Below, piece by piece: positions 1 through 64,000 of a DNA stretch of 64,000 nt. The notes beneath the pieces were generated by a model. The model was not told where the DNA came from and did no database searches. It worked only from the letters and a program-made list of their open reading frames with translations. Both the position numbers and the translations under genes were made by a program. The first letter of the stretch is position 1. Each line of letters opens with the position of its first letter. The stretch lies in NCBI RefSeq assembly GCF_001402915.1, contig NZ_CP012945.1:2581501-2645500 (forward strand). The letters are read 5' to 3'. The DNA comes from Devosia sp. A16. GTDB lineage: Bacteria > Pseudomonadota > Alphaproteobacteria > Rhizobiales > Devosiaceae.

Positions 1-885
1 TGGAACAGCCGCTTCGACTATCTCTATGTCGCGCCAGCGCTGATCGTGATGCTGATCGTCATCGGCTATCCGATCTACTACACCATCGAACTCAGCTTCT
101 TTAACACCCCGGCGAGCCTGGCGCTCAGCGCCAAGCAGTTCAACGGCCTCGACAACTACGTCACCATTCTCAGCAGTCCGATCTTCTGGAAGGTCACGTG
201 GCAGACGGTGGTCTGGACAGTGGTTTCCACCTTCTTCGCCTTCATGCTGGGGCTGGGCGCCGCGCTGGCGCTGCATCGCGAGTTCGTCGGTCGCGGCTTT
301 CTCCGTGCGCTGCTGCTGATTCCGTGGGTGGTGAGCGCGGTGGCCGCCTCCTATGTGTGGAAGTGGCTCTACCACTCCGATTTCGGCGCCATCAGCGCCA
401 TGCTGTCAGGCATCGGCCTGATCGATCGGCCGATCAACTTCATCGACAACACCAACACCTCGCTCTACGCGCTGATAGTCGTGAACGTGTGGAAGGAGTT
501 CTCCTTCGCCATGATCATGCTGATGGCGGGCCTGCAGACTGTGCCCGACACCCTGCTGCGCGCCGCGCAGGTCGATGGCGCCAGTCCCTGGCAGCGCTTC
601 TGGCATGTCACCTTCCCGCACCTCTCGGGCGTGTCGATGGTCACCTTGCTGCTGCTGGCGGTGCAGAATTTCAACTCCTTCATCATCCCGTGGATCATGA
701 CCGGCGGCGGCCCGGCCGGCTCGTCCGACATCTGGATCACCCATATCTACCAGCTCGCTTTCGGGCGGCAGCGCTGGGGCGTCGCCTCGGCCTATGCGGT
801 GATCCTGTTCATCGTGATGATGGTGCTCGGCTACTTCTATGTCCGCGCATTGACCAAGGGCGACGAGGCGAGGGCCGGCGCATGA
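1..885 (+). CDS. Sugar ABC transporter permease, MalF/UgpA type (5' partial)
   Basis: Inner-membrane subunit of a carbohydrate ABC importer. The frame is open at the window edge, so the true start lies upstream; 294 residues are visible. Several hydrophobic helices are seen, and the cytoplasmic EAA loop that docks on the ATPase reads AAQVDGASPWQRFWHVTFP near residue 190. The stop overlaps the next start (ATGA), so the two permeases are coupled. The binding protein of this system is not in the window and presumably precedes it. The dehydratase genes downstream suggest a sugar acid or uronic-acid substrate, but that is inference. Confidence 0.93.
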   Translation, partial: WNSRFDYLYVAPALIVMLIVIGYPIYYTIELSFFNTPASLALSAKQFNGLDNYVTILSSPIFWKVTWQTVVWTVVSTFFAFMLGLGAALALHREFVGRGFLRALLLIPWVVSAVAASYVWKWLYHSDFGAISAMLSGIGLIDRPINFIDNTNTSLYALIVVNVWKEFSFAMIMLMAGLQTVPDTLLRAAQVDGASPWQRFWHVTFPHLSGVSMVTLLLLAVQNFNSFIIPWIMTGGGPAGSSDIWITHIYQLAFGRQRWGVASAYAVILFIVMMVLGYFYVRALTKGDEARAGA

Positions 886-1760
886 CCATGGAACTGAGTG
901 CCGGCGCCGCCAAGCGCCGCGGGGCCGGTGGCTGGCGCTGGGCCGGCCGCATCTTCCTCGTCCTGTTGCTCGGCTTCACCGTGATGCCGATGATCTGGAT
1001 GTTCATCACCTCGCTGAAAACCGGCTTTGCGGCGATGCAGTATCCGCCGCAATGGTGGCCGGCCGAGCCGACGCTGGACAATTACTGGCGGCTGATCGAC
1101 CCCTCGGGCACCGTTGGGCGCGACTTCCTGCAGTATTTCTGGAACAGCATCTGGGTCTCGACCCTCACCACCATTCTCGCGGTGGTGGTGGCGGTGCCGG
1201 CGGCCTATGCCTTCTCGCGCTTCCGCTTCCCTGGCCGCACTTTCCTGTTCTTCGCCGTGCTGCTCAGGAACATGTTCCCGGCGGTGGTGTTCCTGGTGCC
1301 GCTGTTCATCCTGATGAAGGCGCTCGGGCTGGTGAACACCCACGGCTCGCTGATCCTCACCTACCTGACCTTTGGCCTGCCGCTCGCCATCTGGCTGCTC
1401 AAGGGGTTCTACGACAACATCCCGGTGCAGCTCGAGCAGGCGGCCCGCATCGATGGCGCGACGCGTTTCCAGGCGTTCTTCCTGATCGTCATGCCGCTGT
1501 CGACGCCGGGCATCATCGCCACCTCGATCTACAGCTTCATCGGCGCCTGGAACGAGTACATCTACGCCTACACCTTCCTCACCCGGCACGACCAGATGAC
1601 CCTGCCGGTCGGTATCCAGCGCTTCTTCTCCGAGAACGCCACCGATTGGCCGGGGCTGATGGCCGCCACCTTCATGATGAGCATCCCCGTCGTGGTGCTG
1701 TTCCTCGTCCTGCAACGCTACTTCGTGCGCGCCCTGACCGAGGGCGCCGTGAAGCACTAA
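882..1760 (+). CDS. Sugar ABC transporter permease, MalG/UgpE type
   Basis: Second membrane subunit of the same importer, 292 residues. The start ATG overlaps the stop of the first permease by four bases. The protein has an N-terminal cytoplasmic stretch, a first transmembrane helix (around residues 23-45), and about five more helices. The EAA loop [19 protein letters not shown] is typical of MalG-class subunits. Nineteen bases separate it from the ATPase gene, so permease-permease-ATPase form one transcript. No unusual residues were seen. Confidence 0.95.
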
Positions 1761-1779
1761 CAAGCTCAAGGAAACCCTT

Positions 1780-2877
1780 ATGGCTCAGGTGATCCTAAAG
1801 GACGTGGTCAAGAACTACGGCGACGTCTATGCCGTGAACCACGTGTCGCTGACCGTCGAGGACGGCGAGTTCGTGGCGCTGGTCGGCCCGTCCGGCTGCG
1901 GCAAGACCACGACGCTCAATCTGGTGGCCGGGCTCATTCCGATGTCGGGCGGCACCATCAGCATCGGCGATCGCGACGTCAGCGACCTCGATCCCAAGGA
2001 TCGCGACATCGCCATGGTGTTCCAGAACTACGCGCTCTATCCGCAGAAGTCGGTCTACAAGAACCTCGCCTTCCCGCTGCAGATGCGGAAGCTCCCCAAG
2101 GAGGAGATCGACCGGCGCGTCCAGGCGGCTGCCAAGACGCTCGACATCACCCACCTGCTCGAGCGCAAGCCGCGCGAACTGTCGGGCGGCCAGCAGCAGC
2201 GCGTCGCGCTCGGTCGTGCATTGGTGCGCGAGCCGCGTGCCTTCCTGATGGATGAGCCGCTGAGCAACCTCGATGCCAAGCTGCGCGTGCAGATGCGCTC
2301 CGAGATCAAGCGCTTCCACCAGGATCTCAAGGCCACCATCATCTACGTGACGCACGACCAGCTCGAGGCCGTCACCATGGCCGACAAGATGGCGGTGATG
2401 AATGGCGGCTTCCTGCAGCAATATGACAGCCCGGCCAATGTCTTCGCCAATCCGGTGAACATGTTCGTCGCCAGCTTCGTCGGCTCGCCCGCCATGAGCC
2501 TGATCCCGCTCACCGCTGCCTCCAAGGATGGCAGGGTGGTGTTGCAGAGCCCCGAGGGCTGGGAGCTGCCGCTCTCCGATGCCAATGGCAAGAAGGCGCT
2601 GAGCGCCAAATCCAGCAAGGTGGTGCTGGGCGGCCGTCACTCGACCATCAAGGTGCACAAATCCGAGGTGCCCGGTTCGGTGCCCGGCAAGGTCTATACC
2701 GTCGAGCCGACCGGCGACATCACCTTCGCCCAGGTGTTCGTCTCGGGCGCGGTGGTCAATGTCAGCGTCGCCCCGACCTTCCAGCTCCGGCCAGACGAAC
2801 CGGTATTCGTCGAGTTCGACCAGGAGCGCCTGCACCTGTTCGACGGTGAAACCGAGATGGCGCTCAAGCCCGCGTAA
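1780..2877 (+). CDS. Sugar ABC transporter ATP-binding protein, MalK/UgpC type
   Basis: Cytoplasmic ATPase of the importer, 365 residues, normal for the MalK/UgpC group. Walker [10 protein letters not shown] is at residues 36-44, followed by the Q-loop in VFQNYALYP, the signature LSGGQQQR, Walker [12 protein letters not shown] and the switch histidine in [12 protein letters not shown]. The last 120 residues form the TOBE-type regulatory domain. This class can serve several importers. That matters here because the importer encoded at 11701-15087 has no ATPase gene of its own. Confidence 0.96.
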
Positions 2878-2945
2878 TCAGTCTGTCTATTGTCCATCCC
2901 CTCGGGCGGCCGGATCGCGACCGCCCCTAGCCGAGGCCTTACCCC

Positions 2946-4301
2946 ATGACGTCCAACCCTGCCGAAGACGCGCTCAACCGCGTCAATACCAGCTCCCGCC
3001 CGTCTGACCTCCGGATCACCGATATCCGCGTGGCCGAGATCACCGGCGCGCCGTTCCGCTCGGCGCTGCTGAAGATCTACACCAACCAGGGCATTGTCGG
3101 CCTTGGCGAAGTCCGCGACGGCGCCAGCGCCACCTATGCGCTGATGCTGAAGAGCCGGCTGCTCGGCGAGAACCCCTGCGACGTCGACCGGCTGTTCCGC
3201 CGCATCAAGCAGTTCGGCGGCCATGGCCGCCAGGGCGGCGGCGTTTCGGCCGTCGAGATCGCCTTGTGGGATCTCGCCGGCAAGGCCTATGGCGCGCCGA
3301 TCTACCAGATGCTGGGCGGCAAGTTCCGCGACAAGGTCCGCTGCTATTGCGATACCGATGCCGACCGGCCGAGCGGCACCGAGATGGGCAAGCGCCTGAA
3401 GGAGCGCATGGACAAGGGGTTCACCTTTTTGAAGATGGACCTCGGGCTGATGGAAATCGCCCACATTCCCGGCGCCGTGGTCGGCCCGGCCGGCGTGCTC
3501 GAGGGGTTCAAGCAGCATGCCGGCGGCATCCGCGCCACGAACAACGAGGAGCGCAAGGCGCGCAACCTCGTCTATGACGCGCAAAACGTCATGCACCCCT
3601 TCACCGGTCTCCACTTCTCCGAAAAGGGCCTCGATCTGCTCGAGCAGTACATCGCCGAAGTGCGTGAGGTGATCGGGCCGGAAATTCCGCTGGCCATCGA
3701 CCATCTCGGCCACATCTCGCTGCAGGACGGCATCCGGCTGGCGCAGCGGATCGAGAAATACACCCCGGCCTGGCTCGAGGATGTCATCCCCTGGCAGCAC
3801 GCCGAGAGCTATCGCCGGCTGCAGGAAGCGACCTCGGTGCCGATCTGCACCGGCGAGGACATCTACCTCAAGGAAGGGTTCGAGCCGCTGTTCAATGCCG
3901 GCATCGCGGTCATCCACCCCGATATCCTCACCACCGGCGGCATCCTCGAAACCAAGAAGATCGGCGATGCGGCGCAGGACCATGGCATCGCCATGGCCAT
4001 CCACATGGCCGAGAGCCCGATCGCCGCGATCGCCGCCGCCCATATCGCCACGGCCACCGAGAACTTCCTGGCGCTCGAATATCACTCGGTCGATGTGCCG
4101 TGGTGGGACGACATCGTCACCGGTTTCGATGGCCCCATCGTCAGGAACGGCTTCATCGAACTCAGCGACAAGCCGGGCCTCGGCATCGACGACGTCAACG
4201 ACGAGGTGCTGCTGCAGCACCTGCAGCCGGGCGTCACCGGCATCTGGCAGCCGACCGATCAGTGGGACGACGACATGTCCTGGGACCGGACCTGGAGCTG
4301 A
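2946..4301 (+). CDS. Enolase-superfamily (mandelate racemase/muconate lactonizing) enzyme, substrate unknown
   Basis: A 451-residue enolase-superfamily protein, probably a sugar-acid dehydratase or epimerase. It has an N-terminal capping domain followed by a (beta/alpha)-barrel. Probable metal ligands are the D of AIDHLGH, the E of WLEDVIP and the E of TGEDIY; a K-x-D pair (LKMD) and a His (AIHMAE) are candidate acid/base residues. It is longer than ManD or DgoD because of about 30 extra N-terminal residues and a long loop after LKMD. A GC-rich hairpin lies in the 68-base gap after the ATPase gene. I cannot name the substrate. Confidence 0.85.
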
Positions 4302-4311
4302 TGGGCCCAAA

Positions 4312-5523
4312 ATGAAGATCACGGACATCAAGGTCATCGTCTGCTCCCCCGGCCGCAACTTCACCACGGTGAAGATCATGACTGACGAGGGCGTCTACGG
4401 CATCGGTGACGGCACGGTAAACGGTCGCGAACTTTCCGTGGTTTCCTACATCCAGGACCACATCGCCCCCACCCTCATCGGCAAGGACCCGCTGCGCACC
4501 GAGGACATCTGGCAGTTCCTCTACAAGGGCGCCTACTGGCGTCGCGGCCCGATCACCATGGCGGCGATCGCAGCAATCGACGTGGCGCTGTGGGACATCA
4601 AGGCCAAGGTCGCGGGCATGCCGCTGTACCAGTTGCTCGGCGGCAAGTCGCGCGACAAGGTCATGGTCTACAAGCATGTCGGCGGCATCGACATCCCCGA
4701 GGTGGTGGACGGCGTGCAGAAGATGCGCGAGCAGGGCCTCGATGCCATTCGCGCCCAGGTATCGATCCCCGGCCTGCCGCCGATCTATGGCACGGGCCCC
4801 TCGACCGACCAGGCTGCCGGCGGCATGATCAAGCCGATCGTGGCCGAAGAAGTCTGGGCGACGCACAAATACATGCCGCTGGTGCCCAAGCTCTTCGAAG
4901 CCCTGCGCGATGCAGTGGGCTGGGACGTGCACCTCCTGCACGACGTGCACCATCGCCTCACCCCGATCGAGGCCGCTCGCCTCGGCAAGGATCTCGAGCC
5001 CTACCGCCTGTTCTGGCTGGAGGATGCGGTGCCGGCCGAGCTGCAGGAGGGCTTCCGCATTATCCGCCAGCACACCACTCAGCCGCTGGCCGTCGGCGAG
5101 ATCTTCAACTCGGTCTACGACACCACGACCCTGATCCAGGAGCAGCTGATCGACTACATCCGCGTCACTGCCGTGCACGCGGGAGGTGTCACCGGGATCA
5201 AGAAGATCTTCGACTTCGCTTCGATCTACCACGTGAAGTCGGCCTGTCACGGCCCCATGGACATGTCGCCTATCTGCATGGGCGCCAACGTCCATGTCGA
5301 CACTGCGATCAACAATTTCGGCATCCAGGAGTTCACCGGCTACACCAAGGAGACGTACGACGTCTTCAAGTGCGACTGGCGCTACGACCGCGGCTATCTC
5401 TACCCCAACGAGACTCCTGGCCACGGCACCGACTTCGATGAAGAGCTTGCCGCCAAGTACCCATACCAAGCCGCCTATCTGCCCGTCGCCCGTCTCGAAG
5501 ACGGCAGCATGACCAGCTGGTGA
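4312..5523 (+). CDS. manD: D-mannonate dehydratase, enolase superfamily (ManD/RspA type)
   Basis: Converts D-mannonate to 2-keto-3-deoxy-D-gluconate in hexuronate catabolism. At 403 residues it matches the ManD family length and keeps its landmarks: the barrel metal ligands in [16 protein letters not shown] and AVGEIF, and the conserved AVHAGG and [10 protein letters not shown] segments late in the barrel. The start follows the previous stop by ten bases. Members of this family vary from highly efficient mannonate dehydratases to weak gluconate dehydratases, so the physiological substrate is inferred. The unrelated mannonate dehydratase UxuA is encoded at 10499-11548, so the function may be duplicated. 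Confidence 0.9.
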
Positions 5524-5533
5524 GGAGCCCCAA

Positions 5534-6691
5534 GTGAAGATCACCGCCATCAAGCCGTACCCGGTCTGGGTCGGCCATCGCAACCAGCTGATCGTCAAGG
5601 TCGAGACCGATGCCGGCATTTTCGGCTGGGGCGAAAGCGGCCTGTCCGGCCGCGAGAAAGCCGTCGTCGGCGCGCTCGAGCACTATGCGCAGTTCCTCGT
5701 CGGGCGCGACCCGATGCAGATCGGCGCGCTGTGGCAGGAAATGTACCGCAGCCAGTATTTCGAGGGCGGGCGGGTGCTGACCGCCGCGCAATCGGCGCTC
5801 GACATCGCGCTCTACGATATCAAGGGCAAGGCGCTGGGCGTTCCGGTCTACGAGCTGTTGGGCGGCAAGCATCGCAACGTCATCCCGACCTTCGCTTCGA
5901 CCGGCTCCATCAGTGGTGACGAGACCATCGAAGAGGCGAGAAAGCTGATGGCGCGCGGCTGGTCCACCATCCGCTTCTTCCCGGCCGAGTGGAACGACGC
6001 ACAGGGGATTTTCGAGCCGCGCGAGTCGATCGGCAAGACGGCGAAGTTCCTCGTCAAGGCGCGCGAAGCGCTGGGCGAGACCGTGGTGCTGGGCATCGAC
6101 TACCACCACCGGCTGTCGGTCGCCGAGGCCGCGAGCTTCTGCCAGAAGATGCCCTCGGGTACGATCGACTTTCTCGAGGAGCCGATCCGCGACGAGACGC
6201 CGGAGGCTTATGAGAACCTCAGGAAACTCACCGATGTGCAGTTCGCCATCGGCGAGGAATTTTCCTCCAAGTGGCAGTTCCTGCCTTACATCGAGCGCGG
6301 CATCCACCAGTACAACCGGCTCGACCTCTGCAATGTCGGCGGCTTCACCGAGGCGATGAAGGTCGCCGGCTGGTCCGAGGCGCACTATGTGGACCTGATG
6401 CCGCACAACCCGCTGGGGCCGATCTGCACCGCGGCGACCATCCACTTCTCCGCCGCGACCCCGAACTTCTTCGCGCTCGAGGTGCGGGCCAACGCCACCG
6501 ACCTCTATGCCGGCACGCCCACTGCGGAGCTGTTCCCGCAAATGCCGATGCTCGATGGCGCGGTGTTCCAGGTGCCGGATGCCCCGGGGCTCGGCATCGA
6601 GATCAACGAAAAGCTGCTCGACACCGACAGCTTCAAGTTCTGGGAGGCGCCCCATCTGAAGCGCCGCGACGGTTCGGTTACGAACTGGTAA
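5534..6691 (+). CDS. Enolase-superfamily sugar-acid dehydratase, galactonate-dehydratase-like
   Basis: A 385-residue mandelate-racemase-group enzyme resembling D-galactonate dehydratase (DgoD). The initiation codon is GTG, ten bases after the manD stop, with GAGG upstream. Metal-ligand segments are GIDYHHRL, FLEEPIRDE and AIGEEFS. A late catalytic-type His occurs in MPHNPLGPICTA, the DgoD-like motif. The product would be a 2-keto-3-deoxy sugar acid. Three adjacent, clearly different superfamily members suggest that one transcript handles several acid sugars. The exact substrate cannot be settled from sequence. Confidence 0.85.
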   Translation: MKITAIKPYPVWVGHRNQLIVKVETDAGIFGWGESGLSGREKAVVGALEHYAQFLVGRDPMQIGALWQEMYRSQYFEGGRVLTAAQSALDIALYDIKGKALGVPVYELLGGKHRNVIPTFASTGSISGDETIEEARKLMARGWSTIRFFPAEWNDAQGIFEPRESIGKTAKFLVKAREALGETVVLGIDYHHRLSVAEAASFCQKMPSGTIDFLEEPIRDETPEAYENLRKLTDVQFAIGEEFSSKWQFLPYIERGIHQYNRLDLCNVGGFTEAMKVAGWSEAHYVDLMPHNPLGPICTAATIHFSAATPNFFALEVRANATDLYAGTPTAELFPQMPMLDGAVFQVPDAPGLGIEINEKLLDTDSFKFWEAPHLKRRDGSVTNW

Positions 6692-6719
6692 GACCCAAAC
6701 CCATTTGGAGGAGACGTAT

Positions 6720-7490
6720 ATGGTCCACATCATGCAAAGCCCGATCCCGGCGTTCAAGCGACCGAGCAAGGACATCATCGCCGCGCTCAAGGATATCGGC
6801 ACAGCCACCGTCGCCGGCTCGCTCGGTCATGCCGGCTTCCGCAACCCGCACATGGTCGGCCCGGTCAGCCAGTATAAGGGCAAGTCCATCGTCGGCACGG
6901 CCCTGACCCTGCAGTTCATGCCGCAGCGCCCGGATCTGTTCAGCGAAGGCGAGTATTCCGATCCCGAAAAGCAACTGCACCGCCACGTCCTCTACGAGGT
7001 CGAGGAAGGCGACGTGGTCGTCGTCGATGCGCGCGGCGACATGAGCTCGGGCGTCTTCGGCGACATGATGTCGACCTACTTCAAGGGCCGCAAAGGCGCC
7101 GGCATCGTCATCGACGGCGTGATGCGCGACAAGCCGAACGTCGACAAGCTCGACCTCGCCATCTGGATGCGCGGCTGGACCCCCAACTACCACGTCCAGG
7201 TTTCGATCTGGCCGTCGGCGGTCAACGTGCCGATCTCCTGCGGTGGCGTCATGGTGATTCCGGGCGACATCATCATGGCCGACGACGACGGCGTCGTGGT
7301 GCTGCCGCAGTCGATGGCCGAAAAAGTCATCGAGGATTCGCAGAAGCACGCCGAGTGGGAAGTGTTCAGCCGCGAAAAGCTCACCGCCGGTGAATCGCTC
7401 CGCCGCTACTACCCGCTGCACCCCGATGCCGAGGAAGAATACCAGGCCTGGCGCAAGGCCAAGGGCCTGCCGCCGAGCCCCAGCCACTGA
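6720..7490 (+). CDS. RraA-like / HMG-aldolase-family protein
   Basis: A 256-residue member of the RraA / 4-hydroxy-4-methyl-2-oxoglutarate aldolase family. These enzymes cleave or decarboxylate oxo-acids with a divalent metal; others bind RNase E. The family landmarks are SLGHAGFRN, VVVDARGDMSSGVFGDMMS and GIVIDGVMRD, the last holding the conserved R-D pair. ATG at 6720 is preferred over an upstream TTG because GGAGGAG lies seven bases before it. As the last gene of a dehydratase operon, a retro-aldol step on a 2-keto-3-deoxy acid is a reasonable but unproved role. A terminator hairpin follows. Confidence 0.85.
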   Translation: MVHIMQSPIPAFKRPSKDIIAALKDIGTATVAGSLGHAGFRNPHMVGPVSQYKGKSIVGTALTLQFMPQRPDLFSEGEYSDPEKQLHRHVLYEVEEGDVVVVDARGDMSSGVFGDMMSTYFKGRKGAGIVIDGVMRDKPNVDKLDLAIWMRGWTPNYHVQVSIWPSAVNVPISCGGVMVIPGDIIMADDDGVVVLPQSMAEKVIEDSQKHAEWEVFSREKLTAGESLRRYYPLHPDAEEEYQAWRKAKGLPPSPSH

Positions 7491-7519
7491 GGCAAGGTAT
7501 CCCCGCAGGATGTGAAGGG

Positions 7520-7547
7520 AAGGGCGCCGCAGGGCGCCCTTCTTCTG
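7520..7547 (+). terminator. Probable intrinsic terminator of the dehydratase operon
   Basis: A nine-base-pair stem (AAGGGCGCC / GGCGCCCTT) with a four-base loop is followed by CTTCT. It lies 30 bases after the stop of the RraA-like gene. The stem is strong and the tail short and T-rich rather than a pure T run. Confidence 0.65.
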
Positions 7548-7576
7548 TATCTGACCGGAGTCGGAAGTGCAGTGCG

Positions 7577-7763
7577 TAAACCCCTCACCCGTCTCGGCCT
7601 TCGGCCGATCCACCCTCTCCCCGACGGGGAGAGGAATAAGAGGGGAGCGCTGCACTCTCGGTATTCTTCTCCCCGTCGGGTCACGGGACGAGGGCATAGC
7701 CCTCGCCCGGAGGTGGCGCGTACAGCGGACGACGGCAAAGCCGTCGCCGCGGCCGGATGAGGG
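7577..7763. repeat. Palindromic intergenic repeat (type A)
   Basis: This fills most of the 335-base gap between the RraA-like gene and dmeF. It begins with CCCCTCACCCG and contains a hairpin built on CTCTCCCC / GGGGAGAG plus further short stems. Related copies occur at 13519, 18107, 22482, 26128, 44312 and 57355. No gene was seen in the gap. Confidence 0.75.
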
Positions 7764-7825
7764 GAAAGCCGCGATGGCGGCGGCTATATGAAAGGTCAAA
7801 CACCTGACAACCGCCGCGCCGCTGC

Positions 7826-8800
7826 TCACGCCGTCACCGCCTCCACTTCGATCGTCACATGCGACAGCCGCTCGAGATGCGCCAGCCTGGCCTTGTAGGC
7901 GCTCGGGCTGAGCGGCGTCCGGCTGACGATCGAGACGATGGCGGCGTGGTGACCAGGGCCGACCTGCCAGACATGCAGGTCGGCAATCCGGTCGTCGCCG
8001 GTTTCGATGGCGCGCCGCACCGCCTCGGGCAGTTGCTCGGAAGCGGGCAGGTAGTCGACCAGCACCGTGCCGGTGTCGCGGATCAGGCCCCATGACCAGC
8101 GGGCGATCACCAGGGCGCCGATAATGCCCATTGCCGGGTCCATCCAGGCCCAGCCGAACTGGCTGCCGGCCACCAGCGCCATGATGGCCAGCACCGAGGT
8201 GAGCGCATCCGCCAGCACGTGGAGGTAGGCGGCGCGCAGGTTGTTGTCGCGCCCTGCCGCGTGGTCATGATGATGGTCGTGCGCACCATGGTCGCGGTGG
8301 TCATGGTCATGGTGGTGATCGTGAGGGTGCCCGTGCCCATGCCCATGGTGCTGATGGCGGTCATGCAGGATCCACGCCGAGACGAGGTTCACCGCCAGTC
8401 CGATCACCGCCACGGCGATGGCCTGCGGGAAGCTGATCGACACCGGGGCGAACAGTCGCAACAGGCTCTCCCAGCCGATCAGCAGTGCGATCAGCGCCAG
8501 GACGATGGCGCTGGCGAAGCCGGCGAGGTCGCCCAGCCGGCCGGTGCCGAAGGTGAAACGGCTGTCGGCGGCATGCCGCCGCGCGAACAGATAGGCGAGC
8601 GCGGCGATCAGCAACGCCGCGGCATGGGTCGACATGTGCCAGCCATCGGCCACCAGCGCCATCGAACCGTAAAAGTTGCCGGCGACGATCTCGGCCACCA
8701 TCATCGTGGCGGTCAGCGCGATGACGATCCAGGTGCGGCGGGCGTTCCGATCGTGATCGGCGCCGAGGAAGTCGTGGCTATGGGTAGCGCTCAGGCTCAT
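7826..8800 (-). CDS. dmeF: Cation diffusion facilitator (Co/Ni/Zn efflux), DmeF-like
   Basis: A 324-residue CDF-family inner-membrane exporter of divalent metals. It has six predicted helices, a helix-2 metal site in ADGWHMSTH, and a helix-5 site in HVLADALTS. Between helices 4 and 5 lies a very His/Asp-rich cytoplasmic loop starting HDRHQHHGHGHGHPHD, typical of DmeF. The C-terminal cytoplasmic domain follows. ATG at 8800 overlaps the stop of the CsoR/RcnR-type repressor gene (ATGA). The pairing is the rhizobial dmeRF arrangement, known for cobalt and nickel resistance, so Co/Ni is the likely cargo. Confidence 0.92.
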   Translation of the reverse strand: MSLSATHSHDFLGADHDRNARRTWIVIALTATMMVAEIVAGNFYGSMALVADGWHMSTHAAALLIAALAYLFARRHAADSRFTFGTGRLGDLAGFASAIVLALIALLIGWESLLRLFAPVSISFPQAIAVAVIGLAVNLVSAWILHDRHQHHGHGHGHPHDHHHDHDHRDHGAHDHHHDHAAGRDNNLRAAYLHVLADALTSVLAIMALVAGSQFGWAWMDPAMGIIGALVIARWSWGLIRDTGTVLVDYLPASEQLPEAVRRAIETGDDRIADLHVWQVGPGHHAAIVSIVSRTPLSPSAYKARLAHLERLSHVTIEVEAVTA

Positions 8801-9069
8801 CTCAGGTAGGTCCGCACCACGTCGATCAGTTCCTCGCCACCCTGCCGGCGTTCGGCTTCTCCGGCTGGCGCCAGCACATGGTGGGTGATGTGCTCTTCGA
8901 TCAGCTCGGCAGTGAGCCCGGTCACGGCGCCGCGCACCGAAGCAACCAGCTGCAGGATTTCCGGACAGCCCAGCTCGGCCTCGAGCGCCCGCTCCACCGC
9001 CTCCACCTGCCCCTTGATCCGTCGCACCCGCGCCAGCAGCGCAGCCTTGTGTTTCGTCGTATGGCTCAT
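8797..9069 (-). CDS. dmeR: Metal-sensing repressor, RcnR/CsoR family (DmeR-like)
   Basis: A 90-residue all-helical repressor of the DUF156 family. The ligand set H3, C35, H60, H64 is the one that defines the Ni/Co sensor RcnR, and not the Cys-His-Cys set of copper sensors; I counted these positions directly. It is expected to release the operator at 9076-9099 when Co or Ni is bound, derepressing itself and dmeF, with which its stop codon overlaps. Confidence 0.92.
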   Translation of the reverse strand: MSHTTKHKAALLARVRRIKGQVEAVERALEAELGCPEILQLVASVRGAVTGLTAELIEEHITHHVLAPAGEAERRQGGEELIDVVRTYLR

Positions 9070-9075
9070 GGCCGA

Positions 9076-9099
9076 ATAGTATAGGGGGGTACCCTATAT
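9076..9099. promoter_or_regulatory. Probable DmeR/RcnR-type operator
   Basis: A six-G tract (GGGGGG) is flanked by ATAGTATA on the left and TACCCTATAT on the right, seven bases upstream of the dmeR start. RcnR/CsoR-family tetramers bind such G-tract sites flanked by A/T-rich inverted repeats. The position fits autorepression of dmeRF. Confidence 0.75.
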
Positions 9100-9129
9100 G
9101 GCAAGCCAGGCTGCGCGCTCGTTCTTGAT

Positions 9130-9245
9130 CGGGATGGCGGGTGGGATCCGGCGAGGCGACAGCTTGCGCTGTCACCGGCGTCGTGCCGCCTCGCACCCCC
9201 ACCGAGCTGCGCTAGCTCGCTAACGCTCCCAAGCTTCGCTTGCCT
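9130..9245. repeat. Left part of palindromic repeat interrupted by the first IS110 element
   Basis: This contains several short inverted repeats (ACAGCTTGCGCTGT, GAGCTGCGCTAGCTC, AAGCTTCGCTT) and stops abruptly at GCTTGCCT, where the insertion element begins. The matching right part resumes at 10367 with CCCCCCTCAAAGGGGAGG. A related, uninterrupted copy occurs in the opposite orientation at 32785-32850. Confidence 0.7.
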
Positions 9246-9422
9246 TGTAACTTGGACTCATCCGCATCTGATAAAGTTCCAGGTGCGGTGAGCCGCAGCA
9301 GTACGACGCTTGCCTGGGTGTTGGAGCCCGTGGGGGAGCGGGTTTCGCTGCGGCTCGATCCATTGATCCCGAACAGTCGCTTGGGCCGCTTGGCGAGCCC
9401 GTTTGCGCAAGGATGGGAGGCA
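9246..9422 (+). ncRNA. Predicted IS110 bridge RNA (left-end non-coding region)
   Basis: The 177 bases before the transposase contain four guide-like matches in the expected order. CGCTTGCCT (9307-9315) equals the left flank plus core (9237-9245). GGGGGAG (9332-9338) is the reverse complement of the right flank CTCCCCC (10365-10371). ACAGTCGCT (9373-9381) equals the right end of the element (10358-10366). CAAG (9408-9411) complements the left-end start CTTG. A GGG...CCC hairpin separates each pair. Known IS110 bridge RNAs carry a target loop and a donor loop of this kind. Confidence 0.8.
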
Positions 9423-10349
9423 ATGGAGATCACCGTAGGTATCGACGTGAGCAAGGACCGGCTGGATGTGTTCGTGCATCCGTCCGGAGAACGGTTGGCC
9501 GTGGACAATGAGGCGGCCGGGATCGAGGTGCTGGTGGCGCGGTTGCGGGCCATCGGAGCCGACGGCATCGGGCTGGAAGGCACCGGCGGGCTCGAGAAGC
9601 TGGCGGTGGCCGAACTGGCGGCGGCCGGGTTGCCGGTACTGGTGCTCAACCCCGCGCAGGTGCGGCACTATGCACAGGCGGAAGGTAAGCGGGCCAAGAC
9701 CGATCGCATCGACGCAGCGGTGATCGCCCGGTTCCTTGCCGCCACCAAGCCCCAGTTGCGCCCGCTGGCCGATGCCGAAACGGTACTGCTCGGCGAACTG
9801 ATGGCGCGACGCCGGCAACTGGTCGGCATGCTGGTCGCCGAGAAGAACCGACACGCCCGCGCTGCGGGCCGGATCAAAACCAGCATCGCTCGCATCATCA
9901 AGGCGCTGAACGACGAACTGGCATCCCTCGACGACGACCTCGACACCGCCATCCGCAGCTCGCCGGCCTGGCGCCATAAGGAGAACCTGCTGGCGTCGGT
10001 TCCCGGCGTCGGCAAGATCATCTCCCGCACGCTGATGGCCGAACTGCCCGAACTGGGCCAGCTCGATCGGCGCACCATCGCAGCGCTGTGCGGCCTGGCT
10101 CCCTTCACCCGCCAGTCCGGTCGATGGCGTGGCAATAGCATGATCGCAGGCGGCCGACCCGAACCCCGGGCCGCGCTCTTCATCGGCGCCCTCGTCGCAG
10201 CCCGTCACAACCCGGTGTTCAAAGCCTTCACCAACCGTCTCATCGAAGCCGGAAAACCAAAACGCGTCGCCCTCATCGCCTGCGCTCGAAAACTCCTCAC
10301 CATCCTCAACGCCATCATTCGGGACAACAAGCCATGGCAAACCGCTTGA
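9423..10349 (+). CDS. IS110-family transposase (DEDD recombinase)
   Basis: A 308-residue RNA-guided recombinase. The N-terminal RuvC-like DEDD domain shows D8 (GIDVSKD), E52 (LEGTG), D94 and D97 (KTDRIDA). The C-terminal Transposase_20 domain has the helix-hairpin segment ASVPGVGKI and the probable catalytic serine S232 in RQSGRWRG. ATG at 9423 follows GGGAGG; longer readings would run into the structured left end and are not favoured. It is clearly diverged from the transposase at 24996-25934. All key residues are intact, so it may be active. Confidence 0.93.
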   Translation: MEITVGIDVSKDRLDVFVHPSGERLAVDNEAAGIEVLVARLRAIGADGIGLEGTGGLEKLAVAELAAAGLPVLVLNPAQVRHYAQAEGKRAKTDRIDAAVIARFLAATKPQLRPLADAETVLLGELMARRRQLVGMLVAEKNRHARAAGRIKTSIARIIKALNDELASLDDDLDTAIRSSPAWRHKENLLASVPGVGKIISRTLMAELPELGQLDRRTIAALCGLAPFTRQSGRWRGNSMIAGGRPEPRAALFIGALVAARHNPVFKAFTNRLIEAGKPKRVALIACARKLLTILNAIIRDNKPWQTA

Positions 10350-10366
10350 CCAGCAACACAGTCGCT

Positions 10367-10460
10367 CCCCCCTCAAAGGGGAGGTGGGCCGCTGCCTGTG
10401 ATCTGCGAGTGCCCAACGCTGGATCGGCACCCTCCCCTTGACGGGGAGGGATGGGGTGGG
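10367..10460. repeat. Right part of the palindromic repeat split by IS110 copy 1
   Basis: This starts CCCCCCTCAAAGGGGAGGTGG and contains a second stem, CCCTCCCC TTGAC GGGGAGGG. It fills the gap between the IS and the end of uxuA. Confidence 0.7.
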
Positions 10461-10498
10461 GTGTGCAGCGCGCTCGATGTTGAAGCAGGCAGCGGGCG

Positions 10499-11548
10499 TC
10501 AAGCCTTGCCCAGAAACTCCGCCATGCGGATCAGCCCCTGCATGTAGCCGATGGCATGCGAGCGGCCGCGGTGGTTCCAGTCGCTGTCGCCGTCCATCTT
10601 GGGCACGTGGTCGTCGAGCAGGAAGCCGTCGAAACCGTTCTTGGCGAGCAGCACGATGACTTCCGCCGGATCGAAATTGCCGTCGCCGATGAAGCACTCG
10701 ACGAAGTTCGGCACCGAGCCCTTCACATCGCGGAAATGGATGTAGGAAATGCGCCCCTTGGGAGCGAAATACTCGATCATCTCGGTGACGTTCTGCTTGC
10801 CGCCTTCCATCTCCGAGCAGCAGCCGAGGCAGAGATCGAGCGTCCAGGCCTCCGAGCGGCCAACCAGGTCATAGGCCTTCTTGAAGTTCTCGGGCTTGTA
10901 GAACAGCCGCGCCACGCCGCCCAGCATCGGCACCGGCGGGTCGTCGGGATGCAGCGCCAGCTTCAGCCCTTCTTCCTCGGCCACCGGCAGCACCGCCTTC
11001 ATGAAATACTCGTAGTTGCTCCACATCTGCGCTTCGGTGATCAGCGGGCCGTCCTTGCCGAACAGCGGCATCGAGGAGGCGCGGCCCAGCGTCGTCGGCA
11101 TGAACGAGCGCAGCAGCTCGAGGTTGTCGATATTGGCTTCGACCACCGCCATGTCGAACTGGCGGGCCACGGCGCCGCCGCGGGTCGCCGCGTCGCGCTT
11201 GGTGGTCCACACCGAATTGGGCATGAAGTGCAGGCCCAGCACCGGAATGCCGGCGCGCGCCACGGCGCGGATCGTATGCTGGTAGTTCTCGATCTGCTCG
11301 TCGCGGCCGTCGAGCCCCATCATCGCCTTGTGGTAGAAATGCGTGGGGACGTTCTCGATCGCCTCGAACTTGAGGCCCGCAGCTTCCACCTGGTCGACCA
11401 GCGCCCGAACATCCTTCTGTTCCCAGCGGCTGTCGCCGGGCAGCGTCGGGTTGTTCATCTGCAACCCGGTGGCGCCGATCTGCGCCGCAAAGCGGAGCCG
11501 TTCTTCGCTCAGTTCGTGGAACTGGCCTACCGCAACCCTGATACCCAT
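10499..11548 (-). CDS. uxuA: Mannonate dehydratase UxuA
   Basis: A 349-residue TIM-barrel enzyme converting D-mannonate to 2-keto-3-deoxygluconate, the last step before KDG kinase in the Ashwell hexuronate pathway. The family's metal ligands occur in order: His in LALHPDDPP, Cys in LDLCLGC, His in YIHFRDVKG, and Asp in LLDDHVPKMDGD. It is the last gene of a minus-strand run SBP-permease-permease-uxuA, suggesting that the transporter imports a glucuronide or hexuronate-derived compound. It is unrelated in fold class to the enolase-superfamily ManD at 4312. Confidence 0.93.
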   Translation of the reverse strand: MGIRVAVGQFHELSEERLRFAAQIGATGLQMNNPTLPGDSRWEQKDVRALVDQVEAAGLKFEAIENVPTHFYHKAMMGLDGRDEQIENYQHTIRAVARAGIPVLGLHFMPNSVWTTKRDAATRGGAVARQFDMAVVEANIDNLELLRSFMPTTLGRASSMPLFGKDGPLITEAQMWSNYEYFMKAVLPVAEEEGLKLALHPDDPPVPMLGGVARLFYKPENFKKAYDLVGRSEAWTLDLCLGCCSEMEGGKQNVTEMIEYFAPKGRISYIHFRDVKGSVPNFVECFIGDGNFDPAEVIVLLAKNGFDGFLLDDHVPKMDGDSDWNHRGRSHAIGYMQGLIRMAEFLGKA

Positions 11549-11582
11549 AATTGTCTTCCCAGTTAGAAATACTGTCCGTGTG

Positions 11583-11690
11583 TCACCGGGTCATTCCCGC
11601 GAAAGCGGGAACCTCCGTTTGCTGTCCGCCGAGCCCGTGGCCCAAACAGGGATTCCCGCCTTCGCAAGAATGACGCCGTGGGTACGGTTG
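11583..11690. repeat. Palindromic intergenic repeat (type B)
   Basis: It begins GGGTCATTCCCGCGAAAGCG and closes with GGGATTCCCGCCTTCGC then AAGAATGAC, so its outer ends are inverted (GTCATTC / GAATGAC). Relatives lie at 48238 and 58886. It sits between the permease gene and uxuA, inside the presumed operon. Confidence 0.7.
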
Positions 11691-11700
11691 GTCCGAGGCC

Positions 11701-12585
11701 TCATCCCTTGACCGATCCCTCGGTCATGCCCGCGACCATGAAGCGTTGGGCGACGAAGTAGAGGATCATCAGCGGCACCGACGAGATGGCGGCGCCGGCC
11801 ATCAGCGGCCCCCAGGGGAGGACGTCGGAGGTGATGAGATAGTTGAGCGCCAAGGGCGCGGTGCGTACGCTTTCCGAGGTGGTCAATACCAGCGCGAACA
11901 GCAGCTCGTTCCACGCTCCGGTGAAGGTGAAGATGGCAACCGCGGCAAGCCCGGGAGCCGAGAGCGGCAGGGTGATCCTCAGCAGCGCGCCGAAGCGGGT
12001 CAGCCCATCGATCATCCCCTGTTCTTCCAGTTCGCGCGGCACGCCGCGGAAATAGCCCTGCAGCAGCCAGGTGGAGAGCGGCAGCGAGAAGGTGAGGTAG
12101 ACGAGGATCAGCCCGGTGAGCGAGTTGCCCAGCTTCAGCTGCGCCATGACGATCGACAGCGGAATGAACAGCAGTGAGCCGGGGGTGAGATAGGCGAAGA
12201 GGATCAGTCGGCCGATGATGCCACGGAAACGATAGCGGAACCGCACCATCGAATAGGCGGCGAAAGACGAGATGATCACCGAGATGACGGTGACGGTAGA
12301 GGCGACGATGAAGCTGTTGCGGATCGACAGCAGGAACTGCCCGTCGGCGAGCAGCTTCTCGAAGTTGGCGAGGCTGAAGCGCGACGGCCAGAGCGAGGGC
12401 ACCCGGAGGATGTCGCGCGGCAGCTTCAACGAGGTCGCCAGCATCCAGTAGATCGGGAACAGCACCAGGATGACCGCGATGAGCAAGGCGGCATAGCTCA
12501 GCAGCCGGCCGGTCAGGACCCGGCGACGGGCTGCGGCGCCGGCATTGGCGGGCGCGGCGCTGGCGACTTCGGCGAGGCTGGCCAT
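11701..12585 (-). CDS. Carbohydrate ABC transporter permease, MalG type
   Basis: A 294-residue inner-membrane subunit with six predicted helices. The EAA loop contains EEQGMIDGLTRFGALLRITLP, here with the variant EEQ in place of EQA. The start ATG shares one base with the stop of the preceding permease (TAATG), so the pair is coupled. It belongs to the importer whose binding protein is encoded at 13759-15087. No ATPase gene accompanies the set, so a shared MalK-type ATPase, possibly the one at 1780-2877, would have to power it. Confidence 0.93.
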   Translation of the reverse strand: MASLAEVASAAPANAGAAARRRVLTGRLLSYAALLIAVILVLFPIYWMLATSLKLPRDILRVPSLWPSRFSLANFEKLLADGQFLLSIRNSFIVASTVTVISVIISSFAAYSMVRFRYRFRGIIGRLILFAYLTPGSLLFIPLSIVMAQLKLGNSLTGLILVYLTFSLPLSTWLLQGYFRGVPRELEEQGMIDGLTRFGALLRITLPLSAPGLAAVAIFTFTGAWNELLFALVLTTSESVRTAPLALNYLITSDVLPWGPLMAGAAISSVPLMILYFVAQRFMVAGMTEGSVKG

Positions 12586-13493
12586 TATTCCTCCCTCCGC
12601 ATCATCAGCGAGGTGGCAAAGAGCACGAGGATGGCGAGCACCGGCAGCATGTAGACCGAGACGGCGGCGGCTTCGCCGATGCGCTGCGTCTGCATGCCGA
12701 AATAGGCGAGCACCGGAAACACCATGGTGGCATCCGACGGCCCACCGGCGGTAAGCAGCCAGACATGCTCGAAGCCGTTGGCGGTCCAGATCGAGCTCAA
12801 TAGCGTCGTGACGATGATCACCGGCAGGATCGACGGGATGGTGACGTTCCAGAAGCGCTGCCAGGTATTGGCGCCGTCGACGATCGCGGCTTCGTAGAGT
12901 TCCTTGGGCACCGACTGCAGCGCCGCGAGGATCGAGATGAACCAGAACGGAAAGCCGCGCCACACCGAGGCGATGATCACCGAAGCCATGGCGGTGTTAC
13001 GGGTGCCGAGCCAGTCGACGGTGCCGGTATAGAGGCCGGTCTGGTTGAGGATCAGGTTTATGCCGCCACCGATCGGCTGGTACAGCACGCGCCAGGTGAG
13101 AAAGGCGACGAAAGCCGGCATCGCCCAGGGCAGCATGAGGAAGGAGCGGAAGAGGCCGCGCCCTGGCAGGTTCTGGTGCACCAGCAGCGCGAGGCCGAGG
13201 CCGATCACCAGCTTCAGCGCATCCGACACCAGCACGATGACGATGGTGTTGCGGATCGCTGCCCAGAAGGTCGCGGTGCCGGCGAGATACTCGAAGTTCT
13301 TGAAGCCGACGAAGTTGCCGGCGCTGCCGATCACCATGTCGGTGAACGACACCCAGATGGCAAAGAAGAACGGATAGGCCACCAGCCCCAGGATCAGCAG
13401 CACCACCGGCGCCACCAGCGCATAGGCGAACAGCTTGAGTTTCAGGCCGCTGCCGAGGCGGCGGCGGGGAGGGCCCGCATCAGAAATGGTCAT
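12585..13493 (-). CDS. Carbohydrate ABC transporter permease, MalF type
   Basis: A 302-residue inner-membrane subunit partnering the MalG-type permease. The EAA loop reads EAAIVDGANTWQRFWNVTIP, very close to the canonical motif. The N terminus is short and cytoplasmic, with the first helix near residues 22-45. A 265-base gap holding a palindromic repeat separates it from the binding-protein gene; such repeats often lower expression of membrane genes relative to the binding protein, which is inference here. Confidence 0.94.
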   Translation of the reverse strand: MTISDAGPPRRRLGSGLKLKLFAYALVAPVVLLILGLVAYPFFFAIWVSFTDMVIGSAGNFVGFKNFEYLAGTATFWAAIRNTIVIVLVSDALKLVIGLGLALLVHQNLPGRGLFRSFLMLPWAMPAFVAFLTWRVLYQPIGGGINLILNQTGLYTGTVDWLGTRNTAMASVIIASVWRGFPFWFISILAALQSVPKELYEAAIVDGANTWQRFWNVTIPSILPVIIVTTLLSSIWTANGFEHVWLLTAGGPSDATMVFPVLAYFGMQTQRIGEAAAVSVYMLPVLAILVLFATSLMMRREE

Positions 13494-13518
13494 GTCGTCG
13501 TTCCATCTTCGAGAAAGG

Positions 13519-13675
13519 CCCCCTCACCCGGATCGCTATGCGATCCGACCTCTCCCCCAAGGGAGAGGTGGTGTGGTGGCTCGATCGCGCCCCATCGCAC
13601 CTCTCCCTTGGGGACGCGGTAGCGCCCCGAGGGGGAGAGGTCGGCGCGTCAGCGCCGGGTGAGGGGGCCTTCTGC
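13519..13675. repeat. Palindromic intergenic repeat (type A)
   Basis: Long inverted repeat: CCCCCTCACCC near the left end pairs with GGGTGAGGGGG near the right end, with internal CTCTCCC / GGGAGAG stems. It lies between the binding-protein and permease genes of the same operon. Confidence 0.8.
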
Positions 13676-13758
13676 CTCGCCTTCAACTCAACAAAGCTTT
13701 CCAAAAACACCCGCGGATGGCCCCGGGAGGAACCATCCGCGGCAGGGAGGAACGTTGA

Positions 13759-15087
13759 TCAGTACTTGTCGTAGATCGCCTGGCCCTGGGCCTGCGCCTC
13801 GGCGATCGCCTTGTCGAAGTCCCAGCCATCCACCACCACGCGCTGCGCCAGCTTGGGGATCAGGAAGTTCGAGCCGAAATCGGCGAAGGCGGCGTTGTTG
13901 ACGTCCGGGTAGGCCGGGGCCGTGCCGTTCTTGGCGAGGCCGAGGAGGCCGACGAGGATGGTGTTGGTGCCGTCGAACGCCTGCAGCTTTTCCTGCGCCT
14001 GGAGCACCGGGCCGTAAATCGCCACGTTGAAATAGGCGTTCATGAACTCTGGGCTTGAGAGGTGTTCGAGCAGCGCCTTGGCCTCGTCCTGCACCGGACT
14101 CGCCTTGGTGATGGCGCGCACCTGCACGTCGATCGGCGAGATGATGCCCTTGGGCCCGCCCGGCAGCGGTGAGAAGGCACTGGCTTCGAACAGCTCCGGA
14201 TCGTCCTTCTTGGCGGCGATGCCGACCGAGCCGGTATTGGCGATGAAGCCGGCCTGGCCCGAGAGATACGCCTGGTTGTCGCCGGCGCCGTCCCAGGTGG
14301 TGTTGCCGGGCGAGAACAGCCCCTTGTCCCAGGCATTCTTCAGCCAGGTCAGCCACAGCCGGGTCTCGGGCGTATCGAGCGTCACCTTCTTGCCGGCGTC
14401 GTCGGCGATGCGGCCGCCGAACGACTGCAGCACCGCGACCTGCAGGTTGGCGTCGCCGACATTGGAGAGCGCCAGGCCGAGCCCGGAAACCGGCGCCTTG
14501 TTGATGGCTTCCGCTTGCGTCACCAGTTCGTCCCAGGTCTTGGGCGCTTCGGTGAAGCCGGCCGGCTCGAGCAGATCCTTGCGCCGCAGCAACAGGTTGC
14601 CGTTGACGCCGAACGGGATGCCGACGCGGGCAATGCCGCCATCCGCCGTGAGATCGGTTGCGGTATCGGGGCCCTGGAACCAGCCACCCTGCGCGTCGCC
14701 GATCTTCTTGTAGAGATCGCCCAGGTCGGAGAACTGGCTCTGCCGCGCCAGGAGGCGCGCCAGGCCGAGGCCCATGTCGAGCGCATCCGGCATGGTGTTG
14801 GACGAGACCGCCGCCGAGACCTTCTGGGTGGTCTCGTTCTGGTTGATCATCACCACTTCGGTGGCGACGCCATTGGCCGCCCCCCAGGCGGTGATGGTGT
14901 CGCTGAGCAGCTTGTTGGCATCGTCCGAAAAGATCAGGCCGCCCCAGTAGGTGAGCTTCTTGCCCTGCGCGATGGCGGGCATCGGGAAGCTGCTGGCGGC
15001 AGCAAGCGCCAGGCCGCTGGCAGCGGTCGTCAGCACGCGGCGGCGCGACCAGCCGCTGGGCTTCTGGGTATCGGATGATTTGGTCAT
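13759..15087 (-). CDS. Extracellular sugar-binding protein of ABC importer (Tat-type signal)
   Basis: A 442-residue family-1 solute-binding protein that would deliver a carbohydrate to the permeases at 11701-13493. The N terminus has a twin-arginine motif (SRRRVLTTAASG) followed by a hydrophobic stretch and a probable cleavage site after PAIA (AIA-QG), so export by Tat is likely. Start ATG at 15087 has GGAGGAG five bases upstream. It is the first gene of the operon, transcribed divergently from the GntR gene at 15347. Confidence 0.93.
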   Translation of the reverse strand: MTKSSDTQKPSGWSRRRVLTTAASGLALAAASSFPMPAIAQGKKLTYWGGLIFSDDANKLLSDTITAWGAANGVATEVVMINQNETTQKVSAAVSSNTMPDALDMGLGLARLLARQSQFSDLGDLYKKIGDAQGGWFQGPDTATDLTADGGIARVGIPFGVNGNLLLRRKDLLEPAGFTEAPKTWDELVTQAEAINKAPVSGLGLALSNVGDANLQVAVLQSFGGRIADDAGKKVTLDTPETRLWLTWLKNAWDKGLFSPGNTTWDGAGDNQAYLSGQAGFIANTGSVGIAAKKDDPELFEASAFSPLPGGPKGIISPIDVQVRAITKASPVQDEAKALLEHLSSPEFMNAYFNVAIYGPVLQAQEKLQAFDGTNTILVGLLGLAKNGTAPAYPDVNNAAFADFGSNFLIPKLAQRVVVDGWDFDKAIAEAQAQGQAIYDKY

Positions 15088-15275
15088 GGGCTCTCCTCCA
15101 AGATGAGCTCGTTTTGCGGCTTGGCGATGCGGACGATGCCGGACTGACCGCCGGACGATCAGGCATTCGGTTGGTCGGTCCGCCTCCCCGTGGGGTCCCG
15201 ATTGAGTCCGAGCGGATAGGGCCCAAACGGCCCGTTCGCTCACAGTTTTCCCGCAGCGCCGACTATTAAATATAT

Positions 15276-15291
15276 TTATTAGCGCTATTAA
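15276..15291. promoter_or_regulatory. AT-rich near-palindrome in divergent promoter region, candidate GntR operator
   Basis: TTATT-AGCGCT-ATTAA is a near-perfect inverted repeat inside an AT-rich patch (15262-15302) that stands out from its GC-rich surroundings. It lies between the binding-protein operon and the GntR gene, where promoters for both directions are expected. Confidence 0.5.
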
Positions 15292-15346
15292 GAGCGTATT
15301 ATGGCCGTCGAACGGCTGTCAATCTGCCATTGGCTAGGAGAAAAGG

Positions 15347-15997
15347 ATGAGGGGTGAGATCGAGAATGCGGGCTACGCCGCGTTCTTTGACGCTCTCATC
15401 GCCGGCAAGCTGAAGCTCGGCCAGACCCTGACGCAGGAGGAACTGTGCAAGGTGCTGGGGCTTTCGCTGTCGCCGATGCGCGAGACCACCACCCTGCTCG
15501 AAGCCGAGGGGCTGATCACCGTCCGCCGGAAGGTGGGGATCACCATCTTCTATCCGGATGTGAAATTCGTCGGAAACTGCTTTCAGTTCCGCGGCTTGCT
15601 CGAACGCGAGGGGCTGCGCAAGTTCGCCCAGACCGTCACTCCCGCCTGGATCGATGCAATGCGTGACGAACATTACGACATCATCGACTTCGTCCGCCAG
15701 ACCAACGACATGGAGCGCTACCGCGTGCCGGTGAAGCTGCTGGAGCGGAAGTTCCACGATACCTTCGTCGCGGCCTTCGAGAACGACCAGATCAGCGTCA
15801 ACTACGCGCGCCTGACCCAGAAGATGTACCTGCTGCGCCTGCACAACCTCAACGCCGTCGGGCCGGCCAACACCGTGACCTCGATGGAGGAGCACCTGGT
15901 GATCATCGACGCGCTGAAGGCCGGCGATGTCGAGGCCGCCTGCGACGGACTCGATCGGCACCTGCAGGGCGTGCTGCACCGCGTGCTGACGACATAG
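15347..15997 (+). CDS. GntR-family transcriptional regulator (FadR/FCD-like)
   Basis: A 216-residue regulator. The N-terminal winged helix-turn-helix (residues 1-65) contains TQEELCKVLGLSLSPMRETT, with the S-PMRE segment typical of GntR recognition helices. The C-terminal all-helical effector domain follows, with His and Asp/Glu residues (RKFHDTF, EEHLVIIDAL) that in FCD domains bind a metal and an organic-acid ligand. It is transcribed away from the binding-protein operon ending in uxuA, so it probably senses a uronate pathway intermediate. Confidence 0.9.
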   Translation: MRGEIENAGYAAFFDALIAGKLKLGQTLTQEELCKVLGLSLSPMRETTTLLEAEGLITVRRKVGITIFYPDVKFVGNCFQFRGLLEREGLRKFAQTVTPAWIDAMRDEHYDIIDFVRQTNDMERYRVPVKLLERKFHDTFVAAFENDQISVNYARLTQKMYLLRLHNLNAVGPANTVTSMEEHLVIIDALKAGDVEAACDGLDRHLQGVLHRVLTT

Positions 15998-16016
15998 CGC
16001 GAACTTATGGTGGCTG

Positions 16017-16075
16017 CCTTCTCCCACAAGGAGAAGGCGATGGAGTCGCAAGCTCCGAGCATCTCACTCCCCCGG
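16017..16075. repeat. Short palindromic repeat fragment (type A related)
   Basis: CCTTCTCC CACAA GGAGAAGG forms a clean stem-loop, followed by GGAGTCGCAAGCTCC, a second small stem. It lies just after the GntR gene and could also act in transcript ending. Confidence 0.55.
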
Positions 16076-16095
16076 AAGTCGAATCTCGGTCCCCG

Positions 16096-16124
16096 TTGAC
16101 AACGACGGTCACCGGCGTTTAGCT
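16096..16124 (+). promoter_or_regulatory. Candidate sigma-70-type promoter for the ribose-type ABC operon
   Basis: TTGACA (16096-16101) is followed after 17 bases by TTAGCT (16119-16124), 64 bases before the ATPase start. The -35 match is perfect and the -10 weak. Confidence 0.45.
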
Positions 16125-16143
16125 GTCCCCAATATGAAACGCT

Positions 16144-16161
16144 CGTTCCAGATGCGGAACG
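16144..16161. promoter_or_regulatory. Inverted repeat, candidate IclR-type operator
   Basis: CGTTCC AGATGC GGAACG is a perfect 6-6-6 palindrome between the candidate promoter and the first gene of the importer operon. IclR-family proteins bind short palindromes of this general type, and an IclR gene lies in the same cluster at 21662. Confidence 0.5.
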
Positions 16162-16187
16162 CACGACGAGCGATCCGGAGGAAGCTC

Positions 16188-16991
16188 ATGAGTGACGAGG
16201 CGCTCTCGCCTGTCCTTGCGGCACGCAACATCTCGCGTCATTTCGGTGCCGTGGTGGCGCTCGCCGATGCGTCGCTGACGCTGCGGCCGCGCGAGGTGGT
16301 TGGCCTGGTCGGCGACAATGGCGCCGGCAAGTCGACGCTCTTGAAGATCCTGTCGGGCATCGTCACCCCGTCCGGCGGCGACATCGTCATCGATGGCAGG
16401 CCCGTGGCGCTGAAGCGCGCCCAGGACGCCATGGATGCGGGGATCGAGACGGTCTACCAGGACCTGGCGCTGGTCGACACCATGTCGGCCTACCAGAACG
16501 TCTATCTCGGCCGCGAGGAGCTCTCGAAGAACCCGCTGGCCCGGCTGTTCAACCTCGTCGACGACCGCCGGATGCGCGATCGCGCGCGTGAGGTGCTCGA
16601 CATGCTCAAGGTGAAGATCCCCTCGATCAACGTCTCGGTGAAGGGCATGTCGGGCGGCCAGCGCCAGTGCCTCGCCATCGCCCGGGCGCTGCTCTGGGGC
16701 CGCCGCATCGTCATCCTCGACGAGCCGACCGCGGCGCTCGGGGTGCGCGAAACCGGCCAGGTGCTCGAGGTGATCCGCGACCTGCGCCAGCACGACGTCT
16801 CGGTGATCATCGTCAGCCACAACATGCAGCAGCTGATGAGCGTTGCCGACCGCATCACCGTGATGCGGCTCGGTCGCTCGATCGCCACCCGCACCGTCAA
16901 GGACACCGAGGTCAACGAGATCGTCGGTTTGATCACCGGCGCCATTCCGGGCGACTCGCCCGAAGCGCGCGCCGCCCAGGCAGCGGCCTGA
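16188..16991 (+). CDS. Sugar ABC transporter ATP-binding protein, single-domain (FrcA type)
   Basis: A 267-residue ATPase of the ribose/fructose (CUT2) importer class. It has Walker A GDNGAGKST, signature MSGGQRQC, Walker B IVILDEPTAALG and switch His in VSHNMQQ. Most CUT2 systems use a 500-residue double ATPase such as RbsA; this has a single nucleotide-binding domain like FrcA, and must work as a homodimer. ATG at 16188 is chosen because GGAGGAAG precedes it by three to ten bases; an upstream ATG lies inside the palindrome. Confidence 0.93.
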   Translation: MSDEALSPVLAARNISRHFGAVVALADASLTLRPREVVGLVGDNGAGKSTLLKILSGIVTPSGGDIVIDGRPVALKRAQDAMDAGIETVYQDLALVDTMSAYQNVYLGREELSKNPLARLFNLVDDRRMRDRAREVLDMLKVKIPSINVSVKGMSGGQRQCLAIARALLWGRRIVILDEPTAALGVRETGQVLEVIRDLRQHDVSVIIVSHNMQQLMSVADRITVMRLGRSIATRTVKDTEVNEIVGLITGAIPGDSPEARAAQAAA

Positions 16992-17042
16992 GGCACAAGC
17001 CTCGGCCCATCAGACTACGTTCGCAAAGGGAGGAGACCTATC

Positions 17043-18092
17043 TTGCGCAACTCGCTACGTGCCTTCGCCGTCACGGCGCTATCGGTTCCCGCGCTCATCG
17101 GCATCGCCGGTGTCGCGGAAGCCCAGGACAAGTTCAAGCTCGGCATGGCCGTGGGTGGCAACACCTGCTGCGAATGGATGAAGGCGCAGGGCGACGTCGC
17201 CCGGGCGCTCGCCGAAAAGAACGGCTGGGACTATGTCGAGCTTTCCAACAACAACGACCCGGCGACGGCGCTGAAGAACGCCCAGATCTTCGTCCAGGAA
17301 GGCGTCGACGCGGTCATCCAGTTCAACGGCCAGCCCTCGTCCAACCCGGCCATCTCGGCCGTGCTGAAGCAGGCCAATATCCCCGTCGTCACCTACGACA
17401 TCGCCGATCCCGGTATGTACTTCGTCGGTATCGACAATCTCGGCGCCGGCATTGCCGGTGGCGAGCAGCTGGGCAAGCTGATCAAGGAAAAGTGGAACTG
17501 CGAGCCGGATCTGGTGATCTCGGCCGAAGGTGCCGCGGCCGGCATCGTCAATGAGTGGCGCACCGGCGGCATGCGCACTGGTTTGAAGAACATCTGCCCA
17601 GATATCCCCGAGGCCAAGTGGGTGAGCTTCGAGAGCCAGGGTGACGCCGCGGTCGGCCTGCCGGCCGCCCGCGATCTGCTCGCCGCCCATCCCGACGCCA
17701 AGAAGATGGCCGTCGTCGGCCTCAACGATGGTGGCGTGCTGGCGCTGATCAACGCCGCCGAGCAGCTCGGTCGCGCCGACGAGGTGGTGGGCTGGGGCCA
17801 GGACGGCGCTTTCATCACCGGCGACAACGTCAATCCGCATCTCGCCGGTTCGGTGTTCTACTTCCTCGAAGGCTACGCGGTGTACGCCATCAGGGACGTG
17901 ATCGGCCCGATCGCCGCCGGCAACGTGCCGCCGCTCAAGGCCGACGCCGGCGACCCGGCCTCCAAGGTGCAGCCGTGCCCGGTCTCGGCCGAACAGGCCA
18001 AGTCCGTGCCCGACATGCCCGAACGCGTCGCCCAACTGCTCGCCGCCCCGGCGGGAACGACCGAGTACGAGCTGTTCTGCCCGAACAAGTGA
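17043..18092 (+). CDS. Periplasmic sugar-binding protein, ribose/fructose class
   Basis: A 349-residue type-I periplasmic binding protein for a monosaccharide. A Sec signal peptide ends at AEA-QDKFK (about residue 27). It starts with TTG, supported by GGGAGGAGACC a few bases upstream, an unusual start for such a highly expressed class. Four or more cysteines (e.g. GNTCCEW, WNCEPD, NICPD) suggest disulfides in the periplasm. It is located between the ATPase and two permease genes, the order seen in CUT2 operons. Confidence 0.92.
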   Translation: MRNSLRAFAVTALSVPALIGIAGVAEAQDKFKLGMAVGGNTCCEWMKAQGDVARALAEKNGWDYVELSNNNDPATALKNAQIFVQEGVDAVIQFNGQPSSNPAISAVLKQANIPVVTYDIADPGMYFVGIDNLGAGIAGGEQLGKLIKEKWNCEPDLVISAEGAAAGIVNEWRTGGMRTGLKNICPDIPEAKWVSFESQGDAAVGLPAARDLLAAHPDAKKMAVVGLNDGGVLALINAAEQLGRADEVVGWGQDGAFITGDNVNPHLAGSVFYFLEGYAVYAIRDVIGPIAAGNVPPLKADAGDPASKVQPCPVSAEQAKSVPDMPERVAQLLAAPAGTTEYELFCPNK

Positions 18093-18106
18093 GTTGAGCT
18101 GAACGA

Positions 18107-18242
18107 GAAGGCCCCCTCACCCGGCGCTACGCGCCGACCTCTCCCCCGAGGGAGAGGTGAAGGTGAGGCACGATCTCGCCCCGTCACCACCTCTCCCTCT
18201 GGGGGAGAGGTCGCCGCAAAGCGGCGGGTGAGGGGGCCTTCT
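18107..18242. repeat. Palindromic intergenic repeat (type A)
   Basis: Nearly perfect long inverted repeat: AAGGCCCCCTCACCCG at the left pairs with CGGGTGAGGGGGCCTT at the right, with inner TCTCCCCCGAGGGAGAGG and CCTCTCCCTCTGGGGGAGAGG stems. It separates the binding-protein gene from the permeases. Confidence 0.85.
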
Positions 18243-18274
18243 GAACTGCAAATAACCCCTCGGAACCACCGCCG

Positions 18275-19264
18275 ATGTCCCTCAACCAAGCCATCGAGAC
18301 CGCGCCGCCGGCCATCCCGCTTCGGGCTCGCTTCGGCGACTGGGGCACCGGCCTCATGCTGGTGGCCGTGTGGGTGCTGCTGGTCGTCGCAACCGCGCTT
18401 TACCGCCCCGATTTCCTGTCGCAGCAGACGGTGCTGGCAATTGCCTTCACCATGTCGATCGTCGGCGTGCTGGCGATCGGGCAGGGCCTCGTCGCCATCT
18501 CGGGCGGCTTCATCGACCTCAGCCAGCCGGCCGGCATGATCACCGCCAGCCTCGTGGCCGTGCGACTCTCGGAAGCCGGCTTGCCGCTTCCGGTGGTGAT
18601 CGTCGGCGCCATCCTCACCGGCATGCTCTGGGGTGCGTTCAACGCTGCGATCATCGTGTTTGCCAAACTGAACCCGGTGATCGTGACGCTGGCCACCAAC
18701 TTCATCGGGTTAGCAGCCTTGTTCCTGGTGTTCCAGCTCGCCGAGGTGCCGCTCAATTCGCCGATCTACCACTTCGGCCGCGCCAGTTTCCTTGGGCTGC
18801 CGGCGATCTTCTGGCCGATGCTGGCTTTGGTGCTGGTGGTCGGGTTCCTGCTGCCGCGTACCCGTTATGGTCGCCGCGCTACTGCCGTCGGCGGCAATCG
18901 CGCGGCCGCCAAGGCCCGCGGCATTTCACTGAAGGCGACCCGCTTCGCCGTCTTCATCGCTGCCGGCGGCTTCGTCGGCTTCGCTGCGGTGCTGTTTGCG
19001 GCGACCGCCGGGCCCTTCAACCCCGGCTCCGGCAACGCCATGCAGCTCAACATCATTGCCGCGGTGATCCTCGCCGGCATTTCGCTGGCCGGCGGGCGCG
19101 GCAATTTCTGGATGCTGCTCTTGAGCGTCGGCTTCCTCTCGACCATTCCGACTTCGCTGGTGTTCTTCGGGCTCAGCTCCGACACCCAGTCGATCTTCCA
19201 GGGTCTGATCCTCGTCATCGCAGTCGCCATCGACGGCTTCCGCGCGAGAAAAGGAACGCCATGA
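18275..19264 (+). CDS. Sugar ABC transporter permease, RbsC/FrcC family (first)
   Basis: A 329-residue inner-membrane permease of the BPD_transp_2 family, with eight to ten hydrophobic segments. The conserved GQGLVAISGGFIDLSQPAGM region corresponds to the family GGIDLSVG motif, here modified to GGFIDLSQ. A second homologous permease overlaps its end (ATGA), so the membrane channel is probably a heterodimer instead of the usual RbsC homodimer. Confidence 0.92.
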   Translation: MSLNQAIETAPPAIPLRARFGDWGTGLMLVAVWVLLVVATALYRPDFLSQQTVLAIAFTMSIVGVLAIGQGLVAISGGFIDLSQPAGMITASLVAVRLSEAGLPLPVVIVGAILTGMLWGAFNAAIIVFAKLNPVIVTLATNFIGLAALFLVFQLAEVPLNSPIYHFGRASFLGLPAIFWPMLALVLVVGFLLPRTRYGRRATAVGGNRAAAKARGISLKATRFAVFIAAGGFVGFAAVLFAATAGPFNPGSGNAMQLNIIAAVILAGISLAGGRGNFWMLLLSVGFLSTIPTSLVFFGLSSDTQSIFQGLILVIAVAIDGFRARKGTP

Positions 19265-20256
19265 CCGATACCACTGCGTCCACCCTGCCGCCCGCCCCGC
19301 ATCACCCCTGGCGCGAGTTGCTGACCGGCTCGGTTGCCTCGATCACATTCACCTTTATTGCCGTAGTCGCGGTGGGCTGGTTCTGGGTCGGGCCGAAATT
19401 CCTCTCGTTCGGCAACATCTCGATCATGGGCACCTTCCTGATCGTGCCGCTGATCGTCGGCGCCTTCTCCGGCATGGCGCTGCTCTCGGGCGTCGTCGAC
19501 CTCTCCATCGGCTCGATGGTCGGATTCTCCTCGGCGGCATTCGCCTTGCTGATCTCGCTCGGTTGGGATCCGGCCAGCGCCGCGGCGGTGACGCTCGTCG
19601 CCTGCCTCTGCTTCGGCGGCATCAACGCCATCGCCATTGTGGGCTTCGGCGCCGAACCGATCGCCGCGACGCTCGGCATGCTGGTGGCGCTGCGCGGCAT
19701 CGCCTGGGTGCTGCTCGGTTCGCAGGGCGCCATCTTCGCCTTCAACATCGACATGTTCAACCTGGTCAGCACCACGGTGTTCGGCTTGCCGCTGTTCTTC
19801 CTTCTCGCCATCGGCTTGACCGCCATGGCTGCGGTGATCGTCACCAGGACCCGTATCGGCCGGCACGTGCAGGCGGTGGGCGGCGACGACAAGGCGGCGG
19901 CGCGCGCCGGTATCTCCGTGCGCAAAGTCCGCGTCGCCGCACTGCTGCTCTCGTCCTTCGGCGCCGGGCTCGGCGGCATCATCTACGCTGCGCAGCTCGG
20001 CAGCGCCGCGCGCGCCACCGGCGTCGGCCTCGAGTTCCAGGTCTATGCCGCGCTGATGATCGGCGGCTACTCGATCCTGCGGGGCGGCGTCGGCAACCCG
20101 GTCGGCGGTGCGCTCGGTCTCCTCGCGGTGGCCGGCGTCAGCAACATTCTCGATCTCAAGGCCATCAGCCCCTACTACGTAAACATCATTGTCGGTCTGC
20201 TGCTGCTGGCCGCAGTCCTGCTCGACCGCCTGCGCGGCGGCGACGCCTACGAATAA
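19261..20256 (+). CDS. Sugar ABC transporter permease, RbsC/FrcC family (second)
   Basis: A 331-residue paralogue of the preceding permease. The family motif reads LSGVVDLSIGSMVGF, nearer the consensus than in its partner. Late in the protein GGYSILRGGVGNPVGG corresponds to the loop that contacts the ATPase in this family. The ATG overlaps the previous stop by four bases. It is followed after 35 bases by the dehydratase gene, so uptake and catabolism are probably co-transcribed. Confidence 0.92.
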   Translation: MTDTTASTLPPAPHHPWRELLTGSVASITFTFIAVVAVGWFWVGPKFLSFGNISIMGTFLIVPLIVGAFSGMALLSGVVDLSIGSMVGFSSAAFALLISLGWDPASAAAVTLVACLCFGGINAIAIVGFGAEPIAATLGMLVALRGIAWVLLGSQGAIFAFNIDMFNLVSTTVFGLPLFFLLAIGLTAMAAVIVTRTRIGRHVQAVGGDDKAAARAGISVRKVRVAALLLSSFGAGLGGIIYAAQLGSAARATGVGLEFQVYAALMIGGYSILRGGVGNPVGGALGLLAVAGVSNILDLKAISPYYVNIIVGLLLLAAVLLDRLRGGDAYE

Positions 20257-20291
20257 TAACCAGTTATCACCTGATCCAAGGATAGTTCGCC

Positions 20292-21485
20292 GTGAAGATC
20301 TCCGACATCACCATCAAGACGTTCCGCACCTATGCCGACCGCTGGGATGTCGGCCACGCGCTGCCTTTGCCCAACACGCAGATGATGCAGACGGTGCTCA
20401 CCATCCACACTGACGAAGGCGTGGTCGGGCACTATTTCGGCGGCGGCTCGCATGGCGACAACGAGGGCCTCAACGTCGTCGACCAGCAGCAGATCCTGTG
20501 GCGCATCAAGGACCTGCTGGTCGGCCAGGACCCCATGGACCGCGAGATGATCTGGAAATGGATGTGGGTCGCCAACGTCCAGGAAAACGTCGCGTCGGTC
20601 ATCGACAACGCGCTGTGGGACCTCGCCGGTCGCTACGCCAACCTGCCGGTCTACAAACTGATGGGCGGGGCCGGGCGTGAGAAGGTGAAGGCCTACGCCT
20701 CGACCTATCCCAATATCGGCAAGCCGCACGTCTATGCCGAGCATGCGCTCGCCTGCAAGAATGAAGGCTACATCGCCTACAAGATTCACCCGCACTATTT
20801 CTGGAACCCCGAGACCGGCCAGCCGACCCCCGGCCGCCCCTCCAACATCAAGGCCGATATCGAGACCTGCCACCTGGTGCGCGAGGCGGTCGGCCCTGAC
20901 TACGTGCTGATGTTCGATCCCTGGGGCACCTACATGACCATGGAGGAGGCGATCCAGGTCGGCCGCGAGCTCGAAAAGCTCAATTTCTACTGGTACGAAC
21001 ACCCGATGCCGGAATACCGCACCGAGAGCTACGTGCGGCTTTCCCGTGAGCTGTCGATCCCGATCCTCTCCCCCGAGATCATTGCCGGCGGCGTGTTCTC
21101 GCGGGCCGAATGGATCCTGCGCGGCGCCGGCGACATGAGCCGCATCGACGTGGTGCGCGGCGGCATCACCGGGGCGCGCAAAACCGCCATCGTGGCCGAG
21201 GCCTATGGCCTGCGCTGCGAGATGCACATGGCCGGTTGGGGCAACCTGCAGGTGATCGGCGCCACCTCGGAGGATACCTCGGAGTACTACGAGAAGGGCC
21301 TGCTCGCGCCCGGCGTCGACTACGACGCCCCGCACCCCTACCTCAGGAACACCGTCGACAAGATCGATTCCGAGGGCTTTGTGCACATGCCCAAGGGCCC
21401 CGGCATGGGCTACGACATCGAGTGGGACTATATCGACGACAACCTGATCGAACCCAACGCGACGACCAAGAAGACCCACTGGTGA
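20292..21485 (+). CDS. Enolase-superfamily (mandelate-racemase-like) dehydratase, substrate unknown
   Basis: A 397-residue enolase-superfamily protein starting with GTG. Barrel landmarks are a K-x-H pair (AYKIHPHYFW), metal ligands in MFDPWGTY, YEHPMPE and LSPEII, and a late His in CEMHMAGWG. The K-x-H/His layout suggests acid-sugar dehydration. Neighbours are a RhaM-like mutarotase, DapA-family aldolase and aldo/keto reductase, which fits an aldonate dehydratase in an oxidative, non-phosphorylating sugar route. Substrate assignment from sequence alone is not possible. Confidence 0.85.
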   Translation: MKISDITIKTFRTYADRWDVGHALPLPNTQMMQTVLTIHTDEGVVGHYFGGGSHGDNEGLNVVDQQQILWRIKDLLVGQDPMDREMIWKWMWVANVQENVASVIDNALWDLAGRYANLPVYKLMGGAGREKVKAYASTYPNIGKPHVYAEHALACKNEGYIAYKIHPHYFWNPETGQPTPGRPSNIKADIETCHLVREAVGPDYVLMFDPWGTYMTMEEAIQVGRELEKLNFYWYEHPMPEYRTESYVRLSRELSIPILSPEIIAGGVFSRAEWILRGAGDMSRIDVVRGGITGARKTAIVAEAYGLRCEMHMAGWGNLQVIGATSEDTSEYYEKGLLAPGVDYDAPHPYLRNTVDKIDSEGFVHMPKGPGMGYDIEWDYIDDNLIEPNATTKKTHW

Positions 21486-21520
21486 TCGAAAGCCCGACAT
21501 CCGGTACGAGCCGACCCCCA

Positions 21521-21616
21521 CCCCTGTCCCCTCCCCGCAAGGGGGAGGGAGACCCTCGCACGGCCGCCGGTGTTTTCGTCTCCCGCCCCCTGTTTAGGGG
21601 GAGGGGACAGGGGTGG
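21521..21616. repeat. Palindromic intergenic repeat
   Basis: ACCCCTGTCCCCTCCCC at the left is inverted as GGGGAGGGGACAGGGGT at the right, with a CCGCAAGGGGG hairpin inside. It lies just before the IclR gene. Confidence 0.75.
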
Positions 21617-21661
21617 CGGTCAGCCCGCACCGGCCAATCCGTTCTCGGAGTAGAAGCCTAG

Positions 21662-22441
21662 ATGTCGAGCATCACCCGGTCCGTCCAGGCCATGGATCTC
21701 TTGGCCCGCAAGGGTCCGCTGGGCGTCCGTGCGGTGGCGCAGCAGTTGCAGCTGCCGCTCGGCTCGGTGCACCGGATGCTGCTCGACCTCGCCGAGGAGG
21801 GGGTTGTCGATCGCACCCCGTCGGGCGAGTGGGAGCTGAGCTTCCGCCTGCTCGAGATCACCGGGCTGCAGCTCGAGCGCATCGATCTGCCACGGCTCTG
21901 CCGGCCTTTCGCCGAACGGATCGCCGAGGCAACCAACGAGACGGTGAACGTCAACGCGCTGAGCGGCCTCAACGGCGTCTGCATCGACAAGGTGCGCGGC
22001 AACGAGGGCATGCAGCTCGACCTGCGTATCGGCTCGCGCGGCCCGCTCAACTGCGGTGGCGCCGGCAAGGCCATGCTCTCTTACATGCCGGCGGCGCGGC
22101 AGGAGGAGGTCTATACCCATCCGCTGCCTGCCCTTACGAGCCACACCATCACCGATGCCGGCAAGTTGCGCGAGGAAATCGGCCGCATCCGGGAGCGCTT
22201 CTATTCGATCGACGCTCAGGAGGTGGTGATGGGCGTCTATTGCGTCGCCGTGCCGCTGCTCGATCGCTCCGGTCACTCGGTCGGCGCCATGAGCGTCACC
22301 GGCCCGTCGGTGAAAAAGCCGGGCACCGAAACCGTCATGCCGGTCGTCGCCATGCTGTGGGATGCCTGCGAGCACGTGAGCCGACGGCTTGGCTACGCCG
22401 GTGAATGGCCGCCGGCGGCGGCTGCGCGGTTGGCGGGATGA
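21662..22441 (+). CDS. IclR-family transcriptional regulator
   Basis: A 259-residue regulator. The N-terminal winged HTH (residues 1-65) holds GVRAVAQQLQLPLGSVHRML, and the C-terminal GAF-like IclR effector domain contains GGAGKAMLSYMP and MGVYCVAVPLLDRSGHSVGA. It is embedded between the dehydratase and mutarotase genes of the sugar cluster and so probably controls it in response to the sugar or an acid intermediate. The palindrome at 16144-16161 is a candidate binding site. An A/P-rich tail ends the protein. Confidence 0.92.
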   Translation: MSSITRSVQAMDLLARKGPLGVRAVAQQLQLPLGSVHRMLLDLAEEGVVDRTPSGEWELSFRLLEITGLQLERIDLPRLCRPFAERIAEATNETVNVNALSGLNGVCIDKVRGNEGMQLDLRIGSRGPLNCGGAGKAMLSYMPAARQEEVYTHPLPALTSHTITDAGKLREEIGRIRERFYSIDAQEVVMGVYCVAVPLLDRSGHSVGAMSVTGPSVKKPGTETVMPVVAMLWDACEHVSRRLGYAGEWPPAAAARLAG

Positions 22442-22481
22442 TGAAGGTAAAAGTTTCGGATCAGGAGCTTGCGGCGGATCG

Positions 22482-22636
22482 CCTTCTCCCCTTGTGGGAG
22501 AAGGTGCCCGAAGGGCGGATGAGAGGTTCTCTCCGCCCGCCCTGTCGCTCGTCGCTTCGCTCCGATCGCGCAACCTCTGGTTGCGGACCCCTCATCCGGC
22601 GCTGCGCGCCAGCTTCTCCCACAAGGGGGAGAAGGC
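22482..22636. repeat. Palindromic intergenic repeat (type A)
   Basis: GCCTTCTCCCCTTGTGGGAG at the left and CTTCTCCCACAAGGGGGAGA at the right form an inverted pair around GGATGAG / CTCATCC arms. It occupies most of the gap between the IclR and mutarotase genes. Confidence 0.8.
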
Positions 22637-22668
22637 ATCCCGACTGCGAGATTCGAGGAACAGAGATA

Positions 22669-22980
22669 ATGGTCCGTATCGCCTGGATGATGAAGCTGAA
22701 GCCCGGCAACGAGGCGATCTACAAGCAAAAGCACGACGAGATCTGGCCCGAGATGCTCGAGGCCATGAAGCGCGACGGCGTGCGCACCTTCTCGATCTAC
22801 CGCAACGGCCTCGACCTCTTCGCCTACATGGAGCGCGATACGGCGCCCGATCCTGCGACCCCGGTCAGCGAGCTGACCTGGCGCTGGTGGGAGATGATGG
22901 CGCCCTACATGGAAACCAATTCCGACTTCTCGCCGGTGCAGCGCCCGGTCGAGGAAATGTTCAACTTCGAAAATCGCTAA
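22669..22980 (+). CDS. L-rhamnose mutarotase family protein (RhaM-like)
   Basis: A 103-residue protein of the RhaM/FucU-like mutarotase family (L-rhamnose mutarotase), which interconverts alpha and beta anomers of a pyranose. Visible family features are the start MVRIAWMMKLKPG, a conserved HDEIWPEM segment with the His used in catalysis, YRNGLDLFAYMERD, and a Trp pair in WRWWEMM. The length equals RhaM. A longer frame upstream reads through the palindromic repeat and is rejected; GAGGAA precedes the ATG. It implies that the cluster handles a free aldose such as L-rhamnose, L-fucose or a similar sugar. Confidence 0.9.
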   Translation: MVRIAWMMKLKPGNEAIYKQKHDEIWPEMLEAMKRDGVRTFSIYRNGLDLFAYMERDTAPDPATPVSELTWRWWEMMAPYMETNSDFSPVQRPVEEMFNFENR

Positions 22981-22995
22981 AGAGAGCTATTGTCC

Positions 22996-23904
22996 ATGAA
23001 TTCGGCCGCTATCAGGGGCGTCGTGCCCATCCTCGTCACGCCGTTTCACCGCGACGGCAGCATCGATGAGGAGAGCCTCGCCCGCCTGATCGAATTCAAC
23101 ATCGCAGCGGGCGTCCACGGCCTCGGCGTGGCGCTGGGCAGCGAGGTGTTCAAGTTCAACGAGGCCGAGCGGGCCCAGATCACTGCGGCAACCGTCAAGG
23201 CGGTGAACGGCCGCGTGCCGGTGATCATCAATTCCGGCGCGGCCGGCACCGACCTTGCGGTGTTCTACTCGCGGGCGGCCGAAGCGGCGGGCGCCGACGC
23301 GCTGATGGTGATCCCGCCGTCCTTCATGCCGGTGAGCTCGGAAGAGATTTTCGACTATTACCGTGCCATCGACGCGGCGGTCGGCATCCCGATCATCCTG
23401 CAGGATGTGCCGCAGGGGCCGGTTTCCCCCGGGCTGGCGCTGCGCATTGCCGATGCCTGCAAGAACGTCAGATACATCAAGGTCGAGACCCAGCCGGTGA
23501 CCGGCAAGGTGCAGGCCATGGCCGATGCGGTCGGTGACCGGCTGGTCATCTTCGGCGGCGCCGGCGGCAGCTACTTCATCGAGGAACTGCGTCGCGGCGC
23601 GCACGGCACCATGCCGTTCTGCAGCCAGCCCGAGGATTTCGTCGCGGTCTGGGACGCCTTCCAGCGCGGCGACGAGGCCGCGGCGCGGCAGCGGTTCGAC
23701 GCCACGATCATGGCGGTGAACCGGCTGGGCAATCAGGGCGGCGACATCTTCTACGCCATCCACAAGCAGTTGCTGGTGCGACGCGGTATCATCCGCACTG
23801 CGTTCGTCCGTAGTCCGACGACCGCGATCGATCCGATCACCCAGCGCGAGATCGACGAGCTCCTGGCGGCGATCGTTCCGGCGCCGGTCGCCTTCGGCGC
23901 CTGA
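22996..23904 (+). CDS. DapA-family aldolase (dihydrodipicolinate synthase/NAL superfamily)
   Basis: A 302-residue class-I aldolase of the DHDPS/N-acetylneuraminate lyase superfamily. The Schiff-base Lys is most likely in RYIKVETQP, and the upstream landmarks GVVPILVTPFHRDGSID and PPSFMPVS are family-like. The usual catalytic Tyr in YNxP is not obvious (LQDVPQGPVS occupies that place), so its chemistry may differ. Such enzymes split 2-keto-3-deoxy sugar acids into pyruvate plus an aldehyde, fitting the last step of the pathway. ATG at 22996 is preferred over an in-frame TTG two codons earlier. Confidence 0.87.
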   Translation: MNSAAIRGVVPILVTPFHRDGSIDEESLARLIEFNIAAGVHGLGVALGSEVFKFNEAERAQITAATVKAVNGRVPVIINSGAAGTDLAVFYSRAAEAAGADALMVIPPSFMPVSSEEIFDYYRAIDAAVGIPIILQDVPQGPVSPGLALRIADACKNVRYIKVETQPVTGKVQAMADAVGDRLVIFGGAGGSYFIEELRRGAHGTMPFCSQPEDFVAVWDAFQRGDEAAARQRFDATIMAVNRLGNQGGDIFYAIHKQLLVRRGIIRTAFVRSPTTAIDPITQREIDELLAAIVPAPVAFGA

Positions 23905-23905
23905 G

Positions 23906-24937
23906 ATGGATCCGTTCGAGCTCAGGCCGCTCGGTCGAACCCGCCTCGAGCTGCCGCGGCTGGGGCTAGGCGGCGCCTCGCTCGGTAACATCTTCAACAT
24001 TGTCCCCGAGGCCCAGGCCGACGCCACTATCGATGCAGCGTGGGATGCCGGCATCCGCTTCTACGACACCTCGCCCTGGTATGGACGCGGTTTGAGCGAG
24101 CACCGCATCGGGCGCGGCCTTTACCTTCGTCCGCCGGGCGAGGCGATCGTCTCGACCAAGGTCGGCCGCGTGCTGTACGCGCCCGACGATCCCGTCGCCT
24201 TCGCGGCGAGCGAGCGCAACTGGCCGAACGGCCTGAAGTTCCAGCACCGGCACGATTACAGCTATGGCGGGGTGATGCGGTCCTATGAGGACAGCCTGCA
24301 GCGCCTGAGGCGCAACCGCGTCGATGTGCTGGTGATCCACGATCTCGACCTCGCCAATCTCGGCAGCGAGGAACTGGTGCGCCGGCATCTCGATGAACTC
24401 GACGCCGGCGGCGGCATGCGGGCGCTCGAGGAGTTGAAGGCGGGTGGGCTGATCAAGGCCATCGGCGCCGGGGTCAACCGCATGGGCACCATCCCGCGCT
24501 TTCTCGAGCGCTTCGAGCTCGATTTCTTTCTCGTGGCGCTACCCTATACCCTCGCCGAGCAGCCGGTGCTCGATGCGGAATTCCCGCTCTGCGCGGCGCG
24601 CGGCGTCGGGGTGATCATCGGCGGCGTCTTCGCTTCGGGCATCCTCGCCACCGGCCCGACGCCGGGCGCCCGCTACAACTACCAGGTCGCCAATGCCGAG
24701 CAGCTCGAGCGGATCGGCCGTATCCAGGCGGTGTGCGAACGACACGGCGTGCCGCTCGCCGCCGCGGCGCTGCAGTTCACTTTGCACCACCCGCTGGTCG
24801 CCTCGGTGATCCCCGGCGCCTTCCATCCCGATCATCCGCGCCGCAATGTCGAGAGCATGCGGGTCGAAATCCCCGCCGACCTGTGGGCGGAGCTCAAGCA
24901 CGAGGGCTTGCTGCGCCCGGATGCGCCCACGCCTTGA
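23906..24937 (+). CDS. Aldo/keto reductase, probable aldose 1-dehydrogenase (L-fucose/D-threo-aldose type)
   Basis: A 343-residue aldo/keto reductase. The NAD(P)-dependent tetrad is seen as D in RFYDTSPWYG (with Y), K in STKVGRV and H in VIHDLDL. Early residues LGLGGASLGN match the D-threo-aldose 1-dehydrogenase / L-fucose dehydrogenase subgroup, which oxidises free aldoses to lactones. It starts one base after the stop of the aldolase gene. With the mutarotase, dehydratase and aldolase it completes most of an oxidative aldose pathway; no lactonase gene is in the window. Confidence 0.88.
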   Translation: MDPFELRPLGRTRLELPRLGLGGASLGNIFNIVPEAQADATIDAAWDAGIRFYDTSPWYGRGLSEHRIGRGLYLRPPGEAIVSTKVGRVLYAPDDPVAFAASERNWPNGLKFQHRHDYSYGGVMRSYEDSLQRLRRNRVDVLVIHDLDLANLGSEELVRRHLDELDAGGGMRALEELKAGGLIKAIGAGVNRMGTIPRFLERFELDFFLVALPYTLAEQPVLDAEFPLCAARGVGVIIGGVFASGILATGPTPGARYNYQVANAEQLERIGRIQAVCERHGVPLAAAALQFTLHHPLVASVIPGAFHPDHPRRNVESMRVEIPADLWAELKHEGLLRPDAPTP

Positions 24938-24995
24938 GGCGTTCGCCGAGAGCGGGACACTTGCGTCCCTCTCCCCTGAGCAACCGTGTTTGAAG

Positions 24996-25934
24996 TCAAG
25001 CTGGGCTTGGGATCCAAGGTGCGTCGTTTGCGAGGATGGCGTTTGCGGTCGTGAGCAGCTTTCGCATGGCGGCGACGATGGCCAGCTTTGCCGGTTTGCC
25101 TTGGCTGCGGAGCCTTTGATAGAAGGTTTTGATGGGTGGGTTGGCGCGGATGGCTGAGATTGTGGCCATGTAGAGGGCGCAGCGCACCGACAATCGACCG
25201 CCCGCGATATGAGCTTGGCCTCGCATCTGGCCGCTGTCGTGCACGAAGGGCGCCACCCCCGCCAGAGCTGCTGCCTGCTTGTTACCGATGCTGCCCAACT
25301 CGGGCATCTCGGCGATGAGTACGGCTGCCGTGACCCGGCCGATGCCGGGAATGGAGGCCAGCAGTTCGGCCCGGCGGTGCAGGCCGGCATGCTGCGCGAT
25401 GTGCTCGGTGATCTGCTTGTCGATGGCGGCGATCTGAGTACTCAGGAAGTCGATATGGGCCTTGATGCTGGCCTTGATCGTCTGGCCCTCGGGGTGCTCG
25501 CTGCGCTGCTTCTCCATGGCCAGCATGTCCACCATCTGCCGACGCCGACGTACCAGGTCGGTCAGCTCCAGGGCATAGGGATCGTGCGGATCGGGCTGTG
25601 GCTGCATGAGGCGAGCGAAGCGCAGGATGGCCTGCGCGTCAATCGCATCGGTCTTGGCCATCTGCCCGTCGGCACGGGCCAGATCCCTCACCCGGCGTGG
25701 GTTGACCTTGCTCAGGGCAATGCCGTGTTCGGCCAGTTCGCGAGCCATCAGTCGGGTATAGCTGCCAGTGGCTTCACACACCACGTGCGGCCGCCTCAGC
25801 GTCCCGAGCCGCACGATCAGGCGGCGCACCCCTGCCTGGGTATTGGGAATACGAAGCACCGCGGTCTCGACCATGGCCAGGTCCAGGTGCTGCTTGGATA
25901 CGTCGACGCTGACATAGTCGGGGGAAGCGATCAT
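24996..25934 (-). CDS. IS110-family transposase (DEDD recombinase)
   Basis: A 312-residue recombinase. The DEDD residues are D11 (SVDVSKQ), E54 (VCEATG), D96 and D99 (KTDAIDA). The C-terminal Transposase_20 domain shows ASIPGIGRV and the probable active serine in HDSGQMRG. It is intact but only distantly similar to the transposase at 9423, so the two copies are different IS110 members, not duplicates. Confidence 0.93.
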   Translation of the reverse strand: MIASPDYVSVDVSKQHLDLAMVETAVLRIPNTQAGVRRLIVRLGTLRRPHVVCEATGSYTRLMARELAEHGIALSKVNPRRVRDLARADGQMAKTDAIDAQAILRFARLMQPQPDPHDPYALELTDLVRRRRQMVDMLAMEKQRSEHPEGQTIKASIKAHIDFLSTQIAAIDKQITEHIAQHAGLHRRAELLASIPGIGRVTAAVLIAEMPELGSIGNKQAAALAGVAPFVHDSGQMRGQAHIAGGRLSVRCALYMATISAIRANPPIKTFYQRLRSQGKPAKLAIVAAMRKLLTTANAILANDAPWIPSPA

Positions 25935-26127
25935 GATGCTCTGCCTTGTATGCGGGCCCGAAGCCCAACCAACCGTTCGAGATCGTCACGAAGGGCCGGA
26001 GGCGTACGCTCAAGGACGAGCTCGAACGCTCAGGGGAGACACACGCCCCCCGACCACAGGCCCCGGAAAAACACCAGAACCTGCAGGGTCAGATCTGATC
26101 ACTATCGACCCACAAACGGAACATACA
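25935..26127 (-). ncRNA. Predicted IS110 bridge RNA of copy 2
   Basis: Minus-strand non-coding left end, 193 bases. TCTCCCCT (26039-26032) equals the left flank plus core (26135-26128). CCTTGAG (26015-26009) pairs with the right flank CTCAGGG (24980-24974) through seven pairs, one of them G-U. ACGGTTG (25976-25970) equals the element's right end (24987-24981). CATACAAG (25952-25945) is the exact complement of its left-end start CTTGTATG. Between target guides lies a 14-base GAGC...GCTC hairpin, the same spacing as in copy 1. Confidence 0.8.
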
Positions 26128-26292
26128 AGGGGAGAGGGTAGTGAAGCCAGGGCCGCAGGTCCGTGGCGGAACTAGGGTGAGGGGTTCAGCTTTCCAGCGA
26201 GCGCTCGCCGCGCCGCTTACCCCTCAACCGGCGCTTCGCGCCACCTCCCGGCGAGGGCTATGCCCTCGTCCGGTTCCCTGAGGGGAGAAGGG
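26128..26292. repeat. Palindromic repeat (type A) interrupted by IS110 copy 2; other half at 24962-24978
   Basis: AGGGGAGAGGGTAGTG opens the copy and GGTGAGGGGTTCAG, GCGAGCGCTCGC, ACCCCTCAACCGGCGC and CCTGAGGGGAGAAGG follow, the same order as the intact copy at 44312-44475. The missing left half, GTCCCTCTCCCCTG, is on the far side of the insertion element. No gene is present in this 195-base stretch before cydX. Confidence 0.8.
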
Positions 26293-26322
26293 AGGGGGCC
26301 GCCGCCTGGCCGTGAAACGAAC

Positions 26323-26457
26323 CTAAGTCGCCGGCCGGCTATCATCCGGTTTGGCACTGGCCTGCCGTGCGTCCTCGCGGAATTCGAACCACATGGCGTT
26401 GAGGATGCCGAAGCTGCAGGCGAGGCCGACGCCGAGGATCCACGAGAAATACCACAT
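26323..26457 (-). CDS. cydX: Cytochrome bd small subunit CydX
   Basis: A 44-residue single-helix membrane protein: it begins MWYFSWILGVGLACSFGILN and continues AMWFE, the family hallmark (MWYFxWxLG... followed by N-x-x-W-x-E), then a short polar tail. CydX stabilises the CydAB quinol oxidase. It starts 11 bases downstream of the cydB stop with GGAGACTAAC before it, so it is the third gene of cydABX. Confidence 0.9.
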   Translation of the reverse strand: MWYFSWILGVGLACSFGILNAMWFEFREDARQASAKPDDSRPAT

Positions 26458-26468
26458 CTGTTAGTCTC

Positions 26469-27617
26469 CTAGTAGGCGTTGGGGTTCTTGCCGAGGCTCT
26501 CGGTCGTCACCGGCCCACGCATCACCCGGAACACCCAGCTGGTGTAGGCGAGGATGATCGGCAGGAAGACGATCGTGGCGCATAGCATGAAGAACAGCGT
26601 CAACTGGCTCGACGACGCGTCCCAGACAGTGAGGCTCGACTGCGGGTCGGTCGATGAAGGCAATAGGAACGGGAACAGCGACAGGCCGGCGGTGGCGATG
26701 ATGCCGAAGATGGCAAGGCTCGAGCCGAGCAACGCCACCAGCCGGGCACGGGCGCCCAGCGCCCACCATGCCACCAGACTGCCGAACACCGCCAGGATCG
26801 GCAGCGCCATGGTCCACGGCATGGCACCGTAATTGCCGCCCCAGGCGCCGACTTCCCGCACGACCTCCTTGCCCAGCGGGTTCGAGGGCGCGATGGTCTG
26901 CGCCGGGCCGACCAGCCGGTAGCCTTCGAGCACGTAGAGCGCGAACAGCCCGCCAACGACGAACAGCACGATGGTGGCAAGCGCCGACCAGCGGCCATAG
27001 CGCCGGGCCCGCTCCGCCATCTCGCCATCGGTGCGGCCGGCAATCACCGCGGCGCCCTGCGTCGCGATCATCATGAGGCTGACCAGCCCGGCGAGCAGGG
27101 CGAAGGGGGTCAGAAGGCCGAAGAAGTTGCCGCTATAGGCGACGCGTTGCGTCACATCGAGCTGGAAGGGCGCGCCGAGGAACACATTGCCTACGGCGAC
27201 GCCGAAGATCAGCGACGGCAGGAAGCCGCCGACGAACAGGGCGGCGTCCCAGGTGGCGCGCCAGCGCGGATCGTTCACCTTGCCGCGGAATTTGAAGCCC
27301 ACCGGCCGGATGATCAGCGCCAGCAGGATCGCGATCATGGCGATGTAAAAGCCGGAGAAGCTGACCGCATAGAGCTGCGGCCAGGCGGCAAAGATGGCGC
27401 CGCCGCCTAGGATCAGCCACACCTGGTTGCCCTCCCAGGTCGGGCCGACGAGGTTGAGCAGCACGCGCCGTTCGTCGTCGGTCCTCGCGACGAAGGGCAG
27501 CAGCGTGCCGACCCCCAGATCGCGCCCGCCCATGATAGCAAAGCCGATCAGCAGGATGCCGAGCAGCGCCCACCACAGGATGCGCAGCGTTTCATAGTCG
27601 AGAGGAATGGTGCTCAT
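26469..27617 (-). CDS. cydB: Cytochrome d ubiquinol oxidase subunit II
   Basis: A 382-residue inner-membrane subunit of the bd-type quinol oxidase, with eight to nine predicted helices. Family features include the start [31 protein letters not shown], and the conserved [22 protein letters not shown] segment. It lacks heme ligands itself and supports subunit I. It lies 11 bases after the cydA stop. The complex gives respiration at low oxygen and tolerance to cytochrome c oxidase inhibitors. Confidence 0.96.
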
Positions 27618-27628
27618 CGGGCTGCTCC

Positions 27629-29203
27629 TTACTTGGCGGGGGCGACGGCGGCCGCGTCGACCGGCTCGACCGACTGGTCGAAATTCAGCTTGTCGGACGG
27701 GCCGTGCTTGATGGTGCGAACCATCAGCCAGACCATGACGACCAGCAACGAGGTGTAGAGCAGCATGAAGAAGCTCAGCGAAATGACGAGGTCCCAGAAG
27801 TTGAGCCCCGAGGCGGCATAGAAGGTGGGCAGCACCCCCTCGACCACCCAGGGCTGTCGTCCGTACTCGGCAATGAACCAACCCGCCTCGATGGCGATCC
27901 AGGGGAGCGGCAGCACGGCGACCGCGACCCAGAGCAGCCAGCGTGGATTTTCGATCCGGTGGGTGGACGCCTTCCAGAACCACAGCGCGAAGAAGGCGAT
28001 GAAGAAGAAGCCGGCGCCCACCATGACGCGGAAACTCCAGAACAGCGGCCACACGTCCGGGACGGTATCGAGCGCCGCCTGGGCGATTTCCTCGCCGGTG
28101 GCGTTCTCGACGTCCGGCCGGTATTTCTTCAGGAGCAGCGCGTAGCCGAGATCGGCCTTGGCCGCATCGAACGCCGCCCGGGCGGTGGCATCGTTGCGGT
28201 CCGCCTGCAGGGCGTTGAGCGCCTTGTAGGCCTCGATGCCGCTGGCGATGCGCAACGCCGCATGCTCGGTGAGTTCGGTAATCCCCGGCAGGTCGCGATC
28301 GAGCGAGCGCGTGGTGATGAGGCCCAGCACCCAGGGGAACTTCACTTCGAAGGCAGGTCGCCCGTCGCTGCCCGGAATGGCGAACAGGGTGAGCGCGGCC
28401 GGTGCCGGCTCGGTGTGGTACATCGCCTCCATCGCGGCGATCTTCATCTTCTGGTGCTCGGTCGCCACATAGCCCGACTCGTCACCGAGGACGACGACGC
28501 TGAGCGCCGAGGCAAGCCCGAAGCTGGCCGCCACGACCATCGAGCGTTTCGCCAGTTCGACATGCTTGCCGCTGAGCAGGAACATCGCGCTCACTGCCAG
28601 CACGAAGACGGCCCCGCACACATAGCCGGCCGACACGGTGTGGACGAATTTGGCCTGCGCCACCGGGTTGAACAGCACCGCCATGAAGTCGGTGACTTCC
28701 ATGCGCATGGTGTCGGGGTTGAAGGCGGCACCCACCGGGTTCTGCATCCAGCCATTGGCGATCAGGATCCACAGCGCCGAGAAGTTGGCCCCAAGCGCCA
28801 CCAGCCAGGTGACGGCGAGGTGCGCCACGGGCTTCAGCCGGTCCCAGCCGAAGAAGAACAGCCCGACCAGCGTCGCCTCGAGGAAGAAGGCCATCAGCCC
28901 TTCCATGGCGAGCGGGGCGCCGAACACGTCGCCGACATAGTGGCTATAATAGCTCCAGTTCATGCCGAACTGGAATTCCATCACCACGCCGGTGGCGACG
29001 CCCATGGCGAAGTTGATGCCGAACAACACCCCCCAGAACAGTGTCGCCTTGCGCCAGACGACCCTGCCGGTCATGACATAGACGCTCTCCATGATCGCCA
29101 TCACAAAGGAGAGGCCCAGTGTCAGGGGCACGAACAGGAAGTGGTACATCGCTGTCGCGGCGAACTGGATGCGCGACAGATCGACGACGATGGGATCGAC
29201 CAT
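27629..29203 (-). CDS. cydA: Cytochrome d ubiquinol oxidase subunit I
   Basis: A 524-residue heme-bearing subunit of cytochrome bd oxidase. H21 in [13 protein letters not shown] corresponds to the heme b595 ligand, the His in [10 protein letters not shown] to the heme b558 ligand, and [13 protein letters not shown] to the conserved segment near the quinol-binding loop. The quinol loop region itself includes ALNALQ and a charged stretch. ATG at 29203 follows AGGCATCCCC. An FNR box centred 88 bases upstream, between this gene and cydD, suggests induction at low oxygen. Confidence 0.96.
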
Positions 29204-29284
29204 GGGGATGCCTCGTGTTGTCCGACCCCCGCAATGGCTGGCCGGCATGCTTGCCGCACTAGCTGCATTTCACGTCGCGTCGCC

Positions 29285-29298
29285 TTGATCCAGATCAA
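29285..29298. promoter_or_regulatory. FNR box between cydA and cydD
   Basis: TTGATCCAGATCAA is a perfect match to the FNR/FixK/Anr consensus TTGAT-N4-ATCAA. It lies 82 bases from the cydA start and 57 from the cydD start. The identical 14-mer recurs at 33856, ahead of the gene for an FnrN-type regulator. Confidence 0.88.
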
Positions 29299-29354
29299 GG
29301 CAATGCCGCATGACTATAAGCCAAGTTGGCAGACCTTCTCCACCTGGCAGGCCC

Positions 29355-31091
29355 ATGAACGACAAGGCAAAAACCGCGGCGCAAGGACGCTGGCTGAATC
29401 GGCTTGGCCTGGCCGATCGGCCGTTGCTTGCCGCGGTGCTCGGCCTGCCTTTGCTCGCCGGCGCGCTGCTGGTGGCGCAGGCGCTGGTGCTGGCCTCGTT
29501 GCTCGATCGCGCCATCGTCGAGGGGGCCGCGCCGGCGGCGCTGCTGCCCGATGTGCTGGTGCTCATGGCCATTCTGCTGATTCGCATCGGGCTCGGCGTG
29601 CTGGGCGAGGTGGCGGCCGTCGGCTTGGGCGAGGCGATCAAGCAGCGTCTGCGCACGGCGCTGGTCGGCGCGCTGCTGCGGCGTCCACCGGTGTGGACGG
29701 CGACCAAGAGCTCGGGCGAGCTGTCGAGCGCCGTGCTCGAACAGGTCGAGGCACTCGATGGCTACTTCACCCGTTACCTGCCGGCCATGGTCCAGGCGGC
29801 CATTCTCCCGGTCGCCTTCGCTGCCGTCGCCTTCTCGGTCGACTGGATCGTGGGGCTGCTGTTCCTGATCTCGGCGCCGCTGATCCCGGTATTCATGGCG
29901 CTGGTCGGCTGGGGCGCCGAGGCGGCGAGCCGCTCGCAGGCCACCGCGCTGAACCGCCTGAGCGGCCGTTTTGCCGACCGGCTGCGCGGCCTCGTGACGC
30001 TGAAACTGTTCGGCCAGGAGGAGGCCGAGATCGCCCGGGTGCGTGAGGCCTCCGAGGAACTGCGCGTGCGCACCATGCGGGTGATGCGCATCGCCTTCCT
30101 CAGCTCGGCCGTGCTCGAGTTCTTCGCTGCGCTCGGCGTGGCGGGCGTAGCGCTCTATGTCGGGCTCACCTTCCTCGATCTCGTCACCGTCCGCAGCACC
30201 GAACTGACTCTCGCCGCCGGCATGTTCTGCCTGCTGATGGCGCCCGAGGTGTATCAGCCGCTGCGGCTGCTCGCGGCGCATTATCACGACCGCGCTTCGG
30301 CCCGGGCGGCGGTGGCTGCGATCGAACAGGAGTTCGATACTTTGCCGGCTGAACCGATTCCGTCACCGCCTGCGACGGCGTTGCCGGGTGCTGAAGGTGG
30401 AGTGACGCTCGAGCTCAAGAACCTCGGGCTCGCCGATCCTGCCGGGCGTCCGCTGCTCACCGAGGTCAACCTGACGCTCGAGCCTGGCACCCATCTCGCC
30501 ATCCTTGGCGCCAGCGGCATCGGCAAGTCGACGCTGCTCGAAGCCATTGCCGGGCTGCGGGAGTTCACCGGCGAAATCCGTCTCGATGGCCGGATGCCGG
30601 GTGCGTTCGACGAACCCGCATTACGGGCGCGCCTCGCCATGCTGGGACAGCGGCAACGGCTCTTCGCCGGCACCATCGCCGACAACATCCGGCTGGGTCG
30701 CCGCGACGCCGACCACGCCGCCGTGCGGCTCGCAGCGCAAAGGGCCTGCGTCACCGACTTCGCCGATGCGCTGCCGCAGGGCCTCGCGACGCCGTTGGGG
30801 GAAGACGGGCTGGGCCTCTCGGGTGGTGAAATCCAGCGCATCGCGCTGGCGCGCCTCTATCTGCGCGATCCTGGCCTGCTGTTGCTCGACGAGCCGACGG
30901 CGCATCTCGACGGCGCCACCGAGGCGCTGGTGCTCGATGGGCTGGCCGAGTTCGCCCGGGGGCGCACGCTGCTTGTCGCCACCCATTCCCACGCCGTCGC
31001 CGCCCGCATGGACAAGCTGTTCCGCATCGCCGGCGGCAAGCTGCTGCCTGCGCCCAGGCCCAAGCTGGTCCGGAACGTGGGGGCTGCATGA
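29355..31091 (+). CDS. cydD: Thiol-exporter ABC subunit CydD
   Basis: A 578-residue half-transporter with an N-terminal six-helix exporter domain and a C-terminal ATPase (Walker A GASGIGKST, signature LSGGEIQR, Walker B LLLLDEPTAHLD). CydDC exports glutathione/cysteine to the periplasm and is required for cytochrome bd assembly. ATG at 29355 gives the usual CydD N terminus (MNDKAKTAAQGRWLNRLG); an in-frame ATG 45 bases upstream is possible but has no better ribosome site. It is transcribed divergently from cydABX and shares the FNR box. Confidence 0.93.
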   Translation: MNDKAKTAAQGRWLNRLGLADRPLLAAVLGLPLLAGALLVAQALVLASLLDRAIVEGAAPAALLPDVLVLMAILLIRIGLGVLGEVAAVGLGEAIKQRLRTALVGALLRRPPVWTATKSSGELSSAVLEQVEALDGYFTRYLPAMVQAAILPVAFAAVAFSVDWIVGLLFLISAPLIPVFMALVGWGAEAASRSQATALNRLSGRFADRLRGLVTLKLFGQEEAEIARVREASEELRVRTMRVMRIAFLSSAVLEFFAALGVAGVALYVGLTFLDLVTVRSTELTLAAGMFCLLMAPEVYQPLRLLAAHYHDRASARAAVAAIEQEFDTLPAEPIPSPPATALPGAEGGVTLELKNLGLADPAGRPLLTEVNLTLEPGTHLAILGASGIGKSTLLEAIAGLREFTGEIRLDGRMPGAFDEPALRARLAMLGQRQRLFAGTIADNIRLGRRDADHAAVRLAAQRACVTDFADALPQGLATPLGEDGLGLSGGEIQRIALARLYLRDPGLLLLDEPTAHLDGATEALVLDGLAEFARGRTLLVATHSHAVAARMDKLFRIAGGKLLPAPRPKLVRNVGAA

Positions 31092-32761
31092 AAGCCATTC
31101 TCGCCTTTGCCCCGCTGTTTGCCCGGCTGAAGGGCGCCATGCTGCTGACCCTGCTGCTGTCGCTGCTGACGCTGGGCGCCGGCATCGGGCTGCTCGGCCT
31201 CTCCGGCTGGTTCCTCACCGCCGCGGCGCTCAGCACGCTCGGCTCGGCCTTCAACATCTTTGCGCCCTCGGCGGGTGTGCGCGGCCTCTCCTTCATCCGC
31301 ATCCTCGCGCGCTATGGCGAAAAGCTGAGCGGCCACGACATGACGCTGCGGCTGCTTTCCGATTTAAGGGCCTGGCTGTTCGCCCGGCTGTTTCCGCTGC
31401 TGCCGCTGGCGCGCCGCTTCGGCCGCGGCGACCTGGTGAGCCGACTGCTGGCCGATGTCGAGGCGCTCGACACGCTGTTCCTCGTGGCGCTCGGGCCGAT
31501 CAGCACGGCGGTCGTCGCCGGGGCCGCGATGACTGTCGTGCTGGCGCTGCTATTGCCCGGTGCGGCGATGCTCTACGCGGTGCTGTTCTTTGCGGCGGTG
31601 CTGTTGGTGCCGATTGGCCTGGTGCTGGCCTCGCGCCGCGCCGGCGCCGAGGCAATCGCGGCTGGTGCGGCACTACGCCAGGCCGTGCTCGATGCCATCG
31701 ATGGGCATCAGGATCTGGTGCTGTTCGACGGCCGCGATGCCGCCGTTGCCAGCTCGGGCAGCGCCGCCCGACGCCTGTCGGCGGCGCGTCGTCGCCTCGG
31801 CCGCAATGCTGCACTGGCGGGGGGCACAGTACAGATCCTGGCGGGTGGTGCGCTGGTCGGCACGCTGCTGGTCGGTTTCGCGGCGCTGCAGGCGCTCCAG
31901 ATCGACGGGCCGCTGCTGGCCGGGCTGCTGCTGGCCATCATCGCCAGCTTCGAGGCCTCGGCCATGCTGGTGCGAAGCGCCACCCGCCTTGCCGGCGCCG
32001 CCGCAGCAGCCGACCGCCTGCAGGCCATCGCGACGAGCCCCGCCGCCGTCGCCGAGCCGGCTGCGCCGCTGCCCATCGCATCGGGCGGCGACATCCGCCT
32101 CGAGGCGGTATGCTTCGGTTACGATCCGGCGCACCCGGTCATCGACGAGCTGAACCTCGCCATCCGCACCGGCGAATGCGTGGCCATCACCGGGCCGAGC
32201 GGCGCCGGCAAATCGACCATCGCGCAACTGCTGCTGCGGCTCGTCGATCCCGATGCCGGCGTGGTGCGGCTCAACGGCTCCGATCTGCGCCATGTGGCCG
32301 GCCCCGAGCTGCGCCGCCGCGTCGCCCTGATGACCCAGGATGCGCCGGTGTTCCTCGATACCGTGCGCGCCAACCTGCGAATCGGTCGCGACGACGCCGA
32401 CGATGCCGACCTGTGGCGGGTGCTCGAGGCGGTGCGCCTGGCCGACTTCGTCAGAGGCCTGCCTGGCCAGCTCGATGCCGTGGTCGGCGAGGCCGGCCGT
32501 ACCCTCTCGGCGGGCCAGGCGCGGCGGATCTGCCTCGCGCGCACCCTGCTGTCCCAGGCGGATGTGATCGTCTTCGACGAGCCGACCAGCGGCCTCGATT
32601 TCGAGACCGAGGCGAATTTTCTCGCCGAGCTGCCGGCCTTGACCCACGGCCGCACCGCCATCGTCATCACCCATGCCGCGGTGCCACCAAGCTTCGACCG
32701 GGTGCTCGAACTGAGGGCAGGGCAACTGAGGGAGCGCCGGGCCCAACCGTCTGGTAGCTGA
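31088..32761 (+). CDS. cydC: Thiol-exporter ABC subunit CydC
   Basis: A 557-residue partner of CydD. The exporter membrane domain includes the conserved AALSTLGSAFNIFAPSAGVR and ARYGEK motifs. The ATPase domain has GPSGAGKST, LSAGQARR (A replacing G in the signature, common in CydC) and VIVFDEPTSGLD. The start overlaps the cydD stop (ATGA). A repeat-bearing gap separates it from the convergent fnrN gene. Confidence 0.94.
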   Translation: MKAILAFAPLFARLKGAMLLTLLLSLLTLGAGIGLLGLSGWFLTAAALSTLGSAFNIFAPSAGVRGLSFIRILARYGEKLSGHDMTLRLLSDLRAWLFARLFPLLPLARRFGRGDLVSRLLADVEALDTLFLVALGPISTAVVAGAAMTVVLALLLPGAAMLYAVLFFAAVLLVPIGLVLASRRAGAEAIAAGAALRQAVLDAIDGHQDLVLFDGRDAAVASSGSAARRLSAARRRLGRNAALAGGTVQILAGGALVGTLLVGFAALQALQIDGPLLAGLLLAIIASFEASAMLVRSATRLAGAAAAADRLQAIATSPAAVAEPAAPLPIASGGDIRLEAVCFGYDPAHPVIDELNLAIRTGECVAITGPSGAGKSTIAQLLLRLVDPDAGVVRLNGSDLRHVAGPELRRRVALMTQDAPVFLDTVRANLRIGRDDADDADLWRVLEAVRLADFVRGLPGQLDAVVGEAGRTLSAGQARRICLARTLLSQADVIVFDEPTSGLDFETEANFLAELPALTHGRTAIVITHAAVPPSFDRVLELRAGQLRERRAQPSGS

Positions 32762-32784
32762 GGCGCCACAAGCGCGATGCCCAA

Positions 32785-32850
32785 CCTCCCCTCGACGGGA
32801 GAGGCAAGCGAAGCTTGGGAGCGTCAGCGACCTAGCTTGGCTCGGAGGGG
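32785..32850. repeat. Palindromic intergenic repeat fragment
   Basis: CAACCTCCCCTCGACGGGAG then GCAAGCGAAGCTTGGGAGCG resembles, in reverse, the repeat into which IS110 copy 1 inserted. It holds CGCTTGCCT (minus strand, 32811-32803), the left-target word of that element, unoccupied. Confidence 0.6.
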
Positions 32851-32891
32851 GCGCCGCGGCCCGGGTGCGAGTGACTGCCGCCAGCAGTCCC

Positions 32892-33614
32892 CTACCCACA
32901 GAGCGCCCGCAGCGCCTCGAGCTCGGGCACTTCGACCGTGCGATTATTGCTGATGCCGATCACCTCGAGCTGCCGTAGCTTGGTCAGCTGCCGCGACACC
33001 GTCTCGATGGTCAGCCCGAGAAAGTCGGCGATGTCGGAGCGCGTAAGCGGCAGCTCGAAGCTGATATGGCCGTCGACGTCCGTGGCGGGGTCGGCGTGCA
33101 TGGCGATGAGATAGAGAAAGCTTGCGACCTTTTCCTGCGCGGTCTTCCGCCCCAGCGTCACCATCCACTCGCGCGCTTCGTCGAGTTCGCGCAGTGTCTG
33201 CTGCATGAGGCGGTGTTCCAGCGCCGGCGTGGTGGCGATCATCCGCTCGAGCGCGGGCACCGGGATCACGCACAGGTCCACCGTGGAGGCGGCCTCGGCG
33301 GTCAATACGCTCTCGCGCCCGAACAGCCGGCCGAGGAAATCCGGCGCGAACTGCAGCCCGACCAGCTGCTGGCGGCCATCTTCGAGCACCTTGCTGAGCT
33401 TGACCACGCCGCGCATCACGTTGGCGTAGGAGCGGATTTCGGTACTGTCGCCGATCAGCTCGTCGCCATTCTCGTGCCGCACCTTGTGCGTGTGGCGCGC
33501 CAGCTCGATCAGTTCATCAGGCTTGAGAACGCCGCACATGCCTCGGTGACGCGCCTCGCAGCTACGGCACAGCACGGGGGTCTCGGAGTTGTGGATGTCC
33601 AGACGCTCGCCCAT
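32892..33614 (-). CDS. fnrN: Crp/Fnr-family oxygen-sensing regulator, FnrN type
   Basis: A 240-residue FNR-class activator. Cysteines C16, C19, C27 (spacing C-x2-C-x7-C) and C115 match the [4Fe-4S] ligands of FnrN/FNR, so it should be an oxygen sensor. The middle is a cNMP-fold domain, and the C-terminal HTH contains TRSDIADFLGLTIETVSRQL with the E-x2-S-R contact residues that read TTGAT half-sites. FNR boxes at 29285 (cyd promoters) and 33856 (upstream of a small ORF and this gene) are likely targets, implying autoregulation. Confidence 0.92.
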   Translation of the reverse strand: MGERLDIHNSETPVLCRSCEARHRGMCGVLKPDELIELARHTHKVRHENGDELIGDSTEIRSYANVMRGVVKLSKVLEDGRQQLVGLQFAPDFLGRLFGRESVLTAEAASTVDLCVIPVPALERMIATTPALEHRLMQQTLRELDEAREWMVTLGRKTAQEKVASFLYLIAMHADPATDVDGHISFELPLTRSDIADFLGLTIETVSRQLTKLRQLEVIGISNNRTVEVPELEALRALCG

Positions 33615-33676
33615 AGCGGGTGAGCCTTACACCCTCCCGCGGCGCCGCGCATGGTGAGGTTTGTCGCACGCGGCAT

Positions 33677-33799
33677 TCAGTCCCGGGGCACGGGACGCGG
33701 CGTGTCGCGCGTGTACCACAGCACCCAGGCCAGAGTGCTCATCAGCACCGAGAAGGCGATGACCACGGCAGTAACGACGATGACGGCTTCTGGAGGCAT
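33677..33799 (-). CDS. Small single-pass membrane protein downstream of an FNR box
   Basis: A 40-residue ORF: a short N terminus (MPPEAVI), one long hydrophobic helix (about residues 6-29, ending WVLWY), and a basic tail TRDTPRPVPRD. It starts 57 bases downstream of a perfect FNR box and ends 62 bases before fnrN on the same strand. No strong ribosome-binding site is seen. No family is recognised; a small accessory of a membrane respiratory complex is possible. Confidence 0.6.
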   Translation of the reverse strand: MPPEAVIVVTAVVIAFSVLMSTLAWVLWYTRDTPRPVPRD

Positions 33800-33855
33800 G
33801 TTGGTGCTCGCTGCTTTGACGACAGCGAGAGCACCACGAGGCGAAAAGCGACGCT

Positions 33856-33869
33856 TTGATCCAGATCAA
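33856..33869. promoter_or_regulatory. FNR box upstream of small membrane ORF and fnrN
   Basis: TTGATCCAGATCAA, the same 14 bases as the cyd box at 29285. It lies inside a larger inverted repeat (ACGCTTTTGATC / GATCAAAGCGT on the minus strand). It would control the minus-strand pair and might also serve other genes. Confidence 0.82.
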
Positions 33870-33911
33870 AAGCGTCGCGATTTCAGCAGCTTGTGGGTAG
33901 CAGCCGGCGGG

Positions 33912-34424
33912 CTAGCGCGCGAACGGCACCGAGGCGGTCAGCACCTGGCCCGAATTGTTGAATTCGACTTCGAAATCGACGGTGATGGCGTTGTCCTTGA
34001 GGAAGATGCGCGAGCCGATGCGCACATCGTTGCCGCCACGATCCCGCTGCTTCTCGCGCAGGTCGAAGCTGATCGTCTCCCCCTTGATCTGGCCGACCGC
34101 TAGGCCGGTAAAGCCGGCATTCGAACTCATCGCCGCCTGATAGCGCTGCGACTTGTCGTCATAGGCGATGGTGCCGCTGACCGACAGGTTCATGTCGATC
34201 AGGCTGCAACGCCCGGCATAGTTGATCTTGTTGAGGTTCCCCTTGGAGATCCCCAGCCGGCAGCGGAACGGCTCGGGCTTCTGGCCACCCACCAGCGTGC
34301 CGGCGCCCTTCCAGTTGCCGACATAGGAGTTCAGGACTTCGACGGGGTCGGCCAGCGCCGGCGTCGCCATTCCCGACAGCGTCATGGCGGCTACGGCCAC
34401 CGCGGCCTGCAAGTGCTGTCTCAT
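33912..34424 (-). CDS. Secreted protein of unknown function
   Basis: A 170-residue protein with a signal peptide (MRQHLQAAVAVAAMTLSGMA, cleaved after PALA-DP). The mature part begins EVLNSYVGNWKGAGTLVGG and looks like a small beta-barrel of the lipocalin-like type often annotated as hypothetical in Hyphomicrobiales: many short beta strands, a conserved RCRLGISKG stretch, and two cysteines that could pair. An upstream in-frame start is possible, but ATG at 34424 gives a clean signal sequence. Function not recognised. Confidence 0.75.
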   Translation of the reverse strand: MRQHLQAAVAVAAMTLSGMATPALADPVEVLNSYVGNWKGAGTLVGGQKPEPFRCRLGISKGNLNKINYAGRCSLIDMNLSVSGTIAYDDKSQRYQAAMSSNAGFTGLAVGQIKGETISFDLREKQRDRGGNDVRIGSRIFLKDNAITVDFEVEFNNSGQVLTASVPFAR

Positions 34425-34607
34425 CTCTTCACACGCCCTCCACCGGCGCCACGCGTTCATCAACGCTGAAATCGGTAATCGAGCGGGTATACCGCCCGGT
34501 TCCATTTTGACTTGCCCGCCCGGCGATGCCAGAGATCATGCCGCAGAGCAAAAAAAGCAAGCTCGGCGCGCACATTCTTTTGGTTCGTGGTTCACCGCAA
34601 GTCTCAA

Positions 34608-35351
34608 ATGGCCCTCAGTCAAGACCAAGCTAACAGCATGCGCAATTCGGCAACACAGCCGGTGGTCGATGCTGCAGGCGTCACCTACACGCTGGAGGTT
34701 GCAGGCCACCCACTGCACATCCTCAAGAACGTGTCGCTGCGGGTCGAAGCATCGGAGGTGGCGGCGATCGTCGGCCCCTCGGGCAGCGGCAAGACCTCGT
34801 TGCTGATGCTGCTGGCGGGGTTGGAGCGCGCCACCTCCGGCCGCGTCGTCGTTGCCGGGCAGGACCTCGCCGGGCTGAGCGAGGACGACCTGGCGGTGTT
34901 TCGCCGCCATAACCTCGGCATCGTGTTCCAGAGCTTTCACCTGATCCCCTCGCTCACCGCGCTCGACAATGTCGGCCTGGCGCTCGAGATCGCCTCGCCC
35001 GACCTGTCGCTGGCGCAGACGCGCGAGGCCGCCGCCGCGGCGCTCGAGGCGGTCGGCCTTGGCGGCCGGTTGCATCATCGACCGGCGGCTCTGTCGGGCG
35101 GCGAGCAGCAGCGCGTCGGCCTGGCGCGCGCCATGATCGCCAAGCCGCGCCTGCTGCTGGCGGACGAGCCGACCGGCAATCTCGACCAGGAAACCGGCGC
35201 CGTGGTGGTCGAGCTGATGTTCGATCTGGCCCGCAAGCAGGGCACCGCCGTGGTGCTGATCACCCATGACCCATCGCTGGCGGCGCGCGCCGACCGGGTG
35301 TTCACCATGACATCCGGCGAGCTGGTCGAAACCCGTTCGGTTGCCGCCTGA
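34608..35351 (+). CDS. ABC transporter ATP-binding protein, LolD/YbbA type
   Basis: A 247-residue ATPase with Walker A GPSGSGKTS, Q-loop VFQSFHLIP, signature LSGGEQQR, Walker B LLLADEPTGNLD and switch His ITHDPSLAA. The pattern belongs to the MacB/LolD/YbbA group that drives FtsX-like permeases. ATG at 34608 is used; the start is uncertain because another ATG lies ten codons downstream. Its TGA overlaps the ATG of the permease gene, so they form one complex. The likely role is envelope lipid or lipoprotein handling. Confidence 0.9.
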   Translation: MALSQDQANSMRNSATQPVVDAAGVTYTLEVAGHPLHILKNVSLRVEASEVAAIVGPSGSGKTSLLMLLAGLERATSGRVVVAGQDLAGLSEDDLAVFRRHNLGIVFQSFHLIPSLTALDNVGLALEIASPDLSLAQTREAAAAALEAVGLGGRLHHRPAALSGGEQQRVGLARAMIAKPRLLLADEPTGNLDQETGAVVVELMFDLARKQGTAVVLITHDPSLAARADRVFTMTSGELVETRSVAA

Positions 35352-37897
35352 TGCGCGCAGCGCTCGCGGCAATCCGCATCGGCCTGCTCGATATGCGCGG
35401 CGATCTGCGCCGCTTCGGCCTGCTCATCATCTGCCTCGCGGTCGGCACCGCGCTCATCGCCGGCGTCAGCTCGGTCGGTGCCAGCATCCGCCAGGCGGTG
35501 GAGGAGAACGCCGCGGTGCTGATGGGGGGCGATGTCGAACTGTCGCGCGCCGACCGGCAGGCCACTGCCGAGGAACTGGCGGTGATCTCGCGCTTCGGCC
35601 GCGTCTCCTATGTCGTCGATACCAATGTGAGCGCCGAGGCGGGCGAGGCCAGCGCTTTCGTCGACCTGATCTCGGTGGGCGACACCTATCCCTTGCTCGG
35701 CGCGGTCGGCAGCCCCGAGTTGCCGCCGGGCGAGACGCCGTTTGCCTTCCTCTCCTATCGCGACGGCCGCTTCGGCGCGCTGGTCAACCCGCTGATGCTC
35801 GACCAGCTCGGCATCCGGGTGGGCGATACGCTCGAGATCGGCGGCACCGAGTTCGAGGCGCGCGGCGCGCTCGGCAGCTTGCCCGACGCCGCGGTCCGGG
35901 GCTTCCGCCTCGGCCTGCCGGTGGTGATCACCACCGAGGCGCTGGCGGTGCTCTCCGACCGCACCTCGCCGCTGCCGGGCCTGGGCACCTTCTTCCGCTA
36001 CAAGGTGGTGCTGGCCGAAGGCGATGCCGACACCGGCAAGGCGGCGCTCGAGGCGGCGCTCGCCGACCCCAGCTGGACGGTGCGCTCGGCCCGCGAAGGT
36101 CTGGGGCCGATGGTGCGCTACTACGACCTGTTCATGCGCTTTTTGGTGATCGTCGGGCTCGCCTCGCTGTTGATCGGCGGGGTCAGCGTCTGGACTTCCA
36201 TCTCGGCCTATGTCGCCGAGCGCGCCAATGTCATCGCCGTGTTGCGCAGCATGGGCGCCGGCCGGGCCCGTATCTTCGTGCACTTCTTCTCGCAGATCGC
36301 GGCGCTCGCGGCGATCGGTGTCGGCATCGGGCTGGCCGTCGGCGCCGCGACGGCGCTCCTCGCGCTGCCGATCATCGGCAGGTCGGTGGGCGTCGAACTG
36401 GCGCCGATGCTGCACCTGCAGCCGCTGCTGGTGGCGGCCGGCGTCGGCTTCCTCATCGCCTTCGCCTTCTCCTACCTGCCGCTGCAGCAGGCTCAGACCA
36501 TCAGCCCGGTGACGCTGTTCCGCTCCAAGGGCCTCGCGGCGCCGCCGATCGACTGGGGCGGACTGATCTTTTCCTCCCGCATCGTGCCGCTGGTGCTGGC
36601 GGCCGCGCTGTTCCTGTGGCTCGCCGTCATCATGACCGGAGACAAGATGCTGGTGGCGGCATTCGCCATCGTCAGCGTGCTGTCGGTGGTGCTGTTCCAG
36701 TTCGGCATCTTCCTCGCCCGCCGTGCCCTGCGCCGCGCTCCCGAGCCGCGCAACCGGGTGCTGCGCTATGCGCTGCGCAATATTGCCAGCCCCGGCTCCA
36801 ACGCCGCATCGGTGGTGGTCTCGGTGGGGCTGGCGCTCGCCATGCTGGTGGTGGTGCTGGTGCTGCAGGTCAACCTCAGGAACGAATACCTGGGCGCCTC
36901 GGTGTTCGATGCCCCCACCCTCGTCGCTTCCGACCTGTTCCCCGACGAGGTGGCCTCGCTGCAGGCGATGAAGGACCAGGGTGGCGACGTGATCGGCTTT
37001 GCCGCGACGCCGATGCTGCGCGGCGCCGTCAGCGCTCTCAACGACACCCCGGTCGCGCAGTTGCAGCCGCGCGGCCCCGAGGCGTCGTTCTTTCTCTCCG
37101 GAGAAATCCCGCTGACCTACCGGCTGGTGCTGCCGACCACCTCCAAACTGGTCGCCGGGCAATGGTGGCCGGCCGATTATCAGGGCCCGCCTCTGGTCTC
37201 GCTGCACCAGAGCCTCAGGGCCGGGCTCGGCATCGATATCGGCGACAAGCTGTCCTTCGCCATCTTTGGTGACACGATAACGGCCGAGGTCGCCAACTTC
37301 CGCGACTACTCCTGGCAGGGCGGCATCGATTTCCTCGCGACCTTCTCGCCAGGGGTGCTCGAATCCTACCCCTCGACCCTGCTCGGGGCGGTCACCGCGG
37401 CGTCGGGGCGCGAGGAGGCGGTGGAGCGCAGCCTCGCCACGGCGTTGCCGGATGTGCGGTTCATCGCCATCGGCGCAACGCTCGAGCAGATCACCCAGGC
37501 GCTGAGCCAGCTGTCGCTGGCGGCTTCGCTGGTCGGGGGCCTCGCCGTCGGCAACGGTCTGCTGGTGCTGGTCGGCAGCCTCGCCACCGGCCGCCGGCAG
37601 CGGCAGGCCGATGCGGTGATTACCAAGGTGCTGGGCGCCAGGCGCTTCGACGTGCTGTCGGTCTCGGTGCTGCACTACGTGCTGCTGGCGGCCTTCGCCG
37701 CGCTGCTGGCAACGCCGCTCGGCATCGGGCTCGCCTGGATCCTGACCATGGTGCTGCTCGATGTCGAGTTCGCGCTCGATGCCTCGACGCTGGCGGCGGT
37801 CGACCTCGGCGCCATCGTCATCACCGGCTTCCTCGGCGCCGCCACCATCTTCGGCGTGCTGTCGCGGCGCTCCGCTGGGTTCCTGCGCGAGCCGTAG
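35351..37897 (+). CDS. FtsX-like ABC transporter permease (YbbP type)
   Basis: An 848-residue membrane protein. It has one N-terminal helix, a large extracytoplasmic domain (about 45-250), four hydrophobic segments from about 255 to 440, a second periplasmic domain (about 500-700), and a final FtsX helix bundle from about 720. This duplicated FtsX layout is that of YbbP. YbbAP systems are thought to extract lysophospholipids or similar molecules from the inner membrane. No unusual substitutions were noted. Confidence 0.9.
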   Translation: MRAALAAIRIGLLDMRGDLRRFGLLIICLAVGTALIAGVSSVGASIRQAVEENAAVLMGGDVELSRADRQATAEELAVISRFGRVSYVVDTNVSAEAGEASAFVDLISVGDTYPLLGAVGSPELPPGETPFAFLSYRDGRFGALVNPLMLDQLGIRVGDTLEIGGTEFEARGALGSLPDAAVRGFRLGLPVVITTEALAVLSDRTSPLPGLGTFFRYKVVLAEGDADTGKAALEAALADPSWTVRSAREGLGPMVRYYDLFMRFLVIVGLASLLIGGVSVWTSISAYVAERANVIAVLRSMGAGRARIFVHFFSQIAALAAIGVGIGLAVGAATALLALPIIGRSVGVELAPMLHLQPLLVAAGVGFLIAFAFSYLPLQQAQTISPVTLFRSKGLAAPPIDWGGLIFSSRIVPLVLAAALFLWLAVIMTGDKMLVAAFAIVSVLSVVLFQFGIFLARRALRRAPEPRNRVLRYALRNIASPGSNAASVVVSVGLALAMLVVVLVLQVNLRNEYLGASVFDAPTLVASDLFPDEVASLQAMKDQGGDVIGFAATPMLRGAVSALNDTPVAQLQPRGPEASFFLSGEIPLTYRLVLPTTSKLVAGQWWPADYQGPPLVSLHQSLRAGLGIDIGDKLSFAIFGDTITAEVANFRDYSWQGGIDFLATFSPGVLESYPSTLLGAVTAASGREEAVERSLATALPDVRFIAIGATLEQITQALSQLSLAASLVGGLAVGNGLLVLVGSLATGRRQRQADAVITKVLGARRFDVLSVSVLHYVLLAAFAALLATPLGIGLAWILTMVLLDVEFALDASTLAAVDLGAIVITGFLGAATIFGVLSRRSAGFLREP

Positions 37898-37903
37898 CGT
37901 ATC

Positions 37904-37985
37904 CAAGGGGAGGGATCGAGGGAAGGTGGTCCGGTGATCACCGATGGCCCCCCTCCTCTCAAGGGAGCAGCAGTACGTCGCGGTG
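37904..37985. repeat. Weak palindromic intergenic repeat
   Basis: AAGGGGAGGGATCGAGGGA and CCCCCCTCCTCTCAAGGGAG form imperfect inverted arms in the gap before the convergent MFS gene. It is a degenerate copy compared with the others. Confidence 0.45.
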
Positions 37986-38085
37986 ACCCACCGGCCGGTC
38001 CCCCAACTCGGTGTCAGCCGGTGGGTCAGGCGAGGCAGCGGATCACTCTCTCGCTGCCTCCGGTTAAACTGTTCGGCGCCAGGTC

Positions 38086-39315
38086 TCACGCCGCGACCGG
38101 CTGCCCGGGCACCTGGTCTCCATCCACATCGTTCTTCTTGGCCGGGAAGGCCAGCGCCAGGGCGGCTGCCGCAAGCCCGATGCCGGCCGAGGCGATATAG
38201 AGCCAATGATAGGTGCCGAACGTATCGTAGAGCCAGCCGCCGCCGACCGGGCCGAACGCCATGCCGATGCTCGAGGTCATGGCCATGCCGCCCAGCACCG
38301 TGCCCATCACCCTGGGGCTGAAATAGTCGCGCGTCAGCACCGAGTAGAGCGGCATCACCCCGCCATAGGCGAGCCCGAGCACCGCCGCCAGCATGTAGAA
38401 CTGCGGCAGTTCGCTCACATAAATGTAGGTGTAGATGCCTACCGCCTGCAGCGCCAAGCCGGCGACGATCACCCGCCGCACGCCCAGCCGGTCGGCCAGC
38501 ACGCCGAAGATCACCCGGCCGAACAGCCCGGCGAGGCCTTCGACGCTGTAGATGCTCGCCGCCGCGAGAGCCGAGGCGCCGCAGATCATGGCGTAGCTGA
38601 CCGTGTGGAAGATCGGCCCGGAATGGGCAGCGCAGCAGAGGAAGAACACCGTGGCCAGGACGATGAACTGCGGCGTGCGCAGCGCCGACCAGGCTTTCGA
38701 GGCCTGCCTCGGCTCAGCCACTGCGTTCGGCGCCGGCTGCGGCTCGGTCACGGTGGGGGCGCGCCGGATCAGCAGCGCCGCCAGTACGATCACGATCAGG
38801 GCGCCGATGGCGATGCTCAGCATGGCGCTGCGCCAGCCATTGGCCTCGATCAGGTAGCTGGCGAAGGGGGTGATCACCATCGGCGCGATGCCGCCGCCGA
38901 TCGACACCAGCGACACCGCGAGGCTGCGGTTCTTGTCGAACCAGCCCAGCGTCGCCGAAATGATCGGCGCGAAATAGGCGCCGCCGGCGGCGCCCACCAG
39001 CCCGCCATAGGCGAACTGGAACACCAGCAGGTCATGCGCCTGGCTGGCGAGCAGCAGGCCCGCCCCCAGCAGCACCGTCGCCATCAGCACCACCGGCCGC
39101 GCGCCGATGCGATCGCTGAGCGTGCCCCACATGAAGCCGGAAATGCCCATGACGATGAAGCCCACCGTCATGGCCGCCGAAATGCCGGCCCGGCTCCAGC
39201 CGGTATCCTCCGCCATCGGCTGCAGATAGACGGGCAGCGCGAACATCGCCCCCATTGCCACGCAGGTGATCAGCGCGCCTGCGGCGACGACCACCCAGCC
39301 ATAATGCCTGCTCAT
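38086..39315 (-). CDS. MFS transporter (OFA/monocarboxylate-like)
   Basis: A 409-residue major facilitator with twelve predicted helices. The loop 2-3 signature reads GTLSDRIGARPVV, and the second half repeats it as GVLADRLGVRRVI. The start YGWVVVAAGALITCVAMG resembles the oxalate/formate or monocarboxylate-porter groups, so a small organic anion is a possible substrate. It is divergent from an HxlR regulator, with two palindromes in the shared gap, so it is probably the regulated target. Confidence 0.88.
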   Translation of the reverse strand: MSRHYGWVVVAAGALITCVAMGAMFALPVYLQPMAEDTGWSRAGISAAMTVGFIVMGISGFMWGTLSDRIGARPVVLMATVLLGAGLLLASQAHDLLVFQFAYGGLVGAAGGAYFAPIISATLGWFDKNRSLAVSLVSIGGGIAPMVITPFASYLIEANGWRSAMLSIAIGALIVIVLAALLIRRAPTVTEPQPAPNAVAEPRQASKAWSALRTPQFIVLATVFFLCCAAHSGPIFHTVSYAMICGASALAAASIYSVEGLAGLFGRVIFGVLADRLGVRRVIVAGLALQAVGIYTYIYVSELPQFYMLAAVLGLAYGGVMPLYSVLTRDYFSPRVMGTVLGGMAMTSSIGMAFGPVGGGWLYDTFGTYHWLYIASAGIGLAAAALALAFPAKKNDVDGDQVPGQPVAA

Positions 39316-39417
39316 TGTTCCGTCCCTCCGGATGTCCTGCCATCTAGACGAGCGGCGGCAGCGACATTCGACAGCGAAGCCGACAAAATATCGGCTTTGA
39401 CGTCCGCGCTACAACTA

Positions 39418-39432
39418 CTTGCAGATTGCAAG
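39418..39432. promoter_or_regulatory. 15-bp palindrome, candidate HxlR operator 1
   Basis: CTTGCA GAT TGCAAG, a perfect 6-3-6 palindrome in the MFS-HxlR divergent gap. A second, related site begins 37 bases downstream. Confidence 0.65.
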
Positions 39433-39454
39433 GTGTATACCCAGATCAAAACTG

Positions 39455-39469
39455 CTTGTAAACTGCAAG
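39455..39469. promoter_or_regulatory. 15-bp palindrome, candidate HxlR operator 2
   Basis: CTTGTAAACTGCAAG matches operator 1 at 12 of 15 positions and keeps the CTTG...CAAG arms. It ends 32 bases before the HxlR start, a position suited to autoregulation. Confidence 0.6.
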
Positions 39470-39501
39470 TGGAACATGCCGACAGGACCAGGAGCCGCCA
39501 C

Positions 39502-39984
39502 GTGGATCGCCGATCCGGATGCCCGATCAATCTCTCCGTCGAAGTGCTCGGCGATCGCTGGAGTCTGGTGGTGCTGCGCGACATCATGTTCGGCAATTTC
39601 CGCACCTATGGCGAGCTGCACGCCAACTCGCTCGAGGGCATCGCCACCAACATCCTCGCCAGCCGGCTGAAGCGGCTGATGGAAGAGGGGCTGGTGACGG
39701 CCTCGGCCGACCCCGCGCATAAGCAGCGCACCATCTACAACCTCACCGAAATGGCGATCGCCCTGGTGCCGGTGATGGCGCAGCTGGGCGCCTGGGGCGC
39801 ACGCTTCCTGCCGGCCAGTCCGGAGCTCTCCGCCCGCGCCATGGCACTGGCGGACGGTGGCGCCGAAATGGCAGAGGCCTTCATGGCCGAGCTGCGTCAC
39901 CTGCACCTGGGCGCCCCAGCGCCGCGCCGCTCGGTCCTCGCCGAGCTCGACGCAGCCTACCAGGCGGCGGGTCAGAAGCCGTAA
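39502..39984 (+). CDS. HxlR-family transcriptional regulator
   Basis: A 160-residue winged-helix regulator. The conserved N-terminal Cys (RRSGCPINLSVEVLGDRWS), the WSLVVLRDIMFG helix and the ILASRLKRLMEEGLV recognition/wing region identify the family. GTG at 39502 is chosen because AGGAG lies eight bases before it and the preceding frame is non-coding. Many HxlR proteins use the conserved Cys to sense electrophiles or oxidants. The last 13 bases overlap the convergent outer-membrane protein gene. Confidence 0.9.
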   Translation: MDRRSGCPINLSVEVLGDRWSLVVLRDIMFGNFRTYGELHANSLEGIATNILASRLKRLMEEGLVTASADPAHKQRTIYNLTEMAIALVPVMAQLGAWGARFLPASPELSARAMALADGGAEMAEAFMAELRHLHLGAPAPRRSVLAELDAAYQAAGQKP

Positions 39985-40664
39985 TTGACGCCGAGCTTGA
40001 CGATGTGGAGGTCCTGCTGCGCGTCAAGCGTACCGGCGGAATAGTCGAGCTCGGAGCCGAGCGACACGAACTCGTATTCGATACCGGCGGTGGCGTTCTC
40101 GCTGAACGCGAATTCGGTGCCGAGCCCCACGGTCCAACCGGTCGCAACCGCATCGGCCGAGACCGCTTGCGGCGCCGGCAGCGGAGCGGTTGGGGTGAGG
40201 GTCGATCGCACCCCGCCGGCCGCCAGCCCGCCCTTGGCGTAGAGCAGCAGCGCGTCGGCCGCATAGCCGACGCGGCCGGTGACGGTGCCCAGCCAATCGA
40301 GGTCGTAGCTGTAGTCGAGGCTGTTCAATCCGTCCGTCGCCGAACCGTTGCCGGCGATCCAGGTTTTGGCGAGATCCGCCTCGGCGCCGAATACCAGCAC
40401 GCCCGCCTAGGCGTTGAACCCGGCCCGCACCCCGGCCAGCCAGCCGCCGGCAGCGAGGTCGAGCGGATCGGCGAGGCCGCTGGGCTCTTCCAGCGTGACC
40501 TCGCCATTGCCGCCGCCGCCGAACAGGCCGGCATAGGCGCCCGACCAGTCGTAGTCGGCTGCGGCGGCAATCGCTTCGGGGTCGTCGACGATCAGATCGG
40601 CCGCGGCAGCCGTGCCGCCTCCGATGCCGAAAACGGCAAGCAGAACAAGCGCAGACATTCGCAT
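39972..40664 (-). pseudogene. Outer-membrane beta-barrel protein gene with in-frame amber codon
   Basis: An Omp25/OmpA-like porin-family barrel of Hyphomicrobiales. A signal peptide (MRMSALVLLAVFGIGGGTAA) is followed by DWSGAYAGLFGG, and the last residues LGVNYGF end in Phe as outer-membrane barrels do. The frame stays open for all 231 codons apart from one TAG at 40407-40409, between VRAGFNA and AGVLVFGAEAD. Homologues usually have Gln (CAG) at that place, so a single C-to-T change explains it. It is probably a recent pseudogene, unless there is a sequencing error or amber readthrough. Confidence 0.8.
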
Positions 40665-40751
40665 GGTGTGGCCCCCATCAGTTCGCGCAGGGGGTAAGCT
40701 AGGGGTGGCTGCGTGATGTGGGCGTCATCTGCCAAGAGGCCCGCGGTGCGG

Positions 40752-40783
40752 TGATCCTCCCCCGCCACGCGGGGGAGGATCAG
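40752..40783. terminator. Strong hairpin between two minus-strand genes
   Basis: GATCCTCCCCCGC CAC GCGGGGGAGGATC is a perfect 13-bp stem without a T tail. It lies 8 bases past the stop of the sorbosone-dehydrogenase-like gene and may stop transcription or be part of the local repeat family (similar stems at 45562 and 58815). Confidence 0.55.
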
Positions 40784-40790
40784 AGGAGCG

Positions 40791-42104
40791 TCAGCCAGCC
40801 GGGCCCTGCGCCCCGGTGACCCGCCAGATCACGTCGCCCACGTCGTCGGCCATCAGCACCGCGCCATCCCTGGCGATCACCACGCCGACGGGGCGGCCAT
40901 AGGACTCCTTCTCGTCGGGCGACAGGAAGCCGGTGAGGATCTCGCGCGGCGTGCCGGTCGGCTTGCCGTTGGCGAACGGCACGAAGGCGAGCTTGTAGCC
41001 CGAGAGCGTCGAGCGGTTCCACGAGCCGTGCTGGCCGATCGCCATGCCGTCGCCGAAGCCGGGGAGAGTGCCTTCGGGCAGCCAGCAGAGGCCGAGCGAG
41101 GCGGTATGCCCGCCCAGTGCGAAATCCGGGGCGATGGCGGTGGCCACCTTGGCCGGATCCTGCGGCACGCGGTCGTCGACGATCTTGCCCCAGTACGAGT
41201 ACGGCCAGCCGTAAAAGCCGCCATCCTTCACCGAGGTCAGGTAATCGGGCGGCGTCTCGTCGCCGATCCCGTCGCGTTCGTTGACCACGGTGAAGAGCTC
41301 GCCGGTGGTCGGCTCGAACGCCAGGCCCACCGGGTTGCGCAACCCGCCGGCGAAGATGCGGTGCTTGCCGGTGGTGAGGTCGAGCTCGAAGATGCAGGCG
41401 CGGCCTTCCTCGGCCGCCATGCCGGAATCGCCAATATTGCTGAGCGAGCCGACCCCGACATAGAGCTTGGTCTGGTCCTTGCTGGCGATCAGGCTCCGCG
41501 TCCAGTGCCCGCCCGGCTTGGTCGACATCAGCTTCCTGCCCGCCGCCGTGATCCGGGTCTCGCCGACCTTGAACGGATAGGCATAGACGCCATCGGTATT
41601 GCCGACATAGAGCGTCTCGCCGATCAGTTGCATGCCGAACGGCTGGTTGAGCCCCTCGAGCAGCGTGTGCTGCTGTTCGGCCACCCCATCGCCGTCGGCG
41701 TCGCGCAGGAGCGTAATGCGGTTGGGGCTCTCGCCCACCGCGGCGGCGCGCCGCATGGTGGTGAAGATTGCATAATCGAACGGCGTCTTGATGCCGCCCG
41801 GCGTGCTCAGCGCCTCGGCCACCAGCACGTCGCCATTGGGCAGCACGTGCATCCAGCGCGGGTGCTTGAGCCTCCTGGCGAAGGCGTTGACCTTGAGGCC
41901 CGCCGCCGCGGTCGGCTTGTGGTCACCCGACCAGCCGCGCGCCGTCGGCATCTTCAGCGTCGGGATCGCCTGTGGGCGTGCCTCGGGGATATTCGGCGTA
42001 TTGCCGTAGATCGGATCGCGTTTCGGCTCGTTGAAGCTGCGCGCCAGGATCGCCCCGGCGCCGATCCAGGCAACCACGCGGGCGTAGATATCGGCAAAGC
42101 TCAT
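40791..42104 (-). CDS. PQQ-type sugar dehydrogenase / L-sorbosone dehydrogenase-like protein
   Basis: A 437-residue six-bladed beta-propeller of the soluble glucose/sorbosone dehydrogenase family. The propeller starts after about 75 residues (RRLKHPRWMHVLPNGDVLVAEA). Family segments include GLNQPFGMQLIG, GGLRNPVGLAFEP, NERDGIGDETPPDYL and GQHGSWNRSTLSGYK. The N terminus has only a short hydrophobic stretch, so export is uncertain. It would oxidise an aldose or sorbosone using PQQ. No PQQ biosynthesis genes are in the window. Confidence 0.85.
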   Translation of the reverse strand: MSFADIYARVVAWIGAGAILARSFNEPKRDPIYGNTPNIPEARPQAIPTLKMPTARGWSGDHKPTAAAGLKVNAFARRLKHPRWMHVLPNGDVLVAEALSTPGGIKTPFDYAIFTTMRRAAAVGESPNRITLLRDADGDGVAEQQHTLLEGLNQPFGMQLIGETLYVGNTDGVYAYPFKVGETRITAAGRKLMSTKPGGHWTRSLIASKDQTKLYVGVGSLSNIGDSGMAAEEGRACIFELDLTTGKHRIFAGGLRNPVGLAFEPTTGELFTVVNERDGIGDETPPDYLTSVKDGGFYGWPYSYWGKIVDDRVPQDPAKVATAIAPDFALGGHTASLGLCWLPEGTLPGFGDGMAIGQHGSWNRSTLSGYKLAFVPFANGKPTGTPREILTGFLSPDEKESYGRPVGVVIARDGAVLMADDVGDVIWRVTGAQGPAG

Positions 42105-42267
42105 GCTGTCCCTCTAGCTGGAGCGGTTTCAGGAAGAGCCGCGAGACTGTTCCGGTTCGAAAGCGCGACCAATTCAAAACTCGATGTCATGCGGTGCGCG
42201 CCATGGCGCGCACCAGACCTGCCGCATTACTTGGCCGGGGCGCTGAGCGCAACCGCCTCGCCCCGGC

Positions 42268-43140
42268 TCACTCGAGGCCGGCGGCCTTGAGGTCGGCCCA
42301 GAGGTTATCCTCAGGCACGTAGCCGATCCACTCCCGCGCCTCTTCGAGGTCCCAGGCCATGCCGGTATTGTTGGACATGCCGGAAACCACGATGTGCGGC
42401 GCCGGCCACTTGCTGGCGTCGGCACGCAGCGCCGCCACCATCAGGCGGTTGTGGTCGCCGTTCGACAGCCACATGTTGCGGTACCATAGCGCATTGCGCC
42501 GGATCATCGCCTCGTCGGTCTCGCCGCGGTCGCCGCCGCCGCTGCCGGCAATGGTGATCGCGAGGTTCTCGCCGCGCTGGCACCAGCCGATGCGGGTCGA
42601 AACCGCGGTGATCCGGCCATTGGTGGCCGCGGCGCGCGCCGCGCACACGCGCTCGCCCAGCGCCTTGGTGGCGCCATAGGCGGAACCCCACTTGTAGCCG
42701 TCGACGTCATAGTACCGGGTGCCGCTGATATGCGGCGTCGACATCCTGAGCTTGCCGTCGGCCGGCAGCGGCGCATCCTTGTAGCCGCCCATGGCGTGGT
42801 TGGACGAAGCGAAGATGAAGCGGCAGGGTTTGGTGCCGCCGCCCGCCTGCTCCAGCAGGTTCGCCGTCATGTCGAACGAGGCCGCCGATTCGGCCCAGCT
42901 CGAGTTGGGCGCCGGGTTGGCCGAGGCGTAGTGCACGATGCCGTCGGCTGCCTGCGCTTCCTTGCGCCAGCGCTCGTCATAGGGGTCGGCGAGGTCGGCC
43001 ACCACCACCCGCGTCTTCTTGCCGGCCGTAAACGGGGCGACGTCGATGGCGACGATCTCCTCCACCCAGTCGGCCGTCTCCAGGTGCTCCCTCAGCTTGC
43101 TGCCCAGGTTTCCGGCGCCCCCGGTAATCACTACCCGCAT
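42268..43140 (-). CDS. NAD-dependent epimerase/dehydratase family protein, possible uronate dehydrogenase
   Basis: A 290-residue extended short-chain dehydrogenase. The nucleotide-binding motif is TGGAGNLGS (residues 6-14), NAD preference is suggested by the Asp in VAIDVAP, and the catalytic pair is YGATK. SSNHAMGG and RIGWCQ resemble uronate dehydrogenases, which oxidise glucuronate or galacturonate to aldaric lactones. The context of uronate-type dehydratases elsewhere in the window makes this plausible, not certain. A sugar-nucleotide epimerase is the alternative. Confidence 0.83.
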   Translation of the reverse strand: MRVVITGGAGNLGSKLREHLETADWVEEIVAIDVAPFTAGKKTRVVVADLADPYDERWRKEAQAADGIVHYASANPAPNSSWAESAASFDMTANLLEQAGGGTKPCRFIFASSNHAMGGYKDAPLPADGKLRMSTPHISGTRYYDVDGYKWGSAYGATKALGERVCAARAAATNGRITAVSTRIGWCQRGENLAITIAGSGGGDRGETDEAMIRRNALWYRNMWLSNGDHNRLMVAALRADASKWPAPHIVVSGMSNNTGMAWDLEEAREWIGYVPEDNLWADLKAAGLE

Positions 43141-43291
43141 AGTCGTTTCTCCCTAGAGCGAGATCAGGAAAGGTTGCAGACCTTTCCGGTGCGATCTCGC
43201 GACCAAACAAAGCTCTTTCCGGGGCTGCCCCCGTTGTCTCGATGTCGCGTATAACACCCCCCGCGTCAGTCGCTACAGTGGAGTGTGCATC

Positions 43292-44269
<978 letters not shown>

Positions 44270-44311
44270 GGCGTTCCGAAGTTGCGAAGCTCGACATATC
44301 GGCTCCATCGT

Positions 44312-44475
44312 CCCCTCGCCGCTGAGGGGAGAGGGTAGTGGAGCTTGGACCGTCAGGTTCGTAGCGAAACTTGGGTGAGGGGTTCAGCTTCTCAGGGAGC
44401 GCTTGTTGCGCCGCTCAACCCCTCAACCGGCGCTGCGCACCACCTTCTCCCCTTAGGGGAGAAGGGAAGGTTGCT
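44312..44475. repeat. Palindromic intergenic repeat (type A, intact copy)
   Basis: An intact counterpart of the repeat split by IS110 copy 2: GCTGAGGGGAGAGGGTAGTG, GGGTGAGGGGTTCAGC, CAACCCCTCAACCGGCGC and CTCCCCTTAGGGGAG follow in the same order. It spans nearly the whole gap between gndA and the convergent membrane protein. Confidence 0.85.
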
Positions 44476-44488
44476 GCATCTCAGTAGG

Positions 44489-45463
44489 CTAAGGAGCCTT
44501 GTCCGCCATCGCCGTGCAAAGCTGGGCGACCGCGCGCAGCTGCGTGTTCTGCTCGAGCGTCGGCTCGGTCGCCGCCACCGCGTCCCAGAGGTTGCCGGTT
44601 TCCACCTGCTCGACGGCGCAGCCGCAATAGCGGTCGCAGCGCGCGAGGTCGGATCCGGTGCCGAGGCAGGCGGTAGTGCAGCTCTTGACGAAGTCCTGCG
44701 ATTGGCTGAGCACCGGCGGCATCAGTACCGGCGCCTGCAGCTGCGTCAGTCCCCACAGTACCCCGATGATCAGCGGCTGGTGCAGCACATAGATCGGCAG
44801 GCTCCAGCGGCCAATCCAGGCGAGGCCGCGGGCCAGCGGCTCTTCGCTGCGGAAATGGCCGAGATCCTCGCCGAGCGGCGACGCGAGGATCAGCCGCATG
44901 GCGGCGATGCCCAGCAGCACCACGCCGAACCAGGGAAAGATCGGCACCACGTCGCTGGTTGGCGGCGAGCTCGGCCAGAAGCCGATCCAGCCGAGCTCGC
45001 GGCTCGAGAATATCGGGTCGTTGTAGAGGAAGTTGGCGGCGATCACCGCGGCGCCGATGATCGCGACCAGCCATGGCGGCAGCTTGAGGAAAGCCAATCC
45101 CATCAGTGAGAACAGCGCGATGGCGTGCAGCACGCCGAAGAACACGAAGTAGTCGGGGAACATCCAGTAGGTGCCGGCGGTCACCAGCAGGGCGCACGCG
45201 ACCAGAATGCCGAAGCGCCGCCAGAACTTGTTCCAGCGGATGGCCTTGCCATGCGCCAGCACCAGTCCGGCGCCCACCAGCAGCAGGAAGCTCGAAAGGA
45301 TCGACTTCTGGAACACCACCCAGCCGATGACCGTGGTGACGTCGACGTCCGAGTAGCCGAAATAGTAGAGGTCCCAGGCGATGTGGAAGACGACCATGGC
45401 AATGATCGCCACGCCGCGCAGCAGATCGAGCAGCTGGTAGCGGGGACGCTGCCCGCTGCTCAT
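44489..45463 (-). CDS. DUF1624/HGSNAT-like membrane protein with Cys-rich tail
   Basis: A 324-residue membrane protein with about eight helices. The N-terminal LLDLLRGVAIIAMVVFHIAWDL with its His is the mark of the heparan-alpha-glucosaminide N-acetyltransferase-like acyltransferases. The last 60 residues are different: CTTACLG, ARCDRYCGCAVEQ and QLCTAM supply seven cysteines in a soluble tail. ATG at 45463 is chosen; two further in-frame starts lie within 75 bases upstream. Substrate unknown, possibly acylation of a surface glycan. Confidence 0.8.
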   Translation of the reverse strand: MSSGQRPRYQLLDLLRGVAIIAMVVFHIAWDLYYFGYSDVDVTTVIGWVVFQKSILSSFLLLVGAGLVLAHGKAIRWNKFWRRFGILVACALLVTAGTYWMFPDYFVFFGVLHAIALFSLMGLAFLKLPPWLVAIIGAAVIAANFLYNDPIFSSRELGWIGFWPSSPPTSDVVPIFPWFGVVLLGIAAMRLILASPLGEDLGHFRSEEPLARGLAWIGRWSLPIYVLHQPLIIGVLWGLTQLQAPVLMPPVLSQSQDFVKSCTTACLGTGSDLARCDRYCGCAVEQVETGNLWDAVAATEPTLEQNTQLRAVAQLCTAMADKAP

Positions 45464-45561
45464 GTCACGACTCACCTGTTCCGACTCCCGCTGGTCTCGG
45501 GCGACCATAGTGGAACGCGCCCGGCGCTCAAGCACCGAGGCCCATCAGTCACCGGCCGTGC

Positions 45562-45700
45562 CGTGATCCTCCCCCGCGGGGCGGGGGAGGGGGACCAAGC
45601 GAAGCTTGGTGGAGGGGGCGGCCCCAAACACCGGCACCTCCGCGGCCGCTCGCCGCCTGCGGCGATAGCTCCCCTCGAGGGGAGCCACACGCCCTTGCGC
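45562..45700. repeat. Palindromic intergenic repeat (type C)
   Basis: GATCCTCCCCCGCGGGGCGG then GGGAGGGGGACCAAGCG and AAGCTTGGTGGAGGGGGCGG form nested stems, followed by GCGGCCGC and TCCCCTCGAGGGGAG. A close relative is at 58815. It fills the gap before queF. Confidence 0.75.
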
Positions 45701-46146
45701 TACCCCCGCCCGCGATAGCCGGGGACGCCCTGCTCGGGCAGCCAGAGATTGGCCGGTGCCGCGCCGGTCTGCCAGAACACGTCGATCGGGATGCCGCCGC
45801 GCGGATACCAGTAGCCGCCGATCCTGAGCCAGCGCGGCGCCAGCGCCTCGACGAGGCGCTTGCCGATCTCCACTGTCGTCGCTTCGTGGAAGGCGCCGTG
45901 GTTGCGATAAGAGAACATGAACAGCTTCAGCGATTTGCTCTCGATCATCCACTGGTCGGCGACATAGTCGATGACCAGATGCGCGAAATCCGGCTGCCCG
46001 GTGATCGGGCAGAGCGCGGTGAACTCGGGCACGGTGAAGCGGATCAGGTAGTCGATATCGGGATGCGGGTTCGGCACCCGGTCGAGCACCGCGCTCGATG
46101 GATCGAGCGGAATTTCGGCCGGTCGGCCGAGTACGGAAGTCGTCAT
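45700..46146 (-). CDS. queF: NADPH-dependent 7-cyano-7-deazaguanine reductase QueF
   Basis: A 148-residue enzyme of the short (type I) class that reduces preQ0 to preQ1 in queuosine synthesis. The catalytic Cys is C46 in [11 protein letters not shown] with D53, and the family motif [15 protein letters not shown] follows. The Glu in FHEATTV completes the preQ0 pocket. The protein begins [14 protein letters not shown]. No preQ1 riboswitch is recognisable upstream. Confidence 0.95.
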
Positions 46147-46354
46147 CTCATCTCTCCGAGGGTCGGGCCCGGCAGGTGGCCGGGGACGGGAGGTTCGGGT
46201 GTGCTGCCGGCAAGTGGCCGGCGCGGGGCCTCAATACGCGCTGGGCGGCCGTCGCGGCCAGCAAAATCGTGCGCCCGGGCGACTTCGCATCGCGCCAAAG
46301 CTCGGCTACCATCCGCAGCTCGATGCGTAATGGGTCCGGGTGCAAGGCGGAGTG

Positions 46355-46780
46355 ATGGAGCAGATCCTCGTGGCGGCGGCGACGCTGCCGGTCAATGTGT
46401 TGGGGCCGCGTTCGGTGCTGGTGAGCGAAGGCGCGCGGACTGGCAAGCTCTACATCCTCAAGTCGGGCGAACTCGAAGTGCTGCGCGACGGCAGCACGGT
46501 GGCGGCGATCGGCGAGCCCGGCTCGGTGATCGGCGACATGTCGGCGCTGCTCGACCTGCCGCATTCGGCGACGGTCCGCACCCGCAACGGCGCCGAGGTG
46601 CATGTGGCCGATGATGCCGACGCGTTTCTCGACGCGCATCCGGTGGCGGCGCGCCATATCGCGAGGCTGCTGGCCGCCCGGCTGCACAAGACCACGGCAC
46701 TGCTGGTCGACATGCGCCGGCAGGCCAAGGTCCGTGAGGACCAGGTGATGTTCGACAAGATCTTCGCACTGCTCGAATAG
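46355..46780 (+). CDS. Stand-alone cyclic-nucleotide-binding-domain protein (first of pair)
   Basis: A 141-residue protein consisting of one cNMP-binding beta-roll with no DNA-binding helix-turn-helix. GKLYILKSGELEVLRDG, EPGSVIGDMSALLDLPHSATVRT and the following helices give the Crp-like fold; the phosphate-binding cassette usually written GE-x-ALL-x(3)-RSA appears as GDMSALLDLPHSA, lacking the Arg that holds the cyclic phosphate. It may therefore be a scaffold or bind a different ligand. It is followed 15 bases on by a paralogue. Confidence 0.83.
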   Translation: MEQILVAAATLPVNVLGPRSVLVSEGARTGKLYILKSGELEVLRDGSTVAAIGEPGSVIGDMSALLDLPHSATVRTRNGAEVHVADDADAFLDAHPVAARHIARLLAARLHKTTALLVDMRRQAKVREDQVMFDKIFALLE

Positions 46781-46795
46781 CGGGAGTTGCCTCAA

Positions 46796-47233
46796 GTGGC
46801 GGAAGAAACTCAAAGCTGGCTGAAGTTCGATTTCTTCCCTGCCGGAACCGACCTGATCGTGCAGGGCGGCGAGGCCGGGGGCAGCATCATGGTGCTCAAG
46901 GAAGGCGAGGTCGAAGTGCTGCGCGACGGCAAGTTCGTCTCCACCATCAAGCAGCCCGGCGCCATTTTCGGCGAAATGAGCGTGCTGCTCGAGCGGCCGC
47001 ATTCGGCGACCGTGCGCACCGTCACCGACGTGCAGCTCTATGTCATCGACAACGCCTTGGCGGTGCTCGAGGCGCATCCCTCCTGGCTGCTGCAGATCGC
47101 GCGGCTGCTCGCGCAGCGCGTCAACGCCACCACGGCGCAACTGGTGGCGCTGAAGAGCCGCGAGGACGAAGAGGACGACGTGCTGGTGCTGCCGACCAAC
47201 GTCTTCTCCTCCTGGGCGGATCCGCAGATATGA
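46796..47233 (+). CDS. Stand-alone cyclic-nucleotide-binding-domain protein (second of pair)
   Basis: A 145-residue paralogue of the preceding gene (GGSIMVLKEGEVEVLRDGKF; GEMSVLLERPHSATVRT). Again no HTH and the cassette Arg is absent (RPHSA). GTG at 46796 is selected because GGGAG lies nine bases before it; a TTG three codons upstream has no room for a ribosome site. The stop overlaps the ATG of the selenoprotein-W-like gene, so three small proteins share one transcript. Confidence 0.83.
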   Translation: MAEETQSWLKFDFFPAGTDLIVQGGEAGGSIMVLKEGEVEVLRDGKFVSTIKQPGAIFGEMSVLLERPHSATVRTVTDVQLYVIDNALAVLEAHPSWLLQIARLLAQRVNATTAQLVALKSREDEEDDVLVLPTNVFSSWADPQI

Positions 47234-47541
47234 CCGACAAGCCCCGGCTCGCCATCACCTACTGCACCCAGTGCAACTGGCTGCTGCGTGCTGCCTGGAT
47301 GGCGCAGGAAGCACTGTCGACCTTCGGCCTCGAACTGGGCGAAGTCGCGCTGCGGCCGGGCACCGGCGGCATTTTCGAGATTCACCTCGATGGCGCGCTG
47401 ATCTGGGAGCGCAAGCGCGACGGCGGCTTTCCCGACGCCAAGCAGCTGAAGCAGCTGGTGCGCGACCGCATCGATCCCGGCCGCGACCTCGGCCACATCG
47501 ATCGCCCGCATGGCCCGGCGGCCCGGCATGGACAGCCCTGA
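47230..47541 (+). CDS. SelT/SelW/SelH family (Rdx) protein
   Basis: A 103-residue thioredoxin-like protein. The redox motif C12-T-Q-C15 sits in ITYCTQCNWLLRAAWMAQE, with Cys where eukaryotic SelW has selenocysteine. GTGGIFEIHLDGALIWERK and FPDAKQLKQLVRD complete the family. It is translationally coupled to a cNMP-domain gene. Its substrate is unknown; the family is linked to redox regulation. Confidence 0.9.
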   Translation: MTDKPRLAITYCTQCNWLLRAAWMAQEALSTFGLELGEVALRPGTGGIFEIHLDGALIWERKRDGGFPDAKQLKQLVRDRIDPGRDLGHIDRPHGPAARHGQP

Positions 47542-47642
47542 GCGGCCGCCGCCGCAACTATTGCCGGCACCAGCCGTTGCGTGAACCCGGCAAGGTCACC
47601 ACATCACCGCCGTCGGCAACTCGAACCCCCTGGACCCCGAGC

Positions 47643-48200
47643 ATGTTCAAGCGCCTCGCCTCCCTCGGCCTCGCCCTCGCTCTCACCGGCGCCCTTGCCG
47701 CCTGCGGCAACAATAACGGCACCAATGTGGGGAGCGTCGGGGTCGACTGGACCGGCAACGACATCAATGTCGAAGCGGTCGCCGATCCCGAGGTGAAGGG
47801 CGTCATCTGCCATGTCGCCTATTTCAACCGCTCGCTGATCGACCGGCTGCAGCAGGGCAACTGGTTCGAGGATCCGTCCTATTCGGCGGTCGACTGCGCC
47901 GCGGCCGGGCCGATCACCATCGGCAACATCAATACCAACAAGGGTGGCGAAGAGATCTTCCAGCAGGCCCGCTCGCTGATCTGGAAGAGCCTGCGCGTCT
48001 CGCGCATCTACGATGCCGAGAACAACTCGCTGGTCTATCTCGCCCACTCGCGCGAACTGCAGCAGGGCTCGGGCAAGATGTCGCTCTCGGTGGTGCCGCT
48101 GACCGGGCTCGACGTCACCTGGACCAACGGCCCGCCCAAGGGCTCGGCCGCCGCCGCCGCGGCGCCGGCGCCGGCCGGCACAGCAGCGGGCGGGATCTAG
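47643..48200 (+). CDS. creA: CreA family lipoprotein
   Basis: A 185-residue periplasmic lipoprotein. The signal peptide ends in a lipobox LAAC (C21). The CreA family core is clear: VGVDWTGNDINVEAVADPEV, CHVAYFNRSLIDRLQQGNWF, SLRVSRIYD and SLVYLAHSREL. Function is unknown even in Escherichia coli. The last 25 residues are an Ala/Pro-rich tail not usual for the family. Confidence 0.92.
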   Translation: MFKRLASLGLALALTGALAACGNNNGTNVGSVGVDWTGNDINVEAVADPEVKGVICHVAYFNRSLIDRLQQGNWFEDPSYSAVDCAAAGPITIGNINTNKGGEEIFQQARSLIWKSLRVSRIYDAENNSLVYLAHSRELQQGSGKMSLSVVPLTGLDVTWTNGPPKGSAAAAAAPAPAGTAAGGI

Positions 48201-48237
48201 CAGCTCGCCGGCGAACCACCGGATCTTCATCAAACTC

Positions 48238-48320
48238 GGTGTCATCCCGGCGAAAGCCGGGACAACTGTCAGCTGGCGCGGGCGGCGAAATGGATCCCTG
48301 CTTTCGCAGCGATGACACGC
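48238..48320. repeat. Palindromic intergenic repeat (type B)
   Basis: GTGTCATCCCGGCGAAAGCC at the left and GCTTTCGCAGCGATGACAC at the right have inverted outer ends (GTGTCATC / GATGACAC). Related to the copies at 11583 and 58886. Confidence 0.7.
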
Positions 48321-48481
48321 GGCGGGTGGGACAGGGTGTGCCGATGGGCACCGCTATCCGGAAGCCGCGCATGACATCGTTCAAACTCGATTCAACCGCG
48401 ACCGAGCCGGACAATCCCCCGGCAAGCTCTCGGCGCGCAGGCTCGCCGCGATGCCCGCCAGCGGGCTTCGGAGGCACGATC

Positions 48482-48673
48482 ATGTTCAACTGGCTGCCGC
48501 CACTGCAGCAGGGCCCCGCGACCATCGGCGCCTCGCTGCTGTTCATCGTCCTGGTCTTCCTCATCGCCCGGGTGGCGCGGCTCAGCCAGCCGCTGGCCCT
48601 CGCCGTGGCGCTGACCCCGCCGATGGCCGTCGCCGTTGCCCTGGAGCGCGCCTTCGCCAGCGGCCTGATCTAG
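48482..48673 (+). CDS. Small hypothetical membrane protein
   Basis: A 63-residue ORF beginning MFNWLPPLQQGPATIGASLL. Two hydrophobic stretches are separated by ARVARLSQP. GGAGG-like bases (TTCGGAGGCACG) precede the ATG suitably. A longer frame upstream passes through the repeat at 48238 and is unlikely. No family is recognised. Confidence 0.55.
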   Translation: MFNWLPPLQQGPATIGASLLFIVLVFLIARVARLSQPLALAVALTPPMAVAVALERAFASGLI

Positions 48674-48847
48674 CCTATCACGCTGATTTTGCTGTCGAGC
48701 CCGTCCTCGGGGAAGCGGTTGTTCCGCCTTGACGGCAAAACACAAAAAGATTTCATGCGGCGCAGTCGCAATCGACTGGACCGCGTTCGATATTGGCGCG
48801 CGGGCCCGGGTCAGCAGTGGCAACGACCCCGCATCAAGGAGTTCATC

Positions 48848-49483
48848 ATGGCAATTCTCATCGGCGATACCGCCCCCGATTTCGAGGCGGAGACCACCGA
48901 AGGTCGCATCCGCTTCCACGATTACATCGACGGCAGCTGGGCTGTGCTGTTCTCGCACCCCAAGAATTTCACCCCCGTCTGCACCACCGAGCTCGGCTAC
49001 ACCGCCAAGCTGAAGCCCGAGTTCGACAAGCGCGGCGTCAAGGTGTTGGGCCTTTCGGTCGACAAGCTCGAGAACCATGCCGGCTGGGCCGCCGACATCG
49101 CCGAGACGCAAGGCGCAACGCTCAACTTTCCGCTGATCTCCGACGTCGATGGCGAAGTCGCGCGCAAATACGACATGATCCATCCCAATGCCGATAACTC
49201 GCTGACCGTGCGGTCGGTGTTCGTCATCGGGCCGGACAAGAAGGTGAAGCTCAAGATCGAGTACCCGGCCTCCACCGGCCGCAACTTCGATGAGATCCTG
49301 CGCGTCATCGACAGCCTGCAGCTCACCGCCAAGCACCAGGTGGCGACGCCGGTGAACTGGAAGTCGGGCGAAGACGTGATCATCGTGCCCGCCGTCTCCG
49401 ACGAAGCGGCGCGCGAAAAATACCCCGAAGGCTGGAAGACGCTGAAGCCGTATCTCAGGATCGTGCCGCAGCCGCGCGCCTGA
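48848..49483 (+). CDS. Peroxiredoxin, 1-Cys (Prx6-like) class
   Basis: A 211-residue peroxide reductase. The peroxidatic C45 lies in HPKNFTPVCTTELG; the PxxxT/SxxC pattern is kept (P38...T42-P43-V44-C45). The extended C-terminal domain (VATPVNWKSGEDVIIVPAVS) marks the Prx6/1-Cys class, and no resolving cysteine is present. AAGGAG precedes the ATG. A terminator follows the stop. Confidence 0.95.
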   Translation: MAILIGDTAPDFEAETTEGRIRFHDYIDGSWAVLFSHPKNFTPVCTTELGYTAKLKPEFDKRGVKVLGLSVDKLENHAGWAADIAETQGATLNFPLISDVDGEVARKYDMIHPNADNSLTVRSVFVIGPDKKVKLKIEYPASTGRNFDEILRVIDSLQLTAKHQVATPVNWKSGEDVIIVPAVSDEAAREKYPEGWKTLKPYLRIVPQPRA

Positions 49484-49507
49484 CCCCGGTTGGCAGACAA
49501 GACGTTG

Positions 49508-49537
49508 AGGGCGGCCCCAGGGCCGCCCTTGTTGCTT
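49508..49537 (+). terminator. Intrinsic terminator after peroxiredoxin gene
   Basis: Perfect nine-base stem AGGGCGGCC / GGCCGCCCT with loop CCAG, then TGTTGCTT. It lies 25 bases past the stop and may also serve the convergent small membrane gene. Confidence 0.75.
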
Positions 49538-49803
49538 CAGGGGGTGCCGCGCAGCGCCCGGTTGATGGCGCCGAGCAGCATGACGATGCGCCCCAGCCCC
49601 ATCAGCACCAGCCCGCCGACGAACGGCAGCACCGCCCATTGCATCAGCCGCGCCACCTCGATCAGCGTCGCCGGCAGGTCGCCGCCGGGTGCATCGAGCG
49701 CCGCCCTGACCATGTCGATTTGTGCCGGCGCATGAACGCCCGCTACCACCAGCGTCGCCAGCACCGCGATCAGCCCGACGACATAAAGCAGCCCAGCAAC
49801 CAT
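49537..49803 (-). CDS. Small hypothetical membrane protein
   Basis: An 88-residue protein with an N-terminal helix (MVAGLLYVVGLIAVLATLVV), a short extracytoplasmic loop and a second helix (LPFVGGLVLMGLGRIVMLLG). GAGGG occurs before the start. No known family is recognised; its ends are well defined by the flanking convergent terminator. Confidence 0.65.
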   Translation of the reverse strand: MVAGLLYVVGLIAVLATLVVAGVHAPAQIDMVRAALDAPGGDLPATLIEVARLMQWAVLPFVGGLVLMGLGRIVMLLGAINRALRGTP

Positions 49804-49865
49804 CCTCGCCCCCTCATGGCTTGACGGGGATAGTTAAGAAGGCCTGAACGACTTCGTCAACGTGC

Positions 49866-50210
49866 TCAGAGCCCGAGTTCGGCCCTGAGCTTGCGTGTCA
49901 GCTTGTCGGCCACCAGCCGGTGCGACTGCGCGATATAGCCTTGGAGCAGCTCGTCCTCGAGCGCGCCGGGCGACACCCGCACCCATTGCCGCTTGGCGAA
50001 ATAGGCAGCCTGCGCGATGCCCTCGAGCTCGGTCAACCCATCGAAGGCGATCTCGCCGACCTTGAACACCAGATCGCCCGAGCTGTCGCCACAGAGGCAG
50101 AACACCTTGCCGCCGACCTTGGCGACGAGCGCCTCCCATTGCTCGTGCAGCGTCACTGCGGGGAGCGTGGAAACGAACCGGGTGAAGCCGTCGCGCTGGT
50201 GCAGCGTCAT
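49866..50210 (-). CDS. MmcQ/YjbR family protein
   Basis: A 114-residue protein of the MmcQ/YjbR (CyaY-like fold) family. Family marks are LPAVTLHEQWEALVAKVGGK with FCLCGD, the middle KVGEIAFDGL and the C-terminal AKRQWVRVSPGALEDELLQG region with W, P and L residues. Usually annotated as DNA-binding, but the evidence in the family is thin. The next gene on the strand ends 12 bases before its start. Confidence 0.88.
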   Translation of the reverse strand: MTLHQRDGFTRFVSTLPAVTLHEQWEALVAKVGGKVFCLCGDSSGDLVFKVGEIAFDGLTELEGIAQAAYFAKRQWVRVSPGALEDELLQGYIAQSHRLVADKLTRKLRAELGL

Positions 50211-50222
50211 GAGGGCGCCTGC

Positions 50223-50546
50223 TCAGATCTGGTCGTGCCGCACGAACAGCCGGGTCTTCCGCGACCGCCCGGCCCAGGCCAGCAGCGCGCCGGGCACCGC
50301 CAGCACTACCCAGCCCGGCAGCGCGAGGATCGCCTCCGACACCGGCTCGAGCACCATGCCGAAGAAGCGCCCGGCGAGGAACTCACGCACCACTGCGAGG
50401 CTTTCGGGGTTGAGCCAGGTCCAGTTGTCGCTCAGCGACGTGAACAGCAGCTGGTTGGCGCCGAGCGAACGGGTGCCGTCGATGATCAAGAGGATCAGCG
50501 CCACGCCGAGGAGCCAGGTGCCCAAAAGCCTGAGAAGAAGCCGCAT
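50223..50546 (-). CDS. Hypothetical membrane protein
   Basis: A 107-residue protein with a first helix (LLGTWLLGVALILLIIDG), a conserved-looking loop SLGANQLLFTSLSDNWTWLN, and a second helix (ALPGWVVLAVPGALLAWAG), ending with a basic tail KTRLFVRHDQI. This architecture is widespread in Hyphomicrobiales but without an assigned role. ATG at 50546 gives a proper N-in topology; a longer upstream start is possible. Confidence 0.7.
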   Translation of the reverse strand: MRLLLRLLGTWLLGVALILLIIDGTRSLGANQLLFTSLSDNWTWLNPESLAVVREFLAGRFFGMVLEPVSEAILALPGWVVLAVPGALLAWAGRSRKTRLFVRHDQI

Positions 50547-50794
50547 CGAGGTCCGTCGCGTCCGGGATGCGCCTGCGGACCCGATTGCCCTGCCGGCTGC
50601 CCGGCTCTTTTGCCACGCGGCTTGCGCCAGAGACAAGGCCAGTCTGGTTCGCGCCCGGCGCTATCCCGCGACGCGATCGCCGAACCCCGCGTTATGTGCC
50701 TTGCGGACACGACGTCGATGAGTATATTGCGCCCGCTCCGGCTGGCTCTGCCGCCGGGCACGCAGACCCCGGGCCCGCCCGGCCCGCTGCATGC

Positions 50795-50884
50795 GGAGAG
50801 ATGGCCGAGTGGTCGAAGGCGCACGCCTGGAAAGTGTGTAGGCGGGGAACCGTCTCAAGGGTTCGAATCCCTTTCTCTCCGCCA
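50795..50884 (+). tRNA. tRNA-Ser (anticodon GGA)
   Basis: A 90-base class-II tRNA. The acceptor stem GGAGAGA pairs with TCTCTCC, the discriminator is G and CCA is encoded. The anticodon loop is CTGGAAA (anticodon GGA, reading UCC/UCU), the long variable arm is GGCGGGGAACCGTC, and the T loop GTTCGAATC is standard. Confidence 0.96.
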
Positions 50885-51180
50885 GCACGGCTACGGCCTC
50901 CCAAGGTATGATCAGAGCTTCGTATCGGATCATTTGACCGGAACACCGGGCCCAGCCGCTCATCTCCCGCCGAGGGTGCGATGGAGCGGCGTCGCATCCA
51001 GCAGGTCCCCGACTTCGCACGCCGTCCAGGATTCCTCGTGGCGCCGCATGCGACGAGTATTCGCGGATCGTGAGCCCTGCGCCGGACGGTAGACTGCGAG
51101 CCGAAGCTGCTTGACAGTTCCGGGCACAACGTGGTGCTCAAACACTCCCCCTTCGATCCTCCGCTCCTCCGAGGTTCAGT
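50885..51180. other. Intergenic region without recognisable gene
   Basis: 296 bases between tRNA-Ser and the metallopeptidase gene. No open frame with a ribosome site and no repeat of the local families is seen. The downstream end should hold the promoter of the 51181 gene (CTTGACAG at 51110 is a possible -35). Confidence 0.5.
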
Positions 51181-53535
51181 ATGAAAGACCGTTTCATCGC
51201 GCTGGTCGCCGGATTGACTCTGCTTGGGCTGGGCTCGGCGGCCCTGGCGCAGGAGGCGGCCAGTGGCGCAAACGGCAGCGCAAATCGGATGGCCGACATC
51301 ATGGGTCCGCTGGCCGCGGCGATCGACGGCCGCAGCGCCAAGGTCGGCTGGGACCTGTTCTTCGAGGACAACTGGCTCGTCCTGGTGAATGCTGCCGAGG
51401 ACTCGAGCGAGCTCTATTTCACCACGCCGGTTGGGCCTGTTGCCTCGGGCCAGCGTACGACCAGCCTCAATGTCGGCATCCGGCCGCCGCAAGCCGGCGG
51501 GATCACCGACATAGCCCTGTCGGCTGTCGGTATTCTGATCGAGAGCAGCGATAACAGCACATCCTGCGTGGGGGAGATCACCGGATCCGGGGATGGCCTT
51601 GTTCTTTGCTTCGGCAAGGACGGCAAGTCACAGGAGATCGGCCGGCTCGCGGGGGCCGCCAAGGGCGGCGGGCAGGACCTGCTGCAGTTGGTGGAGAGCC
51701 CGGGCCACGGCGATTTTCTGCTCAATGGGCAGGTGATAGGGCATCTCGAGAATCATCCGGCGCTCGGCGGCGAAGTCGGCGTCCTCGCCTATGAGCGGGG
51801 CGAGTTCTACGTCGGCGGCTTTTCCGTTTCTGCCGGCGATGCTGCGCCTCCTGCCTCAGCGGCGGCAGGCACGGACGTGCCGATGTTTGGCAGCGACAGT
51901 GCGCGCCTGATCGGCGTCTACCTCGGCTTGACCAACAGCATATTCATGCACGAGTTCGGCCACGCGCTGATCGGCGAGTTGCTCATCCCCTCGACCGGCC
52001 CGGAGGAGGATGCCGTCGACATCTTCTCCGCCCTGCGAGTGGTCGAGCCGACGATGTATCCCTCAGGCGATGCGGAGATCGATGCCATCGGCCGGGAGGT
52101 GGCGACCTATTCTGCGCTGCAATGGTATTATGGCGGCAAGCTTGCCGAGCAGCAGGGTTCCCAGACGCCGTGGCAGGACGAGCATACCCCCGATCTCAAG
52201 CGCTTCCGCAACGTGTTCTGCATCATGTATGGCGGCAATCCGGGCATCTTCTCCGACATTGCCGGCCAGATCGGGCTGGATGAGCGGACGCTGGCCCGGT
52301 GCGACGAGGAGTTCAACAAGCAGAACCGTGCCTGGCGGACGATCCTCGCGCCGCATACGCGCGTGGGTGCTTGGCATCCCGATGGGCAGTTGTCCGCCGA
52401 CGCGCCGGGAGCCGCCATCGAAGTGACGTTCGAGCCGTCCAGCAGCCGGGTCGGCGAGTTTTTGCGGACGACCTTCGGCGACGGCATCAAGGGCTTCGCC
52501 GACGATCTCATGAAGTCCTATGCGCTGCCGCGCAAGCTCTCCGTCACCTACCGCGACTGCGGCGAGCTCAATGCCTGGTACGACCCCGGTCAGGCCAGCA
52601 TCACCATGTGTTATGACCTGATCGAGCACCTGGCGGTGATGATCGCCAGCATCGAAACGGAGGCAAGCCAGGGCGGCCAGCAATCGCAGCAGAACCCGGG
52701 CACCGGCGTCGCCGATACCTCCGGTGCCGCGGCGAGCGCCAGCCCCATCGACGAAGCCGTCGATCTTGGCGTCCCGGTGACGACGGTACTGTTCCCGGCG
52801 CCATACAAGGGGCCCACGCCAGCCGGGCATGCCAAGGCACGGCTGATCACCACCGAGGAACTCGCGGCGCTGCTGAACAAGGGCGGGGCCCCGCTGCTCG
52901 TCGATACGAGCGGCACCGCGCAAAGCATCCCCGGCGCCGTTTCGGTTGCCGATGCCGGCAAGGACGGCAGCCTCACCGATCGCTTCCAATCGGTGGTCGA
53001 CAGCTGGCTGAACGACGTGACCGGAGGCAAGCGCCAAACCTCGATCGTCTTCTTTGGCGAGGGACTGAACGATCGATCTTCCTACAATGCGGCGCTGCGC
53101 GCCGCCGCTCTCGGCTGGGATGCGGCATGGTACAGAGGCGGCATCGAGGCCTGGGTTTCCAATGGCCTTCCGCTTGCCGCAGCCGGAGCGCCCGCCCCGT
53201 CCCAATCGGAAGCCTCCACCGGTGCAAGCACCAGCTCGGGCCAGCGCTTCGCGATCTACGAGGGTGTCGACTTCTATGGGGCCGACCTCGCAAAGCTTCG
53301 TGCGGACGATCTGATGCAGTGCTTCAAGGCCTGCATGGAGAACGCGCAGTGCGTCGCGATGACGATGAACCTGGATCCCGCGTTCAAGTCAGGCCCGAAC
53401 TGCTTCCTCAAGGACGGTCTCGGACGCGTCGAGCGCTACGAGCAGGCGGTTTCCGGCGTGTTCTTGTCCCCGGACTTCGACGGCGTTCTGCAGGTCGACG
53501 GCGCCTCGGTCTCCCCCGACACGATCATCGAATAG
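51181..53535 (+). CDS. Secreted multidomain protein: DUF4344-like metallopeptidase, rhodanese-like and PAN domains
   Basis: A 784-residue exported protein. The signal peptide ends at ALA-QE (about residue 23). Residues 30-215 form an uncharacterised beta-rich region. Next is a zinc peptidase domain with HEFGH at 257-261 and GPEEDAVD just after, as in DUF4344 proteins. Residues about 555-665 are rhodanese-like (LLVDTSG ... ALGWDAAWYRGGIEAW), but the catalytic Cys position reads FFGEG, so it is probably not a sulfurtransferase. Residues about 689-775 form a PAN/Apple-like module with CFKACMENAQC and NCFLKDG disulfide cysteines. Confidence 0.8.
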   Translation: MKDRFIALVAGLTLLGLGSAALAQEAASGANGSANRMADIMGPLAAAIDGRSAKVGWDLFFEDNWLVLVNAAEDSSELYFTTPVGPVASGQRTTSLNVGIRPPQAGGITDIALSAVGILIESSDNSTSCVGEITGSGDGLVLCFGKDGKSQEIGRLAGAAKGGGQDLLQLVESPGHGDFLLNGQVIGHLENHPALGGEVGVLAYERGEFYVGGFSVSAGDAAPPASAAAGTDVPMFGSDSARLIGVYLGLTNSIFMHEFGHALIGELLIPSTGPEEDAVDIFSALRVVEPTMYPSGDAEIDAIGREVATYSALQWYYGGKLAEQQGSQTPWQDEHTPDLKRFRNVFCIMYGGNPGIFSDIAGQIGLDERTLARCDEEFNKQNRAWRTILAPHTRVGAWHPDGQLSADAPGAAIEVTFEPSSSRVGEFLRTTFGDGIKGFADDLMKSYALPRKLSVTYRDCGELNAWYDPGQASITMCYDLIEHLAVMIASIETEASQGGQQSQQNPGTGVADTSGAAASASPIDEAVDLGVPVTTVLFPAPYKGPTPAGHAKARLITTEELAALLNKGGAPLLVDTSGTAQSIPGAVSVADAGKDGSLTDRFQSVVDSWLNDVTGGKRQTSIVFFGEGLNDRSSYNAALRAAALGWDAAWYRGGIEAWVSNGLPLAAAGAPAPSQSEASTGASTSSGQRFAIYEGVDFYGADLAKLRADDLMQCFKACMENAQCVAMTMNLDPAFKSGPNCFLKDGLGRVERYEQAVSGVFLSPDFDGVLQVDGASVSPDTIIE

Positions 53536-53867
53536 GGGCTGCGGGCGTCGTCGCCGTTTCAGAACGGCAAGAGCCGGCGCGACCAGGAAGCTGGCCGGGG
53601 CGTTGTTCCCGCTGCACCGCGCACTGCCGGGGAAGCACCTGGCCGACCGATCGCAGCGGAGCCGGCAAGCGCGATGCGACCTTCGGGATGGTGCGCAACT
53701 GACTGTTACCTCCGTCAGCGGCTCGCTGCCTTGCCGTGACCGGCTGTCGGCACCGGGCAGTCAAACCTTAGCCGATCTGCCCGCCGCTGCCACAAATCTG
53801 CCTTCAGTCCCGTGAGCTATGGCGAGACAGGAATCACCCTAAGCCCAAGTTTCTCCAAGGTTACTCG
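53536..53867. other. Intergenic region without recognisable gene
   Basis: 332 bases between the metallopeptidase gene and the next secreted-protein gene. Short frames here lack plausible starts or composition. No palindromic repeat of the local types is present. The end includes TCTCCAAGGTTACTCG just before the ATG at 53868. Confidence 0.5.
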
Positions 53868-54338
53868 ATGATTCGCACCAAAGTTTCGGCATTCTGCCTC
53901 GCCATTTTGCTCGCCGCGCCGTTGAGCGCCGCCACATCGGCGCAGGAAACAACCGATGCGGTGGTGATCGATACTAACGCGCAGGGCACCAATGATGTCG
54001 GCGTGACCGCGCGGGTGAGATCGGTGACCCTCGGTGACGATGCGACGGTGCTCGGCGTGGTGCTCTCGTTCGATAGCCGGGCGACCAACTACGTCGATCT
54101 GGCCGGCGCCGACACCTATCTGTCCTATGGCGAGAGTCAGCGGCTGCACCTGCGCCAGATCGGCGACAATCCGTACCTGCGCATTTCCAACGGCCAGACC
54201 CTGACGGGCGAGCTGGTCTTCCCCGGCGCCATTCCCGCCGACGTCAAGGAAGTCTCGCTGGTGTTCAACGATGGCAACGAAGGCGACGATACCAGCGCGC
54301 CGGGCCTGGTGGTGACCGTGCCGCTGGTCGCGCCATGA
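53868..54338 (+). CDS. Secreted protein of unknown function
   Basis: A 156-residue protein with signal peptide (MIRTKVSAFCLAILLAAPLS, cleavage near ATSA-QE). The mature part is beta-rich with no cysteines: VTARVRSVTLGDDATVLGVV, YLSYGESQRLHLRQIGDNPYL, GELVFPGAIP and a final VTVPLV strand, resembling a small immunoglobulin-like fold. The stop overlaps the ATG of the OmpA-family gene, so they probably act together in the envelope. Confidence 0.75.
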   Translation: MIRTKVSAFCLAILLAAPLSAATSAQETTDAVVIDTNAQGTNDVGVTARVRSVTLGDDATVLGVVLSFDSRATNYVDLAGADTYLSYGESQRLHLRQIGDNPYLRISNGQTLTGELVFPGAIPADVKEVSLVFNDGNEGDDTSAPGLVVTVPLVAP

Positions 54339-55030
54339 GGGCGCTTTTCGCCACGCTCGTCAGCCTGGCGTCGCTGGGGCCGGTTGGCTCGGCTCAAGCC
54401 GACCTGCTGGTCGGCCGCAGCACCGAAGCGATCGGCGACAAGCCCAGCACCGTCGCCGAATATCGGATGCCGCAGAGTGGTCTCGCCGACGATGCGAATA
54501 TGCCGAGGAGCCACCTCGACGCCGCCGCGCCTGGCGGCAGCCTGGGTGAGGCCTCCGGATCGTCCGGTTTTGCCCTGTCGAACATGAATTCGCAGCTGCG
54601 TGAAGAAACCGTGGGCCTGCTCACCGAACTCAACGCCAAGCAGCAGGAAGATGGTTCGATCCTCGTCGCGGTGCCGGGCGATGTGCTGTTCGACTTCGAC
54701 AAGTCCGACATCCGGGCCGATGCGCAGCCCGTGCTCGACCAGCTGGTGCGGGTGCTGATCAACGCCTCATCGCCCCGGGTCGAAATCTCCGGCCACACCG
54801 ATTCCATGGGGAGCGAGGAGTACAACCAGTCCCTGTCGGAGCAACGGGCCATATCGGTCAGCGCCTATCTTTCCAGCCACGGGGTGGAAGCTGCCAACCT
54901 GGTCACCATCGGCAAGGGCGAAAGCGAGCCGGTCGCCCCCAACGAAACGCGCGACGGCAAGGACGATCCGGCCGGCCGCCAGACGAACCGACGGGTCGAA
55001 TTCGTGATCGCTCCAACAAAGGCCGAGTAA
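54335..55030 (+). CDS. OmpA-family peptidoglycan-associated protein
   Basis: A 231-residue exported protein. A signal peptide of about 22 residues (SAQA-DLL) precedes a low-complexity linker. The C-terminal OmpA domain (about 110-225) has DVLFDFDKSDIRADAQPVLD, SGHTDSMGSEEYNQSLSEQR and the Arg-containing GRQTNRRVEF, the residues that bind diaminopimelate of peptidoglycan. There is no barrel and no lipobox Cys, so it would be periplasmic and wall-anchored. Confidence 0.9.
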   Translation: MRALFATLVSLASLGPVGSAQADLLVGRSTEAIGDKPSTVAEYRMPQSGLADDANMPRSHLDAAAPGGSLGEASGSSGFALSNMNSQLREETVGLLTELNAKQQEDGSILVAVPGDVLFDFDKSDIRADAQPVLDQLVRVLINASSPRVEISGHTDSMGSEEYNQSLSEQRAISVSAYLSSHGVEAANLVTIGKGESEPVAPNETRDGKDDPAGRQTNRRVEFVIAPTKAE

Positions 55031-55034
55031 TGAC

Positions 55035-55247
55035 ATGGCTCTGACACCCTGCCCGGAATGCAACAGGCAGATCTCGGACAAGGCCTATGCCTGCCCCGGC
55101 TGCGGCTACCCGATTTCCCCGGCCGCCAAGCGCGGCTTCGGCTGGAGCGGGGTGGCCCATACCTGGCTCACCACCTCGGCCCTGCAGGTGGTGATCGCCC
55201 TGGCCGCCATCGCCCTCGTGGCGATTGTGTGGATTCTCAAGAACTAG
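55035..55247 (+). CDS. Small zinc-ribbon membrane protein
   Basis: A 70-residue protein: a zinc ribbon with CPECN and CPGCG (two C-x2-C pairs, residues 6-9 and 21-24) followed by one C-terminal helix (ALQVVIALAAIALVAIVWIL). It starts four bases after the OmpA stop and belongs to the same transcript. Function unknown. Confidence 0.82.
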   Translation: MALTPCPECNRQISDKAYACPGCGYPISPAAKRGFGWSGVAHTWLTTSALQVVIALAAIALVAIVWILKN

Positions 55248-55278
55248 GGTCCGGCCTAGGTGTTCGGTGCGCCGGGCG

Positions 55279-55923
55279 TCACAGCGCCCCGCGGAAGGTC
55301 AGGTTGATCCGCATCCGGCCGAGGCGCGGGTGCATCCCCTCCTTCAACGCCGTGACGCCATGAAAAGCCAGCCGCGAGGGTCCGCCCCACACGGCGACGT
55401 CACCGTGGCGGAGGGCGTATCTGCGCACCGGATCGCTGCGCTGCAGCCCGCCGAACTGGAACGTCGCCGGCAGGCCGAGCGAGACCGAGACGATCGGGTT
55501 GGCGAAGTCCCGCTCGTTCCTGTCCTGGTGCAGGGAGAGGCGGGCCCCGGGCTCATAGCGGTTGATCAGGCAGGCATCGGGGGTGAAATCCGGGTAACCG
55601 GCTTCCGCGGCGGCAGCGCGCGCCAGCGTCCGGAACGCCTCCGGCATCTCCGGCCAGGGCCGACCGGTGAGGGGATCGTTGGCGTCGTAGCGATAGCCGG
55701 AACGGTCGGTCACCCAACCTGCCGCCCCGCAATTGGTCATCGCCACCGACATGGTGTAGCCGCCCGGCGTCACCATGTGCCGGAACGGCGCCTGCGCGAC
55801 CACGGCGTCGAGCCCGGCAAGCACCTCGTCCTCGAACGCCAGCGCGAAGCCACGCAGCAGCGCCGCCCCTTCGCCCATCGGCTCGCGCCCGCCGCGTTCG
55901 ATGCCATCGAAGAGATCGGTCAT
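55279..55923 (-). CDS. alkB: Alkylated-DNA repair dioxygenase AlkB
   Basis: A 214-residue Fe(II)/2-oxoglutarate oxygenase that removes methyl groups from 1-methyladenine and 3-methylcytosine. The iron ligands are H and D of LHQDRNERDF and the later H of RLAFHGV; the 2-oxoglutarate Arg pair lies in RMRINLTFR at the C terminus. The length matches E. coli AlkB (216). The start overlaps the stop of the gene at 55920-56561. Confidence 0.95.
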   Translation of the reverse strand: MTDLFDGIERGGREPMGEGAALLRGFALAFEDEVLAGLDAVVAQAPFRHMVTPGGYTMSVAMTNCGAAGWVTDRSGYRYDANDPLTGRPWPEMPEAFRTLARAAAAEAGYPDFTPDACLINRYEPGARLSLHQDRNERDFANPIVSVSLGLPATFQFGGLQRSDPVRRYALRHGDVAVWGGPSRLAFHGVTALKEGMHPRLGRMRINLTFRGAL

Positions 55924-56561
55924 CGGCGCGCGGTTCCTCCAAGCGTGGGGTGAAGCTCCGGGCGGTAGCCGGCGCGTAGCGCGGCCACCGTCGAAGGCGG
56001 CGTCAGCAGGCCCTGGGCGTGCTGCGGATCGATCGGCTCGCCATAGCCGTCCATTCCCCAGGCAAAGCCCAGGCCGCCGGCGATCGTATAGGCTCGGTCC
56101 GCCTCGATCACCACCATGGACCCTTCCGGCAGTTCGTCGGGCGGGCAGGGCAGGGGATGCACGCGCTTCTGTCCATCCGCAAGCCGCTCGCGGTGCAGCG
56201 CGCTGTCCATTTCCCGCGCCGATGGCGCGTGCCCCGTGGCGCGCCCCCAGGCCTGCTGGAACGCTTCGGCCGCCTGGCGCCGGCAGAGGAAGCACGGGCG
56301 GTGCCCGGCCGCCAGCGCGGTCGCCTCGTCGAGGAAAAACAGCTCGGTCCAGCTTCGGGTCGCCATCACCTCGCGGCGGCGCCCCCGATAGTCGCAAGAA
56401 CACGCGATCCAGGCCTTGCTGGTCCAGCGCCGGTTGAGCAGGGTTCTGGTCGCCGGGTCATGGATGATGCCGCGATTGCCGGTCAGCATGCCGCGCTGCG
56501 GGATGGCGACGATCGTCCCGAACGGCGTCACCCGGTTCTGCAATGGCCTCTGAGCGCTCAT
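55920..56561 (-). CDS. Conserved protein of unknown function, coupled to alkB
   Basis: A 213-residue protein translated just before alkB with an ATGA overlap. It has a clear set of conserved-looking segments: NRVTPFGTIVAIPQRGMLTG, NRGIIHD, RRWTSKAWIACSCDYRGRRR, WTELFFLDEATALAAGHRPC and CFLCRRQ. Cysteines in CSC and CFLC plus His residues could form a zinc site. The coupling suggests a role in DNA or RNA alkylation repair. ATG at 56561 is preferred; another start lies six codons upstream. Confidence 0.78.
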   Translation of the reverse strand: MSAQRPLQNRVTPFGTIVAIPQRGMLTGNRGIIHDPATRTLLNRRWTSKAWIACSCDYRGRRREVMATRSWTELFFLDEATALAAGHRPCFLCRRQAAEAFQQAWGRATGHAPSAREMDSALHRERLADGQKRVHPLPCPPDELPEGSMVVIEADRAYTIAGGLGFAWGMDGYGEPIDPQHAQGLLTPPSTVAALRAGYRPELHPTLGGTARR

Positions 56562-56776
56562 CCCTTCTGCACCGCGCACCAGAGCTCACCATCCGCACGA
56601 CGGGGGGCGGCGGAGGGATTCGGCTCTGTGCTGGGGTTCATGATCATTGTCATCGGAGACCATGTTGTGGCGGGCAGGGTCGACCCGGAAATCACCACGG
56701 AAGCGTCGACAGAGCGCTCGACTATCGACGCCGAAAGCCAGACGTCGGCATCGCTGCGGCGTGCTAAAGGGCCGCC

Positions 56777-57253
56777 CTACTCGTGATCCGCCCACTTCCC
56801 CCCGCGTCCCGTCACCTTCGGTGTCGCCAGCATTGCTGTGAGAATGCGGCTCATCAGCGCCTGTTCCTGCTTCTTGCCCTCCGCGGCGTGGCGGAGGTCG
56901 ACCAGCAGCGCCGAGGTGGCGTTGAGGCGGGCGCAGGCGAGGGTGGCGATGTGGAGCGCGAAATCGGGGTTCTGCGACAGCACGTCGAGCGCTTCGTCGA
57001 TCACCCGCACCCGTGCCGTGGTCTCCGCCGTCACGGTGGCGCTGTGCGGCGTGCCGAGCAGCACCGCCATCTCCCCGATGATCGCCCAGGGCTCGTCGAT
57101 GGTGGCAATGGCGACGCCATCGCGCGACACCGCGAGCCGCCCGGATTCGAGCAGGTAGAGCCGCCCGGAATAGCTGCCCTCGTTGGTCAGGTGATCACCC
57201 GGCTGCAGCGTTTCGAGCGGCAGCGACACGGCAAGGGCGGCAAGCGTGGACAT
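56777..57253 (-). CDS. Stand-alone cyclic-nucleotide-binding-domain protein
   Basis: A 158-residue third member of the single-domain group also found at 46355 and 46796: GRLYLLESGRLAVSRDG, IIGEMAVLLGTPHSATVTAE, and a helical end ARLNATSALLVDLRHAAEGK. It has no HTH, and the cassette again carries PHSA instead of RSA. It is isolated from the other two by 10 kb. The similar C-terminal helix (ARLNATSALLVDLR / ARLHKTTALLVDMR) argues for a shared origin. Confidence 0.82.
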   Translation of the reverse strand: MSTLAALAVSLPLETLQPGDHLTNEGSYSGRLYLLESGRLAVSRDGVAIATIDEPWAIIGEMAVLLGTPHSATVTAETTARVRVIDEALDVLSQNPDFALHIATLACARLNATSALLVDLRHAAEGKKQEQALMSRILTAMLATPKVTGRGGKWADHE

Positions 57254-57354
57254 CGGCGATTTTCCCAGCGGGGTTCAGGCGGCAACCTGGCGGAGCTTAG
57301 GTGAACCGGCGCTGAAAATCTCTCCCGGTGTGCAACGGCGTTTGCAGTCGGGTC

Positions 57355-57490
57355 TCCCTCCCCCTTGTGGGGAGGGATCAAGGGTGGGGGTGGCTAGGTG
57401 CGCCGGCGCGTGGGGCCTTCTCCACCCAGCTGCGCTACGGCTTCGCCCAGCTCCGCTTCCCTCCCCACAAGGGGGAGGGAGAGGCGCGGC
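57355..57490. repeat. Palindromic intergenic repeat (type A related)
   Basis: CTCCCTCCCCCTTGTGGGGA at the left is inverted as TCCCCACAAGGGGGAGGGAG at the right, around short stems. It makes up most of the 367-base gap before the antiporter gene; no gene is seen there. Confidence 0.8.
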
Positions 57491-57620
57491 CCTTGCCGCC
57501 CATTTGCCTCCCGCCGCTCCCTGCGCTACACACCCTCATGCCGCGTCATGCGGCGCCGCATCGTGGACGGCCTTGATGCGTGGGGTTATCGATCGGGGAC
57601 GGCCCCGGAGGTATCGACCC

Positions 57621-58781
57621 ATGTCTCCGTCCACGCTTGCCCGAACGCCCCTCAGCCGGCACCTGCCACGACGAACGCTCATCACCCTCGCCATCGCCTG
57701 GGGCGTGGTGGCGGTGTTCATGCTCGGCGGCCCGGCCTGGCTGCATGATCCGATCGACCCGCTGGTCGCCGTCATCTGCTTCGTCGTGATCTTTGCCACC
57801 ATCCTCGTCGCCGCCTTCGGCGTGGTGCACGAGGCCGACTACCTGTCGCACCGGCTGGGCGAACCCTATGGCACGCTGACCCTGACGCTCTCGATCGTCT
57901 CGATCGAGGTGATCCTGATCGCCGCGGTGCTGCTCGGCCCCGGCGAGAACCCGACCATCGGCCGCGACTCGATCTTTGCGGTGATGATGATCATCCTCAA
58001 CCTGGTGATGGGCATCTGCCTGCTGCTCGGCGGCCGCCGCTTCGGCGAGCAGGAATACAATTCGCAGGGCGCCCTCGCCTACATCTCGATGACCCTGCTG
58101 CTCGGCGGCATCGGGCTGATCCTCCCCAATACGCTCAGCAGCGGCGACGGCACCTTCCTGCCGGCGCAGGCGGTGGCTTTCGCGCTCCTCACCATCGTGC
58201 TCTATGCGGCGTTCCTCTTGATGCAGACCCGCGCCTATCGGCGCTACTTCATCCAGCCCGAGCTCGGCTCGCTCACCATTCCGCTCGACAATGCCGGCAC
58301 GCCGGCCGACCGCGCGCCGGTAGATCGCGGCGGTGTCGTCATCCACTCGGTGCTGCTGGTGGCGCTGATGCTGCCCATCGTGCTGCTCGCGCACGACCTG
58401 GCGCTGGTGATCGATTTCGGCATCGCCGCCGCCGGCGCGCCGCTGGCGCTGAGCGGCGTGCTGATCGCCATCATCGTCTTCACCCCGGAATCGATCACCG
58501 CCATCAAGGCGGCGCTCGATAACCAGCTGCAGCGCTCGATCAACCTCTGCCTCGGCGCGTTCGTTTCGACCGTGGGCCTCACCGTGCCGGCGGTGCTGAT
58601 CGTCGGGCTGGTGACCGGCAAGAGAGTGGTGATGGGGGTGGCGCCGAGCGAAACGGTGCTGCTGCTCCTGACCGTCGGTCTCACCACGCTGACCTTCCTC
58701 GGCCAACGCGCCTCGGCTCTGCAGGGCACGCTGCATCTGACGCTGTTCGCCGTGTTCGGCGTGCTGCTGTTCGTGACGTAG
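57621..58781 (+). CDS. chaA: Calcium/proton (sodium) antiporter, ChaA type
   Basis: A 386-residue CaCA-superfamily antiporter with about eleven helices. The two alpha-repeats carry the catalytic acidic residues: HRLGEPYGTLTLTLSIVSIE in the first and VFTPESITAIKAALDNQLQR in the second, both matching ChaA of E. coli. It exports Ca2+, Na+ or K+ for H+. ATG at 57621 has GGAGGT eight bases upstream; longer frames upstream cross the repeat. Confidence 0.92.
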   Translation: MSPSTLARTPLSRHLPRRTLITLAIAWGVVAVFMLGGPAWLHDPIDPLVAVICFVVIFATILVAAFGVVHEADYLSHRLGEPYGTLTLTLSIVSIEVILIAAVLLGPGENPTIGRDSIFAVMMIILNLVMGICLLLGGRRFGEQEYNSQGALAYISMTLLLGGIGLILPNTLSSGDGTFLPAQAVAFALLTIVLYAAFLLMQTRAYRRYFIQPELGSLTIPLDNAGTPADRAPVDRGGVVIHSVLLVALMLPIVLLAHDLALVIDFGIAAAGAPLALSGVLIAIIVFTPESITAIKAALDNQLQRSINLCLGAFVSTVGLTVPAVLIVGLVTGKRVVMGVAPSETVLLLLTVGLTTLTFLGQRASALQGTLHLTLFAVFGVLLFVT

Positions 58782-58814
58782 CGGGAATCGCCGCGAGCGC
58801 CGGCCTCTCAGTGA

Positions 58815-58985
58815 CCCTCCCCCGCGGGGCGGGGGAGGGGCTTCGAGCCGGCCCAGCGACGCTGGTGGAGGGGGCGACTTCACCCACCGGGTCATTCCCG
58901 CGAAAGCGGGAGCCTCCGTTTAGGCGCGGCACGCGAGATCGCAAGACTGAGATCCGTCCTTCCGCAGGGATGACATCGCTGGTGG
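58815..58985. repeat. Two adjacent palindromic repeats (type C then type B)
   Basis: 58815-58885 (CCTCCCCCGCGGGGCGGGGG ... GGTGGAGGGGGCGAC) resembles the copy at 45562. 58886-58985 (GGTCATTCCCGCGAAAGCGG ... GCAGGGATGACATC) resembles those at 11583 and 48238. Confidence 0.75.
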
Positions 58986-59048
58986 TTCAATCGACCTACC
59001 CCCCGACAGAACGACGCGATGCATCCGCGCCATTGAGGAGCGGCCCTG

Positions 59049-59400
59049 GTGGCCCGCAACGACCTGATCCTCTTGACCATCGGCGACATGACCGAGCGCT
59101 CGCTGCTGATGCGCTACGGCCTGCCGCGCGACATCACGATCGACGATCTGGTGGCGGAGCGATGCGATGGCGCAATTCGTCAATGCCGCCGGCCAACCCA
59201 TCGACCACCCGATCAACCGCCGCGCCATCGCCCCACCGCTCGAAGCTTTGCGCAAAGTCCCCAACGTGGTTTTCGCCTCAGGCGGCGCCAACAAAACCCA
59301 CGCCATCGCCGCGGTGCTCCGCTCGGGGTTGGGGAGCGCGCTGGTGTGCGATGAGGCTACGGCGCGGGCGGCGATGGGGATTGCGCTGGGGGCGGGGTGA
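59049..59400 (+). pseudogene. Remnant of a SorC/DeoR-type sugar-binding transcriptional regulator
   Basis: The first part (frame of 59049) reads DLILLTIGDMTERSLLMRYG then LPRDITIDDLVAE. After about 59160 the homology continues in the +1 frame as AQFVNAAGQPIDHPINRRAI, then SGGANKTHAIAAVLRSGLGS and ALVCDEATARAAM. Both belong to the C-terminal sugar-phosphate-binding domain of SorC-family regulators. The N-terminal two thirds including the HTH are missing, and a deletion/frameshift splits what remains. Confidence 0.8.
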
Positions 59401-59629
59401 GTCCGCCAGTGGGAAGGTAGTAAGGATTATTGGCGCGAGCCTCGCTCGTGGACTACGGCGCATTCAGCGGTATCCTCGGCCCTTTTCAGGCCACTGATTG
59501 GGTAATTCAAGGATATCCCAGGGCTGTCCCGCCCGGTCAGTTAGTCGGCCCGCTTACCAATGCTGGCCGGGAGCATTACTCGAGTGGTGTTAGCTGACTT
59601 CATCGCAATAGGAGGCCCACCACTTACTG

Positions 59630-62600
59630 TTAACGTCTCGCCGACTTCATTGCCTCAGTGATCGCCACCGTCTCCATGCTCACCCGCGTCACTCGCCCGA
59701 TCAAGTCGATCACGGTCTCTTTGTAGTCGACAAAGCGATAGGTGTTGAACTTCTCGCGGATCGTCGGGTCCTTGGGTGTCTTCTCCTTATACTGATCGAG
59801 CACCCATTCGATCCCTGAGCGATTGCCCAGCCGGTAGGTCCATGCCTGCTCTGGTACTCCGGTTAGCACCGTTTCGCCGTCGAGTTGGATCGAACCGCTA
59901 CCTTTGTCCGCCTTCAGTATCGCCTTCGACGCCAAGCCTGCCGCCCGAGACTGCTCGTCGCGCACCTCAAGGCGCTTCAGGGGCCATGGCTCGACGTTCT
60001 CGTAGCCAATGTGTAGAGCCATCAGCGCCTCGCCCCACCCTGCCCACTTCCAGAAGTCGCGGTAAAACGGAACGCGGGGCAACTCACGCTTCAGGTTCAG
60101 CGCATATTTCTCACGATAGACTGGATCGTGCAGCACGGCGTAGGCGAAGTTGAAAATATCGTCCTTGGTGAGTTGCCGCCGCCCTTTCTTCACATCCTCC
60201 GTCGGAGAAGTTGCATCAGCCACGGCAGAGGCTGTCTCTACCTCGGAATCGCCATCCCTGACCCCACCACCACGAGTGGGGTCAAGCACTCCGTTCATTC
60301 CGTACGCCTTTTGGAACTGCCTGAGTCCCCAGTCGGTGATATTGTCGATACGCGTGCCGCCGGTGGTGTAGCGATACAATGGGAAAGCGAAGGTGCCCCC
60401 GTTGCCTTGTTTGAGGTATCCAAGGTCGATCACCAGTTCGCTAGCAAGTGTTGCAAGAGGCTTGTCCGAGTCGAGGCTGTAAACGTTAATAGATTTGTTC
60501 TCGCCGATTCCTGCCGTAGGGAATATTGACCGTTGGGAATAGTGCCTGTGAACAACCAGTTCATGGTAGTTCACATTCCGCTTTACGAACGGACGGTAAT
60601 TCACGACTCCGTTTTTGAGCGGCTCCATCACCAATTTTATGCCGTCGCGCGCAGATTTTTCCAGCTCGGAGTTCCACTTTATGCTGGTATCAAAATCGGC
60701 GAAAGACGTGGGCGCCCGAGTACCTAGATGCCGATTGTACACGTCGCTGAAGTAGGTGGCTTTCTCTTGGAGCTCACGAACTGAGCTGGCGTATGCCCAC
60801 TCGTCGCGGTTGGTACCCAATCCAAGCGAGAAGACCTTGAACAAGGCGCGCTCTCTAGAGGGCAAGGCCGTCGCCTTGGTCTCCTTGGTTCCGAGTGGCA
60901 AAAATTCGTCCCATGGGTTCTCGGCCAAGTCGATCCAGTTGTTGCTGGCATCTGGCTCTATGCGCTCAAAATGGAGGCTATCCGGGCGCGTATTCGCCAG
61001 AAAGGTCAGTTTCTCCTCCGCAGTGTCTAGTTCCGGCCTTCGTGCATAGTAAATGCGGCCGCCGCCCCGACCTCCTTTCCTCACAAGGAAGGAGATCGCG
61101 ACGCCGGTCTGAATGCCGAACACGTTGTTCTTTGTACCTGAAAGCTTTGGGTTAGATCGGACGTCGCCACCAAGATCTACCACGTAGATCTCAGCGAACT
61201 CGTTCGCCACCACCTTTCGGAACCCGTCGAACGTCCGGCTGTCGATGAAACTGCGGTTGGTCACATATGCCAAGACCCCCTCATCGCCCAGCCGATCGCT
61301 TGCCCAGCGGAAGAACCGGGCATACATGTCATAAACCTTAGTTTTCTGGGCTGTACTCTGCGCGATGTAGGTTGCTTTGATCAACTCGTCTACATGTGGA
61401 TATGTTCGGTTCTTGTTGTTGTCGTTCTCGTTCTGCTGGTTGGCGTTGTAGGGCGGGTTTCCGATTATTACAGAAATCTTGCGTCGGTTTTGCCGCTTCA
61501 CGCGCTCGATGTTCTCGTCCGAAAGGCCGGCGAACAGGTCGTGCTGGTGCCCCCGCCTGATACCCAGTCCGCCGACGTTGTCCAGAGTGTCCACAAAGCA
61601 CAGGTTCGAGAACTCGGCATATTGCCCAGTGATAGCGGCGTAGGTCGCCTCGATGTTTAGGTTTGCGACGTAATAAGGCAGGATCGCCACCTCGTTGGCG
61701 TGCAAATCCTCTTTGTATTTCCGAGTCAACTTCTGCGGTTGCCCGCGGAAATGCTCCAATAGTTCGCAAATGAAGGTGCCAGTACCCGTCGCTGGGTCAA
61801 GGATTTCGACCCCTTCGTCGATCAGAGCTTTGTCGAAATGCTTCTGCGTCAGCCAATCCGCGCCTTCGATCATGAACTTCACGATCTCATTGGGCGTGTA
61901 AACGACACCCAGTCGGTCGGCCTTCTTCTCATCGTATACTTTGTAGAAATTCTCGTAGATAACCTTGAGAAATGTCTGCTTTTCGCTGTGCTTGGTGATT
62001 AGTGCTGCAGTGGAACGTATCGTTGCGTAGTACGGTTGGATCGCCGCCAACGTGTCGCGCTTCACAGCTCCTGTAAAAAACTCCGCTTCCAGCGCATAAA
62101 GTTCCTTGGCAATGTTGTTATCGCGGTGGAAGTCGCCCTCATTAAAGACATGCGCAAAGATCTCTTCAGTCAAAATATGCTGAATCAACATCTCGCGCAC
62201 ATCCGCTTCACCAAGCGTCGGGTTGATCGTGTCGCGGGCATGCGCCAGAAACCTGTTCGCTGCGGCCTTAAAGCCAGCGTTGCCCGAATACGCCACATCA
62301 ATCTTGTCACGCAGAGCCGATAGTACGGCCGGCAGGTCGGTCTTGAACTGCTTTACCGCCTTGCGGAACTCAGCGATCTCCGCACGCTCGTGCGTGAAAA
62401 ACAAGTTGAGGAGACGCAGCAATTCGTCCGCGTCGGTCATCCGGCACCGCATCACCTCTACGCGATCCTGGATCAACACGGCTACGCGCGAGTCCTCGAA
62501 GACGATGTTGTCTTGTGGATAGCCCTTCCTAAGCTTTTTCTCGATCTCCACATCGAGGTCGTCTGCCTCGTCCTTGGCTTCCCAATACCCGAGGGGAACG

Positions 62601-62815
62601 CGAAGGTCGTGTAGGATGGTGCCGTCCGGGCGAATCCGAGTTCTCTGCGCCGATACGAACTCGTATTGGGCGATGAACTGTAAATTCTTCTGGCGCGACC
62701 AAGCCTTCAGGAGATCCTTGAAGGCCTCGCTGATAACGCCCTCGGTGTTACTCCCGGAGAATTTTCGCAGTCGATCAATTTCGTTGAAGTAGTCTTGTAC
62801 CAGTTGCTTGCTCAT
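59630..62815 (-). CDS. Single-polypeptide restriction-modification enzyme (type IIG / ISP-like, N6-adenine methylase)
   Basis: 1061 residues. A PD-(D/E)xK nuclease is likely at the N terminus: D64 in RPDGT and E79-A-K81 in GYWEAKDE. After a helical linker comes the N6-adenine methyltransferase with SAM motif DPATGTGTF (340-348) and catalytic NPPY (453-456). The C-terminal half should be target recognition, resembling the type ISP specificity domain. No helicase motifs are found, so it is shorter than LlaGI-type ISP enzymes. The gene is visibly AT-richer than its surroundings, a sign of recent transfer. Confidence 0.88.
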   Translation of the reverse strand: MSKQLVQDYFNEIDRLRKFSGSNTEGVISEAFKDLLKAWSRQKNLQFIAQYEFVSAQRTRIRPDGTILHDLRVPLGYWEAKDEADDLDVEIEKKLRKGYPQDNIVFEDSRVAVLIQDRVEVMRCRMTDADELLRLLNLFFTHERAEIAEFRKAVKQFKTDLPAVLSALRDKIDVAYSGNAGFKAAANRFLAHARDTINPTLGEADVREMLIQHILTEEIFAHVFNEGDFHRDNNIAKELYALEAEFFTGAVKRDTLAAIQPYYATIRSTAALITKHSEKQTFLKVIYENFYKVYDEKKADRLGVVYTPNEIVKFMIEGADWLTQKHFDKALIDEGVEILDPATGTGTFICELLEHFRGQPQKLTRKYKEDLHANEVAILPYYVANLNIEATYAAITGQYAEFSNLCFVDTLDNVGGLGIRRGHQHDLFAGLSDENIERVKRQNRRKISVIIGNPPYNANQQNENDNNKNRTYPHVDELIKATYIAQSTAQKTKVYDMYARFFRWASDRLGDEGVLAYVTNRSFIDSRTFDGFRKVVANEFAEIYVVDLGGDVRSNPKLSGTKNNVFGIQTGVAISFLVRKGGRGGGRIYYARRPELDTAEEKLTFLANTRPDSLHFERIEPDASNNWIDLAENPWDEFLPLGTKETKATALPSRERALFKVFSLGLGTNRDEWAYASSVRELQEKATYFSDVYNRHLGTRAPTSFADFDTSIKWNSELEKSARDGIKLVMEPLKNGVVNYRPFVKRNVNYHELVVHRHYSQRSIFPTAGIGENKSINVYSLDSDKPLATLASELVIDLGYLKQGNGGTFAFPLYRYTTGGTRIDNITDWGLRQFQKAYGMNGVLDPTRGGGVRDGDSEVETASAVADATSPTEDVKKGRRQLTKDDIFNFAYAVLHDPVYREKYALNLKRELPRVPFYRDFWKWAGWGEALMALHIGYENVEPWPLKRLEVRDEQSRAAGLASKAILKADKGSGSIQLDGETVLTGVPEQAWTYRLGNRSGIEWVLDQYKEKTPKDPTIREKFNTYRFVDYKETVIDLIGRVTRVSMETVAITEAMKSARR

Positions 62816-62921
62816 GAAGTCCCCCGCCGCCAAAGTAGCGCCGCGGGGCCGCTTTGCAACCTTCCTTTCGCCCGCTGGCTACCCCATGGCTCACCCGTCA
62901 GGCGCTTCAAGGGGGAGCAGG

Positions 62922-63329
62922 TCACTGTAGTGGCAGTCGGAACACCTGTTTGAATGCTGCCGTTCTCAGAACATCCGCCCAAGTGACGCCATGGTGCCCG
63001 ATCGTCCGGAGTGAAAAGAGCGGCTTAATTGGTGAGACATAAACGATGCAACGGCCATCGCCAAAGTCACGAAACATCATGATGTTGTCGCGAGCGTGCC
63101 ACTCTGACGATCCAAATTCATTATCGTCGCGATCAGGTGTGCTGATCATGGCGCCGTTGGTGTCAGTATAAGATGCGAAGTGACAAACGCCATAGGGAGG
63201 GAAGATGACCGTCCGCTCATCGACAGGTTCGATGCCGGGAAGGTTGGCTACCGCAAAGGCCATCGCCTTTTTCCGATTGGCCAATTGGTGTCCGTTACCC
63301 CTTTCGAGATACCAGCGTTCACCGGTCAC
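62922..63329 (-). CDS. Hypothetical protein between lepA and the restriction enzyme
   Basis: A 135-residue protein of unknown family, GTG start sharing one base with the lepA stop (TAGTG). It contains HARDNIMMFRDFGDGRCIVY and SPIKPLFSLRTIGHHGVTWA. Charged and aromatic, no signal peptide or helix spanning the membrane. Its base composition is lower in GC than lepA, like the restriction gene 106 bases downstream, so it may belong to the same acquired island. Confidence 0.6.
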   Translation of the reverse strand: MTGERWYLERGNGHQLANRKKAMAFAVANLPGIEPVDERTVIFPPYGVCHFASYTDTNGAMISTPDRDDNEFGSSEWHARDNIMMFRDFGDGRCIVYVSPIKPLFSLRTIGHHGVTWADVLRTAAFKQVFRLPLQ

Positions 63330-64000
63330 TACTCATCTCCCATCTTCAGCGCCTGAATAAACGCCTCCTGCGGGATCTCCACGCTGCCGAACTGCCGCAT
63401 GCGTTTCTTACCCGCCTTCTGCTTTTCCAAGAGTTTCCGCTTACGCGTCGCGTCGCCGCCATAACACTTCGCCGTCACGTCCTTGCGCAGGGCACGTACG
63501 GTTTCGCGGGCGATGATCTTGCCGCCGATGGCGGCCTGGATCGGGATGACGAACAGGTGCGGCGGGATCAGTTCCTTGAGCTTTTCGCACATCTGCCGGC
63601 CGCGGGATTCCGCGGCGTTGCGGTGCACCAGCATCGAGAGCGCGTCGACCGGCTCGGCATTGACCAGGATCGACAGTTTCACCAGGTCGCCTTCGCGGTA
63701 ATCGGCCAGCGTATAGTCGAAGCTGGCATAGCCCTTCGACATCGACTTCAGCCGATCGTAGAAATCGAACACCACCTCGTTGAGCGGCAGGTCGTATTCG
63801 ATCATCGCGCGGTTGCCGACATAGGTCATGTTGCGCTGGATGCCGCGCCGATCCTGGCAGAGCTTCAGGATCGAGCCGAGATATTCGTCGGGGGTGAGGA
63901 TGGTCGCCTTGATCCACGGCTCGCTGATGTGGTCGATCTTGACCACGTCGGGCAGGTCGGCCGGGTTGTGCAGCAGCACCATCTCGCCGTTGGTCATGTG
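63329..64000 (-). CDS. lepA: Elongation factor 4 (LepA), C-terminal part
   Basis: 224 residues of the C-terminal half are visible; the 5' end is beyond the window. The sequence includes [20 protein letters not shown] (domain V, EF-G-like fold), [40 protein letters not shown], and the LepA-specific C-terminal domain ending [20 protein letters not shown]. LepA is a ribosomal GTPase that back-translocates or aids initiation under stress. The last coding bases overlap the start of the hypothetical gene. Confidence 0.97.

Follow-up and report, generated by a model that had tools for sequence, protein, structure and literature searches.

An IS110-group insertion sequence of Devosia with a probable bridge RNA whose guide words match its insertion site

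The element and its target repeat

In the window analysed here, 64,000 nucleotides of the genome of Devosia sp. A16 (contig NZ_CP012945.1, positions 2,581,501 to 2,645,500), an IS110-group element occupies positions 9246 to 10366 of the forward strand, and the original prediction, made from the sequence alone, had placed it correctly to the base. The element measures 1121 bp, runs from TGTAACTT to ACAGTCGCT and has a CT core in common with its target. The genome holds three copies of 1121 bp each, with one base difference among all three, and every copy interrupts a palindromic repeat, GCTTGC-CT-CCCCC, at one and the same position, with a left flank that ends in CGCTTGCCT and a right flank that starts with CTCCCCC. 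The ends of the element are fixed because repeats without insertion occur, both in the same genome and, in a diverged form, in the genome G091; the repeat is restored when the element is removed and there is no target duplication beyond the core.

The element encodes a DEDD transposase/recombinase of 308 aa (9423 to 10349, forward strand) with the domains PF01548 (84.8 bits) and PF02371 (61.9 bits). Its only PDB matches are IS621 (8wt6, E = 1.3e-29) and ISCro4 (9t56, 6.1e-29); the IS621 alignment (106.9 bits) spans residues 5-306 and pairs D8, E52, D94, D97 and S232 with the IS621 catalytic residues, the roles of which are reported in PMC11208158. The non-coding ends are long on the left (177 nt upstream of the transposase) and short on the right (17 nt past the stop codon), and no inverted word shared by the first 40 and the last 40 nt of the element is longer than 4 nt. 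The DEDD RuvC-like domain, the Transposase_20 domain at the C-terminus with its catalytic serine, the long upstream non-coding end and the lack of long terminal inverted repeats are those of the IS110 group. The features of the IS1111 group, in which the RNA lies downstream of the transposase, are not found: the RNA region lies upstream, in the left end, the right non-coding end is short and long inverted repeats are absent.

The target repeat of the window copy is intergenic. Its left part covers 9202 to 9245 (forward strand; bases 9200-9245 match many places in the genome) and its right part, CCCCCCTCAAAGGGGAGG, covers 10367 to 10384 (forward strand), as delimited by the uninterrupted repeats of the same genome and by matches in Devosia genomes. 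A gene for a metal-sensitive repressor (PF02583; 8797-9069, reverse strand) starts 177 bp from the element, and the open reading frame beside it resembles, by eye, a cation-diffusion transporter; the insertion may thus lie near a metal-response promoter. Matches covering the target repeat were found in at least 13 of the 19 Devosia genomes, own included, among the matches listed. The 14-mer target CGCTTGCCTCCCCC occurs in the own genome in 10 exact and 18 one-mismatch copies, and the reversed control in none. Of the 19 genomes of the genus, four contain exact copies: the own genome has 10, G088 has 17, and G095 and G099 have two apiece. When one mismatch is permitted the 14-mer is found in 17 of the 19, but low counts of this kind are near chance because the reversed control also matches in many genomes. 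Three target repeats lie within about 640 bp of the own genome (G000:C1 285,280-285,925), none of them carrying an insertion, and in G088 the element was not found, so that its 17 exact sites are apparently unused.

Two corresponding loci were recovered from other genomes. At the G091 locus with the same right-hand gene (L135) the repeat is uninterrupted and has diverged to GCTTGGCTCCCGTC; the match of the left-hand gene lies some 3.5 kb away. In a probable D. insulae genome the corresponding locus (L136 1388-1500; G086:C235:19808-19920) contains a 113-bp remnant of the element, which consists of the 5' stem-loop and the target loop only and has one change in the left guide (CGCTTACCT). It shares 98% of its bases with the window copy, as compared to 93% (left, 60 bases) and 82% (right) for the flanks, and this greater similarity of the remnant suggests parallel insertion at one site. 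The remnant also raised the idea of a family of solo-RNA elements that lack a transposase, which was dropped, as it is the only true remnant seen: nine other partial copies were examined beside it (L144, L150, L154-L156, L168, L170, L172 and L173; four listed partial copies of G106 were left out) and all of them run to a contig end or stop no more than 3 bases from one.

Guide words and predicted structure of the non-coding end

The non-coding end carries four words that match the junctions of the element, all on the forward strand, and each of the matches that had been claimed for them was recovered. The left target guide with the core, CGCTTGCCT (9307 to 9315), is identical to the bases at the left junction (9237-9245), and the right target guide with the complement of the core, GGGGGAG (9332 to 9338), is the reverse complement of the right junction (10365-10371); in relatives both covary with the flanks (see below). 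The left donor guide, ACAGTCGCT (9373 to 9381), repeats the right end of the element (10358-10366), and the right donor guide, CAAG (9408 to 9411), pairs with CTTG at 9244-9247, a match of only 4 nt that makes it the weakest part of the set. The order of the words, target loop before donor loop, and the CT core agree with the IS621 model as had been proposed; PMC11208160 and PMC11208158 describe this order and this core for that model, and also that both strands are used, as they are here. Within the family the donor guides and the element ends are invariant, and ACAGTCGC of the left donor guide is unchanged in all 29 aligned members.

The region from 9246 to 9420 (forward strand) would contain a bridge RNA with a 5' stem-loop, a target-binding loop and a donor-binding loop. 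It scores 167.1 bits with the covariance model R1, which was built from 29 family members including this element; an Rfam search of 9000-10600 returned matches at chance level only (mir-207, gabT). In the structure that we named, 94.8% of the cells of the 29 sequences are paired, as compared to 36-46% in slid versions, a percentage that leans towards the named structure since the structure was named with the same sequences in view. Pairs with double changes number 13, against 7.3 in shuffles, and the lower target-loop stem has them at 10 of its 11 pairs; the upper target-loop stem is paired in only 84.5% of the cells. The donor-loop stems are nearly invariant: helix 5 has no pair that changed on both sides and helix 4 has one, seen only in L103 and L107 of a single genome. 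The target loop is therefore strongly supported and the donor loop weakly. The 5' stem-loop stands outside the score, its arms being poorly aligned by MAFFT. An RNAalifold consensus on a shorter alignment (A2), from which the 3' strand was missing, for that reason misplaced the donor loop, and the longer alignment A3 was used instead. In columns 64-74 of A3 the relatives differ by 0-2 nt in where the left-guide core lies with respect to the upper stem; the register of the right guide is fixed.

Matches outside internal loops would have been at odds with the bridge RNA model, and this is not what the family shows: both target guides fall in the internal loop of the target-loop stem, in a fold supported by covariation among the 29 members. 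The minimum-energy fold of the single sequence does not place them there: in it the target guides are in part paired to one another.

Guides, flanks and cutting register among relatives

Relatives were collected from genomes and plasmids. At E values of 1e-60 or better they occur in 5 of 136 genomes of the family Devosiaceae; with the stricter limit of 1e-75, 6 of 397 genomes of the order and 3 of 385 of the class contain them, the own genome being included in each count. The element family is sparse, and its best match among named relatives is Devosia insulae DS-56, at 99%. The ends of the relatives are conserved (TGTAACTT, ACAGTCGCT) and their flanks differ. The 37 elements for which both flanks were available were reduced to 21 distinct guide pairs, each represented by a single flank. 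Beyond the core, right guides agreed with their own flank at 4.76 of 5 bases and with the flanks of others at 2.76 of 5; for the left guide these values were 4.38 and 3.15 of 6, with three core registers permitted for own and others' flanks alike. None of 100,000 permutations reached a value as high as that of either guide, and the result was the same on a subset of 15 guides with differences at more than 3 of their 11 positions. The own flank was the best or tied for 18 of the 21 right guides and 9 of the 21 left guides; several left guides match at 3 of 6 bases, and the left-guide signal is weaker than the right. Shifting the register of the right guide lowered the matched fraction from 0.95 to 0.37-0.61, and four relatives outside the test had right matches, by eye, of 5/5 (L116, L125, L113) and 4/5 (L085). 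The co-variation of the target words with the flanks that the bridge RNA model implies, and that the original prediction had put forward as a check, is thus present, strongly on the right and more weakly on the left. Nor do copies with the same ends lie at unrelated flanks: of ten left junctions from Devosia copies of the element, seven equal the guide over 9 nt and the other three deviate from it by 1-2 bases, L173 being one of these, with its guide itself off the contig.

The core was read at 42 left ends, of which 35 have CT and 6 have TT, one being cut off by a contig end. All right ends found read CT, a pattern that the search itself required; the right ends of L113 and L123 were missed at first, and upon re-examination that of L113 read CT and that of L123 was not found. 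The TT-core insertions belong to rhizobial relatives (L079, L080, L114, L115, L117 and L120), in which the left junction reads TT and the right one CT. Two of them have empty alleles: Rhizobium etli IE4803 has a 240-base stretch that lacks the L115 insertion and equals its joined flanks, and IE4771 has no insertion at the L114 site (90% identity). Both empty alleles read CACCTTCTCCCC. The TT core of the other four is known from the joined flanks only.

The least expected observation is that, in this rhizobial repeat, a shift of the insertion by 1 bp follows a change in the right guide, even with a TT core. L105 and L114/L115 have the same left-guide word, TGCACCTT, and differ in their right guides (GGAGAAG versus GGGAGAG); within the repeat CACCTTCTCCCC, L105 is inserted at CAC-CT-TCTCC and L114/L115 one base apart, at CACC-TT-CTCCC. 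Likewise, L105 and L060, with right guides ending in GAGAAG, are found at C-CT-TCTCC, and L114, L115, L117 and L120, with GGGAGAG, one base rightward. Of the ten tested elements with the GGGAGAG guide, six have TT at the left junction and four have CT (L078, L081, L102 and L119), the latter being located at other sequences. We consider it as likely as not that in this lineage the register of cutting depends on the right target guide only, even against the preference for a CT core. The combination of TT on the left and CT on the right can be read as the in vivo record that would be expected if the top strands are cut 3' of the core. This pattern agrees with the known mechanism, because IS621 is reported to be able to recombine at TT cores and to cut the top strand 3' of the core (PMC11208158).

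The genome contains further IS110 lineages. PF01548 was detected at 12 places: three belong to the element described here, five to lineage B/C, three to lineage D, and one partial match is part of a fourth lineage D copy. One lineage B element of 1149 bp, with a 40% identical protein and several copies in the genome, lies within the window (24979-26127, reverse strand), and its predicted bridge RNA (25936-26091) has exact donor guides. The covariance model of the family finds a bridge RNA upstream of the B/C (36 bits) and D (24 bits) transposases. Each of the nine B/C and D copies has a left donor guide identical over 7 bases to its own right end and a right donor guide that fits its own left junction over 8 bases, and in these lineages the left donor guide seems to have changed along with the right end; L013, for which a wrong right end was picked (136 bp), was left out of this comparison. 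The right target guide, taken as the core plus 5 bases, is matched in two of the five B/C copies and all four D copies. An exact 7- or 9-base left flank was found in the RNA of none of the nine, the best cases by eye being 8 of 9 bases (GTCTCCCCT versus CTCTCCCCT, TCTGACCCT versus CCTGACCCT). IS110-like RNA matches were also seen in the genomes G087, G096, G097 and G101.

Mechanism, alternatives and relation to known systems

The ends, the empty sites, the guide words, the covariation of guides with flanks and of the target-loop stem, and the conserved catalytic residues, all of which can be read from the DNA, argue that this is an IS110-group insertion sequence the 5' non-coding end of which encodes a bridge RNA (seekRNA), a reading to which we give a probability of about 0.95. 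We infer the following course. The element would leave as a circle, and from a promoter made up by its joined ends, TTGACC-17 nt-TAACTT, the bridge RNA would be transcribed; the recombinase would bind this RNA, and the top strands would be cut just 3' of the core and then exchanged, by which the element would be inserted without duplication. The candidate junction promoter draws on the right end that begins with TTGACC (10346 to 10366, forward strand), which in the circle would be 17 nt from the TAACTT of the left end. TTGA at this spacing is found in all 40 right ends and TTGAC in 38 of the 40, a conservation that in part has another cause, because in the window copy the TGA of TTGA doubles as the stop codon.

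Three other explanations were weighed against the bridge RNA. The element could be a site-specific IS110 member that finds the palindromic repeat by means of its protein only, in which case the guide-like words would be relics of that repeat within the element; the three copies of the own genome all lie in one repeat and hence by themselves cannot separate targeting by RNA from targeting by protein. Relatives with 53-67% identical proteins are inserted, though, at target words that differ and that fit the loops of their own RNAs, and the rhizobial relatives in one and the same repeat are inserted 1 bp apart, tracking the right guide, which makes protein-only recognition extremely unlikely. The matches could also have arisen by chance in a GC-rich region that abounds in CCCCC/GGGGG palindromes, and the right guide is indeed a low-complexity word: in 20,000 dinucleotide shuffles of 9246-9422 the 7-mer alone was encountered in 777 and the left 9-mer in 34. 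Yet both target words in order within 40 nt were found in none of these shuffles, and only once at mock junctions placed at 62,201 other positions of the window. Since the permutation of real flanks among real guides, which keeps the composition, refutes a chance origin, this explanation is barely credible.

The non-coding end might instead serve mainly as a regulatory leader of the transposase mRNA and be conserved for that reason. The structured end reaches, by eye, the likely ribosome-binding region, and for ISPpu9 small RNAs are reported to regulate the transposase of a REP-targeting insertion sequence (PMC8450116). A leader leaves the covariation of guides and flanks and the donor words unexplained, and we consider it very unlikely as the main function, but it could act in addition to a bridge RNA.

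As a bridge-RNA element, the Devosia element resembles IS621, also of the IS110 group, in its long 5' non-coding end, a target loop followed by a donor loop, the CT core, the catalytic residues, a palindromic-repeat (REP) target and the possible promoter across the circle junction. It differs in its distant protein, in its ends and guides, in a right donor guide of only 4 nt and in the placement of the core within the left guide, 0-2 nt from the upper stem among its relatives. It is also like the seekRNA elements, ISEc21 (IS110) and the IS1111 group, for which an RNA from the long non-coding region is reported to set the target, and, like ISEc21, it has a bottom-strand match before a top-strand match; natural reprogramming is reported for these elements as well (PMC11187229). 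ISMex17 of Methylorubrum (NZ_AP014814) has a 57% identical protein and the same ends and RNA architecture, but its guides and target (AGTAGCCT-CT-CACT) are different.

Published work already covers bridge RNAs, the covariation of guides and targets in thousands of IS110 elements, targets in REP sequences and natural reprogramming (PMC11208160, PMC11208158, PMC11187229, PMC1525189), and a full-text search of the available papers for Devosia and IS110 gave two, which to judge by their titles both concern soil or root microbial communities. The present case confirms a known mechanism, that of the bridge-RNA IS110 elements described in 2024, in a new lineage and with unusually clean evidence, and involves no new mechanism. 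It puts the bridge-RNA model to an independent natural test in a lineage remote from IS621, where guides can be set beside their targets and, for two relatives, beside empty alleles. A single Devosia genome holds three IS110 lineages, each with its own guides and inserted at GC-rich palindromes, and alphaproteobacterial recombinases with such legible guides are candidates for genome engineering.
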